From: Atrina japonica
Lineage: Eukaryota; Mollusca; Bivalvia; Pterioida; Pinnidae
DNA: 64,000 nucleotides
Assembly (NCBI GenBank): GCA_030159075.1
Contig: BROG01000031.1
Span: forward strand, 1,767,001 to 1,831,000
Reading direction: 5' to 3'
Shown: positions 1-64,000 of the stretch, piece by piece
Layout: the number at the start of each line of letters is the position of its first letter
Numbering within the stretch: the first letter of the stretch is position 1
Translations under genes and position numbers: made by a program
The notes under the pieces: generated by a model
Databases searched by the model: none
The model's input: the letters and a program-made list of their open reading frames with translations, nothing else
Told to the model about the DNA's origin: nothing

Positions 1-440
1 AATGAGCAGATATAGATAATGAGCATATAAAGATAACATTCATCTGTAACTAGTATCTACCCTACCAAACTACCAGTACTGGTATATGACAATACAAGAT
101 CTGTAGCAGATATAGATAATGAGCAGATATAGATAATGAACATATAAAGATAACATTCATCTGTAACTAGTATCTACCCTACCAAACTACCAGTACTGGT
201 ATATGACAATACAAGATCTGTAGCAGATATAGATAATAAACAGATATAGATAATGAGCAGATATAGATAATGAGCAGATATAGATAATGAACAGATATTG
301 ATAATAAACAGATAATGAACAGATAAAGATAACATTAATCATCTGTAACTAATATCTACCCTACCAAACTACCAATATATGATAATACAGGAACTGTAAC
401 ATATATAGATAATGAACGTATAAAGATAATGAACAGATAG
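1..440. repeat. Nested tandem repeat, 117-bp macro-unit with 17-bp subunits
   Basis: The segment gataacattcatctgtaact recurs at about 32, 149 and 328, giving a macro-unit of about 117 bp. Between macro-copies a 17-bp subunit (atgagcagatatagata) is repeated several times. The array runs off the left edge, so its full length is unknown. No coding potential was seen. Confidence 0.85.
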
Positions 441-584
441 TCACATCGCTGCCAGTCTAAATACATCTCTAACACTGTCAGTCCATAACAGCTAATCTTC
501 AACTATAAAGTATTGAACTTCAAGACAAATGTCAAAATTCAGAATTGACCTTCCACTATCAACTTTTTAGAACCTATCTGTTAC

Positions 585-850
585 TGCTGAGTCCCTAATG
601 ACCACCTGTGTATAAAGACCACCTGGTTACAAAGACCAGTTTTTGCTGTCCCTAACAGTACCATTTGTGTAAAAATCAACCTCTATATAAAGACCACCTC
701 CCTATAAAGACCAGTTTTTGCTGTCCCTAACAGTACCATTTGTGTAAAAATCAACCTCTATATAAAGACCACCTCCCTATAAAGACCAGTTTTCTTGTGT
801 CCCTCAGGAAGTCGTTATATACAAGTTTCACTGTAATTGACTTGTTTTAT
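585..850 (+). mobile_element. Dispersed 'gaccacct' repeat with an internal 75-bp duplication
   Basis: A dispersed element built of phrases such as tataaagaccacct and gaccagtttttgctgtccct, ending in caagtttcactgta. The stretch beginning gaccagtttttgctg occurs at 634 and again at 709, a 75-bp direct duplication. A second copy lies in opposite orientation at 45565-45750 and lacks the duplication. Related wording recurs at 32500-32575 and 32876-33045. It appears non-coding. The style is common in mollusc genomes (recognition from memory, not a search). Confidence 0.65.
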
Positions 851-1221
851 AATGAATATCAATCCCTGCAAGTTTCCTGGTTTAAAGAGCTAATGCTATC
901 AAGACTTTTGATCTTAAGACATTTTTCTTGCAAAGACATTTGGCCCTAGATTAGGACTTCAGTTGCCATAGTGTGATCTAAGTCCAAGTCCGTGATCCCA
1001 AGACAAGAACTTTACAGTGCAAAAAACATAAATATTTACGTTACATTAACCAGTTTGTATAACTGGAAGAGTTTATGAGACTGTTATATTTGATGCCTAC
1101 TACCTAACTTTCTACAGGAATAATTGACATACTAGTTTGTGGTAGTATTATCATGTATCTCATTATTGAGGATTTCTTTTCTTTGGAAGAATCATCACTC
1201 ATACATCATCTTATCTGATAG

Positions 1222-1416
1222 TGTGGAGATGAAGAGTGATGTGGTCAGCAAAGTGGCGACTGTTGAAATGAAAAGTACAAATATCAGTAGACAATTGAAA
1301 GATCTGACTCCCAAACAAAATCCATCTGCTCCAAGACCTCTAATACATGTTCCAACACTTCCGCTTGCCATAGATACATTCAAAAACAAATCAGACATTA
1401 CTTGTATATCATGGAA
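1222..1416 (+). CDS. Probable internal exon of an unrecognised gene (first of a phase-matched pair)
   Basis: An open segment of 65 codons with balanced amino-acid use, including LIHVPTLPLAIDTFKNK and ending near SDITCISWK. It is followed by a consensus donor (ggaa|GTAAGC at 1417). The upstream acceptor is either tatctgatag (exon from 1222) or tttcttttctttggaag (exon from 1190); the second has the better pyrimidine tract and keeps the frame open. The exon ends two bases into a codon. The next exon, after a 100-bp intron, supplies one base and continues in frame. No signal peptide or membrane segment is visible. The end resembles the start of a WD40 blade, but that is too short to call. I do not recognise the protein. 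Confidence 0.45.
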
Positions 1417-1516
1417 GTAAGCTACACATTATCTGATTACAACACTAGGACACCATTTGGCTGCTATTGTTGGGGGCATCTTCATTAATCTACTGATGAA
1501 AGGACTTTTCCTACAG

Positions 1517-1610
1517 AATTTTCATCAGAAGATTAAGTGGTGCCAAGAAATTGCCTCTCCAAGTCAGAATTAATGTTACAGACTTGTATAGCGTGGGTAG
1601 ATACACAAAG
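1517..1610 (+). CDS. Probable internal exon, phase-matched to the exon at 1222-1416
   Basis: The acceptor is strong (cttttcctacag ending at 1516), with a plausible branch-point-like ctactgatg upstream. The donor is consensus (acaaag|GTAAAT at 1611). The first base completes the split codon of the preceding exon. It is followed by 31 open codons reading IFIRRLSGAKK, LPLQVRINV, TDLYSVGRYTK. The exon ends in phase 0. The intron 1417-1516 is exactly 100 bp. Two good splice sites, matching phase and sensible composition together make this the best evidence for a gene in the window. No family is recognised. The next exon is not found nearby, because the 34-bp and 45-bp arrays follow. Confidence 0.45.
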
Positions 1611-1967
1611 GTAAATGGATGTCATCAGAATAGTAACTGTCGTTAATTATATTTATCTTATGGCATCTGACTGTTTTGGGTCACATGACATGTCAGTAAG
1701 ACTGACTATGTCAGTAATATTGACAGTATAATATTATATACTTCATCAATGTACCAAATGTATTAGAGAGCACCTGATTTGTCAATAATGATATACAACA
1801 AGATTATTGTATGTACCTCATAACATACTGTTACAACTCTAGCTTAATAGCTCTCACCTAGATCTTGATGCTTAGTCAAACATCAAAATCTCAGATGAAA
1901 ATAACCACAAATGTTTAGCCCAAAAATGGAATTATTTTTTTTTTTCTTTGATTTTTTCTTTGACTTA

Positions 1968-2545
1968 AACTGCCCTTTACCCCACACTTCCCACTTTCAT
2001 ATATTACCCCTTGCCTTGTATTGCCCACTGTCCCTGACTGCTCATTGCCTTGTATTGCCCACTGTCCCTTACTGCTCATTGCCTTGTATTGCCCACTGTC
2101 CCTGACTGCTCATTGCCTTGTATTGCCCACTGTCCCTTACTGCTCATTGCCTTGTATTGCCCACTGTCCCTGACTGTTCATTTCTTTGTATTGCCCACTG
2201 TCCCTTACTGCTCATTGCCTTGTATTGCCCACTGTCCCTGACTGTTCATTGCCTTGTATTGCCCACTGTCCCTTACTGCTCATTTCTTTGTATTGCCCAC
2301 TGTCCCTGATTGCTGTTTGCATTGCCTTGTATTGCCTTGTATTGCCCACTGTCCCTTACTGCTCATTGCCTTGTATTGCCCACTGTCCCTTACTGCTCAT
2401 TTCTTTGTATTGCCCACTGTCCCTGACTGCTCATTGCCTTGTATTGCCCACTGCCCACTACTGCTTAATGCCTTGTATTGCCCACTGCCCCTTACTGCCC
2501 ATTACCTTGTATTGTCAACCACCCCTTATTTTGTCCATTGACACA
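1968..2545. repeat. 34-bp tandem array with dimeric 68-bp structure
   Basis: The unit is cattgccttgtattgcccac plus tgtcccttactgct, 34 bp, in about 16 copies, pyrimidine-rich on the plus strand. Alternate units carry ccctgactgct or cccttactgct, so the real period is largely 68 bp. The left edge (cccacacttcccactttc) and right edge (after 2450) are more diverged. The open frames inside it are repeat-generated and shift with each 68 bp, so they are not genes. Confidence 0.92.
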
Positions 2546-2629
2546 TACTGCCCAATGTCTTGTACTGGTCAGATTGTATCCTTCTAGTACATTTCTATTA
2601 TTTTAAAATACAATTTGATTTATTGTTTT

Positions 2630-3041
2630 AGATATAACTTAAATTGAACAGACAAAATTTTACTATATTGACGGGTATATAACTTGAACTGAACAGACAA
2701 AATTTGACTATATTGACGGGTATATAACTTGAACTGAACAGATAACAATTTACTATACTGACAGGTATATAACTTGAATTGAACAGACAAAATTTGACTA
2801 TACTGACGGGTATATAACTTAAACTGAACAGACAAAATTTGACTATATTGACTGGTATACAACTTGAACTGAACAGATAACATTTTACTATACTGACGGG
2901 TATATAACTTGAACTGAACAGATAACATTTTACTATACTGACGGGTATATAACTTGAACTGAACAGATAACATTTTACTGTACTGACGGGTATATAACTT
3001 GAACTGAACAGATAACATTTTACTATACTGACGGGTATTTC
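2630..3041. repeat. 45-bp tandem array
   Basis: The unit contains tataacttgaactgaacag and tactatactgacgggta, 45 bp, in about nine copies. Because 45 is a multiple of three, long frames stay open on the minus strand in two registers, each a 15-residue repeat. Open frames in more than one register and the lack of any other gene signal argue against coding. Confidence 0.92.
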
Positions 3042-4388
3042 TAATTTCCCAGAAGTCAAATCTGTTATATGATATCTCCTTATCTATGGTTGCAATAAAA
3101 TGGTTACTGACTTCTCATCATGAGATATCACTGATAAGTCTATAAATCTTTAACACCACAAAAAAAAAATCTGCAAACTAAATGACAAAATTTAAAAAAG
3201 GATCAGCGCAATGATGTTACAAAGAGTACATGACATGTAAATGTATGTCTGCAAAAAGTTTAGATAAAAAAAACATCAAATATGCCAGCACCATCAATAT
3301 GGAGTTTTGGACTTCAGTATTAAATTTTTTCATTTTTACCTGAATGAAAAACAAACTGAAATTCATTCAAACGTTGTTAAAGTATTTACATTTATACCTC
3401 AACCATGTACAAGACTTGATCCCTCATGAGTTTTAACAAAAGTCCTCCATGAGGAATTGTTCACAATGGCAGCTATAAAATATTTATGGTGTATGTGTTG
3501 GTAAACTTCTTTACCTCAATACCAGCCAGAGATAGATGAGGTGCTCTGTGATTATTGATTTCTGCTTACATTGTGCCCAATATTTCTCACTTTATTTCTG
3601 CTTCTGCAGCTTAAATCAATATCATATACTTAACCTTAGCTGCTTCTGTGTGATCTGTGCAGTTTCTTAGTGTCATGTGACTCGACTAAACTTGCAAGAT
3701 TTGTCTCGAAACTATCTCAAAGCTGACACATCTTTTCACTATGTCCTTAGCTTCCATAACATTTAGAAACTTACTCTAGCTGATAAATCTTGATAATGGA
3801 TACACAGTATCATTTTTATAGACATACAAAATTGATAACATCTGTATGTGCTGGTCAAACATAATTCAAACCAGCAAGGCTGTGTTTCCTTTGTAAATAT
3901 TTGATAGGTGGTGAAAAACAAACCATACTTGTTTACCAAACACATACAAATCTAAATTATATAGCTCTGATTGCTAATTAGTTAATACGTTGGTGTCATT
4001 GCAGGTTTTTATGAACAGGACAAGTAAAATGTTGTTATTTATAACACGCCAAGTCCAATGAGCAATTCAATTTAGTGCACACATGTCAAGTTTAATTATG
4101 GCAACCTTTAAGAGCAGGAAACTAATTTTTACTCCTTGTACACTGAAGTGCTCAGAAGTTGATGGTTATCTGAAAACAAATTGTTCTGAAACATACCATG
4201 TTTTATGATCTAAATCAGTCAAAAAGAAGTAAAACACTTCCTTCTATCATTCTAAATGCCACGATTCTTGTAGAGATGTAACAAGTCAGAATTCAATGTC
4301 AATGTTTTAAGATTACAAGAAAAAATATCTATGTGGATCAACTTAGTTTAAAATAACAAATGCCACTGAATTAAAAAAGAGAGAAAAA
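3042..4388. other. AT-rich unique sequence, no gene seen
   Basis: No array, no recognised element and no convincing exon. Several AG acceptor-like sites (for example cttctgcag near 3609) lead directly into stop codons. Confidence 0.5.
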
Positions 4389-4389
4389 C

Positions 4390-6465
4390 CAATATAATAA
4401 AACATATCCTACATTGTTAGTTTTCACTTGTGATTAGGCAGGTGAAAGGGAAGATGATAAAACATAACCTACATTGTTAGTGTTCACCTGTGATTAGGCA
4501 GGTAAAAGGGAACATGACAAAACATATCCTACATTGCTAGTGTTTACCTGTGATTTGGCAGGTAAAAGGGAACAGGACTAAACATATCCTACATTGTTAG
4601 TTTTCACCTGTGATTTGGCAGGTAAACGTGAACAAGACAAAACATATCCTACAGTGTTAGTTTTCTACTGTGATTAGGCAGTTGAAAGGGAACATGATAA
4701 AACATATCCTACATTGTTAGTTTTCACCTGTGATTAGGCAGGTAAAAGGGAACATGTCTAAACAGATCCTACATTGTTAGTTTTCACCTGTGATTAGGCA
4801 GGTAAAATGGAACATGACAAAACATATCCTACAGTGTTAGTTTTCTACTGTGATGAGGCAGGTAAAAGGGAACATGACAAAACATATCCTACATTGTTCG
4901 TTTTCTACTGTGATTAGGCAGGTAAAAGTGAACAAGACAAAACATATCCTACATTGTTAGTGCTCACCTGTAATTAAGCAGGTAAAAAGGAACATAACAA
5001 AACATATCCTACATTGTTAGTTTTCACCTGTGATTAGGCAGGTAAAAGGAATATGACAAAACATATCTCACATTGTTAGTTTTCACCTGTGATTAGGCAG
5101 GTAAAAGCATACAAGACAAAACATATCCTACATTGTTAGTTATCACCTGCAATTAGGCAGGTAAAAGGGATCATAACAAAACATATCCTACATTGTTAGT
5201 TTTCACCTGTGATTAAGCAAGTAAAAGAGAACATGACAATACATATCTCACATCGTTAGATTTCACCTGTGATTCGGCAGTTAAAAGCAAACAAGACAAA
5301 ACATCCTACATTGTGGGTTTTTACCTGTGATTAGGCAGTTAAAAGCAAACAAGACAAAACATCCTACTTTGTGGGTTTTTACCTGTGATTAGACAATTAA
5401 AAGTGAACAAGACAAAACATCCTACATTGTTGGTTTTTACCTGTGATTAGGCAGGTAAAAGCAAACAAAACAAAACATCCTACATTGTGGGTTTTTACCT
5501 GTGATTAGGCAGTGTAAAGCAAATCCTACATTGTGGGTTTTTAGCTGTGATTAGACAAGACAAAACATCCTACATTGTGGGTTTTTACCTGTGATTAGGC
5601 AGTTAAAAGCAAACAAGACAAAACATCCTACTTTGTGGGTTTTTACCTGTGATTAGACAATTAAAAGTGAACAAGACAAAACATCCTACATTGTTGGTTT
5701 TTACCTGTGATTAGGCAGGTAAAAGCAAACAAAACAAAACATCCTACATTGTGGGTTTTTACCTGTGATTAGGCAGGTAAAAGCAAACAAAACAAAACAT
5801 CCTACATTGTGGGTTTTTACCTGTGATTAGGCAGGTAAAAGCAAACAAGACAAAACATCCTACATTGTTGGTTTTTACCTGTGATTAGACAATTAAAAGT
5901 GAACAAGACAAAATATCCTACATTGTTGGTTTTTACCTGTGATTAGACAATTAAAAGTGAACAAGACAAAACATCCTACATTGTTGGTTTTTACCTGTGA
6001 TTAGACAATTAAAAGTTAACAAGACACAACATATCCTACATTGGATAAGACAAGAAAATCAACAAAATATATTCTACATTTTTGGTTTTCACCTGTGATT
6101 AGACAATTAAAAGTTAACAAGACAAAACATCCTACATTGTGGGTTTTTACCTGTGATTAGACAATTAAAAGTGGACAAGACAAAATATCCTACATTGTTG
6201 GTTTTTACCTGTGATTAGACAATTAAAAGTGAACAAGACAAAACATCCTACATTGTTGGTTTTTACCTGTGATTAGGCAGGTAAAAGCAAACAAAACAAA
6301 ACATCCTACATTGTTTGTTTTTACCTGTGATAAGACAATTAATAGTGAACAAGACAAAACATATCCTACATTGTTGGTTTTTACCTGTGATTAGGCAGGT
6401 AAAAGCAAACAAAACAAAACATCCTACATTGTGAGTTTTTACCTGTGATTAGGCAGATCCTACAT
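4390..6465. repeat. 60-bp (then 58-bp) tandem array with a palindrome in each unit
   Basis: From 4390 to about 5290 the unit is about 60 bp (ttttcacctgtgattaggca, ggtaaaagggaacatgacaa, then aacatatcctacattgttag). From about 5290 to 6465 it shortens to about 58 bp with ggtttttacctgtgatta and aagcaaacaa variants. Many units contain facing arms TTTTACCTG and CAGGTAAAA around a short loop. A second subtype has gattagacaattaaaagt and loses the right arm. A diverged insert-like stretch (gataagacaagaaaatcaac) occurs near 6050 and again near 6470. Confidence 0.92.
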
Positions 6466-6965
6466 TGGATAAGACAAGAAAATCAACAAAATATATCCTA
6501 CATTTTTGGTTTTCACCATAATAAGACCAGAAAAACCAACAAGAGATATCTACATTGTTGATTTTTACATAAAATAACACAAGGCCAACAAAATATAATA
6601 CTCTAAATTGTTGGTTTTCACTACGATAAGGCCGAAAAAATAAAAAACAACAAAATATATCTTACATTGTTGGTTTCACATAGAATAAGGCCAGAAAATG
6701 CAACAAAATATAATATTCTAAATTGTTGGCTTTCACTACAATAAGGCTGAAAAAGAAAACAACAAAATATATCTTACATTGCTGGTTTCACATAGAATAA
6801 GGACAGAAAATGCAACAAAATATAATATTCTAAATTGTTGGCTTTCACTACGATAAGGCTGAAAAATAAAACAACAAAATATATCTTACGTTGTTGTTTT
6901 TCACTATGATGAGACAGGTAAAACCAACAAAACAAGTCATATCCTATATTGTTGGTTTTCACCTG
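6466..6965. repeat. Diverged continuation of the array, about 110-bp dimeric units
   Basis: Alternating phrases aaatatatcttacattgttg and tataatattctaaattgttg, joined by gtttcacatagaataagg and ctttcactacgataaggc, give a composite unit of about 110 bp, seen about four times. The halves resemble each other and the upstream 60-bp unit (cctacattgttggttttcac), so this is probably a diverged edge of the same family. Confidence 0.75.
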
Positions 6966-8216
6966 TCAAATCCTCACACAATACATGTATTGTTATTGCC
7001 TTTTTTATTTCCTTTTTACCTTTTTATTTCCATCTTTCTTACTGTTATTTGACAACTACTGTTAATTTACTTTTTTACCTGTATTTATATCTATATACCT
7101 GTTGGACATTACCTGCTTTATTATCTTTACTTACATGTACCTGTACACAGATATGTCACTATGCTGGATTTGATTTGTTTTATCATATTTCCTGTCCTAG
7201 CATCTGAATCCAAAATATACATCTTTAGTCTATTTAATTCTTGTCATAATTTACCTAGCAATATTTCATCCATTTATTACAACACCATCCTGAATGATAT
7301 TGAACTAAATTCTAATTTTGCACTTCATACTCATTGTAATGACAATGTTAATCCATTAAAATAAATGGATGCAAACAATATCCAGTAACATTTAAATCAT
7401 TAAACAGGATGAGTTTGTAATTTTAATAACAGGTAACAGCAGGTGATTTTATATAACATCCAATTACACAATATATAGCTACTGATAAAATAGTCTTTGT
7501 TTGTAGATGCTAAAATATTGACCATCTCAGAGGAATAATCCTCTTTTTTTATACAAAGAAAATGTTATCGCAGAAACTACATGTAATATAATTAAATATA
7601 TGTATGTTATAATACATATGATATAAAGAAGATTGTATTTGATTTTAAATTTGTATAAAACCATTGCAAACTAATTAAATTAAGCTGGAATGAAAACGTT
7701 GACAGTTTCAAAACAAAATGATTGCAAATCTTATTCCATCACAATTTTTAAATCAACAATGTTTTAAAAAAATACATTATACAATATTTGTACATTTATA
7801 TGATATTGTATCATCATATTTATATATAAGGCCAATCTTAATTTTTTCTCTCACTGGTGTCCACTGATAGATAGGTTTTGAGATCATAAAATGAAAAAAA
7901 CAAAAACAAAAAACATCTAGGGAATTATATCTGGAACATAGCCATAAAAGGAACAGTTTAACATAAATATTTATTTTCATCAATTTGAAAACTAACATTT
8001 CATAGGCCGTTTCTTATGTGCCAAAGATTTAGTTTTGTTTTTCTTTTGTTAACACATTAGGAAAACAAGTTATACTGTAAACGTACATAAAATTGCATTT
8101 GTTTTCATTTGATTGTTGTGTTTTTTCTGTCGTTTTCTGTTTTTTTCCCTGATAGAAAGATAGGTTTTTTATTTTAGGGTGGAAGCTAAACATAAAAACA
8201 AATTGAAATGGCCTCA
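6966..8216. other. AT-rich unique sequence, no gene seen
   Basis: T-rich start (6990-7110), then low-complexity AT DNA. Short open frames at 7161-7364 and 7777-7998 have the biased composition expected by chance in AT-rich DNA and lack supporting signals. Confidence 0.5.
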
Positions 8217-8433
8217 AAATCTCAGATACCAAGGTATACATCAGGATGTCCAGGAAAACATATATAAAGCTGGTCAATATTGGACAAACATGGACCTCTG
8301 GAAATCTAGAAGTTGGATCAGGTGCCATGCAGGAGTAAGCATCCCATGTTGACAGGTCACACCCATCGTGAGTCCACAGTCAAATTCAAATGAAATAAAT
8401 GAGGAAGAAATCCTTGTCACAATTCAACAGCTG
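8217..8433 (-). mobile_element. Partial second copy of the Penelope-like element 3' region
   Basis: Matches 27490-27710, the part downstream of the RT pseudogene, in the same orientation. Shared phrases include ctcagatacca, gacctctggaaa, ggatcaggtgccatg, gagtaagcatccc, gtcacacccaycgt and gtccacagtcaa. It carries several small gaps and substitutions. No RT-coding part is present upstream of it, so it is a 3' fragment. It shows that this region is a dispersed element and not local sequence. Confidence 0.75.
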
Positions 8434-9169
8434 CTATCATTAAGAATTACCTCCATGGGGAACTTAATTTTTTCAAGAGCATAGCCCAAACAAGAAAAAC
8501 GAGTGTTGCCAGAAAACAACAAAGCTTGCCACTGTGAAACATAGTTTTTTAAAGAGCATATCCTAAACAAGAAAAGCCAGAAGACAACAAAAATACTGAC
8601 ATTTTTACTAAGGAGTAGGTCAAATGGTATTATCTAGGTCATGGGGTCAAAGATCATGTTACAATTCCAAAGGACTGATCATAATGATTGTGTGTGTGAA
8701 ATACTGAAACTATACTATGTAGATTTCAAAAGATCTTGCCAAGGTTAAAGTTCTGTCCATGGACAATACTGAAGCAACTGGCGATATGACATTAGCTCTC
8801 TAGACAGTTCGTTCCAGCGAGTTTATAACTCTTTCAAGGGGGAGCATTCTGGATGCATCCCACCACAAAAGATCAAATGCTTTACCATAACAAACAAAAC
8901 TAAGAACAAGTTAAAATGAGCTTGATAATTTGTAGATAACGGAAGCTTCATTTTTGGCAGTTAACTGTTCACTTTAACGTTTGCAAAGGAAAACATCATT
9001 TCACATCCAGTGCATTGAACAGCGCAATAATGGGACACTTCTCTGAAGGTTAATATTTCTTAGTTATATCCTTATGAGATTACTTGTGTAATATTATGTT
9101 TATCATATAAATTACAGTCTATCAGATAAGACTTTAAACAGAGTTTCTGTGGCATGACAGGCCTTGCAC
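8434..9169. other. Non-coding sequence with a short direct repeat
   Basis: Two loosely similar segments (agagcatagcccaaacaaga near 8476 and agagcatatcctaaacaaga near 8557) form a diverged direct repeat. Phrases such as aggtcatggggtcaaagatc (about 8637) are typical of dispersed mollusc repeats. No gene seen. Confidence 0.45.
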
Positions 9170-9312
9170 AAAATAGAACCCTCACTGCATTAGCATCAGT
9201 CCATAGAACAGGTCAAAACTTGTAGCACTTTACCTGAAGCTGGTGAAATTTCTATATATATATGCAAGTGTAAAATTCTTGTCAGGATGTAAAACAACAA
9301 ACAAACAAAAAT
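9170..9312 (+). mobile_element. SINE 3' part (tail copy)
   Basis: Contains actgcattagcatcagtcca, tagaacaggtcaaaacttg, gaagctggtgaaat, then gtgtaaaattcttgtcagga and an aacaacaaacaaacaaa end. The same order of phrases is seen at 35250-35370 and 38640-38760. The tRNA-like head is missing or too decayed to see. Confidence 0.65.
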
Positions 9313-9985
9313 AAATAATTCACAGTGATGTAGAATTTATGTACATTGAACTATAGCATATTTTACTTTGATAATATAATCATATTGTGTTTATAACATA
9401 ATATTTTATCATATTGTATCTATTATCATATTTTATCATATATCTATAACATAATATTTTATCTATAACATAATATTTTATCAAATTATATCTATAACAT
9501 CACATTTCATCATGATCTGCAGTATATATCTACTCTGTAATGACAATTTTGTTTTGACAAAATGACCACACATACATCTGGCTGTTTTGTATTTTACTTT
9601 TTCCCTAAACCTTAAGATCCGGACAATAATTCTTACAGCTTCACATCCTCATTTCTCAAATAGCTTTTAATTACATCTCTGACTTCCATTAAAAACAGAC
9701 AGCATCTAACTTGATCATCTAAAAGTCATTTTGATATCAAGAAGCCAACCTTTGAGAGATGAAGAAACTGACGTGAAAAGCTACAAAGCAATACAAGTCA
9801 GATTGTATTACATCACATGTAACAGTTGTACTGTGATGAAAGCCGACAAATCCACACCGGAATACCAAAAGTAAATGTTTAAATTAGCAAATTGGATTAC
9901 ACCACAGAACATACATACATTGGAGCAAATTGTCTTCATTACACCACAGAACCATACATACATTGAATTGTATTTGTAATTTGTA
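9313..9985. other. AT-rich sequence with degenerate short repeats
   Basis: At 9360-9500 the phrase tctataacataatattttat recurs in imperfect copies. The rest is unique and non-coding by inspection. Confidence 0.5.
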
Positions 9986-9989
9986 TCTA

Positions 9990-10400
9990 TGTAGAACCTT
10001 GTCTAAGCTCACCTAAATTTTATTGCATATGCTGTAACTTATACAGTAAGAACCTTGTCTAATGATCCCTTATACAGCTTGAATAAAAAATTTAATTTGA
10101 AACTGATAGGGAATTTGTCACCTTTTGTATAGAAAATAGTAGAACCTTGTCTAATGATCACCTAAATCAGAAGACTTCCAATAGAAAATGCTGTGACTTA
10201 ATTTGTAATAGTTGAAACATATAGTACCATAGGAACCAGGTTGTCTGTCATGAGAATGGATCAGGACTTTACTCAAAGACTTCCAATAAAAAATGCTGTA
10301 ACTTGAATATACAGTACCAGGGAACCTTGTCTAATGATCACCTTACTTAGAAGACTTTCAATAGAAAATGTTTTTAATTTGCCAAACATCAACATAGTAC
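9990..10400. repeat. Diverged tandem repeat around 'aaccttgtctaatgatcacc'
   Basis: Copies of agaaccttgtctaa near 9993, 10050, 10141 and 10320 are each followed by relatives of agacttccaatagaaaatgc and a tgtaactt phrase. Unit spacing is irregular (60-180 bp). It merges into the 81-bp array on the right. Confidence 0.6.
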
Positions 10401-12695
10401 TAGGGCTCAAACCTTGTTTTACCATGTGTAAGTAATGATCATAAACCTAATATCAGAAGACAGGGTTTTACCAATAGTAAAGCCATGCTGTCAACTTAAT
10501 TTGACCAACAAATATATAGTGGAAGCCAAACTGTCATAACCAGTCTATATAGAGAAACAAGGTCAAACCTATCAGTGTTTTAATGTGTAAGTATAGTTGT
10601 TAAATGACCAAAGGCTCAAACCTATCAGTGTTTTTCATGTGTAAGTCAAAACAGGTCTATATAGTGTCAGGGTTTTTCATGAGCCAAACTGATCAACATA
10701 ACCAGTCTTCTTAGGACTATCAGGGGTTTCATGTGTAAGTAAACAGTGATTAACCAGTCTATATATTCAAACCTCGGTTTTACCACAGCCAAACTGATCA
10801 ACATGCTCTATATAAGACCAACAAGGATCAAACCTATCAACATGTGTATATATAACAGCCAAAGATCAACATTTTTTACAAAAGGTGTCTTTTACCATGT
10901 GTAAGTGAACTGAGCTAACCAGTCTATATAGTGACCAACAAGGATCAAACCTATCAGGGTTTTACCATGTGTAAGTAACAGCCAAACTGAGTCTATATAG
11001 TGACCAACAAGGATCAAACCTATCAGGGTTTGATCAACATAACCAGTCTATATAGTGACCAACAAGGATCAAACCTATCAGGGTTTTACCATGTGTAAGT
11101 AACAGCCAAACTGATCAACATAACCAGTCAGTGACCAACAATATATAGTGACAATGTGTAGTAAAGTCTCAACAAACCCTGTGTTATTTTTTAGATGGAG
11201 GGGTACTGATCAACATAAGGGTTTTAGTGACCCATATCAGGGTTTTACCATGTGTAAGTAACAGCCAAACTGATCAACATAACCAGTCTATATAGTGACC
11301 AACAAGGATCAAACCTATCAGGGTTTTACCATGTGTAAGTAACAGCCAAACTGATCAACATAACCAGTCTTAGAGTGAGGGGTAACCTATCAGGGTTTTA
11401 CCATGTGTAAGTGCCAAAGTCAAACAGCCAATATAGTGACCAACAAGGATCAAACCTATCAGTGTTTTACCATGTGTAAGTAACAGCCAAACTGATCAAC
11501 ATAACCAGTCTATATACTGGATCAAACCTATCAGGGTTTTACCATGTGTAAGTAACAGCCAGCCAAACAGTGATGACAACATAACCAGTCATGTGTAAGT
11601 AACAGTGATCAACAAGGATCAAACCTATCAGGGTTTTACCTAAGTAAACCTGATGTGTCTTATCTGTAGGATCAAACCTATCAGGTGTTTTACCATGTAG
11701 TAACAGCCAAAGGTTTATACCAACATGATCAAACCTATGTAAGTGACAGCCAAACTGATCAACATATCCAGTATAAATAGTGGATCAACCTATCAGGGTT
11801 TTACAATGTGGCTCAAATCAACTGTGTTATCTGTAGAGGATCAAAACCTATCAGGTTTATCATGTGTAAGTTTGACCATGTGTAACCAACAGATCAAACC
11901 AAACTGTTTTACCATGTGTAAGTCAGCCAAATGATCAACATAACCAGTCTATATAGTCAACAAGGTGACCAATAAGTAACAGCTCATAAACCTATATAGT
12001 GACTATCAGTGTTTTACCATGTGTAAGTAACAGCCAAACTGATCAACATAACCAGTCTATATAGGGGATCAAACCTATCAGGGTTTTTTTAACAGCCAAC
12101 TGATGTAACAGCCAAACTGAACAAGGATAACCTATCAGTAAGTACTGATCAACATAACAGTCTATACAAGGCTCAAACCTGGTTTTATCTGTAGAGGAGT
12201 CTATATACTGGATCAAACCTATCAGGGTTTTACCATGTGTAACAGCCAAACTGATCAACATAACCAGTCTATATAGTGACCAACAAGGATCAAACCTGTT
12301 TTACCATGTGTAAGTGACCAACACCAGGCAAGGATCAAACCTATCAGTGTTTTACCATGTGTAAGTAATCAACATGTCTATATAGAGGAGGATCAAACCT
12401 ATCAGGGTTTTACCATGATCAATGTAAACAGCCAAGTCTGAAACCTGTGATCAATCAGGGTTTTACCATGTGTAACAGCCAAACTGATCAATATAACCAG
12501 TCTAGTGACCAACAAGGCTCAAACCTGTGTTATCTGTAGGGGAGGGTATCAGGGATAACAGCCAAACTGATTTATAACCATGTGTAACAGGCCAAACCTG
12601 TGTTATCTGTAGGGGAGGGGGTATCAGGGTTTTACCATGTGTAACAGCCAAACTGATCAATCCAGTCCGGTGACCAACAAGGCTAAAACCTTAGA
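10400..12695. repeat. About 81-bp tandem array with many scrambled units
   Basis: The intact unit, seen clearly near 11050-11130 and 11290-11370, reads gaccaacaaggatcaaacct, atcagggttttaccatgtgt, aagtaacagccaaactgatc, aacataaccagtctatatag. Many other units are cut and rejoined at positions unrelated to the unit phase, for example near 11140-11240, 11570-11650 and 12090-12170. Either the array is highly rearranged or the consensus sequence is unreliable here. Confidence 0.88.
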
Positions 12696-12734
12696 TTATA
12701 ATTGTCTAATCCAATACAACACGACAATTTTTTT

Positions 12735-12835
12735 ATTATTGTTTTACATTCCTCCAGGAATTTTTCACTTACATGGAGATGTCACTAGCCAGAAATGTTG
12801 AGCAATGCCATGGAGGGCCCTATTTTGCTAAAACT
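12735..12835 (-). mobile_element. SINE tail, inverted copy
   Basis: Reads on the plus strand gttttacattcctccaggaa, tttttcacttacatggagat, gtcactagc. This is the reverse complement of the SINE tail seen at 35320-35370 and 47560-47620 (ctccatatgagtgaaagatt in the latter). Only the 3' part is recognisable. Confidence 0.6.
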
Positions 12836-14090
12836 TTTTTTTATTATTATTAGTTGCAAATTGAACATAATTCCAATGACTGTAATTTGACATCAGTCAT
12901 TGGTTTGAAATAGTTTGTATAGGAACTCTCAATGCATTTTACAGAATGCAATTGATAAATCAATGCAATGAATAGAGATCTACAAGAAACATTTAATGAC
13001 AAAAAAACAAATGATGAATAAATAAAGATGCAATCTGAAATCCTTTTGCCATGAATTGTATTGTTTTAATTAGATCTAACAGAAATGTTTTATGACAGAC
13101 ATACAGATAATGAAATTTTATAAATTTTGGGGAAAGAGCACTTTTAAAGGGGCATTAGCTGTGTATTTTTCTCCTTTTTTACTTCTTAGATTGATATATA
13201 ATAACAAAAAAAATATATACACAGACATCAAAATTCTTATATTCTTGTGTATTTTGTGAAAATTGCTCAAGAAACCCATGTTTGGCACCTTTTCACTTGC
13301 AACTGATTAACTCAAACTTACTACATGTATTTATATGTGACTACCAGACTGGACCTGACATTATTTTCACAAAATGTATAGGAATATATTAAGATTTTTT
13401 TTGCCTGTGTATCTCTTTTTTTTTTTTTTTTTTTACATCGAGTTCAAAATATAAAATAATTGTTTTGGTAAGCCTATTTGTGAACCAAACTTTTGTTTGT
13501 GTAATTCTGAGGGTTTTTAACCCCAAGATTTACATGTAATGTATAAGCTATGTAATCTAACCTATCACAGTCAATTCAAAAACTAGAAATTAAAATGAAT
13601 TGGTTAAAACCCACACATATAGCAAAAAATATTTCTAAAATCCTGTAGTCATAGTAACATGATATATTTTATCTACTTCCATCATGACAGATATTAAAAA
13701 ACTGCTATGGAAATGTCAGGGTTCAGTTGACAAAAATAAACAGAAATTTGTCTTTGCTTACTTCAGTCATAGAGTATTAATATGTATCATAAACAAAATA
13801 CATTTAAACCAAATTTGATACACAGAGGAATGAGTGAGATTTTAAATTGCTACTTCAAGTTTTGAAATCAAATTCACTTGGAGGCCAAGGGTTGTTACAT
13901 CATTTGATAATAGGTTTTAGATAAAGTTATTTAAGGCAGAATTGGTTGGAAACTGTCTAGGCAGTAAAATTAGAGTCTGATGAAGTAAGATTAACAACTG
14001 ATAAAAAAACTTGTTTATATTGTACTGTTAATTGCATCAGTGCTTTACACTTGGAAGGGAATGAAAACAAAACTCCACATACGAAGATAT
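12836..14090. other. AT-rich unique sequence, no gene seen
   Basis: Contains a T tract at about 13417-13434 and otherwise unremarkable AT-rich DNA. No frame of note on either strand. Confidence 0.5.
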
Positions 14091-14093
14091 CAT

Positions 14094-17000
14094 CACAATG
14101 CCGTATTATGATGCATATGTGCCGTATTATGATGTATGTACCGTATTATGATGTATGTGCCGTATTATGATGTATGTGCCGTATTGTGATGTATGTGCCG
14201 TATTATGATGTATGTGCCGTATTATGATGTATGTGCCATATTATGATGTATGTGCCGTATTATGATGTATACATGTATGTACCGTATAATGATGTATGTT
14301 CCGTATTATACTGTATGTGCCGTATTATACTGTATGTACCGTATTATGATGTATGTACCGTATTATGATGTATGTGCCGTATTATGATGTATATGTGCCG
14401 TATTATGATGTATGTGCCGTATTATGATGTGCCGTATTGTATCGTATTATGATGTATGTGCCGTATTATGATGTATGTACCGTATGTTATGATACCGTAT
14501 GTATGTTCCGTATTATACATGATGTATGTACCGTATTATGTATGTACCGTATGATGTATATGTGCCGTATTATGATGTATGATGTATGTACCATATGTAT
14601 GATGCCATATTATGTGCTGTATTATGATGTATAGTATTATACGTGCCGTATTATGATGTATGTACTGTATTATGATGTATGTATCGTATTATGATGTATG
14701 TGTGTGCCGTATTATATGTATGTGTATGTACCGTATTATATGATGTATATATGTGCCGTATTATGATGTGTATGTGCCGTATTATATGATGCCGTATTTA
14801 TATTCGCCGTATTATGATGATGTATTATGATGTATGCCGTATTATGATGTATGATGTATGTGCCGTATTGTGATGTATGTATTATGATGTATATTCCCCG
14901 CCGTATTATGTATGTGCCGTATGTGCCGTATTATGATGTATATTCGCCGTATTATGATGTATGTGCCGTATTATGATGTATGTACCATATTATGATGTAT
15001 GTGCCCCTATTATGATGTGTATGTACCGTATTATGTATATGTACCATATTATGATGTGCCGTATGTATTGTGATGTATGTACCGTATTATGATGTATATT
15101 CGCCGTATTATGATGTATGTGCCGTATTATGATGTATATGTACCATATTATGATGTATGTGCCCTATTATGATGTATATGTACCGTATTATGATGTATGT
15201 ACCGTATTATGATGTATATGTACCGTATTATGATGTATGTGCCCTATTATGATGTATATGTACCGTATTATGATGTATATGTACCATATTATGATGTATG
15301 TGCCCTATTATGATGTATGTGCCGTATTATGATGTATATTATGATGTACCGTATTATGATGTATATGTACCATATTATGATGTATGTGCCCTATTATGAT
15401 GTATGTACCGTATTATGATGTATTATATGTACCGTATTATGATGTATGTGCCCTATTATGATTATATGATATTATGATGTATGTACCGTATTATATGTAT
15501 ACCGTATTATGATGTGTACCATATTATATTATGATATTATATGTATATGTACCGTATTATGATGTATATGTACCGTATTATATTATGATGATGTATGTGC
15601 CCTATTATGATGTATGATGCCCTATTATGATGTATTATGTACCATATTATGATGTATGTGTATTATGTACCATATTATGATGTACCGTATTATGATGCCC
15701 TATTATGATGATGTATGTGCCCTATGTATGATGTATATGTACCATATGATGTATGTATGTACCCCCGTATTATATGTATGTATATGTGCCCTATTATGTA
15801 CCATATTATGTATGTACCGTATTATGATGCCCTATTATGATGTATGTACCGTGTACCGTATTATGATGTATTATGTATACCGTATTGTGATATACCGTAT
15901 GATGTATGTGCCGTATTATGATGTATATGTGCCCTATTATGATGTATATGTACCGTATTATGATGTATGTATATGTGTACCATATTATGATGTATGTGCC
16001 GTATTATGATGTATATTCGCCGTATTATGATGTATGTGCCGTATTATGATGTATGTACCATATTATGATGTATGTGCCCTATTATGATGTATGTGCCCTA
16101 TTATGATGTATATGTACCGTATTATGATGTATATGTACCATATTATGATGTATGTGCCGTATTATGATGTATGTACCGTATTATGATGTATATGTGCCGT
16201 ATTGTGATGTATGTACCGTATTATGATGTATATGTACCGTATTATGATGTATGTGCCGTATTATGATGTATGTACCGTATTATGATGTATATGTACCATA
16301 TTATGATGTATGTGCCGTATTATGATGTATATGTGCCGTATTATGATGTATGTGCCGTATTATGATGTATGTGCCGTATTATGATGTATATGTACCATAT
16401 TATGATGTATGTACCGTATTATGATGTATATGTACCGTATTATGATGTATGTACCGTATTATGATGTATGTACCGTATTATGATGTATGTGCCGTATTAT
16501 GATGTATGTGCCGTATTATGATGTATATGTACCGTATTATGATGTATGTACCGTATTATGATGTATATGTACCATATTATGATGTATGTGCCCTATTATG
16601 ATGTATGTGCCCTATTATGATGTATATGTACCGTATTATGATGTGTATGTACCGTATTATGATGTATATGTACCGTATTATGATGTATGTATTATGATGT
16701 ATGTGCCCTATGATTATGTACCGTATTATGATGTATATGTGCCCTGATTATGATGTGATGTGCCGTATTGATGATGTATTATGTGCCCTATTATGATGTA
16801 TTATGATGTATGTACCGTAGTATTATGATGTATGATGTATGTACCATGATGTACGATTTCGCCGTATATGATGTATGTGCCCTATGTGCCGTATTATATG
16901 TATATGTACCATATATATGTGCCCTATTATGATGTATATGTACCATATTATGATGTATATGTACCGTATTATGATGTATATGTGCCCTATTATGATGTAT

Positions 17001-17168
17001 ATGTACCGTATTATGATGTATATGTACCATATTATGATGTATGTGCCCTATTATGATGTATATGTACCGTATTATGATGTATATGTACCATATTATGATG
17101 TATGTGCCCTATTATGATGTATGTACCGTATTATGATGTATGTACCGTATTATGATGTATATGTACCG
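14094..17168. repeat. 19/21-bp tandem array, about 3 kb
   Basis: Two interspersed unit types, tatgtgccgtattatgatg (19 bp) and the same with tatatgtaccg (21 bp), with ccgtatt, ccatatt and ccctatt variants. Units are clean at 15,060-15,310 and 15,990-16,660 but fragmented at 14,440-14,880, 15,460-15,900 and 16,690-16,900. The 21-bp type keeps reading frames open (heptapeptide repeats), which explains the apparent open frames. Confidence 0.93.
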
Positions 17169-18799
17169 GTAACATCAGTGTAATTATACATCATAATTCA
17201 AACTTCACTCTGCCTGTTTATCAATGATAAATTATGTCAAATGAAAATCAGATGTCACTTTAATTGTTTGTTTGTTTCAAAGGTGTTACATGCCAACATT
17301 TTTCTGTCATATGATGGCAGCCTGATTTTACTGGTTGAGTAGAAAACTATGCAAATTAACTTCTATACTTTTTAATTATTAGTTTAAGTTCCACCAGAGC
17401 TCATACCCACACTGACCAGTGGTCAGAACATGGTTCAAAGTGTAATATGCTTTAACCACTGGTCAAAGATTTTGTGCAATTCCTGATTATGACAACTCCT
17501 AATATATAAATATGAATCCTAAAACTGTCATTCCATTTCTTAAACACAACATCAATACTTTAGTACTAGCATTCACTGCAACCAAGACATAACCTTATAT
17601 CAAAGTTACAATATACAATTATTAATGGAGATTCATTTTAAATTTCAACCAATTAATTTATTTACAAATGTGGTCATTCAAACTATATATAGCATCTCTT
17701 TATTTGGTGCAAAAGGGAAATAACTCCTATGAAAAGTAATTGATTTAAACCTTGAATCTGACAACAAATTAATTTTTCTTTCAAAATAAGGTTTTCAAAA
17801 TAACTGGGTTATACTGGTAATAAATTAATTTAGTCCAATATTCAAAATCATTTCAAATTCAGTGGGATTTCAATGTAACAGAGTTAAATATAAAGAGGTA
17901 CCACCGTATTTTAACTCAGAAAAGATATAAAAAATTAAAATTAACACACTGATATTTTCCAGTGACATAAATGATAATTCTTTGTACGAGATCAACGTAT
18001 CTAATGTCTATATAAACTCCCACAGTTTGTGTTGGCCAGTATCTAAGCAGTCTACTGGACACATGTCCATCATCAATAAACTTAATGTTACCCGTAGGAC
18101 TTGTAAAACAAATCCCTGTGGGAGAGAGTGGTGTTGGCAAATTGTAATCTATAATTTACTCACCAAAGAAAATAAACTACAAATACATATATGTTTTGAA
18201 GTGTCAGACCAAGGCTGATGCAGAACATAGCATGTATCAGCTTATATGTTCTGGTCAGTCTGTTTATATAGAGCCATTAATGCAAGCATCTGAAACATCC
18301 ATATTGATGATTAAAACTGCAAACATATTCAAGCACCTGATGACAAATGAATGATCATGTCAATGTAGACAGATGCTTTATTTCATTTGAAATAGTGACA
18401 ACTGGAATCACGTGGAAATTGACTCTGGGTCACACTGCCACTCTACAAAAAACATCAGTAATAAGAAATGAACATCTTAACTTTAGTAAATCCCAAAATC
18501 TGACTAGCTTAGAAGGCAATTTCCTGTGTAAAAAAGACGAGTTCTAGGAAGACTTATAAATGATGTCTTATTTGCAGATTTCTTTGTCTTTATACAATGT
18601 TTTTAAAATGTCAAAAAGCTCAGATTCAATTCTGAATGTTATTTTTCAACATTTTAAAGATAAAAAGCAGATTTAATAAGTATTTCTGACAATCAGATAC
18701 TATTTCCACAGACATCAATCTTCAACACTTCCTACATTCTTTAAATCATTTTCATTAAGCTTCCTTTAACTGATCACTTTAGGAAAACATACAAAACAA
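17169..18799. other. AT-rich unique sequence, one weak coding candidate
   Basis: No tandem array or recognised transposon. Between 17940 and 18115 overlapping frames are open on both strands (listed separately). Confidence 0.4.
17940..18115 (-). CDS. Weak exon candidate, unrecognised
   Basis: On the minus strand a good acceptor (cactctctcccacag) precedes position 18115. It is followed by an open frame including ICFTSPTGNIKFIDDGHVSS and RLLRYWPTQTVGVY. A second minus frame and a plus frame are also open across most of it, and no convincing donor closes the exon, so chance openness is a real possibility. No family is recognised. Confidence 0.15.
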
Positions 18800-18990
18800 A
18801 TGTTTGTTTGTTTGTTGTATTGGTATTTTACACCACAGCCACACTCAACATTTTGTCAGTTATATGGAGGTGGTGGCCAGTTTTTAAAGATGGACATGAG
18901 AACTTGATTACTAGGGAATAGACCACTGACCTTCCACAAGTAAACTGGCAAACTTCCTCACCTTGGGTACTAGGTAGAGGTGAGACACTT
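18800..18990 (+). mobile_element. Dispersed molluscan-style repeat (ttatatggaggtggtggcc)
   Basis: Contains ggtattttacaccacagcca, cactcaacattttgtcagtt, atatggaggtggtggccagt and accactgaccttccacaagt followed by aaactggcaaact. The second half has a diverged relative at 21146-21235 (ggtggaggagagtagccg, ccacagccttccaagtaaac). I recognise this style from mollusc genomes; exact family unknown. Confidence 0.6.
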
Positions 18991-20329
18991 CATGATTCAA
19001 AGATTTATATTTACTCAAAACATTATTGTTATCCTTTATACAACAATAATTTCCATTTCTGAAATTGCAGGATCACAAACATGTATTCTTGCAATGTGTT
19101 GTTATTAGGTTTCAGTAATGTTTTGACATTGACAACAATTTTATGCCATACATAACCTAAATATGTTTTTATTTTCTTTTATTTTTTAGATTAAACTGTA
19201 GTACCTGAGATCATCTTTCTTTATAATCATAAATGTGTAATACACATTGTACAAAATCTGCAGCACTGCACCCCCCCCCCCCCCACCCCAATTCACATAC
19301 TTTATATTGCTTTCCAGCAAAGTAAATGGATATTTCAAAAACAATGCCTATGTTTTGTTTCCAATACCTTTGGAAACTTTTAACTTTTAAATAAAACACC
19401 TGTTCCAGTGAAACACTTATGAAATTATTTTATTATCCTTTTCTCTAGATCTAAAATATAACTTTTTACCTTTCCACACAATTAGATAAATTTTTGTTTT
19501 CATCTTTAGATCTTTATACACAACACCAGTATAACTGACTTTTTTTTGTCTCTCTTTTTCACTTTGGCATTCATGCATCTTCTACACACTTGAATTAGAA
19601 GTCTCTACATAATAATGCACAAGACAAATGCTTGAGTTAGCTGTGGCAGTACATATCCCTGATGAGTTATAGCAATTGGAACAAACAATGAAAGCTGAGA
19701 ATAATGTAATAAAAGGATAGTCAGACAAAGTCGTATTTGCACCAATCATTAAGAAATATCTGATCTTCCTTACAAGGCAGAATTGATTTTTACCCCATAC
19801 AGAGGATGACTCATACCAAACAGAATGCACAGTTCTGAGGCCACAGTCAGGAAATTATACTTGCCTGACGCTGAAGCAAATATTGAATTAATAAATACAG
19901 ACATGAATTGATGTAACATTTTTGCTTTTATTGATGAAAATCTTTTTAAAACATAGTCTAGTGTTCATTTTGGGACGAGAACAAGAAGGGAATTAAAAAT
20001 TAAAGCATGGTCACAAAAAGACTTCATGGTAAACTGGGGCCAAAATTGACACTGTTATTTCTAAAGGTACCAATAGGGAGTTCATTTTAAGGGAGTTGAC
20101 AAACATAAATATGTAAATAAATTATACTTAGGTGAGTAAATATTTTAGAGTTACTGGAACACTATGTACTTATTAGCTTTTGATTATTATTGTAGACGTA
20201 AGTATTTACAGTATATTTGACAAAACAAATAAAGCACTAATTTATCAATTAATAGTAACATTGTGCTTAAGTCATTTTATGATACAAAATCAAGGGACAT
20301 CAGTTCATTTGTGTCTGTATAGGACCATA
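18991..20329. other. Unique sequence, no gene seen; poly-C tract inside
   Basis: Includes a C homopolymer at about 19269-19284 and short open frames at 19211-19399 and 19582-19830 (minus) that have no splice or start support. Confidence 0.45.
19269..19289. repeat. Poly-C tract
   Basis: About fifteen consecutive C followed by accccaa. It is the longest C run near here; a second poly-C lies at 55494. Confidence 0.95.
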
Positions 20330-20790
20330 GATACTTTAGTCCTTGCAAGTTTTATCAAATTCCCTTCAGTGGTCCTGAAGAACAAACTGACATTGTGAAA
20401 AATCACCCTTTCCTTTCTGCAGTTAATAAAATTCTGAAACTTAAGAACTCCTGAAGAACAAACTCAGCAAAATTTTCATACAAAAACATCTCTTCAGAAG
20501 TTCATCTAATTACAGATAAAAACATAAAATGAATGTCAAAAATTAATTATCTGATCAAGAAATTAATTCAAACATCCATGCAGATCACTCGGATGCAATC
20601 CGTTTTTCAGTTCATACAGTGGTTCTAGAGGAGAGTTTAAAGAATGGAACCTCTGGGACCTATTTTGCCCCACCTGGATCCATTCCTGACCCAAACTGAT
20701 GGTAGAGGACCCTAAGTACTTGCTTCTTGCAAAGATTCATTAAAATCCCTTCAGGGGTCAGAGGAAGTCAAACATTTGAAAAGTTAACAA
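20330..20790. repeat. Diverged dispersed repeat copies
   Basis: The phrases ttgcaagttttatcaaattc + ccttcagtggtcctgaag (about 20344), cagtggttctagaggagag (about 20619) and gattcattaaaatcccttca + ggggtcagagg (about 20734) are relatives of one another, all around 'atcaaaatcccttcagtggttctag'. They look like two or three overlapping decayed copies of one dispersed repeat. No coding seen. Confidence 0.45.
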
Positions 20791-21040
20791 TGGAAGACAG
20801 TGTAGGACAAATCTATATACAAAGGACCATTCTGTGACTGATCTTTATTATAAACTTTCCTACATTTAAAATTTGATCCAGATTCATCGACTTAAATGAT
20901 CCACAAAGATAAACAAAGGCAAAAACATCACTATAATCTTGAGACATGTTCTAGTACCAAGCTCTCATTATGATGATATATGATATGCCCTTCTGACCTG
21001 TCACAAAGCTGAACATGTGATTAATTAACTTTTATTTCAG

Positions 21041-21142
21041 GTGTCTGAGGTAGAGATGGAACGACACGGAATGCACAGTTTGAGGCTAATACAAAGAAGT
21101 TGTAGTAGGGTAATGAAAAGCTTGGAAAAGACTAGATCCAAG
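21041..21142 (+). CDS. Possible internal exon, unrecognised
   Basis: A strong acceptor (aacttttatttcag ending at 21040) is followed by 34 open codons, VSEVEMERHGMHSLRLIQ and RSCSRVMKSLEKTRSK, then a consensus donor (tccaag|GTAGGA). The frame enters and leaves in phase 0, so it could follow the exon ending at 1610, though at least some exons of that gene are missing. The open frame continues to 21409, but that part is a dispersed repeat plus degenerate 58-bp-type units, so I would end the exon at the donor. The last third (gaaaagcttggaaaagacta) resembles the array unit (cagagcttggaatggagaag), so the array may have arisen from it, or the exon may be an illusion from a diverged unit. Confidence 0.25.
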
Positions 21143-21259
21143 GTAGGAGCCAGTTTTTTAATGGTGGAGGAGAGTAGCCGGTTACTCAGGAAGAGATCCA
21201 CAGCCTTCCAAGTAAACTGGCATTCTCACAAAAGTCAGCCTAGGTTCCTGCAGGGACCT

Positions 21260-24200
21260 AGAACAGAAAAGATTAAGGAAATTCAAAGTTTGAAAAGGCA
21301 AGATAAAGGAAATGCGAAGCTAGGAACAAACCAGATCAAGGAAAAGCAGAGCCTACAAAAGAGACAGGATCAAGGAAATGAAGACACTGAAATAAATGCA
21401 ATTATGTAGAGCATAGGAACAGGTAAGGAACTGTACTTGTTGGGCTTGGAACAGACATGGTAAAAAAATGCTTTGAATAGACAAGACTATGAAATACAGA
21501 GATTACAACAAAATTAGGTAAAGCAGAGCTTGGAATAGAGAAGACAATGAAATACAGAGACTGGAACTAGATACGGTAATGCAGAGCTTGGAATGGAGAA
21601 GACAATGAAATACAGAGATTGGAACTAGATAAGGTAGTGCAGGGCTTGGAATGGAGAAGACAATGAAATACAGAGATTGGAACTAGATAAGGTAGTGCAG
21701 GGCTTGGAATGGAGGAATAGAGAAGAATGCAAGCTTGAAATACAATGAAATACAGAGACTGGAACTAGATACGGTAATGCAGAGCTTGGAATGGAGAAGA
21801 CAATTACAGAGATGGAACTAGATACGGTAATGCAAGCTTGAAATGGAGAGACTGAAATACAGAACTGGAACTAGATACGGTAATGCAGAGCTTGGAATGG
21901 AGAAGACAATGAAATACAGAGACTGGAACTAGATACGGTAATGCAGAGCTTGGAATGGAGAAAGAGACAATGAAATACAGAGACAGGGCTTGGAACTAGA
22001 TACGAAATACAGAGACAGAGCTTGGTAATGGAGAAGGACAATGAAATACAGAGACTGGAACTAGATACGGTAATGCAGAGCTTGGAATGGAAAGACAATG
22101 GAATACAGAGACTGGAACAGATACGGTAATACAGAGCTTGGACTGGAGAAGACTATGAAATAAGGTAACTAGCAGGTAGTGCAGGGCTTGGAATAGACAA
22201 GAATATGAAATACAGAGACTGGAAGTAGATACGGTAATGCGGAGCTTGGAATGGAGAAGACAATGAAATACAGAGACTGGAACTAGATACGGTAATGCAG
22301 AGCTTGGAATGGAGAAGACAATGAAATACAGAGACTGGAACTAGATACGGTAATGCAGAGCTTGGAATGGAGAAGACAATGAAATACAGAGATTGGAACT
22401 AGATAGAAGGTAGTGAAATACAGAGACTGGAAATAGACAAGGAATAAGACAATGAAATACAGAGACTGGAAGTAGATACGGTAATGCGGAGCTTGGAATG
22501 GAGAAGACAATGAAATACAGAGAACTGATACGAAATGCAGAGCTTGGAATGGAGAAGACAATGAAATACGGTAGATACGGTATGCAGAGCTTGGAATGGA
22601 GAAGACAATGAAATACAGAGACTGGAACTAGATACGGTAATGCAGAGCTTGGAATGGAGAAGACAATGAAATACAGAGACTGCAACTAGATACAGTAATG
22701 CAGAGCTTGGAATGGAGAAGACAATGAAATACAGAGACTGCAACTAGATAAGGTACAGGGCTTGGATAGCAAGAATATGAAATACTTGGAATGGAGAAGA
22801 CAATGAATGGATAAGACAGAAATACAGAGACTGGAACTAGATACGGTAATGCAGAGCTTGGAATGGAGAAGACAATGAAATACAGAGACTGGAACTAGAT
22901 ACGGTAATGCAGAGCTTGGAATGGAGAAGACAATGAAATACAGAGACTGGACTGGATACGGTAATGCTAGGAGAAGACAATGAAATACAGTAATGCATAA
23001 TGCAGAGCTTGGAATGGAGAAGACAATGAAATACAGAGACTGCAACTAGATACGGTAATGCAGAGCTTGGAATGGAGAAGACAATGAAATACAGAGACTG
23101 GAACTAGATACGGTAATGCAGAGCTTGGAATGGAGAAGACAATGAAATACAGAGACTGGAACTAGATACGGTAGTGCAGGGCTTGGAATGGAGAAGACAA
23201 TGAAATACAGAGACTGGAACTAGATAAGGTAGTGCAGGGCTTGGAATAGACAAGAATATGAAATACAGAGACTGGAAGTAGATACGGTAATGCGGAGCTT
23301 GGAATGGAGAAGACAATGAAATACAGAGACTGGAACTAGATACGGTAGATAATGGTAAGACAATGCAGAGCTTGGAATAGGGTAGTGCAGGGCTTGGAAT
23401 AGACAAGAATATGAAATACAGAGACTGGAACTAGATATGGTAATGGGAGAAGACAGAAATACAGAGGCTGGAATGGAGAGCTTGGAATGGAGAAGACAAT
23501 GAAATACAGAGACTGCAACTAGATACGGTAATGCAGAGCTTGGAATGGAGAAGACAATGAAATACAGAGACTGCAACTAGATACGGTAATGCAGAGCTTG
23601 GAATGGAGAAGACAATGAAATACAGAGACTGGAACTAGATACGGTAATGCAGAGCTTGGAATGGGAGATACGACAGCTTGGAATTGAAAAGAACAAAGAG
23701 ACTGGAACTAGATACGGTAATGCAGAGCTTGAAATGGAGAAGACAATGAAATACAGAGACTGGAACTAGATACGGTAAAGCAGAGCTTGGAATAGAGAAG
23801 ACAATGAAATACAGAGACTGGAACTAGATACTGTAATGCAGAGCTTGGAATGGAGAAGACAATGAAATACAGAGACTGGAACTAGATAAGGTAGTGCAGG
23901 GCTTGGAATGGAGAAGACAATGAAATACAGAGACTGGAACTAGATAAGGTAGTGCAGGGCTTGGAATAGACAAGAATATGAAATACAGAGACTGGAAGTA
24001 GATACGGTAATGCAGAGCTTGGAATGGAGAAGACAATGAAATACAGAGGCTGGAACTAGATATGGTAATGCAGAGCTTGGAATGGAGAAGACAATGAAAT
24101 ACAGAGACGGGACTAGGAGACTTGAGATAAATAACGGACGAGAACTAATGCAGAGCTTGGAATAGAGAAGACAATGAAATACAGAGACTGAAATACAGAG

Positions 24201-25180
24201 AGCTTGGAATGGCAATGAAATAGAGACTGGAACGGATAAGGTAATGCAGAGCTTGGAATGGAGAAGACAATGAAATACAGAGACTGGAACTAGATACGGT
24301 AATGCAGAGCTTGGAATGGAGAAGACAATGAAATACAGAGACTGGAACTAGATATGGTAATGCAGAGCTTGGAATGGAGAAGACAATGAAATACAGAGAC
24401 TGCAACTAGATACGGTAGTGCATTTGGCTTGGAATAGAGAGCTTGAAATGGAGAAGATACAATGAAATACAGAGAAGACTGGACAGAGACTAGATACGGT
24501 AATGCAGAGCTTGGAATGGAGAAGACAATGAAATACAGAGACTTGAACTAGATAAGGTAATGCAGAGCAGAGCAATGAAATGGACAGAGAAGACAATAGA
24601 AACGGTACAGAGCTTGGAATGGAGAAGACTGGAAATACAGAGATACGGTAATAGCAGAGCTTGGAATAGAGAAGACAATGAAATACAGAGACTGGAACTA
24701 GATACTGTAATGAAGAGCTTGGAATGGAGAAGACAATGAAATACAGAGACTGGAACTAGATAAGGTAGTGCAGGGCTTGGAGGAGGCTTGGAATACAGAG
24801 ACTGGAACTTGAAGACAATTGAAATAAGACAATGAAATACAGAGACTGGAACTAGATACGGTAATGCAGAGCTTGGAATGGAGAAGACAATGAAATACAG
24901 AGACTGCAACTAGATACAGTAATGCAGAGCTTGGAATGGAGAAGACAATGAAATACAGAGACTGGAACTAGATACACGGTTTGGAATGCAAGAGCTTGGA
25001 AATGGATTTGAACAAGACATGGTAATGCAGAGCTTAGAAATACAGAGACAGGACTGAACTAGATACGGTAGTGCAGAGCTTGGAATAGGAGAAGACAATG
25101 AAATACAGAGACGAGAACTAGATACGGTAATACAGAGCTTGGAATGGAGAAGACATTGAAATACAGAGACTGGAATATAA
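21260..25180. repeat. 58-bp tandem array, left part
   Basis: The unit is gcagagcttggaatggagaa, gacaatgaaatacagagact, ggaactagatacggtaat, 58 bp. Units are diverged at the left edge (21260-21530), regular through much of 21.5-24.4 kb and often truncated or fused (for example 22740-22830, 23440-23490, 24110-24240, 24590-24660). As 58 is not a multiple of three, each unit shifts frame; the many minus-strand open frames of 60-140 codons are repeat artefacts. Confidence 0.93.
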
Positions 25181-26140
25181 TAAATCTGATACCAAAGAAG
25201 AGCTTGGAATGTCAAGGAGAAGACAAATCCGGTAAAAAATGGACAGAGATCTGGAAACTAGATAAGGGATAGGTGCATGGATGAGTAAGCTTGGAATCAG
25301 AGAAGAAGTCAATGAAATACAGAGACTGTGAACCTAGATACAATGTAATGACGTTCTCAGAACCGCTTGGAACTGGACATTTTCAAGTGACAATGAAATA
25401 CAGAGACTGCAACTAGATACACCGTAATGCAGAACTTTGACAATGGAAACGAAGTTTTCATATGAAATTTTATCAGAGGAGTTTACTGTATAATGAAATC
25501 TAGATACGTTGTAATCTGCAGATCGGATCTTGTGAATGGAGAAGACAATGAAATACAGAGACGGGAACTAGATACGCTGTAATCGCAGAGCTTAGTTGCC
25601 AATGGAGAAGACAATGAAGTATACAGAGCTTGACGAGAACTTTAGATACGGTAAAGCATTGACTATGTATGAAAATTGTCATTATTAATTGAGAAGACAA
25701 TGAAATTACAGGACACCGACTTTTTCTTCTTTTGATTCACTAGAATAAGTCTGTAATGAAAAAGAGCTTCGGAATACAGGAGCAAAATGACAGTTTGTTG
25801 AAAGACCATGTCTCCGACCATTACAATACAGAGATTCCAGCATATAGATAAGGTAGTGCAGAATCAGAGGGTGTTGGACAAAATAGAGAAGCCCAATCAA
25901 TGAAATACAGAGACCACCTTTAGGAACTAAAGATACTGCTAAAAAAATTTCTTTTAATTTTTATGTGGAAATTGGTAAAGGAGAAAGACAAATGAAACTG
26001 TGAATTCAGAGACTGGTATGCCTTCAAATTTTCTAAAAGCTGTTTAGAATTTTTTAGAGCTTGATTTAACACCGTTTCTGGAGAAGAACTAATGAAATAC
26101 AGAGGCTGTCAATATCTGGAACTAGATAAAGGTAGTGCAA
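25181..26140. other. Fine mosaic of the 58-bp array and the downstream RT element
   Basis: Short blocks (10-45 bp) of array unit alternate with blocks matching 27490-28745, in the same order and orientation as in that region. Examples of exact shared 20-mers are tatgaaaattgtcattatta (about 25669 and 28149), gaaagaccatgtctccgacc (25800 and 28323) and gccttcaaattttctaaaag (26020 and 28609). The 1.26 kb of element sequence is compressed into about 0.95 kb with losses. This looks like two aligned sequences merged base by base. Open frames in it (for example 25706-25900 minus) are not meaningful. Confidence 0.85.
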
Positions 26141-27482
26141 GGGCTTGGAATGGAGAAGACAATGAAATACAGAGACTGCAACTAGATACAGGTAATAAGA
26201 TGCAGAGACTACAGAGAATGGAGCAAGCTTGGAATGAATGAAATACAGAGACTGGAACTAGATACGGTAATGCAGAGCTTGGAATGGAGAAGACAATGAA
26301 ATACAGAGACGGGAACTAGATACGGTAATGCAGAGCTTGAAATGGAGAAGACAATGAAATACAGAGACGAGAACTAGATACGGTAAAGCAGAGCTTGGAA
26401 TAGAGAAGACAATGAAATACAGAGACTGGAACTAGATACTGAAATAAGAGACTGGAACTAGAGCTTGCATGGAGAAGAGACAATGAAATACAGAGATTGG
26501 AACTAGATAAGGTAGTGCAGGGCTTGGAATAGAGAAGACAATGAAATACAGAGACTGGAACTAGATACTGTAATGAAGAGCTTGGAATGGAGAAGACAAT
26601 GAAATACAGAGACTGGAACTAGATACTGTAATGAAGAGCTTGGAATGGAGAAGACAATGAAATACAGAGATTGGAACTAGATAAGGTAGTGCAGGGCTTG
26701 GAATAGAGAAGACAATGAAATACAGAGACTGGAACTAGATACTGTAATGAAGAGCTTGGAATGGAGAAGACAATGAAATACAGAGACTGGAACTAGATAA
26801 GGTAATGCAGAGCTTGGAATGGAGAAGACAATGAAATACAGAGACTGGAACTAGATACGGTAATGCAGAGCTTGGAATGGAGAAGACAATGAAATACAGA
26901 GACTGCAACTAGATACGGTAATGCAGAGCTTGGAATGGAGAAGACAATGAAATACAGAGATTGGAACTAGATACGGTAATGCAGAGCTTGGAATGGAGAA
27001 GACAATGAAATACAGAGACTGGAACTAGATATGGTAATGCAGAGCTTGGAATGGAGAAGACAATGAAATACAGAGATTGGAACTAGATACGGTAATGCAG
27101 AGCTTGGAATGGAGAAGACAATGAAATACAGAGACTGGAACTTGATACGGTAATGCAGAGCTTGGAATGGAGAAGACACTGAAATACAGAGACTGGAACT
27201 AGATACGGTAATGCAGAGCTTGGAATGGAGAAGACAATGAAATACAGAGACTGGAACTAGATAAGGTAGTGCAGGGCTTGGAATAGACAAGAATATGAAA
27301 TACAGAGATTTGAACAAGATATGGTAATGCAGAGCTTAGAATATAGAAGACAATGAAATACAGAGACTGGAACTAGATAAGGTAGTGCAGGGCTTGGAAT
27401 AGACAAGAATATAGAATATAGAGATTGGAACTACATAAGGTAATACAGAGCTTGGAATGGACAAGACATTGAAATACAGAGA
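26141..27482. repeat. 58-bp tandem array, right part (clean)
   Basis: Same unit as at 21.3-25.2 kb, with regular units at 26480-27300. Subtypes with gatactgtaatgaagagc and gataaggtagtgcagggc alternate in the first half (26480-26800). The last units before 27482 change to the tagacaagaatatgaaatac form that dominates beyond the RT element. Confidence 0.93.
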
Positions 27483-28760
27483 CTGGAATATAAAAAATCT
27501 CAGATACCAAAGTATATATCAATAGAATGTCAAGGACACAGATACAAATCCGGTAAAAATGGACAAACACAGACCTCTGGAAACCAAGAGGTGGGATCAG
27601 GTGCCATGGATGAGTAAGCATCCCCTGTCGACCAGTCACACCCACCGTTAGTCCACAGTCAAGTCCAATGAAATATGTGAGGTGTGAATCCTCGTCACAA
27701 TTGGTACAGACGTCTCAGCAACCGCCAACAAAAAGGCAACTCAACATTTCACTCAGTGAAACAGGGTAATTGCAAACAAGACTATTATACTGACCGTAAA
27801 ACTTGCGGAACATTGACATTAAACGCGGTTTTCGATATCCCTGTGTCAATAATTTATCAGTGAGGAGTTTACCTCTGTATATGAAATCTTCATATGTTGT
27901 ACACGCACTGGCATATCGGATCATTTGTGAAATATAAACTCCATAAGTGGTTGACTCAGGGATATTACTACTTAAATGCGGGAAATTTACGATGGGAAAG
28001 CTGAAATCGTCACATTTGTTGTATAGCTTAGTTGCCAATTTCCTGTCTGTGTCTATATTAAGTAAAATGTCTAAGTATGAAGCGTATGTGCTTGATTCTG
28101 TTGTATCTTTAATTTCTAGTTTGCTGGGATATATCGCATTGACATATGTATGAAAATTGTCATTATTAATTGACAAAATGTCGTCGATATATCCAAATGT
28201 TAAATTATAGGACACCGCTAACTTTTTCTTCTTTTGATTCAGCAGTTTCTGAATGAAGTCTGCTTCGTATGAAAAAAGAAACAGGTCGGCCAATACAGGA
28301 GCACAAATGCTGACAGTTTGTTGAAAGACCATGTCTCCGACCATTACAAATATATTGTCTATTAGAAATTCCAGCATATTTTTTATATCAATTTAAGTGT
28401 ATTTATGTGTAGAATCAGAGTAGTGTTGGACAAAATAAGTATCCTGATAGCCAATCACTAGATATTTAAATTTTTGGGTACCACCTTTAGTGAAAAAAAG
28501 AGTTGTCAATGATGCTAAAAAAATTTCTTTTAATTTTTTATGTGGAATTGTGTAAAGAGTAGAGAAGTCGTATGTATTGAAACTGTGAATTCAAGAAAAA
28601 TTGTGTGCCTTCAAATTTTCTAAAAGCTGTTTAGAATTTTTTAGCATCCACATCTGATTTACACCGTTTCTGGAATAAGCAACTATACAATATTATTGAA
28701 GTTCCTCCTTAATGGCTGTCAATATCTTGGTAAGGAGTAAAGATAAAGGTTTGGTAGAAC
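27483..28760 (-). mobile_element. Penelope-like (or related) retroelement fragment inside the array
   Basis: A 1.28-kb insertion between units of the tandem array, coding on the minus strand. It comprises a partial RT region (27715-28746) and about 230 bp of downstream element sequence (27483-27714) that recurs at 8217-8433. The 5' end of the element is missing; the break at about 28750 joins directly to array sequence. No GIY-YIG endonuclease, terminal repeats or target-site duplication could be identified. The assignment rests on the RT sequence. Confidence 0.7.
27715..28746 (-). pseudogene. Reverse transcriptase remnant, Penelope-like type
   Basis: One minus-strand frame runs from about 28746 to 27715 with stops at 28693, 28591 and 28393; the last 220 codons (28377 to 27715) are open. 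In order it shows NQMWMLKNSKQLLE, then YDFSTLYT (RT motif A, catalytic Asp kept, one residue short after it), MLEFLIDNIFVM, CAPVLADLFLFSYEADF, FGYIDDILSINN (catalytic YIDD at 28180-28191), then IKDTTESS, YASYLDILLNID, NFPHLSSNIPES, TTYGVYISQMIRYASAC and FRKFYGQY. This is the C-terminal half of an RT abundant in fish, cnidarian and mollusc genomes, usually filed with Penelope-like elements (family knowledge). The conserved glycine-containing loop expected just before CAP is missing, a loss of about six residues. With that and the stops the copy is dead. Confidence 0.85.
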
Positions 28761-28761
28761 A

Positions 28762-29870
28762 AGAGCTTGGAATAGACAAGGCTATGAAATACAGAGATTG
28801 GCACTAGATAAGGTAATGCAGAGCTTGGAATACAGAAGACTGAAATACAGAGATTGGCACTAGATAAGGTAATGCAGAGCTTGGAATAAACAAGATTGAA
28901 ATACAGAGATTGGAACTAGATAAGGTATTGCAGAGCTTGGAATACACAAGACTGAAATACAGAGATTGGAACTAGATAAGGTAATGCAGAGCTTGGAATA
29001 GACAAGAATATGAAATACAGAGATTGGAAATAGATAAGGTAATGCAGAACTTGGAATAAACAAGACTGAAATATAGAAATTGGAACTAGATAAGGTATTG
29101 CAGAGCTTGTAATAGACAATAATATGAAATACAGAGATTGGAACTAGATAAGGTAATGCAGAGCTTGGAATAAACAAGACTGAAATACAGAGATTGGAAC
29201 TAGATAAGGTAATGCGCAGCTTGGAATACACAAGACTGAAATACAGAGATTGGAACTAGATAAGGTAATGCGCAGCTTGGAATACACAAGACTGAAATAC
29301 AGAGATTGGAACTAGATACGGTAATGTAGAGCTTGGAATACACAAGACTGAAATACAGAGATTGGAACTAGATAAGGTAGTGCAGAGCTTGGAATACACA
29401 AGACTGAAATACAGAGATTGGAACTAGATAAGGTAGAGCAGAGCTAGGAAAAGACAAGAATATATAATACAGAGATTGGAACTAGATAACGTAATGCAGA
29501 ACTTGGAATACACAAGACTGAAATACAGAGATTGGAACTAGATAAGGTAGTGCAGAGCTTGGAATAGACAAGAATATGAAATACAGAGATTAGAACTAGA
29601 TAACGTAATGCAGAGCTTGGAATACACAAGACTGAAATATAGAAATTGGAACTAGATAAGGTAGTGCAGAGCTTGGAATACACAAGACTGAAATACAGAG
29701 ATTGGATCTAGATAAGGTAGTGCAGAGCTTGGAATACACAAGACTATGAAATACAAAGATTTGAACTTGATAAGATAATTCAGAATTTGGAATAGACAAG
29801 GCCAGGACATTCAGAGCATTGAACCAGATAAGATAATGCAGATTTTTGGGACAGATAAAGAAATTTAGAG
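28762..29870. repeat. 56-bp tandem array, relative of the 58-bp array
   Basis: The unit is gcagagcttggaatacacaa, gactgaaatacagagattgg, aactagataaggtagt, about 56 bp, with tagacaagaatatgaaatac variants. It is the same family as 21.3-27.5 kb but a distinct subtype, separated from it by the RT insertion. Units decay towards the right edge (29,750-29,870). Confidence 0.92.
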
Positions 29871-31615
29871 CTAAAAAGATGAAACAATATCAAAAACAAA
29901 ATGTGTTTGCTGTTGTTTTGCTGCTTTTTTATTATTATCTTTTGTTTGTTTGTTTTGTTTTGTTTTTTTCTTTTTTTGGGGTGTCTGTTATTTGTTTGTA
30001 TTCATCTTGTTTTTTGTTTTCACTAAAAGCCAAAATGTCCAATAATTTCTTTTTGATTTTAGCTCTACATACAGAGATGAAAGTCCATATGTTTTTTAAA
30101 TCAAGTTTGCCGGCAGTTTTAATAGACTAAGCCCATAAATGCCATTTTAAGTGGATTTTATTTACATTATAGCGATGTCACGATGCTTTGTACAATGGTC
30201 TGATAAAAGATCTGACAAAATATTGTCATGAAGTAAGGAAAAAAATCTACAAAGATTTTACAGATCAAACTTTCTCTGAGATAAGTCTACAAATATTTGG
30301 TTATTAACCTCAGACACAATGAAATTATTGATTGTACTAATAACCAGACACATATAAGTATTCCACCGCTCACACCCAAAGAAATTGTTCACCATTCTTT
30401 GTTCGTGAAGCTTGGCAGTTTCATTACTGTCAGATAAAATGCTGTTTAGAGATTATGATCTTTGACAGTCAACCCTTCAAAATAAAGCAAAATTATCAAT
30501 CTCTTGTCAGACTCCAACTTTTTTGTTTCTGCAAAAACAATTAGTGTTGAAAATGTAGTTAGGCTTAGTATTACGATTCTCCCATCAGAACTCTTACAAG
30601 AGATAGAATATCTTCACTGTATAGAGTTAAGTGTCATCTTTGTGGTCTTCAAAATAATTTGATCAAATAATAGTCAAACATACTTAGCCAATAAATTTCA
30701 AAACAAAAACAAATGGGTTAATACCCACCTCAATGTTTAATATAATACCAAATTAACAACTGCATATGACAACATTCCAGGTATATATATTTCTGCCATA
30801 ACATGTATGGTTAAAACATGAAAAAATCAGCGCATGAAATGGAAACAGTTGTTTAAAGATTTCATGTTAACCACACATGGTTAACATACTCTGAGCATTT
30901 TCATTGGTCAAAACAGGAACGTGAACTTTGGCTCATTGGTAAAGCCCACACTACTACTGTAATAAAAATGTTTGTACATGAAGTTGAATGAAGCCAGTTG
31001 TAGGAGATGAATGTAACTGGAGGGAAAGGGGTCCGTTATTGAAGTCTCTAATAACGTCAGGTTTCCTACAGGTCTAGTACATATTGATGTAATCTGGAAA
31101 TATTGTGATTGAAACAAGGTACAGGTTTGATGTGATCATCAGAGTCCGAGTTTGATGGTGTTTAGATGTGATGTAGGCTATTGTTCCATACTATGCAAGT
31201 TTTGAGTTATGGTAGAAACAGATTCAACAACTCGTTTAAGTTGATTATCATTTGGTAAACCTCATGTCTTTTCAAATTTTAAAAATCAGTTAACTCAATT
31301 TAGATAAACATGATAATCAACTAACATCCTGATCCTTTGTAGAATCTCCACATATATAACTTGTGTTGTATATTTGTTTAACATTCTAGGATTATGTTGT
31401 TTTGTCCAATAATATATAAAAACTGCCATTTTATCTTTCTTATTATCATCATCACTATTACTGTATTAAGGAAGTGGGTAATGTTTAGAGAGATATTATG
31501 GACGTTTGCATTAAATGTAAATATATTAATAACACATTCTTCATATGCTGTCTGTGAAGCAACAGGCAAGCTGAACGTTTGTCATACAGAATCGTAATTG
31601 ATGCTTATTAAATTC
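29871..31615. other. Unique sequence, no gene seen
   Basis: Begins with a low-complexity T/G-rich stretch (29,910-30,030) that creates a hydrophobic open frame of no likely meaning. The remainder has no array, no recognised element and only short open frames. A 5-bp-scale palindromic acatggttaaa/ttaaccacacatggttaac cluster lies near 30,800-30,890. Confidence 0.45.
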
Positions 31616-31813
31616 TCAAGCATACAATCCTTGAGGTCCTGGTATTATCATTTCAATAAATTTTGACAGAACGATAAATGTGCATTGTTTTAGGCGATGT
31701 ATTGATTTTCTGCATTTTGCATGTTCTAACGTGGGCGAACTATTTCCTTGCAGAAACTGAGCATGTTGTTCTTTTACTTTTTTGTCAAAATAATTCATTT
31801 GCCAACCATTATC
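31616..31813 (-). CDS. Candidate 3'-terminal exon, unrecognised
   Basis: On the minus strand a very good acceptor (tgtcttacctccccag) precedes position 31813. It is followed by 65 codons beginning DNGWQMNYFDKKVKEQHAQF, containing SSPTLEHAKCRK and ending IIPGPQGLYA before a stop at 31616. Composition is natural and not repetitive, in AT-rich surroundings where such a length is unusual but possible. The frame stays open upstream to 31867. No polyadenylation signal is obvious just downstream and no partner exon was found. Family unknown; it could be a decayed transposon piece. Confidence 0.25.
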   Translation of the reverse strand, partial: DNGWQMNYFDKKVKEQHAQFLQGNSSPTLEHAKCRKSIHRLKQCTFIVLSKFIEMIIPGPQGLYA

Positions 31814-32034
31814 CTGGGGAGGTAAGACAGCCTTTTTTCCCCAATATCTTGTAGCTATGAACAACGACTAACAATGGAAGTGTTTGAGCAATAATTTATC
31901 AGTGATTGTCTCAAAAACATTGTTTTCTTTTTAAAATAAAGAATAGTAAATGCTTGAAAATATCATAAACATAAAAACCAAAGTTATAGATTTGCTAAAA
32001 AGACCAAAACAAATAAGAAGAAAAAGAATGGTAA

Positions 32035-32460
32035 ATAGGCCTACAGTGAGAACAGTTAATACCACCTAACTGACTGATATAAAATGGACTGAATATTATA
32101 GGCCAAAACAAATAAGAAAAGAAAAAAATGGTAAATACAGTGGCAACACTTTGGACCACCTAACTGACTGACATAAAATGGACTGAATATTATAGGCCAA
32201 AACAAATAAGAAAAGAAAAAAATGGTAAATACAGTGGCAACACTTTGGACCACCTAACTGACTGATATAAAATGGACTGAATATTATAGGCCAAAAGGCC
32301 AAAGCAAATAAGAAAAGAAAAAAATGGTAAATACAGTGGCAACACTTTGGACCACCTAACTGACTGATATAAAATGGACTGAATATTATAGGCCAAAAGG
32401 CCAAAGCAAATAAGAAAAGAAAAAAATGGTAAATACAGTGGCAACAGAAAGACCACCTAC
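32035..32460. repeat. 94-102-bp tandem array, about four copies
   Basis: The unit contains cacctaactgactgatataa, aatggactgaatattatagg, aaataagaaaagaaaaaaat and ggtaaatacagtggcaacac. Two later copies have an extra 8 bp (ggccaaaaggccaaag instead of ggccaaaa). The outer copies are diverged. Hydrophobic open frames on the minus strand come from the repeat. Confidence 0.9.
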
Positions 32461-32499
32461 TGACTAACATAGAGTCCTTCTGTTGAGACTAAAAACCAG

Positions 32500-32594
32500 G
32501 GTTCCAAGTCACAAGAGGCAGGGCCTTAAAGCAAGGTGGTCATCTAAGTGAGGTGGTCTTTAGGTAAGGTTGTGTTTGTTTGTTTGTATGTGTT

Positions 32595-32638
<44 letters not shown>

Positions 32639-33045
32639 CTCAAAATTCATGGGACCACCCCTATAACTTTGAGATATCCGGATTTCGAGAACTTTTTATT
32701 GATATATTTTATATCAATAAAATTTGGGACCAGACTTTTAATTTTGACATATCCGGAATTTCGACTAAGCTGATTTCAACATAATGAGATTCCACTGTAT
32801 ATATATGTATATCTAACTCTACATTACATCTGAGATAATAGTTTTGTGGAGATATATACATAAATGTACAATATAAAGTGGAGTCTTCCTAAAGACCACC
32901 TCGCTCAGGAGAATGTCTCAAAATTAAAAACCACAAATAGTAAGTCTTTTGCAAATTTCTTAATAAAAATTAAATGAGACAACCTCGCTAATAAGACCAT
33001 TTTTAGCCAGTCAGGTGGTTTAAATAGTGATGTTCCACTGTATAT
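32500..33045. mobile_element. Fragments of dispersed 'gaccacct' and 'gatatccggat' repeats
   Basis: 32513-32575 has aggtggtcatctaagtgagg + tggtctttagg. 32640-32810 has two copies of a phrase like gatatccggatttcgag ending in gagattccactgtatata. 32876-33045 has taaagaccacctcgctcagg and ends gatgttccactgtatatata. These resemble the element at 585-850 and its relatives; all are decayed. Confidence 0.45.
32585..32637. repeat. (GT)n(AT)n microsatellite
   Basis: gtgtgtgtgtgtgtgtatat continues into about ten AT dinucleotides. Confidence 0.95.
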
Positions 33046-33690
33046 ATACAGATATAAGGATGTATGTTACAGTGTATCATTGTTACCACAAAAACAAATG
33101 AACTTATCACGTCTAATCAATGACAATTTTGCGTTGTTTTACACAAAGTTGATTATTGGTGAAAAAGATATCATCTCACAAGATTAAGTCATTTATATGT
33201 ACATTGTAGATTTCATCTACACACTTGACAGAGTCATTACTTTATTAAGTATTTTGTTTTCTTATATTGTTGATTTGTGTTTCGCACTTTTCACTTTTTT
33301 CCACTTGATGGAGATCTCACCACTAAAATTTGAAGTGCTACATATTTGTTATATAACACTTGCTGTGACACAGGATCAGTAGGTTCCAAGTGTCATTGGA
33401 AAACCCCACGATGTTTACATTATATAATGAGCTCTTGACATAATACGCCCATCATAGGTCATATGAGCAGTTTGTCACAAAGGGTCAAAACTGCACGAAT
33501 TTGAGGTAGATAATGATGGATTCTAGAATCTGAGAAGAAGTTTGATTACCAAGATTATCAATTTGCTGGGGTTCTATGAAGTAATGGTTGATACTGCAGT
33601 AGTGTCTACTGAACAACTTTCACGGCAATCAATGTTCCTACAAAATTTAGGATTAAAATTCCCCAAGTTACTGAGCGGAAAACTGTTTCC
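33046..33690. other. Unique sequence, no gene seen
   Basis: Non-coding by inspection; short open frame at 33197-33382 unsupported. Confidence 0.45.
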
Positions 33691-33896
33691 AAAGTTCTAC
33701 AAAAGGCCATAGCTACTCCATTAGTTTTGTTATCAAACTTGTCCAAATTTTCATTGCAATAAACCTTCCTATGAAGTTTCGAATTAATCCATTAAAAACT
33801 GCATTGTTATTGAGCAGAAAATGTTTCCTAAAATCTACAAATAACGGCCAAATAATTTTTGTTATCAAACTTTCCAAGCTTTCATTGCAATAAATT
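33691..33896. repeat. Diverged direct duplication (ttgttatcaaactt)
   Basis: ttttgttatcaaacttgtcc + aaattttcattgcaataaa (about 33725) recurs as tttttgttatcaaactttcc + aagctttcattgcaataaa (about 33857), period about 132 bp. The phrase attgagcagaaaatgtttcc also has a relative at 33670 (ctgagcggaaaactgtttcc). Confidence 0.55.
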
Positions 33897-34453
33897 TTAC
33901 TGCAGGGTGACAAAAGTGAGGAAATCTTTTATTATTTTCTATATATTCTATATAAAACAACATTTTTCAAAACATTTCTAAAGCAACTTTGATGAAACTC
34001 ATACCATGTACTCAAAATATTCAACACTTTCATTTTATATTTTAAAATTTGCAATATTTGCAAATATAGGTAAAAAATATTGTTTTCAAGATTTAGCAAT
34101 TTTAACAAAAACTTAAATTCTTTATGTCATAATTTATATTCATAAATATATAAAAAAAAAACACATTAGAATTATCAGTTAACCCTTTCAAGTCTAAAGA
34201 CCATAATAGACTGGTCTTAAACAAATGAAAAGAACATACCACTAAGATATCCTGGGGTGAAAAAACAAAACAATGAAAGTTCTTAACAATGCAAACGTAG
34301 AAACTTCAAAACATTAATGGTCAATGGTGAAAAATGTACTGAAACTGAATGAGAAAAAACTTCATAATATTACTTTGAAAAAATATTGTTTTATTGTTGT
34401 ATGTATTATTTAGAGAAAAATAAAGTTTCCTCACTTTTGTCTCTATGCTGTAG
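33897..34453. mobile_element. MITE-like element with terminal inverted repeats
   Basis: The left end (from 33900) reads ctgcagggtgacaaaagtga + ggaaa; the right end (34422-34450) is its inverse, tttcctcacttttgtctcta + tgctg. The inner 15 bp of the arms (acaaaagtgaggaaa) are identical and the outer part is imperfect. Both ends abut a TA dinucleotide, as expected for Tc1/mariner-type target duplication. The interior (about 500 bp) is AT-rich and non-coding, so this is a non-autonomous element. Superfamily by inference only. Confidence 0.55.
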
Positions 34454-35045
34454 TTTCAAAATAATCCAGTTATAAGCTCAAAATGTGCCTCGTATCAAAT
34501 TTTTATTGAATTTTAACAAATAATGTCCCATAACTCTGTAATGACAAATGTCAAAATCAAGTTACTTGAGTTATTGAGGGGAAACTGATGTGTGTTTGCC
34601 TGTGTGAAAACACTACTTCTCATCTTTCAAGGGATATATAAAAATAATTAATTCAACATTTGTACAAAATACAATAAGGTAAATGGAAGCAGCAAAATGA
34701 ATGTCGTGGTTGGAGATTTCTACTCTTAATTTAGCATGTTTCTCTTTTTTCAAATTATGTATATACTGGTAGCCAACTGTATCGTGAGACGCCTATTAAA
34801 AAACAAGTTGACTGCAATGATATGTTGCTAATTACTGACATTGCAATTAGAAGGCATCACACACAAGGATTTTCAAAAACAAAATACAAAAGTAAAATTG
34901 AATCCATAATACAATTAGAATTGACTACCCTATGAGTTATGACTATCGTAGAAAATACTCATAGATTTGAATGACCAATTAGTTGCAGTCAGCATTTTAA
35001 CAGTAAAACACTAAGCAAATTGTCAATAACTACTCATCTGAATAG
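34454..35045. other. AT-rich unique sequence, no gene seen
   Basis: No array, no recognised element and no coding potential. Confidence 0.45.
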
Positions 35046-35370
35046 ATCGCTTACGGTGGTCTAGTGTTAAAGCATTCAACTAGCAAGCAGAGAGTTCTGG
35101 GTTTGATTCCCAGTAGTGGGTCATACAAAAAACTTTTGAAAATGGTAGTGACTGTTCTTTCACTGGCAGCACTTGGTGTACAAAGTGAAAGCCATAGGTC
35201 CTTCATATGAGATCCCAAGATACCCATTCAGGGTAGACATGGAAAATGAAAGAAACTCTGACTGCTTTGGTGTCAGCCCATAGCACATGTCAACATTTTT
35301 GGCACTTCATTTAAAGCTGGTGACATATGAGTGAAAAATTCTTGGCAGAATGTAAAATGATAACAAGGAA
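35046..35370 (+). mobile_element. tRNA-derived SINE, near full length
   Basis: The head at 35054-35120 is tRNA-like: ggtggtctagtgttaaagc matches an RNA polymerase III A box, and gggtttgattcccag at 35099 matches a B box (GGTTYRANYCC). The acceptor stem cannot be paired, so it is not a tRNA gene. The body and tail contain tggtgtcagcccatagcaca, atttaaagctggtgacatat, gagtgaaaaattcttggcag, and end in aatgtaaaatgataacaa. The tail is shared with copies at 9170, 12735 (inverted), 38590 and 47380. Confidence 0.75.
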
Positions 35371-37580
35371 AACCTGTATGAATAAAAATCTACAAAGTCA
35401 TCAACATAAAAAATAAAGAAAACAATGTAACTTGTTTGTGATAATATCACAATGAATAACACGTGTCAAGGAACTGTTATCATAACATGCATATTTCCAA
35501 AAAGAAAGTTCTGAACGTGATGTTTTTCTGATAAGATGTTCCATATCAATATATGTAAGTAATAAGCACTTAATCAAATGCTTCCCTCAGCTAAGCAGCT
35601 GAAATTCCAAACAAATTATCCATAAATCTCGACAGCTTCAAATGATGATTATACTCAAACTGCTTGTGGAAGAAACTATCTAAACTCCTTGGACTGTTAT
35701 AATTATTGATAGTACAGCCAAAGTTAACATGGTTTAAACACATTAGAATCTTCTTATTGTACCTTTTAACTGGGTCTGGTGCCACCAAATATAGACATTT
35801 GATATCACGCAGTAACTGGACGTTTTTGTATATTTATTGCTTAAAAGTCAAGATAATACTAACAATTATTTTACACTTCAGGGCCTGGAACCATAAGACT
35901 TGAGAATTTATATATTCTCAATTTGGCCTGCTCAGCCAATCAGATTTCAGGATTAGACAAAGTTAAGTACAATTTTTTATACTTAAGTCATTCTTAAGTT
36001 TTAGTGGTTTTATGATTTAACCATTCTAAAGTTATTCTTCATTTTTTCAATTTGAAAATCATAAATTAGACTTACTTTTTATGCAGTTGAAAAAATATGT
36101 TTTATCTAGCTTTATTACAACTACACAGTCAAAGTCAAAAAATAAGTTGTTTGGTTGCATTGGGTCATGGCTACAACAGGATTGGTCAGGCATGTTAAGT
36201 GGTTACTTTACACAGGTTTCCATTTTGATGTTGAAATACTTAATCTCTCCTCCTTAGGTCAGACATCTTCAGTGGAATTCACTTTAGCTTGTTCCGATCT
36301 TTGTGTTTATTTCATCTGAATTTTTGAGTAAGTGACACCATCTTTAATCCAGAGAATTACTAAACTACCATGCATTTATCTTGAAAAGGCATCCAGTTCA
36401 AAGCAATTCTTTTATACAAAAAAACAAAAGCATGCCTTATAGCTTTCACCAAGGACAAAAATTATTGGTACCATACTTGAAAAAAAAATCCTGCCAGCTT
36501 ATTGTGTAATTAATTAATAAATCGTGCATCTGTAATGAAGCATGTTAGGTTATTTCATTAATAATAGATAGAAACAATAGTAGGGGGTAATTCCTGTATC
36601 ATCAATTTGATCAAATAACTTTACAGTGATTAGTGTTACAAACATGAGGTTGAAATTAAAAAAGGATAACTAAATACCTTACACCATGCACGTCTAATAA
36701 GCTAATGTTATATAAAGTTACAGAATTTACATTGCCTGAGAAAAATCCTGGTTTTAATGAGAATCTTTGTCTGCTTTTTTATTGACAATTATTGTATTAA
36801 TTTCAAATTATTGGCCATATTGCTGAGAACTTCAGAAAATCAATGCTGTGTTTACATTCTTCAACTTGTGATGAATTGCTCAAAATCTGAAAAAGAGCAG
36901 CTGAGGCTTTCAAAGGGAAAATGTTCTGACAGATGACATATAAAACATATCAAATTGGTAATATGTACAGATGTTTGTTTATATTTTTGAAGATTTTAAT
37001 CATTTTAGTGTATTATAGAATAAATGGTTTAGCTGTTTTCACCCTATCTACCTCATTTAATAGAGCATTCACACCATTAGATAACATCCCAATAACGGAC
37101 AGGTCAGTCCACACCTGTTGCAAACTCATTCACTGTATTTTGTGTGGTATGTGTGGACGTTAATGTGTTTTGTTCATAAGTTTATTCATGTATATAAATC
37201 TTTCTTATTTCAGTATTTGTATTGTTTTCCCCATCCTTTCCAGAAATTCTACGGTGTACATCAAAGGAGACATGTTTTGTTTTCATTACTGATGGGAGAT
37301 AACAGACAGAATAGCTAGAGCACCAGATCTTCAAAGTTCCCCCATTCAAATATCGATCGTGCCTGATTTTTCAGAGGCGAGTTTTCATCTCCTTCTGCAT
37401 AGCTCTAAACCTAGATGGGAGGAAAATGGTCCTACAATCTGACAAAGGTATCAAATTCCATAAGTGGAGTGGCACTTAAAAAGCTGTTGAAAATACCGAC
37501 CATTCAAGCAAGGACATAATCACAGACTAGACAAAGCCAAAACAAGCTACAAAATGGAGAATGAATGGTAAATGACATTC
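35371..37580. other. Unique AT-rich sequence, no firm gene
   Basis: No arrays. A strong acceptor-like sequence (ttttccccatcctttccag ending at 37242) precedes an open stretch to 37318 that could be a terminal exon, but three frames start open and none is distinctive. Short ORFs at 35591-35903 overlap on both strands and are probably chance. Confidence 0.4.
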
Positions 37581-38310
37581 AGGGTCACCAAGGCATGTAA
37601 AGAGTGGTTATGGTCACCAAGGCATGTAAAGTGTGGTTATGGTCACCAAGGCCTGTAAAGTGTGGTTATGAGTGCCAAGGCATGTAAAATGTGGTTATGG
37701 TCACCAAGGCATGTAAAGTGTGGTTATGGTCACCAAGGCATGTAAAGTGTGGTTATGGTCACCAAGGCAAGTAAAGTGTGGTTATGGTCACCAAGGCATG
37801 TAAAGTGTGGTTATGGTCACCAAGGCATGTAAAGTGTGGTTATGGTCACCAAGGCATGTAAAGTGTGGTTATGGTCACCAAGGCATGTAAAGTGTGGTTA
37901 TGGTCACCAAGGCATGTAAAGTGTGGTTATGGTCACCAAGGCATGTAAAGTGTGGTTATGGTCACCAAGGCATGTAAATGGTCACCAAGGCATGTAAAGT
38001 GTGGTTATGGTCACCAAGGCATGTAAAGTGTGGTTATGGTCACAAAGGCATGTAAAGTGTGGTTATGGTCACCAAGGCATGTAAAGTGTGGTTATGAGCA
38101 CCAAGGCAAGTAAAGTGTGGTTATGGTCACCAAGGCATGTAAAGTGTGGTTATGGTCACCAAGGCATGTAAAGTGTGGTTATGGTCACCAAGGCATGTAA
38201 AGTGTGGTTATGAGCACCAAGGCAAGTAAAATGTGGTTATGGGCACCATGACAGGTAAAGTGTCATTATGAGCACCAAGGCAAGTAAAGTGTCCTTATAA
38301 GCACCATGGC
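37581..38310. repeat. 29-bp tandem array
   Basis: The unit is ggtcaccaaggcatgtaaag + tgtggttat, 29 bp, in about 25 copies. The core is nearly identical (37,690-38,040). The right-hand units change to gagcaccaaggcaagtaaa and then decay (38,220-38,310). One unit near 37,975 has lost tgtggttat. Confidence 0.95.
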
Positions 38311-38589
38311 AAGTTATGTGTCCTTATGGAAAAATTTGTATTTTTTTCTGCCTCCTGCAGATTATCCCTGCCACACTAAAAATCCTTCTCTACCATAATA
38401 AATTTCAGTTTCAGTGCTTTTGTTTAAATATTGAAGGACTGCTTAGTTATTTGCAAATATTGTCTGTTACTACATATTTCACACCATTGACAAATACCAA
38501 AAAATATTTCATAACACATTGTGACCTCCATCCTGTCGGCCAACGTCTCCTCCATCCTTGTTTTTCATCCTGATAGTGATACATTTGAT

Positions 38590-38760
38590 GAGACTTAAAA
38601 TCTAGGTCCCATGTTAGAGCAAGCATGGTACATAAAAAATGGGTTCACTGAACTGGCATCATTCCATAGCATAGGTCAAAATTAGTGGAGTGGAATTTCA
38701 CCTAACTCCAGTGACAGGATGTAAATCTTGGCTGGATGTAAAACAATGACAATCAAAACA
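38590..38760 (+). mobile_element. SINE 3' part (tail copy)
   Basis: tgaactggcatcattccata, gcataggtcaaaattagtgg, ccagtgacaggatgtaaatc, ttggctggatgtaaaacaat follow the same order as 35240-35370. No tRNA-like head is recognisable. Confidence 0.6.
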
Positions 38761-39020
38761 TTGTAAAACTCCACAAAACCTCGATCTACCGGCAGTAACA
38801 TACAAATTTGTATTCCACATCTTTAATCACAATCACTAAGTTTTTATTTCTAAAAGCTCAACCACTCCATATAAATTTCTATAAATATTAAAACATGTAG
38901 TTCTAATATCTTAACAAAAATTCTCACCTGTAAATAAAATTACTAGACAACCACAGGTAAATGCCTCATAATTTTCAATCCACAAGTTAGAGTCACATAC
39001 AAGCATATTTTTTAAACTTA

Positions 39021-39754
39021 CTAGTCAAGTAGATGAGATCATAAGAGTTCTAGTTTTATCTAGTCAAGTAGATGAGATCATAACAGTTTTAGTTTTATCT
39101 AGTCAAGTAGATGAGATTATAAGAGTTTTAGTTTTATCTAGTCAAGTAGATGAGATCATAACAGTTTTAGTTTTATCTAGTCAAGTAGATGAGATCATAA
39201 CAGTTTTAGTTTTATCTAGTCAAGTAGATGAGATCATAACAGTTTTAGTTTTATCTAGTCAAGTAGATGAGATTATAAGAATTCTAGTTTTATCTAGACA
39301 AGTAGATGAGATCATAACAGTTCTAGTTTTATCTAGTCAAGTAGATGAGATCATAGTTCTAGTTTTATCTAGTCAAGTAGATGAGATCATAACAGTTTTA
39401 GTTTTATCTAGACAAGTAGATGAGATCATAACAGTTTTAGTTTTATCTAGTCAAGTAGATGAGATCATAACAGTTTTAGTTTTATCTAGACAAGTAGATG
39501 AGATCATAGTTCTAGTTTTATCTAGTCAAGTAGATGAGATCATAAGAGTTCTAGTTTTATCTAGTCAAGTAGATGAGATTATAACAGTTTTAGTTTTATC
39601 TAGTCAAGTAGATGAGATCATAGTTCTAGTTTTATCTAGTCAAGTAGATGAGATTATAAGAATTCTAGTTTTATCTAGTCAAGTAGATGAGATTATAAGA
39701 ATTCTAGTTTTATCTAGTCAAGTAGATGAGATCATAAGAGTTCTAGTTTTATCT
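39021..39754. repeat. 39-bp tandem array
   Basis: The unit is ctagtcaagtagatgagatc + ataacagttttagttttat, 39 bp, in about 19 copies. Variants include cataagagttctag, attataagaattctag and a shortened catagttctag form that loses about 5 bp. Variant types are interspersed, suggesting exchange within the array. Confidence 0.95.
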
Positions 39755-40394
39755 CTTAAAAGCGTGGCTGTCAATAAGTATTAATTGTGTAATATCATTC
39801 AGTTCTCTAACTGCGCAATCAAAAAGACAACCAGTGAAGTTACGAAATACTTATTTCCAAGTCCTATCTGTATTTTTGCATGCTGTGAGCTCATAATTTT
39901 TCTGAGGAATTTTTGTGTAGTGGTTCACAATTAATTAAATTTATAAATCAATGCTGTAATGTGATTACTAAGGAAGGGAACCAATGTTATTATATATGTG
40001 TTCTAAGTAACCTTTATCATGCACCAGACTCAACTTCTTTCTTTTTCGTGTTTAGGAGGACAAAACCAGGATACAGAGGAAAGGTAGATTTCTGATACAT
40101 CAACAGATGGCGTATGATAAATTTACACCTGATGCTGTACGGAAATGTACCATTCCTGTTACACACACAACTTGATGACTACAATTAACACCTGAGTTGA
40201 GTTTATTTCTGACTGAATTTGATCCTTATTTACAGTACTACTGACAATCGTATCAATGATGATATATCTGTTAAAAGTTATATAACATGTCACTATGTCA
40301 GTGTCACTGTAAGGACAGGTAAATATCGGATGAAATAATTGCATCAGTTATAAACTTGCTTCAGTAATTTGTATGTGTCTAAGTGATGTACATT
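39755..40394. other. Unique sequence with one microexon candidate
   Basis: Apart from the 28-nt candidate at 40056-40083 (listed) nothing coding was seen. Confidence 0.4.
40056..40083 (+). CDS. Microexon candidate (weak)
   Basis: A long pyrimidine tract and acceptor (tctttctttttcgtgtttag) lead into gaggacaaaaccaggataca + gaggaaag, then a donor (GTAGAT at 40084). At 28 nt it would be a microexon. Read with two incoming completing bases it gives GQNQDTEE and ends in the phase needed by the exon at 45427. This is suggestive only; such short matches arise by chance. Confidence 0.15.
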
Positions 40395-41086
40395 ATATTG
40401 GAATATTAAGACAGGTATCTTAATTTGTGTTGGAATATTGAGGTAGGTATCGTAATCTGTGTTGGAATATTGAGGTAGGTATCTTAATTTGTGTTGGAAT
40501 ATTGAGGTAGGTATCTTAATCTGTGTTGGAATATTGAGGTAGGTATCTTAATTTGTGTTGGAATATTGAGGTAGGTATCTTAATCTGTGTTGGAATATTG
40601 AGGTAGGTATCTTAATTTGTGTTGGAATATTGAGGTAGGTATCTTAATCTGTGTTGGAATATTGAGGTAGGTATCTTAATATGTGTTAGAATATTGAGGT
40701 AGGTATCTTAATCTGTGTTGGAATATTGAGGTAGGTATCTTAATTTGTGTTGGAATATTGAGGTAGGTATCTTAATTTGTGTTGGAATATTGAGGTAGGT
40801 ATCTTAATCTGGGTTGCAATATTGAGGTAGGTATCTTAATCTGGGTTGGAATATTGAGGTAGGTATCTTAATCTGGAGTGGAATATTGAGGTAGGTATCT
40901 TAATCTGGAGTGGAATGTTGAGGTAGGTATCTTAATCTGTGTTGGAATATTGAGGTAGGTATCTTAATCTGTGTTGGAATATTGAGGTAGGTATCTTAAT
41001 CTGTGTTGGAATATTGAGGTAGGTATCTTAATCTGTGTTGGAATATTGAGGTAGGTATCTTAATCTGTGTTAGAATATTGAGGTAT
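40395..41086. repeat. 32-bp tandem array
   Basis: The unit is gtgttggaatattgaggtag + gtatcttaatct, 32 bp, in about 21 copies. In the left half, units ending in aatct and aattt often alternate (about 64-bp dimer). The right half is almost all aatct. Confidence 0.95.
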
Positions 41087-41999
41087 ATTGTAAAGTAAAT
41101 CCTATTACTGTATACACAGTATTTTATCACCTGGTCATGAACTATTTACAGTATATATTTTACACTATATCACATAATTACATATGTTGCAATGTGTATG
41201 TCATACATTTAGAGGTATATATTAGTTACAATGCTTATTTATTAAGATAGTGTTACTTCAAGTCAATCTTCTATTTGCAATCTTAAACACAATTATTGAT
41301 TTATATATTCTCTTATCCATTAAAACAAAATTACAAAGCAAGATGGTAAGATTTAAATCAAATTTTGTCATCTCAAATTAAGAAAGAAAATTACATCTTA
41401 TGGTGGTTTGAAAAGCAAAGACATAAATAATTTTGTTACAAAAATAAACCAATTAGCAGCCAGTTAATGAGAAGCTATAATGAAAACTCAAGACTATAAC
41501 GCAACTAGATATTAGTGAGATGGAAACCATCTCTATGGGAATTGTATTTTGTGTATGTTATTGGATAATGATGAACTGTCATACTAAGTTTCATTGAGTT
41601 CTGATCAGCAGTTACAAAGTTACAGAGTAGACAGAGGACAGACAGATGAAGGGACAGATGGACTGATCACTACAGGACGTCCGACACTTAGTGTTGGAGT
41701 CCTAATTAAGTCAACAGAATGAACTCACCCAAGCCCAATGACACTAATTTCAATGAAAATTTATGCTCAATATTTATTTCATTATTTTCCTCATAAGTTG
41801 TTGGCAAAATTTCTGGATGCTATTAACAAGAAATCATATAGGTTTTACATTCATATTTTAAAGACATTAACTCAAAATTACATGTATCATTTTCCCATAG
41901 AAAAATTAAATTGACCATGACTATGGTACTCATAATTTCAGTATGTATCAAACTAAATTTCTTAGAAAAATGTTTTCTGGTGATGAGCAATGATAATCA
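41087..41999. other. AT-rich sequence with a dispersed-repeat fragment
   Basis: At 41520-41705 the order aaccatctctatgggaattg, atactaagtttcattgagtt, gttacaaagttacagagtag + acagaggacagacagatgaa is a decayed dispersed repeat of a type common in molluscs (recognition from memory). The rest is unique and non-coding. Confidence 0.45.
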
Positions 42000-42118
42000 G
42001 TATTTATAAATATAAATATAAAAAAGTGTAAAGTTGTAGAATCAATCTCCTACTCTCATTATTTATAAATATAAATATAAAAAGTATAAAGTTGTAGAAT
42101 CAATCTTCTACTCTCATT
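42000..42118. repeat. Two-copy direct repeat, about 59 bp
   Basis: tatttataaatataaatata … agttgtagaatcaatctcct and its near-identical neighbour (42,060-42,117) lie head to tail with a couple of differences. This looks like a young duplication. Confidence 0.9.
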
Positions 42119-42384
42119 TCAATGTCATTAAACTCAGTTTGGCCTGAGTATTTACTGGTGCTGAACACTGTGTAAAGTGTTTTTAGGGATCCGTTAATGA
42201 AAACCCTGTCTGATGGACCAATGTACTTAGGTGCATTGTTAAGTTTGTTTTTGTTGATGGAGATACCATCACCTTTTCTGGTAACTGATTTGTCACAGAT
42301 TACATAGCATCTTTATATGTGCATCAATTGGTGATCAGAGACTGAAAACTTGAGGACTTAATAATCAACTTTACCTACACCATA

Positions 42385-43095
42385 ACTAGAAAATTCCTGG
42401 CTCAGGAAATACCTCTTCTGCCTAGAAAACCCCTGCCCTAGAAAGTTCCTGTCCTATCTAGAAAACCTCAGGCAGGAAGTCCCTACCCGACTAACAAAAC
42501 CCCTGGTCCAGGATGTCCCTGTTCAATCTAGAAAACCCCTTACACAGGAAGTCCCTGTTCTAGCTAGAAAACCCCTGACATAGGATGTTCCAGTTCTATC
42601 CAGAAAATCCCTGACCCAGGAAGTTCCTGTATCTGTACTATCTAGAAAACCACTGGCTCAGAAAGTCCCTGCCTAACCTACAAAACCCCTGACCAAGGAT
42701 GTTCCAGTTCTATCCAGAATATCCCTGACCCAGGAAGTTCCTGTTCTACCTAGAAAACCCCTGCCCTAGAAAGTATCTGTCCTATCTAGAAAACCCCTGG
42801 CTCAGAAAGTCCATGCCTAACCTACGAAACCCCTGATCCAGGATGTCCATGTTCTATCTAGAAAACTCCTGACACAGGAAGTCCATGTTCTGTCTAGAAA
42901 ACACCTGCCCTATAAATGTCTCTGTCCTATCTAGAAAACCCCTGGCTCAGAAAGTCCCTGCCTAACCTACAAAACCCCTGGCCCAGGATGTTCCTGTTCT
43001 ATCTAGAAAACCCCTGACCCAGGAAGTCCCTTCATTACCAAGAAAGGCCCTGACCCAGGAAAAAAAAACTCCTGGCCTGGTAAATCTCTGTCCTT
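42385..43095. repeat. 36-bp degenerate tandem array
   Basis: The unit approximates gaaaacccctgacccaggaa + gtccctgttctatcta, 36 bp, in about 19 copies with 10-25% differences among them. It is GC-richer than its surroundings and more diverged than the other arrays, suggesting age. Confidence 0.9.
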
Positions 43096-44024
43096 TCTAC
43101 AAAAAACCTAGTCCATGGGTCATGAAATTCACAGTATTTGTCACCTAGATATACACCAAATTTGAAGGGAATTCAGATCTTGAGATGAAGTTTACAATGT
43201 TATAAGATTTATACATAACAAACCCTCACACAATGAACAGCAACAGATCACAATGTGGTGTATTAGACACTCAGGTGATTATGACAAATCATTGCAGCAG
43301 AACTCTAAGTGTAAGCTGATTTTTATCTAATAAACTTTTCTTTGCAGATTCCGCAAGATAATTGCTGGTTGTTTTTTTTTTATTAATATATGTAATGAAA
43401 GAAACTTAGTCTTTATAATGGTGGCCCAAAATTTAAGTTCACAGGACATATTGTTATCATGGTTGTACCATTTATCCACATTTCTGACCTGCTACAGATC
43501 TTTTAACCAAATAAGCAGACATTTTGAAATAAAAGAAAATTACTGGCAAAACAGACCACTGAATAAATGAATTTCACTGGTCAAAGGAAATTTTTAGTGG
43601 TCTGTTTATATAAACAATTGAAATGAAATGGAAAATTACTGGTCTGTGGACCAGTTATCAGATAGATTTCACCAGACTTTGGTAAAATTTACCGGTTTTT
43701 CTAGTAAGACTGGTGAATTTCCAAAACTCTGATGAGGCCTTATATGATGCCAATATAGATTTATAAATTTACTATTTCTTACCCCAATATCTTGATAAAC
43801 ATTAAAAAATTAAGAAAAAATCTAAACAAAAGACTAATTTCAGGTTTCAGTTTAGCCAACTGCATGTTTGTAACAAGGATGGATATCCTTATTGAAGGCT
43901 GATCTTATTGACGGACACAGCCTATTACCTGCATATCCATCTGCTAATTATTATTTCATATCTAAACATTTCATTTCATTTAACAATATTTAATCTATAT
44001 ATTCTCAGAGAAGGGCTGTTGGTG
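43096..44024. other. Unique sequence, no gene seen
   Basis: Between 43,540 and 43,740 the words actggtcaaagg, ggtctgtggaccagtt and gtaaaatttaccggtttttc form loose local repeats. No coding potential. Confidence 0.4.
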
Positions 44025-44255
44025 GGGAGTCTCTGTGACCGAGTGTGTTAGATTACATTTTAAACCATAAAGTATATCAATTCTAGTCAGTGTCAGTTCA
44101 AGCCCTCTGGAAGCTAGGCTGATTTTGTGAGGAAGCTGTCGTTTCTCAGGTGCATTGTAACCAGGTACTCACCTCCAACATTAATACCTGGCTACTGCCA
44201 TATTTATTATAACTGAAAAAAATGTTGTGCCTGGTGTAACACAACAAAAATTTAA
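44025..44255 (+). mobile_element. Decayed tRNA-derived SINE
   Basis: The head tctctgtgaccgagtgtgtt + aga resembles a Ser/Leu-type A-box region, and cagttcaagccctc (44094) a B box. The body has caggtgcattgtaaccaggt + actcacctcc, and the end is tgtaacacaacaaaaattt. This is a different SINE from the one at 35046. Confidence 0.5.
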
Positions 44256-45091
44256 TGTTTAAATTCGTCACATTTTACTACAGCAGGTATTAAAAACAGA
44301 CTCATCAATAACGAGCACGGTATGGGTAGTCTTCTGATGATGTTTACAGATTATCTATCATTTTCATTTTATAAAGCCTTGGAAAACAAATTAAGAAACG
44401 TCAATCAATTCCTATTACTTGCATCATAAATTCACAAAAGCAAAGACACATGAATTTAAAATGTGTTTTGATGTCAATGAAAGCCTGGTTGCTAAATCGT
44501 ATATAATACTTACACATTCTAATCTCTGCACATCAAATTTATCTGCTAAAGCCTCCTAAGCTTGTAAATGGATATATTCTAATACAAAACTTGCTACAAC
44601 GAGGGTTTAGTGATGTACACTTAATCTGATGTGCTTACCAAATAGCTTGCATGCAGCAGAATCATCAGCATATGGATCAATAAAACTGTTTTATTCCAAT
44701 TCAAAACTCTGGACCAATCTTTATTGCGTTTTCCCATCAGCCATCATGAGAATTACATACTAATACCGGCCGATCTACGAAAAGATGAAGAAAAAAATCA
44801 ATTATACATAGAAAATAAAACAGAAAATATATCTCCTAATTGACTACTTTGGATTAAATATAAAAATGAGAATAAAATTTCGTGAGTTTGCCAAGCGTCC
44901 GAGAAGATACAGATAATTTATATTGCTCCATGGATCTTTCTTCAGCTCTTTTTTGTAATTAATTCCATGACGGAAATTTTCAGTTGGCAGTAAATGTTTC
45001 CATCAGTCATGCTGCTCATGTAGATACGGTGTCACAGGTTCAAATCCAGATGATAACAAGTACAATATATTTCATCTCTCTCTCTCTCTCC

Positions 45092-45123
<32 letters not shown>

Positions 45124-45426
45124 TTGTTTCAAATATTTTCTTTTGTAATAATGTGGCACTAGAAGAATGAATGCTTCAATTTGCCATGGAAATCGAATGG
45201 ATATTTATATAAATACAAAAGTAATAAGATATCTATACTATTACTTGTTTGCACAGACAGGTGCGGTATATTCCAGCTCCTTGTTTTAGTTCACAATAAT
45301 TAACCTTGGAAAACTTATTTGAATCAATATATTAAATTTAAATATCATTTTAAATACATTTTTAAATCTGGCATACTTCAATAATGTTTTCATTGTGATT
45401 TCTCTCATGGTTCACAAATTTTACAG
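44256..45426. other. Unique AT-rich sequence with a microsatellite
   Basis: A (TC)n(TA)n microsatellite occupies about 45,077-45,123. gtcacaggttcaaatccaga near 45,029 matches a pol III B box and may mark another decayed SINE, but no A box or tail supports it. No gene seen. Confidence 0.45.
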
Positions 45427-45546
45427 AGTTGGATATTGGAAAGGGAAATTTATCAACCCTTGTGGTAAGAATCTGAAAATCCAATCCAAGGAAACACTCA
45501 GATCCTTACAAGACAGGAGATTTCCTTTTCCACTCAACAAACCCAC
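45427..45546 (+). CDS. Probable internal exon, unrecognised
   Basis: The acceptor (ttcacaaattttacag ending 45426) and consensus donor (cccac|GTAAGA at 45547) bracket 120 nt. Read after one completing base it gives 39 codons, VGYWKGKFINPCGKNLKIQ and SKETLRSLQDRRFPFPLNKP, plus two bases. The other two frames contain stops early. The composition (basic, aromatic, no low complexity) is that of a real protein. The GKF-NPCGKNL-SKETLRSL pattern faintly recalls methyl-CpG-binding-type domains (Y-S-P-C-G-K-x-L, then a helix), but the match is too weak to name. It may belong to the same plus-strand gene as the exons at 1222-1610. Confidence 0.4.
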
Positions 45547-45564
45547 GTAAGATTCTATTAATCT

Positions 45565-45750
45565 ACAGTGAAACTTGTAAATAATGACCTCCTTCAGGAC
45601 ACAAGAAAACCGGTCTTTATAGGAGGTGGTTTTATATAGAGGTTGATTTGTAAATGGTACTATCGGTTACAGCAAAAGATGGCCTTTGTGACCAGGTGGT
45701 CTTTATACACAGGTGGTCGTTACAGCAAGTTTTATTGTATTTGGGAAATA
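45565..45750 (-). mobile_element. Dispersed 'gaccacct' repeat, inverted copy
   Basis: The reverse complement follows 585-850 closely: gaccacctgtgtataaagac + cacctgg, then ttttgctgtaac, agtaccatttacaaatcaac, ctctatataaaaccacctc, ggttttcttgtgtcctgaag and acaagtttcactgta. It has single copies of the part duplicated at 634-783. Confidence 0.75.
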
Positions 45751-47379
45751 ACTAGTATAAAGGTAAATGTCATACCAGTGTTTAAAAATATTCTGGTCAT
45801 ACACACAAAAACCATCTTCATCCAAATATTTACATTTATTTTTCTGACGTACACAAAAAAAAACTTTTTAATACAATGATACCTTTTCGTGTGTTGACTA
45901 GGGGCACAAAAAATTGGTCCCGTGGGAATTTTCTGATGGAATATAGGGACATGCATTTTTATTTTCTACATATCGAAAGATTTTTAAAATGTTTGGTGTC
46001 CACCTGGCAAGTGCATCATACCCGAGATATGACGTCATTAACAGAGGTATAACGAATTCCTAGGTTTTCCTAGAAAATTGGTTATGCTGGTCAGAATTGA
46101 TGTAAAATTTAGCATTTTTTGCCGGAAAAATATACCTTGGTATCTTTTACATCTTTCTACGTAAGATTTAGTGTCATTGAATTGTTTTTAATTGAGGAAA
46201 CTTATTGAAATTCTAAGTCGGAACAAGAATGTGAACACTTTATTCACAGTTTGATACAAATATTTTGCATTTATTCCATATGAAAGTTGAAACATGATGA
46301 TGAAAAATAATATCCAAATAGCACACAATTAATTTATTTATAATTAAATTGACAAATTCCATGTTCCGGAAACATAAAATAATCTGATGTAGGTTCCGTA
46401 AATTTTACGCATGATGCAGATTCCGGTTTTAACAGAAGACGAAGAAAACAAAATATTAATTACAATAAATGGTAAAAATCAAACACTATGAATGAATTTT
46501 GCATGATATAACATCCTTTCAAAAGTTTAAAGCTATATATACACAAATTCAAATGGGGAAATGTCTGTTCAAGTACTTTAACACCCTCTCAATGACACAC
46601 ACTTTTACATCTTTAAAACACTAAATTCACCAGTTAAACTTTCTGTTTCATTTGTATACTTTATTAGTTTACAGTAAAGAACATTATTTAATATTGTTAT
46701 TAAAATGAGATAGAAACAATATAACTTAAAACTTTTGCCAATGAAAGGGGGTGATTCAGGGTTTTCTCTAGGGTGTTATTGTGATGAAAACCAGGGAACC
46801 ACAAGAACCAAATTCCTGGGTCCTTCATTAAATTTGTGAGTTTTCAAGTCAATGAAATTCAAGAAAATACATGAAAACAAAGGCAAATTTTCAGACTCAG
46901 GTTGTTAAAAAACAATTTTGTGCATCCTAATATTCATGTTATGCATCCTTAAAAGATTTTATGCGTCAGAGACGCTGAAATCATGCATATTTCAGCCTCT
47001 AAATCTGCCAAAGTAACCATTATAATGTTTTAAAAAAGAATAAACAAATTTAAAAGCAAATCTTTGTTCAATACCTTGATTTCCATTTAAATAAATTCTT
47101 GCTAATATGTATTCTCAACACATCCTCGTACGTGTGTTGCCTCCCTTTGTGCTTCTCTCTCTCTCTCTCTCTAATATATAAATTATATATTTTTAACTAA
47201 TAAATACGATTTATAATTTATTAAATATAATTTTCACGGTTCAAAGTCGCCTCAATTTCCTCACCTGTATTTACATTATTTATATTATAATGTACATGAT
47301 ATGTACAGAAATCAGCTATCACTGTTTCTTATATGTACCAGAAAGTCCAAAAAGTTGCAGAATGTACCATGTTTCTTAC
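45751..47379. other. AT-rich unique sequence, no gene seen
   Basis: Contains a short (CT)n tract at 47,154-47,172. At 47,230-47,285 there is a diverged relative of 49,315-49,360 and 49,660-49,710 (tcaatttcctcacctgtatt here, tcaatttcttccctgcattt there). No coding seen. Confidence 0.45.
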
Positions 47380-47632
47380 AGGTACAGTGGTTATCACACT
47401 CGCTTTTCAAACAATTACCAACCTCGGATTGGGCAGGGAAGTAAAAATGGTTACCAAAAAGTCCTTCGCTGAGACAGTAAAAACTGTACCACAGTGAGTG
47501 TCTGCACGTTAATGAAACTGCTCAATAGGTGTCGAGCAAAGGCCAAAATTTGAACCCTTTAAAACATTAGCTCCATATGAGTGAAAGATTCTTGAGTGGG
47601 ACGTTAAACAACAATAAACAAACAAACAAACC
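47380..47632 (+). mobile_element. SINE, decayed head and good tail
   Basis: The head ggtacagtggttatcacact + cgcttttcaaacaa is tRNA-like at the A box, with a degraded B box (acctcggattggg). The tail has aaaacattagctccatatga, gtgaaagattcttgagtggg and acgttaaacaacaataaaca + aacaaacaaa. The tail is the best-preserved copy of the SINE tail in the window and defines its 3' end. Confidence 0.65.
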
Positions 47633-48350
47633 ATGTTTCTGCATTAATCAAAAATATGCAAAATTAATCTTAAAAACATTAGCCAACGGAAAGACGGGAC
47701 TCCAGTTTTAAAACATTTTCTTCATCATTTGGAAAACTCAAGGCCAAACCTCAGGCTCCACCGCTCCCATAAATCCGCTGCCATTATAATGGAAAAAGCG
47801 TAACAATTTAATAGGCAAATAGCTTGATTACATTTTACTACACACATATATATGCTAACTCACTTATAATATACATGTATATGTAAGTCAACTCTGGTTA
47901 AGAATTCCTCGGAGCCAGTAAATTTGTTGTATATTTGTTATATCAGTAATACGCTATTTCAGGATATTTACGTATTGAAAGAAACACTTGGACCTCATAT
48001 TTTCTCTGCTACTTCTGAAATTTCGTTTTTACCGACTTCGCTATTTTCGAAGTTGACAGTATAAATTAATACATAGCAAAGTATATATAAATACACGTGT
48101 GTAGCTAGCCAGCAACGATGTGCAAGCCCATTGCGGCAAAGTGTCTGGGGTGTTTAAGTTCCCCAGTGGGTCCATGGAAAAGTTCTGATTGGGGTCTGAG
48201 GGCAAAGCCCTATCGAAGTTAAAAACCCAAAATGTCGCTCAAAATAGCCATATTTCCAAATAATTTTAATCTTAGTTACCGTAATACCATAATTCAACTT
48301 TAGATTTATGTGTAGGCCTAGGCTTTCGTGTTTACCTGGCGGTTACACAC

Positions 48351-48351
<1 letters not shown>
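47633..48351. other. Unique sequence, no gene seen
   Basis: No array or exon. A short AT-rich part near 47,830-47,900 contains catatatatg and tacatgtatatg palindromes. Confidence 0.4.

Positions 48352-48413
<62 letters not shown>
48352..48413. repeat. (AT)n microsatellite
   Basis: About 30 uninterrupted AT dinucleotides, the longest in the window. It sits directly upstream of a dispersed repeat starting taggcgtagctgggtcc. Confidence 0.97.
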
Positions 48414-48415
<2 letters not shown>

Positions 48416-48765
48416 CGTAGCTGGGTCCAGAAAAGTGGGGGTGCACAACTGTTCAAAATACTGAATGGATTAAAAGCGATGACGACACGGTACAGGGGCA
48501 AATCCAGGATTTTTAAAGGGGGCGTGTATTAACTTCTCCAATAGCCAAAAGTTACGTATAGTACATGCAGTAATGCACAAAAATGTGCATGCAATCAGTT
48601 TTATGTGCCTTTTGATAATGCAATAAATATTTACAACAGTGAGGGTTCTAGAATTTTTTTAAGTGTTTGATTAATTGTGAGGCAATCTACGTCCAGACGT
48701 GAAAATAGGCTAGTAATCCTCTAGTAAAACACAGCGAAGTCCAGTGACTATTCTCTGGCTTCTAG
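48414..48765 (+). mobile_element. Dispersed repeat ('ggggcaaatccaggattttt'), plus copy
   Basis: Matches 55080-55715 in inverse orientation in at least four blocks, including caggggcaaatccaggattt, tgcaataaatatttacaaca + gtgaggg, and aagtgtttgattaattgtga + ggca. A third, shorter relative starts near 48,905 (agggacagatccaggaattt + tcaaagtgggagcg). It is non-coding. The gcgtagctgggtcc start is a phrase found in many invertebrate repeats (from memory). Confidence 0.65.
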
Positions 48766-49832
48766 ACACAAAATCATCATTTCCCCATCATGGTCAATCT
48801 GGGTTTGCTTCCTAGAAATGATCAATTTTTAAAGTCCAAAGAGTTCATTGTCACATTGCGACTCGTTTTTATTCCGACCAAACATTCCATTAAATAGATA
48901 GACTTACCAGGGACAGATCCAGGAATTTTCAAAGTGGGAGCGTAAATTTGTTTCTTTTCTTTTCTTTAATTATTTTGGGGGGATTAGGGGGACAAAATAC
49001 CGTACACGTGAAAATTGTGCATTCATTGGATATTATTGATGATAAATTTTCAGATCTTTAGCTGATAATTACACAGTGGAATATCGTTTACATTTTAATC
49101 AAATATAAATTTTGTTTACAAATAAATTTCATACCCATACATGCTGAAAAAAAACCCTGCAAACGACAACATCTTTACCGTTATGTAGGGCAAACACAAC
49201 CTATAATACTAGCAATATATAAAGCCACAGTGGGGTGGCATGTGCCCCCACTACCCCCTTGTCCTACGCCCTTGATATATATATATATATATATATATTG
49301 ATAATTGATTTATTAGTCAGGATGATAAGTCTCTTTAATTTTCCTCCCCTGCAAATACATCGTTTATAAACCACAATAAATACATTAAAATCAACAAACA
49401 TTTTATTCAGTTTCCAGCTGCTTTTAATGCAAAGACGTTGCAAATTTGTGTTACTATAAATAAATGTGAAGCAAAATTAACCTTAAAACTTTGGTCAGGG
49501 AAAAGGGAGGGGTGGCGATCAACCCTGATTTACGAACATATTGAATATATTCTCTCTCTCTCTAATATAATTGATTATAATATATAATTTAAATATAATA
49601 AATTAGTAACTATACAATTATATATATAATGAAATATAATATAATAAAATAATTTTTGTCAGGATGAGTCAACGTCTCTTCAATTTCTTCCCTGCATTTA
49701 CATTGTAGCCTATAGAGTGCACCTGATACACAAAATTGGTGGACTTTTTTATTCTTACATACATATAAATTTTGCCTGCTTCTTTAAATACATAGAATTT
49801 GCAGATTGATAAAATATGGTTTAAAATATGTG
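48766..49832. other. AT-rich sequence with repeat fragments and microsatellites
   Basis: Holds a partial relative of the preceding element (48,905-48,990), an (AT)n tract at about 49,274-49,299, a short (TC)n at about 49,551-49,563, and two relatives of each other around gtcaggatga (49,317 and 49,659). No gene seen. Confidence 0.45.
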
Positions 49833-50039
49833 AATGGGACTAATTCATGTACCACGTGATTACCGATAAAGTTTGTGTGGACCTAGTATCTCCAATGGTG
49901 ATGGAACGTAACTCTACGTAATTTTCCCACTGAAATGAAGTTCGGGATATCTTCTGCTAGCGTCCTACCATTACTAATTGAAACAATAGTCCCGCACAAA
50001 CGTTATCTGGTACCATGTGGTACATGAATTAGTTCCATT
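49833..50039. mobile_element. Foldback / MITE-like inverted repeat, about 207 bp
   Basis: The left arm (49833-49881) atgggactaattcatgtacc, acgtgattaccgataaagtt + tgtgtgga pairs with the right arm (49991-50039), whose inverse is atggaactaattcatgtacc, acatggtaccagataacgtt + tgtgcggg. About 49 bp pair with roughly 80-85% identity, and pairing continues weakly inwards (gatggaacg versus the inverse of ctaccattac). The interior is about 110 bp and non-coding. A target-site duplication could not be settled by eye. Confidence 0.75.
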
Positions 50040-50469
50040 TATTAAATGTATACAAATTCTTTAACTGATTTTTTTTCAACAAATTATACAAAAATAAATG
50101 ATGAATCCTTGCAATAAACATTTAGTTTAAAAGATACATGGATTTCTGTATTTTTCAATAGGTGTAGGCAAACCTAATCGTTGGTAATATTAGTAATACA
50201 AATGCCATCTTTTTTAATGTTGACTGCGTCACATTCAACGATCATTTGATAGGTAATTAAAATTTTCTGTGACATAATCATCACTTATATCAACCTTGGT
50301 CAATATTTAAATGATTTTTGCATAAAAACACAGAAAAAAAACAGATTTGTTTTAACCATTTAGTGATTCGGAAACTGATTTATTGAACCTTACGGTATCT
50401 TGGATTTGATGACGTCATAACTTACGTCAGACGCGACTGTCCAGTGGTCATCAAACATTTTTGAGAATG
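50040..50469. other. AT-rich unique sequence, no gene seen
   Basis: No repeats or frames of note. Confidence 0.4.
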
Positions 50470-51010
50470 GTTTGGCATTACCTACAAGAATATATAGGCC
50501 TCCAACTTCCATCAAATAATTCCCATGGAATTCCCTTGGTCAATACACTATTATCACTGTCAAAATGTTTTCCATACATTGCAGATTTCAGTTGGACAAA
50601 ACAAACCAATTTATGTTGTAGTTCAGTCTCCAGAATCACAATTCCAAGACAAGTCCAAATATAAACCTTCAATAAAATGTAAATTTACCTATTTTTCACA
50701 CTTTAACACAAAATTCCAATTGCAATTTTTTTTTCATTCTAAGCAACTTTGTGGTCTTGAGGGCAAATGAAAAGACAGAATGTGGAAAAAGCAAGCTGCT
50801 TTGAAACCATTTGTTTCTCTACGATTAGCTGCTTCCATGGAACATTTGCAACAGGGAGGCTGACTTCATCCAGACACCTGGTCCCATCCCATTTGGGATT
50901 CACAATTTTTCTTCATGTTCAGTTCATTATCATATCCAATTTGTCGTATTCTAATGAACTTGAGGTTTGAACATCCAGAGGTATTTCTTCAAGTTCACTT
51001 CTCTATGGAT
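50470..51010. other. Coding-like segment, strand undecided
   Basis: Several overlapping frames read like protein. Plus strand: after an acceptor (tttccatacattgcag ending about 50585), ISVGQNKPIYVVVQSPESQF runs to a possible donor at about 50681. Plus strand, further on: MWKKQAALKPFVSLRLAAS, then after one stop DTWSHPIWDSQFFFMF. Minus strand: LVCFVQLKSAMYGKHFDSDN, ending at a good donor (tgtag|GTAATG, about 50485). Minus strand: VNPKWDGTRCLDEVSLPVAN with a frameshift from ELEEIPLDVQTSSSLEYDKL. The region is richer in GC than its flanks. It may be a decayed gene or transposon piece; I cannot choose a strand by eye. Confidence 0.3.
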
Positions 51011-51879
51011 TAATCAAATCTCCGACTGGATGCAAGATGTACACAAAGAGCCAGAAAAATGTACTCCTCAACTCATCCTGGACGAGTGAAAATGGCATAA
51101 TGATGAGTATGGTAGTTTGGGGTGGGTACTCCTACCCACTGATGAGTAACTTTTCTTCTATATCATCTTACTTTTGAAGACTCTAAAACTTTGCATTAAC
51201 ACAGTGCTTTCAAAATCCTAAATTGACATTTTAATTCATCATAAGTACCATACCAGAGAAATAAATAGTTAGTTTTAAGGGTTCCATAAAACTTCCTAAA
51301 AAAAGTGGAATAAGCTGAAAGTGTCTCGGAAAAAGCCCTATGGGACTTTTCCATTTTTTTCCCCTCTAAAATTATATATATTATTTAAATCATTATTAGT
51401 AAAAACAAATTCTGGTTTGGATGAGAAGGCTATGTTTTTATTGAGTACAAACATATATTTGAATTTTTAAATTATAATTATCAAAATGAATATAATATTA
51501 AAATATCAATAAAACCAATTTCCAAACACTCAGTCAGATTTTCTACGAGTGTTTTCAGAGTTAATCACCACGGTGATGAGAGAAGCTTTCTCTTTGTATG
51601 TTAAAACTGTTAATATGTTTTCAGAGTTTATCCCCATTGTGTTCATAGCAGCTTTCTCTAAGATTTTCTAACCAGAGTTACCAGAGTTCATCAGCATCAT
51701 CCATGGTATTGATGACAATGTCCTAAATACCACTGGTGGTGTCAAATTTCAGCACTGTTTAAATATAGGCCATAAATATAAGATGTAGCTGATGTCTCTT
51801 TGAAATGGACACATAATCATGGTGTCCAAATCTGTAAACTGATTAGTTTCACTGTTTTGTTGAGCCATTTTTAGCTGAT
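51011..51879. other. Unique sequence grading into a repeat
   Basis: From about 51,540 relatives of the next array appear (cagagttaatcaccacggtg, cagagtttatccccattgtg, cagagttcatcagcatcatc), spaced 65-70 bp. No gene seen. Confidence 0.4.
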
Positions 51880-52690
51880 GTCATATCCTTTTTTAACTAA
51901 ATATAATGATTGTTTCTGTAGCTGATGTCGATCAATGGTGAAACTTTGAAGATGATGTCAGTCACTATTGAACTCATTGTTGAACACATATATCTGTAGA
52001 ACCCATTTTAGCTGAATGTCATTGCGTTATATCTATATAGTTGAGTCATATTTAGTAACTGAAAGGTCATGTCATATCCTTTTTGAAACTCTGTAACTGT
52101 ATCAAGATAAATGTTGAACACCATTGTATGATGCCAGACTACTGTTGAACTCTCTGTAGGTGATGTCATATCAATGGTGAACTCTCTAAAGATGATGTCA
52201 TATCATTATTGAACTCTCTGTAACTGATATCATATAAATGTTGAACTCTAGTAATGCCCATTACTTAGCTCTCTGAGGTGATCACATATCATTGGGTGAA
52301 AACTCTCTATAAAGGTGATGTCATATCATTATTGAACTCTCTGTAACTGATATCATATAAATGTTGAACTCTTTGTAGCTGATGCCACACTACTGTTAAA
52401 CTCTCTGTAGGTGATATCATATCATTGGTGAACTCTCTAAAGGTGATGTCATATCATTATTGATTTCTCTGTAGCTGATGTCATATCATTGTTGAACTCT
52501 GTTGCTGATGTCATATCACTATTGAACACTGTAGCTGATGTAATTTCATCATTGACATCATTGCATTGTTGATTTCTCTGTAGCTGATGTCATATCATTG
52601 TTGAACTCTGTTGCTGATGTCATATCACTATTGAACACTGTAGCTGATGTAATTTCATTATTGAACTATCTATGTCAATATTATACAGTG
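51880..52690. repeat. About 30-bp degenerate tandem array
   Basis: The unit approximates ttgaactctctgtagctgat + gtcatatcat, about 30 bp, with aggtgatgtc, aagatgatgtc and gttgctgatgtc variants. The left half is highly diverged. At 52,440-52,680 a longer duplication of about 110 bp is visible (tgatttctctgtagctgatg … gatgtaatttcat occurs twice). Confidence 0.85.
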
Positions 52691-53342
52691 GCCATTGGCA
52701 TTGTCATACCTCTGTGGTATTTCTCAGAAGGCAGTGTCATAGTTTGTTGAACTCTTTTAGTCAGATGTGAAAAGTTCAGAGCTTAAATTTCTCTATGTTG
52801 AATACTGCATATCTGATGAAGCTGGGGAGACTGTTTTGTATTAACAATAACGATGCCTTGGTAGTGGGTTGATCTACCATAAAACTTTGTATCCCCGACG
52901 ATTTGGCAAAATGTGTAGGCCTATGGTAAGTGTGCACGTGTTGAGGAGGGGGTATGTACCACATTCCTATTTTAAAGTATTAATCTAAACCACCTTGGTT
53001 CATTTCATTTCGTCATTTGTTATTTGAATCATGCTATTCAATTAATATAAAATGATTTATACCATTTATAAAACTAACCACCATTTCACGGCATTAGATG
53101 ATCAACCAACGCAAGAATAACTTCAAGTGAAAACCATTCACGTATATTGGCAAATTTTCCGGATCACACATTAAACTTTTTCAACATGGTTTAAAAGTTA
53201 CTGTTGATATTTTTAAAAGATTTGAAATACTAATTAATATGGACAATCATAAATTATATGATTTTATTTTTACATATCGGGCCTACCTGTCATCTTTTTT
53301 ATCGCGTAAACAGAAGTTCTTGGAACATGTCGGTCGGTGCAC
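52691..53342. other. AT-rich unique sequence, no gene seen
   Basis: Short open frame at 52,776-52,964 (minus) has no supporting signals. Confidence 0.4.
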
Positions 53343-53466
53343 AGGAACCTGAAATTCTGTCCGTATATTGATATATATATACAAATCATTTACATCCTCA
53401 TTACAGAGGGCAAGCTATGTAAATGATTTGTATTCATCAATACACGAACAGAATTTCAGGTTCCCG
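53343..53466. repeat. Long near-perfect palindrome
   Basis: The left arm 53343-53393 (aggaacctgaaattctgtcc, gtatattgatatatatatac + aaatcatttac) pairs with the right arm 53419-53466, the inverse of which begins gggaacctgaaattctgttc. About 45 bp pair with a handful of mismatches around a 25-bp spacer. It would form a stable hairpin. The outermost bases also match (aggaacct / ggttcccg). It could be a small foldback element. Confidence 0.85.
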
Positions 53467-54489
53467 TGGTCGGTGTACAATGTATTCAAATATAAAGGTT
53501 ACTCCTGTAGAAAAAATACCCCGGCTAGGGCCATTATTCTTTGTAGAAATCTTATCCAGGCACTTGTCGAAATTTGACACGTAGTTATTTCTTATGGATC
53601 TAGAAAAATTAATAAATTTAATTTCTTATTTTTCTCGTTATGAAAAAAGGAAGCACAATGTATGATGTATGAATAACATTTATTACATACGAAAACCATA
53701 TGTAGTCAAAAGCAGATGTAGGTATTGCATGTTTAAAATATCTTTCAGACTTTCACTGTGCAGGTTTTGCCGTAGCCCAGATTTTAAAAAATCGATAAAT
53801 GACCACAGCGCTGCACATCTTTAATCACGCACGTGTTCGAATGGCGCAGTTGATATTGTGAAGGGCTTTGTTTAATATAAGAAAATCGCGAGCACAGATT
53901 TGTAATTCTTCGGTTTACTTGGGGTACACCAGTTATCTTGTATAATTATATCGATCTAAAATCAAGTCTAGGACACGAGAATATCGAGGTTTTCATTTAA
54001 GTCCTGTACATTGATATAAGCCTTCGTTGGTCCAGCACCATTCGATAAAAATACGTTGAAAGCAAACAATTTGAACCGACTAAGGCATTTATAATAGTGT
54101 CCTATCATATTTTTCAAATAAAAATAAATTTTGAAATAAATCTATGTCATAGGACATTTGGACTGAGTTTTTTCCATTGATGACCTTAAGTGCACGGCTT
54201 TATCAACATAAATGTATGTGAAATTGAAACAAAATTCATCTGCTGAAAAAAAAAACATTATATACATGTAGATCATCTACAAAATCACCTCCAAAAGGAC
54301 AATTTACTCTTGAACTTAAATTTCCTAAATATAAGTTTGATACTATATCATATTTAACTTGTGGAAGGCTGGTGGTCAGCACAGAAAATGATTATGCTTA
54401 AGTATTATTATCCTGAATCCAGAAAGTGTCCCCACCCTCAGAGCGCTTGGACCCCCTAGCATTTGTCTCAAATATGGCTAATCGGTCAC
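53467..54489. other. AT-rich unique sequence, no gene seen
   Basis: No array or recognised element. The open frame 53,368-53,577 overlaps the palindrome and is not credible. Confidence 0.4.
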
Positions 54490-54665
54490 AGTCCACCAGT
54501 CCGAAGGTTTACTAGTCCGAAGGTTCACCAGACCGAAAGTTTACCAGTTTGGTCCCCTAGTCTAAGGGTCAGTTAAACAGAATTATATGGGGTCCCCCAT
54601 TATTCCAACACCCTAATAGTCTGAGACCCCATTAGTCCGACGCCTCGTCAGTCAAAAGTGTCCAA
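54490..54665. repeat. Short degenerate repeat ('cagtccgaaggtt')
   Basis: Successive phrases caccagtccgaaggttta, ctagtccgaaggttcac, cagaccgaaagtttac, cagtttggtcccctag, tagtctaagggtca, attagtccgacgcctcg occur every 16-25 bp. It is a highly diverged short-period array or a dispersed element of that kind. Confidence 0.6.
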
Positions 54666-55079
54666 AACGTTTCAAGTTTTATGTTACTTAGGATTTTCAG
54701 AAGAAATATTAGTGCTTTTGATATGCTATTGATATCAATTAGTTTGTTTTGCATCAAGATCATCCCATTAACATATAGTTCTCATTCTTTTTAAAATGAT
54801 TTTATTTTTCATACATGCAAGGAAATTGTAGAAAGTTTTAATTCTGGGAAGCTTATCCAGCTGGACCATGCGGAAACGATGATTTTGTGTATGGAAGCTA
54901 GAGAATACGTCACAGGGCTTCCGAAATAATCTTTCAACAAAATATCTTTAATGATAAAGAGGTCATAATTCAATATCTGGAAGATACTAGGCTGAAATTC
55001 TGCCCCGACTTTAGTTAACTTTTTGCTGTTCCAAACTTCTCTTGAGAATGGTAATCAGTGTGACTTACTAGCGAATTAC
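54666..55079. other. Unique sequence, no gene seen
   Basis: Non-coding by inspection. Confidence 0.4.
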
Positions 55080-55715
55080 CAGGCTTTTTTTCACGTCTGG
55101 ACACAGAAAATGTTTCTACAGGTTTCCAAAATAAAAAATTATCATTTTTATTAGATGTGTAAAACATGACACCCTATAAAATATTGCCTCACAATTAATC
55201 AAACACTTAAAATTATGTGCAGTGATCAGGGAGAGCGTGACCTTAAAGTTGATAAAATAGGTGTGAAATTTTAATTTTTCTATAAAAGGTTGTAAATTAA
55301 AAACAAATTTCCCAAAATTTTCATGCCTGGCTTTTTTTTTTACACCCAATTAAACTTGTCACCAGCCTAAAGAACACCCACCTTTTAAAAAAAGTCTAGA
55401 TCCCCCACTGTTGTAAATATTTATTGCATAATCAAAAAGCACACAAAAGCAATATTTTTACTCGGAAAAACATTTTCATAAAAAAATAAATGCCCCCCCC
55501 CCCCCCACACACACTTTTGATTTGCTTCCTACGCCACCCCATTAATATTTTATAACAAAATTAGTTACAATCCAGTCCTGTAGACCCGTTGTTCAGGATC
55601 GCATGCACAGTTTCATGCATTACTATTGGTAAGTAATTTTCTGCTATTATAGAAGTTCATATTTACCCCAACCCCCATGTTAACAAAATCGTGGATCTGC
55701 CCCTGGTATGACTAG
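55080..55715 (-). mobile_element. Dispersed repeat, inverted partner of 48414-48765
   Basis: Read on the minus strand the order is: caggggcagatccacgattt (55,695), a variant of taatgcatgaaactgtgcatgc (about 55,620-55,600), tgcaataaatatttacaaca + gtgggggatctag (about 55,430-55,390), tgtttgattaattgtgaggc (about 55,205) and gacgtgaaaaaaagcctggt (about 55,095). Relative to the 48.5-kb copy it carries about 170 extra bases between about 55,215 and 55,385. The region contains a poly-C/CA tract (about 55,494-55,514). Confidence 0.6.
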
Positions 55716-55814
55716 CAATAACAATCCAATACTATCTGACCTGCATGCAGTAAACTCAACATTACAATGTGGATTTTTTTTTATATTTAATTCATCAGAT
55801 TTATTGCATCGTAG
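55716..55814. other. Short unique spacer
   Basis: Nothing recognised. Confidence 0.4.
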
Positions 55815-55960
55815 AGAGGTCTCTCTGCATTAGCACAGAGTCATATCATAAGTCAAAACTTAACACACTTCAACTGTAGCCATATCTCTGTATAAGTAAA
55901 AAATATGTCTCTTCTCAGATCCTGGTGTCACCTCGCGATATCAAAACTTAAGACACTTCA
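55815..55960 (+). mobile_element. SINE tail adjoining the 42-bp array
   Basis: tctctctgcattagcacaga, gtcatatcataagtcaaaac, ttaacacacttcaactgtag, ccatatctctgtataagtaa follow the SINE order seen at 9180-9280 (actgcattagcatcagtcca, aggtcaaaacttgtagcact, ttacctgaagctggtg, then the gtgtaaaat core). It leads directly into the 42-bp array, whose unit resembles its last part. Confidence 0.5.
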
Positions 55961-56800
55961 ACTGTATGACAATGACATCTCTGTAAAAGTCAAAAATATG
56001 TCTCTACTAAGATCTTGATGTCACCTTGTGATATCAAAACTTAAGACATTTTAACTGTATGACATTGACATCTCTATAAAACTTAAGACACTTCAACTGT
56101 ATGACATTGACATCTCTGTAAAACTTATGACACTTCAACTGTATGACATTGACATCTCTGTAAAACTTAAGATACTTCAACTGTATGACAATGACATCTG
56201 TGTAAAACTTAAGATACTTCAACTGTATGACATTGACATCTCTGTAAAACTTAAGATACTTCAACTGTATGACATTGACATCTCTGTAAAACTTAAGATA
56301 CTTCAACTGTGTGACATTGACATCTCTGTAAAACTTAAGATATGTCAACTGTATGACATTGACATCTCTGTAAAACTTAAGAAACTTAAGATACGTCAAC
56401 TGTATGACATTAACATCTGTGTAAAACTTAAGATACTTCAACTGTATGGCATTGACATCTCTGTAAAACTTAAGATATGTCAACTTTATGACATTGACAT
56501 CTGTGTAAAACTTAAGACACTTCAACTGTATGACATTGACATCTGTGTAAAACTTAAGATACGTCAACTGTATGACATTGACATCTGTGTAAAACTTAAG
56601 ATACTTCAACTGTATGACATTGACATCTGTGTAAAACTTAAGATACTTCAACTGTATGACATTGACATCTCTGTAAAACTTAAGATACGTCAACTGTATG
56701 ACATTGACATCTGTGTAAAACTTAAGATACTTCAACTGTATGACATTGACATCTCTGTAAAACTTAAGATACGTCAACTGTATGACAATGACATCTCTTG
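55925..56800. repeat. 42-bp tandem array, preceded by longer founder units
   Basis: The main unit is aacttaagatacttcaactg, tatgacattgacatctctgt + aa, 42 bp, in about 18 copies. At its left edge two longer units of about 107 bp include atatgtctctwctmagatc and gatgtcaccttgtgatatca. Since 42 is a multiple of three and stops are absent, frames of over 240 codons are open on both strands (56034-56777 minus; 56127-56858 plus), each a 14-residue repeat. Openness on both strands is a consequence of the unit, so I do not call a gene. Confidence 0.93.
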
Positions 56801-57574
56801 CAATGTCTCAAGTACACAGCGACAGTACATTGTAAAGCTTGTAACAGATCACAGCTAAGGAGTTCAAAGGAGAATAAGCCAACCTCCATTTATATGCTCT
56901 TTATCGTGACAATCAGGGGGTCAAAATCATGTACATTACAGTGCTGCCCAGCTAACCTGTTTACAGGTTTTCTTAAATTATATCATGCGATCAACAATCC
57001 TAAAAAAAATAGCTGCATAAAACAGTGTGACCAAGCATTTTGTTCTGTATATCACTGGCCATTGACCACGTTACACAGGTGGCTGCTGGTTTAAATATGT
57101 TTATATAGTGAAATCAATTGGGGGGAGAAATTGGCTGTTGCAGATGAGTGGCTGCTGAAAACAGGTGACCTTTAAGGAGGTTTGACTGTATATATATATA
57201 TATTCAGGATAAGCAATTTATTGTTACCATGAGTTTGATTCCTGCGTTGATTATCCACCAATGAATACATGGATTCTGTCAGCATGGTATGACACAGTTA
57301 ATTGTTTTTTTACAATTAGGAGAACACAATGGATCTAGGCAAATAGTATTTTTCATGGCAATGAATCCCACGTCAACAGAGATGAAAAAGGTTATATGAC
57401 CTCTTATTATTGGATTTGTTTCACCAGGGCTATGTGTAATTAATTTTTTTTTCTCCATGATAGGTCTGTTAGCTTAGATCAATTCCATTAAATCAAGTAA
57501 TAAATACATACATTACACATGTCATCTCTGTAAGAAATGGCACAACTTCCAAATTTCAAATAATAAAAGTGCTC
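56801..57574. other. Unique sequence, no gene seen
   Basis: Includes 57,060-57,195, with cacaggtggctgctggttt and aaggaggtttgactgtatat phrases of dispersed-repeat type, and a short (AT)n. No credible exon. Confidence 0.4.
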
Positions 57575-58165
57575 AAGTTTATAATAATGTAGCAAACAGC
57601 AATGTTGTAAAGTAGTTTCTTGTATTAAATGCATGTAGCAAACAGCAATACTGTATTGTGGTTTCTTGTATCAAATGTATTTAGCAAACAGCAATACTGT
57701 ATTGTAGTTTCCTGTATCAAACGTATGCGACACACAGCGATAATGTATTTAAGTTTCTTGTATCAAATGTATGTAGTAAACAGCAATAATGTAGTTTCTT
57801 GTATCAAATGTATGTGGCAAAGAGCGATACTGTATTGTTGTTTCTTGTATCAAATGTAAATAGCAAACAGCAATACTGTATTGTAGTTTCTTGTATCAAA
57901 TGTAAATAGCAAACAGTAATACTGCATTGTAGTTTCTTGTATCAAATGTAGGTGGCAAACAGCAATACTGTATTGTAGTTTCCAGTATCAAATGTATGTA
58001 ACAAACAGCAATACTGTAGGCCTATTCCAGTTTCTTGTATCAAATTTATGTGGCAAACAGCAATACTGTATTCCAGTTTCTTGTATCAAATGTATGTAAC
58101 AAACAGCAATACTGTATTTCAGTTTCTTGTATCAAATGTACATAGCAAACAGCTGTACTGTTATA
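57575..58165. repeat. 46-bp tandem array
   Basis: The unit is tttcttgtatcaaatgtatg, tagcaaacagcaatactgta + ttgtag, 46 bp, in about 12 copies. It joins the 37-bp array with a short transition (gctgtactgttatagtagat). A solitary relative appears on the far side of the 37-bp array at 62,742. Confidence 0.93.
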
Positions 58166-58169
58166 GTAG

Positions 58170-61100
58170 ATTATTGTGTCTGGACTTATATAGTACTTGG
58201 TAATAGAGTATTGTGTCTGGACTTATATAAGACTTGGCAACAGAGTATTGTGTCTGGACTTATATAGTACTTGGTAATAGAGTATTGTGTCTGAACTTAT
58301 GTAGTACTTGGTAATAGAGTATTGTGTCTGGACTTATGTAGTACTTGGTAATAGAGTATTGTGTCTCTGGACTTATGTAGTACTTGGTAATAGAGTATTG
58401 TGTCTGGACTTATGTAGTACTTGGTAATAGAGTATTGTGTCTGAACTTATGTAGTACTTGGTAATAGAGTATTGTGTCTGAACTTATGTAGTACTTGGTA
58501 ATAGAGTATTGTGTCTGGACTTATGTAGTACTTGGTAATAGAGTATTGTGTCTGGACTTATGTAGTACTTGGTAATAGAGTATTGTGTCTGGACTTATGT
58601 AGTACTTGGTAATAGAGTATTGTGTCTGGACTTATGTAGTACTGGTAATAGAGTATTGTGTCTGGACTTATGTAGTACTTGGTAATAGAGTATTGTGTCT
58701 GGACTTATGTAGTACTTGGTAATAGAGTATTGTGTCTGGACTTATGTAGTACTTGGTAATAGAGTATTGTGTCTGGACTTATGTAGTACTTGGTAATAGA
58801 GTATTGTGTCTGGACTTATGTAGTACTTGGTAATAGAGTATTGTGTCTGGACTTATGTAGTACTGTGTAATAGAGTATTGTGTCTGGACTTATGTAGTAC
58901 TTGGTAATAGAGTATTGTGTCTGGACTTATGTAGTACTTGGTAATAGAGTATTGTGTCTGGACTTATGTAGTACTTGGTAATAGAGTATTGTGTCTGGAC
59001 TTATGTAGTATAATAGAGTATTGTGTCTGGACTTATGTAGTACTTGGTAATAGAGTATTGTGTCTGGACTTATGTAGTACTTGGTAATAGAGTATTGTGT
59101 CTGGACTTATGTAGTACTTGGTAATGAGTATTGTGTCTGGACTTATGTAGTACTTGGTAAATAGAGTATTGTGTCTGGACTTATGTAGTACTTGGTAATA
59201 GAGTATTGTGTCTGGACTTATGTAGTACTTGGTAATAGAGTATTGTGTCTGGACTTATGTAGGACTTGGTAATAGAGTATTGTGTCTGGACTTATGTAGG
59301 ACTTGGTAATAGAGTATTGTGTCTGGACTTATGTAGGACTTGGTAATAGAGTATTGTGTCTGGACTTATGTAGGACTTGGTAATAGAGTATTGTGTCTGG
59401 ACTTATGTAGGACTTGGTAATAGAGTATTGTGTCTGGACTTATGTAGGACTTGGTAATAGAGTATTGTGTCTGGACTTATGTTGGTAATAGAGTATTGTG
59501 TCTGGACTTATGTAGGACTTGGTAATAGAGTATTGTGTCTGGACTTATGTAGTACTTGGTAATAGAGTATTGTGTCTGGACTTATGTAGTACTTGGTAAT
59601 AGAGTATTGTGTCTGGACTTATGTAGTACTTGGTAATAGAGTATTGTGTCTGGACTTATGTAGTACTTGGTAATAGAGTATTGTGTCTGGACTTATGTAG
59701 TACTTGGTAATAGAGTATTGTGTCTGGACTTATGTAGTACTTGGTAATAGAGTATTGTGTCTGGACTTATGTAGTACTTGGTAATAGAGTATTGTGTCTG
59801 GACTTATGTAGTACTTGGTAATAGAGTATTGTGTCTGGACTTATGTAGTACTTGGTAATAGAGTATTGTGTCTGGACTTATGTAGCACTTGGTAATAGAG
59901 TATTGTGTCTGGACTTATGTAGCACTTGGTAATAGAGTATTGTGTCTGGACTTATGTAGCACTTGGTAATAGAGTATTGTGTCTGGACTTATGTAGCACT
60001 TGGTAATAGAGTATTGTGTCTGGACTTATGTAGCACTTGGTAATAGAGTATTGTGTCTGGACTTATGTAGCACTTGGTAATAGAGTATTGTGTCTGGACT
60101 TATGTAGCACTTGGTAATAGAGTATTGTGTCTGGACTTATGTAGCACTTGGTAATAGAGTATTGTGTCTGGACTTATGAGTAATAGAGTATTGTGTCTGG
60201 ACTTATGTAGCACTTGGTAATAGAGTATTGTGTCTGGACTTATGTAGCACTTGGTAATAGAGTATTGTGTCTGGACTTATGTAGTACTTGGTAATAGAGT
60301 ATTGTGTCTGGACTTATGTAGTACTTGGTAATAGAGTATTGTGTCTGGACTTATGTAGTACTTGGTAATAGAGTATTGTGTCTGGACTTATGTAGTACTT
60401 GGTAATAGAGTATTGTGTCTGGACTTATGTAGTACTTGGTAATAGAGTATTGTGTCTGGACTTATGTAGTACTTGGTAATAGAGTATTGTGTCTGGACTT
60501 ATGTAGTACTTGGTAATAGAGTATTGTGTCTGGACTTATGTAGTACTTGGTAATAGAGTATTGTGTCTGGACTTATGTAGGACTTGGTAATAGAGTATTG
60601 TGTCTGGACTTATGTAGGACTTGGTAATAGAGTATTGTGTCTGGACTTATGTAGTACTTGGTAATAGAGTATTGTGTCTGGGACTTATGTAGTACTTGGT
60701 AATAATAGTATTGTGTCTGGACTTATGTAGTACTTGGTAATAGAGTATTGTGTCTGGACTTATATAGTACTTGGTAATAGAGTATTGTGTCTGGACTTAT
60801 ATAGTACTTGGTAATAGAGTATTGTGTCTGGACTTATATAGGACTTGGTAATAGAGTATTGTGTCTGGACTTATATAGGACTTGGTAATAGAGTATTGTG
60901 TCTGGACTTATGTAGGACTTGGTAATAGAGTATTGTGTCTGGACTTATGTAGGACTTGGTAATAGAGTATTGTGTCTGGACTTATGTAGTACTTGGTAAT
61001 AGAGTATTGTGTCTGGACTTATATAGTACTTGGTAATAGAGTATTGTGTCTGGACTTATGTAGTACTTGGTAATAGAGTATTGTGTCTGGACTTATATAG

Positions 61101-62512
61101 TACTTGGTAATAGAGTATTGTGTCTGGACTTATATAGGACTTGGTAATAGAGTATTGTGTCTGGACTTATGTAGTACTTGGTAATAGAGTATTGTGTCTG
61201 GACTTATGTAGTACTTGGTAATAGAGTATTGTGTCTGGACTTATGTAGTACTTGGTAATAGAGTATTGTGTCTGGACTTATGTAGTACTTGGTAATAGAG
61301 TATTGTGTCTGGACTTATGTAGTACTTGGTAATAGAGTATTGTGTCTGGACTTATGTAGTACTTGGTAATAGAGTATTGTTTTCTGGACTTATGTAGTAC
61401 TTGGTAATAGAGTATTGTGTCTGGGTATATAGTACTTGGTAATAGAGTATTGTGTCTGGACTTATATAGTACTTGGTAATAGAGTATTGTGTCTGGACTT
61501 ATATCTAGTACTTGGTAATAGAGTATTGTGTCTGGACTTATGTAGTACTTGGTAATAGAGTATTGTGTCTGGACTTATGTAGTACTTGGTAATAGAGTAT
61601 TGTGTCTGGACTTATGTAGTACTTGGTAATAGAGTATTGTGTCTGGACTTATGTAGTACTTGGTAATGTATTGTGTCTGGACTTATGTAGTACTTGGTAA
61701 TAGAGTATTGTGTCTGGACTTATGTAGTACTTGGTAATAGAGTATTGTGTCTGGACTTATATTACTTGGTAATAGAGTATTGTGTCTGGACTTATGTATT
61801 ACTTGGTAATAGAGTATTGTGTCTGGACTTATGTAGTACTTGGTAATAGAGTATTGTGTCTGGACTTATGTAGTACTTGGTAATAGAGTATTGTGTCTGG
61901 ACTTATGTAGTACTTGGTAATAGAGTATTGTGTCTGGACTTATGTAGTACTTGGTAATAGAGTGTCTGGACTTATGTAGTACTTGGTAATAGAGTATTGT
62001 GTCTGGACTTATGTAGTACTTGGTAATAGAGTATTGTGTCTGGACTTATGTAGTACTTGGTAATAGAGTATTGTGTCTGGACTTATGTAGTACTTGGTAA
62101 TAGAGTATTGTGTCTGGACTTATGTAGTACTTGGTAATAGAGTATTGTGTCTGGACTTATGTAGTACTTGGTAATAGAGTATTGTGTCTGGACTTATGTA
62201 GTACTTGGTAATAGAGTATTGTGTCTGGACTTATGTAGTACTTGGTAATAGAGTATTGTGTCTGGACTTATGTAGTACTTGGTAATAGAGTATTGTGTCT
62301 GGACTTATGTAGTACTTGGTAATAGAGTATTGTGTCTGGACTTATGTAGTACTTGGTAATAGAGTATTGTGTCTGGACTTATGTAGTACTTGGTAATAGA
62401 GTATTGTGTCTGGACTTATGTAGTACTTGGTAATAGAGTATTGTGTCTGGACTTATGTAGTACTTGGTAATAGAGTATTGTGTCTGGACTTATGTAGTAC
62501 TTGGTAATAGGA
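58170..62512. repeat. 37-bp tandem array, about 4.3 kb
   Basis: The unit is tctggacttatgtagtactt + ggtaatagagtattgtg, 37 bp, in about 117 copies with very low divergence. Variants come in blocks: gtaggac at about 59,255-59,520, gtagcac at about 59,885-60,265, and a mix of atagtac and ataggac with gta forms at about 60,760-61,140. A few units are truncated (for example 58,998-59,020, 59,475, 60,175, 61,960). No open frame of length because 37 is not a multiple of three. Confidence 0.97.
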
Positions 62513-63139
62513 GGTTTTCAAGATACTGGATATTTATAGTAAATGTTTTATGATCTTCTAAGTGATATGGTTTTGAACAAAGTTCAATTTTATCTAGTGT
62601 AAGTAGGTTACAACAATAGCATTTTGAAAAATTAAGTTTACTTATTTTATTTGGTAAACACTAATACAGTATTGTATAATGTTTTTATTTCTTGCATTTA
62701 GTCTAAAACATTACTACATGTAAATTTCTCTATATCTTTTGCCTGTGATAAACAGCAATGCTGTATTGTAGCATTACATCAACAATGTTTCTTGCACCAG
62801 TGATAGACTGATCACATTTTTGATCAGCACTGCAGAGACCTGTTGATAGAATAACTTTGTATCCCTACACGCATCGTCTGCATTATTTGCAAACATGTAG
62901 GATCAAGGAGAATTCTGTTGACAGCTTACATTGTTAAAAATAATTATCAGTTACACAATTGGTTTAAAATGAAATACATATATAGGTGTACAATACAGGT
63001 GTATATTTATTTGTGGATGGTGGATGAAAAAATTTTGAGTGATGCGTCTATTAGATATGTCAAACGGATTTATACATGTATGTAAACAAACAGAATTTCA
63101 AGCTTTCCAAGCAATCAAGCACCATATTTGAGTTCCCAA
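62513..63139. other. Unique AT-rich sequence with one 46-bp-array relic
   Basis: 62,742-62,800 (tgtgataaacagcaatgctg + tattgtag, then atgtttcttgcaccag) is a diverged unit of the 46-bp array at 57.6-58.2 kb. The rest is unique; no gene seen. Confidence 0.55.
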
Positions 63140-63242
63140 TAGAAAGAAATACCAGTCTTGGGTGGAATGGATTAGGCTCAACTGACACCTCATTTGGCAC
63201 TTATTGATACATTCCACCCGAGACTGATATTTGTTCTTTCTG
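63140..63242. repeat. Imperfect inverted repeat
   Basis: agaaagaaataccagtcttg + ggtggaatg (63,141-63,170) pairs with cattccacccgagactgata + tttgttctttct (63,211-63,241), about 28 bp with a few mismatches around a 40-bp spacer. It could be a small foldback element. Confidence 0.7.
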
Positions 63243-63385
63243 GAACAAGATTATAGTAATCTATTGCATGTAAATTACAAGACTGATATATTATCAAATT
63301 TCTACTATTCATTACATTTGTCAGACAGCAATACTTGTTTTTAATAATTTTTACAGCTTGTCAATTACACAGTACCAGCTAAATA
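63243..63385. other. Unique spacer
   Basis: gtcagacagcaatacttgtt at about 63,321 is another possible trace of the 46-bp unit; otherwise nothing recognised. Confidence 0.35.
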
Positions 63386-64000
63386 AAATTGGGTTACAAT
63401 GTACCTGGTGAAAAGACCACCAGCAAACTGGGTTACAATGTACCAGGTGAAAAGAACACCAGTAAACTGGGGTACAATGTACCTGGTGAAAAGAACACCA
63501 GTAAACTGGGGTACAATGTACCTGGTGAAAAGAACACCAGTAAACTGGGGTACAATGTACCTGGTGAAAAGAACACCAGTAAACTGGGGTACAATGTACC
63601 TGGTGAAAAGAACACCAGTAAACTGGGGTACAATGTACCTGGTGAAAAGAACACCAGTAAACTGGGGTACAATGTACCTGGTGAAAAGAACACCAGTAAA
63701 CTGGGGTACAATGTACCTGGTGAAAAGAACACCAGTAAACTGGGGTACAATGTACCTGGTGAAAAGAACACCAGTAAACTGGGGTACAATGTACCTGGTG
63801 AAAAGAACACCAATAAACTAGGTTACAATGTACCTGGTGAAAAAAACACCAGTAAAACACCAGTAAACTGGGTTACAATGTACCTGGTCAATAGAACACC
63901 AATAAACTGGGTTACAATGTACCTGGTCAATAGAACACCAGCAAACTGGGGTACAATGTACCTGGTGAAAAGAACACCAGTAAACTGGGTTACAATGTAC
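63386..64000. repeat. 39-bp tandem array, continues past the window
   Basis: The unit is gggttacaatgtacctggtg, aaaagaacaccagtaaact, 39 bp, in about 16 copies in the window. The inner copies (63,470-63,790) are essentially identical with ggggtac; the outer copies have gggttac and other changes. A 10-bp partial duplication (accagtaaaac) sits at about 63,848. Frames of 126-169 codons are open on both strands because 39 is a multiple of three; not called as genes. Confidence 0.95.

Follow-up and report, generated by a model that had tools for sequence, protein, structure and literature searches.

A 64,000-nucleotide window of the Atrina japonica genome assembly (contig BROG01000031.1; the genome holding it comprises 832 Mb in 2347 contigs) contains a stretch of almost 1 kb in which letters of a 58-bp tandem array alternate, at very short spacing, with letters of a reverse transcriptase (RT) element lying further to the right. 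Does this weave exist as a DNA molecule, or was it written by the assembly process? The features on which the answer depends are listed here in window coordinates.

~21.47-29.84 kb: tandem array overall, with 58-bp units to 27487 and 56-bp units from 28762, in two parts split by the 1.27-kb fragment.
21470-25005, plus strand: 58-bp tandem array, irregular, with many within-unit deletions (TRF and deletion count in 200-bp bins).
25006-25180, plus strand: left shoulder, array units with rare words that also occur in the left flank of the RT fragment itself, 27308-27488 (shared-word search).
25181-26140, plus strand: mosaic, array and RT-fragment letters interleaved, each in order (two-parent decoding).
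26141-26240, plus strand: right shoulder, irregular array (bin deletion count and 14-mer comparison).
26241-27487, plus strand: mostly regular 58-bp array, the array parent (TRF and bin deletion count).
27488-28761, minus strand: degenerate RT retroelement fragment of 1.27 kb, the other parent and the mosaic donor (family, ORF and private-variant comparison).
27715-28377, minus strand: 220-aa ORF in the RT fragment.
28762-29842, plus strand: 56-bp array variant, the right flank of the RT fragment (TRF), not detected in the mosaic by 14-mer comparison.

The tandem array

The 58-bp array differs in quality on the two sides of the mosaic. TRF gave 73% match and 12% indels for 21742-24809, and 86% match and 2% indels for 26237-27488. 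Within-unit deletions were also counted in 200-bp bins, with allowed letters derived from 26242-27300 itself, so that this stretch is favoured for substitutions. Deletion events were present in 17 of the 18 bins starting at 21440-24840 (two of those 17 with one event each), and four of the five bins over 26240-27239 were free of them, the exception being bin 26440 (26440-26639). The bin from 27240 is disturbed again. Within-unit deletions are common in the array left of the mosaic at 21640-25200, unlike in most of 26240-27240. The irregular array at 21470-25005 is possibly consensus damage too, and such damage may cover a longer stretch than 25181-26140, including 21640-25200; alternatively, the array there may be irregular by nature.

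Tandem arrays of many different units are frequent throughout the window (1-64000), for which the repeat finder returned 115 rows, overlapping rows counted. The 19/40-bp array at 14101-17160 (75% matches, 14% indels) has an irregularity resembling that of the 58-bp array and might be another consensus-damaged array. In contrast to it, matches reach 97% in the 37-bp array at 58167-62510.

The RT fragment and its family

The RT fragment belongs to a family present at no fewer than 40 places in the genome, the window copy counted (40 candidates were scored). Its 220-aa ORF had no match above the cut-off in Pfam, and 1838 of 1973 candidate proteins matched it at E ≤ 0.001. PF00078, the reverse-transcriptase domain, is present in 9 of the 120 proteins listed among these matches. 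A related copy (L003) carries a 341-aa ORF with a YIDD motif, as is typical of reverse transcriptases. The name "RT element" therefore holds, owing to the protein matches with PF00078 and the motif in L003. The window copy is approximately 7% divergent from seven other copies, which are approximately 3-5% apart mutually, and 66 columns are private to it in this comparison; the fragment at 27488-28761 thus represents an older or separate lineage within its family.

Three places that contain additional pieces of the element at low identity were read in part, in search of a second mosaic. C688 contains ordinary diverged fragments, C431 an inverted diverged fragment, and C160 a diverged fragment split by a 26-bp array with clean edges. 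No letter-scale weave was found in the parts read of these three places, and the weave in the window is, by that comparison, not simply the usual look of old copies or arrays in this genome. Diverged RT fragments at L027 782-965, 1230-1547, and 2500-3001, which are 77-80% identical to a piece of L003, lie immediately upstream of another copy (3002-4366, 94.5% identical); this arrangement apparently consists of nested or neighbouring insertions of the same RT family. In L029, a diverged RT copy is split into two pieces, and the tandem array of 26-bp units between them (1562-1729, 95% regular, with clean edges) is perhaps a young array that arose inside an element.

Structure of the mosaic

An earlier note, made from the letters of the window, had described a fine mosaic of the 58-bp array with the RT element in which order is preserved, and decoding bears this out. 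We used an order-free two-source decoder, in which each base comes either from the RT fragment (at any position and in any order) or from the array. It resolved 25181-26140 into 81 blocks. RT blocks of at least 10 bp numbered 20, with a total of 432 bases and a longest block of 56 bp, and their positions in the fragment ascended at 19 of 19 steps. As control sources, the reverse complement of the RT fragment yielded 3 blocks (30 bases) and its plain reversal a single block of 12 bases. Sixty dinucleotide shuffles gave a mean of 42 and a maximum of 94 bases, and 17 other stretches of the window a maximum of 98 bases. Four array stretches used as decoder targets contained no RT block of 10 bp or more.

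When both parents were constrained to their own order, every one of the 960 bases found a parent, 600 in the RT fragment and 360 in the array; the path switches 43 times and contains neither a mismatch nor an unexplained insertion. This model skips parent bases cheaply (394 RT and 165 array bases were skipped), so the comparison of scores outweighs the perfect fit: the mosaic scored 811.7. Among the controls, 32 shuffles had a mean of 745.9 (sd 2.0, maximum 752.1), the reverse complement scored 747.3, and eight piece-permutations of the RT source ranged over 745-759. Both the order-free and the order-constrained decoding describe an order-preserving blend of two parents.

The exact 20-mer that had been noted as common to the mosaic and the RT element is present at 25800 and at 28323 and nowhere else in the window. 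Two descriptive details needed revision. The block size of 10-45 bp applies to part of the blocks, but many are shorter and one reaches 56 bp. The extent of 25181-26140 stands for the core, but mixing seems to begin further left, with rare array words from approximately 25006, and fades by approximately 26240.

The left shoulder is where these rare words lie. Array words directly left of the RT fragment, at 27308, 27332, and 27466, have their only other occurrences in the window at 25006, 25030, and 25153. Words present only twice tie 25006-25166 to the RT left flank at offsets of 2302-2313. For 14-mers present only twice in the window, the offset is 2302 at 25023 and rises stepwise until it is 2610 at 26104, a growth that would follow if the blend loses fragment bases along its course. 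Two links further left fall off this offset line (24786 at 4037 and 24797 at 2333). Among control pairs, which include ones overlapping the observed pair, the 9 shared words per 180-bp stretch were reached in 1085 of 151480, and the 12 left-flank words over 480 bp in 1540 of 31375; an earlier set of 300 random pairs had a mean of 1.1 shared words and a highest value of 15. The left flank of the donor seems to be included in the blend, and because control pairs reach the same counts, the flank words taken alone are moderate evidence of this.

Donor of the RT letters

Private substitutions of the window copy identify the donor. Fifteen of them fall within the 20 blocks. At 14 of these the mosaic agrees with the window copy, at 0 with the seven compared relatives, and the remaining one shows a letter found in neither. 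The mosaic has 59 different 20-mers in common with the window copy and 14-30 with each other copy. The agreement at 14 of 15 private substitutions indicates that the donor is the window's own RT insertion. Both parents thus come from the same locus, as the left-flank words also suggest with moderate strength.

A second, old RT copy that lay in the array and decayed through mutation and indels would be colinear with nearly the whole element, as the mosaic is. However, the diverged copy at L027 2500-3001, which is 76.6% identical, does not alternate with array units, and an independently decayed copy is at odds with a mosaic that has both the private variants of the window copy and array letters in phase order. 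We rejected this candidate on the private variants, the phase-ordered array letters, and the contrast with the diverged copy, and its probability is close to nil.

Absence of homology between the parents

The two parents (fragment 27500-28740 and array 26240-27480) share no 11-mer, one 10-mer, and five 9-mers, and blastn between them returned no alignment at E ≤ 0.1. Switching by an artefact needs no parental homology and is compatible with these values. Gene conversion needs homologous parents at tract boundaries, and such homology was not found here.

These values bear on whether the stretch is real sequence, built up in dozens of tracts by gene conversion or template switching between the RT fragment and the array. 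In favour of such tracts stands the assembled sequence itself, as their only support. Against them, order is maintained in both parents across the 43 switches, conversion has no homology to use between parents without any common 11-mer, and the block statistics agree with a consensus process (see below). In addition, none of the 40 candidates scored across the genome gave a full-length match to the mosaic at another place. Gene conversion and template switching were rejected as candidates on the lack of shared words between the parents, and we consider it very improbable that the tracts are real. Equally improbable is a real allele in which the RT insertion and the array are interwoven by dozens of homology-free, order-keeping template switches; to our knowledge, no repair or replication mode works in this way.

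Consensus calling on simulated mixed reads

We wrote a small partial-order consensus routine and applied it to reads simulated from the RT fragment with its flanks (27250-28840) and from the array starting at 26240. In a first set of eight runs, weaves appeared at mixtures of 6:6 (3 of 3) and 5:7 (1 of 1). A 7:5 mixture gave nearly pure fragment, a 4:8 mixture nearly pure array, and the two unmixed controls one parent only. A second set of 120 runs combined three scoring schemes, two error rates, five mixtures, and four seeds. A consensus qualified as a mosaic if its fragment blocks of 10 bp or longer numbered at least 8 and if at least 5 array blocks of 8 bp or longer lay between them. At 13% error, every run gave a mosaic at 12:12 and at 11:13 (12 of 12 each), 7 of 12 did so at 13:11, and none of the 24 did so at 8:16 or 16:8. 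With the error rate at 1%, the 12:12 mixture produced 5 mosaics in 12 runs, and the remaining mixtures produced none in 48. Over both error rates, the 8:16 and 16:8 mixtures gave the pattern in 0 of 48 runs.

The real mosaic was compared using the same statistics. It has 20 RT blocks, 432 bases, a longest block of 56, 22 array blocks, a span of 934, and 19 of 19 ascending steps. The averages of the three cells at 11:13 and 13% error, which were chosen as best fitting from 30 settings after all had been seen, were 17.8-21.5 RT blocks, 341-415 bases, a longest block of 42-48, 21.5-25 array blocks, a span of 924-961 bases, and 96-99% ascending steps. The simulated consensus breaks order at some steps, and the routine differs from the assembler used for the contig. 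These runs show that consensus calling on noisy reads mixed at approximately 1:1 suffices to produce a weave, which is a statement of sufficiency and not of process identity. They point to noisy long reads and a roughly equal depth of two versions. Two alleles of a diploid would supply such equal depth naturally, since a mixture near 1:1 is needed.

The same runs bear on a one-allele form of the artefact, in which reads from the RT locus without a unique anchor landed some 40 array units left of their true place and were blended with correctly placed reads. This form is a sub-case of the broader artefact reading. It would account for a donor at the same locus, whose left flank is probably included, and it agrees with the fact that a second haplotype was not found among the scored candidates. 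However, simulated mosaics arose only near 1:1, a ratio natural for two alleles of equal depth and not for occasional misplacement, and we regard the one-allele form as unlikely.

A proposed origin from two array-length alleles

The earlier note had suggested a consensus error that merged reads or haplotypes with and without the element. This suggestion agrees with the kept order, the donor from the same locus, the lack of usable homology, and the match of the simulation to the block statistics. It also fits the surroundings, where the array at 21.6-25.2 kb is irregular and most of 26.24-27.24 kb is clean. On the evidence of the letters, the mosaic is almost certainly a consensus artefact of some such kind and not a real DNA molecule, and a version with two alleles of different array length is the probable one.

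We propose the following course for the two-allele version. The animal would be a diploid with one RT insertion, to the left of which the 58-bp array is shorter in one putative allele than in the other. In the short allele, the RT fragment would lie approximately 2.3 kb (approximately 40 units) nearer the left flank; the other allele would be the long one. Reads, presumably those of the short allele, would have been laid over the long allele, and in a noisy pile-up of roughly equal depth the RT fragment would be force-aligned to array sequence. Consensus letters would then come from whichever allele had the heavier local path, with a switch every few to few tens of bases. If the gap that reconciles the alleles was put after the RT fragment and not before it, mixing would end at the right end of the fragment. 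The irregular array to the left and the mostly clean array beyond the mosaic fit a zone of approximately 4.6 kb over which two array-length alleles were overlaid out of register, with its end at the fragment end of the short allele.

Two observations concern the flanks. Reads of the short allele should run into the 56-bp array, yet no 14-mers present only twice in the window link 26100-26400 to the RT right flank at 28720-28900. The right flank of a misplaced allele was thus not seen in the blend; its presence is not strictly required if an alignment gap sits there, and we propose that the gap placed after the fragment explains the missing words. Full-length matches to the two flank queries were confined to the window among the 40 candidates scored per query. 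That neither flank occurs on a separate contig among these candidates is as in a collapsed or purged assembly, of which a second allele on its own contig is not required. The proposed origin suggests, without proof, a polymorphic array-length difference of approximately 2.3 kb at this locus.

Comparison with known systems

Gene conversion mosaics in repeated genes consist of alternating in-order blocks from two parents, and gene conversion requires that the parents be homologous. The mosaic described here resembles them in its alternating blocks, its two parents, and its order. It differs in that its parents have no common 11-mer.

A closer likeness is found among collapsed assemblies. Such assemblies contain a mosaic consensus that perhaps matches no allele (PMC7545148, PMC8445201). 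According to PMC8445201, truncated ORFs in a collapsed assembly go back to wrong read alignments and to internal repeats whose length differs between the alleles. As in the collapsed-haplotype consensus of long-read assemblies (PMC8445201, PMC7545148), two alleles would have been merged here into a result that matches neither. Unlike in those cases, the alleles at this locus would be dissimilar over approximately 1 kb, element against array, and the blending would therefore show, beyond indels, as a weave at the scale of single letters.

The mosaic is very probably not a real feature but an error of the same kind as those known from collapsed assemblies, in a form that is unusually easy to see. 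Left in place, the weave would lead astray anyone who annotates repeats, calls structural variants, or argues for conversion at the locus. Its signature consists of two dissimilar parents, both in order, with switches every few to few tens of bases and no homology, and it can be used to detect merged-allele consensus errors of this kind in noisy long-read assemblies.
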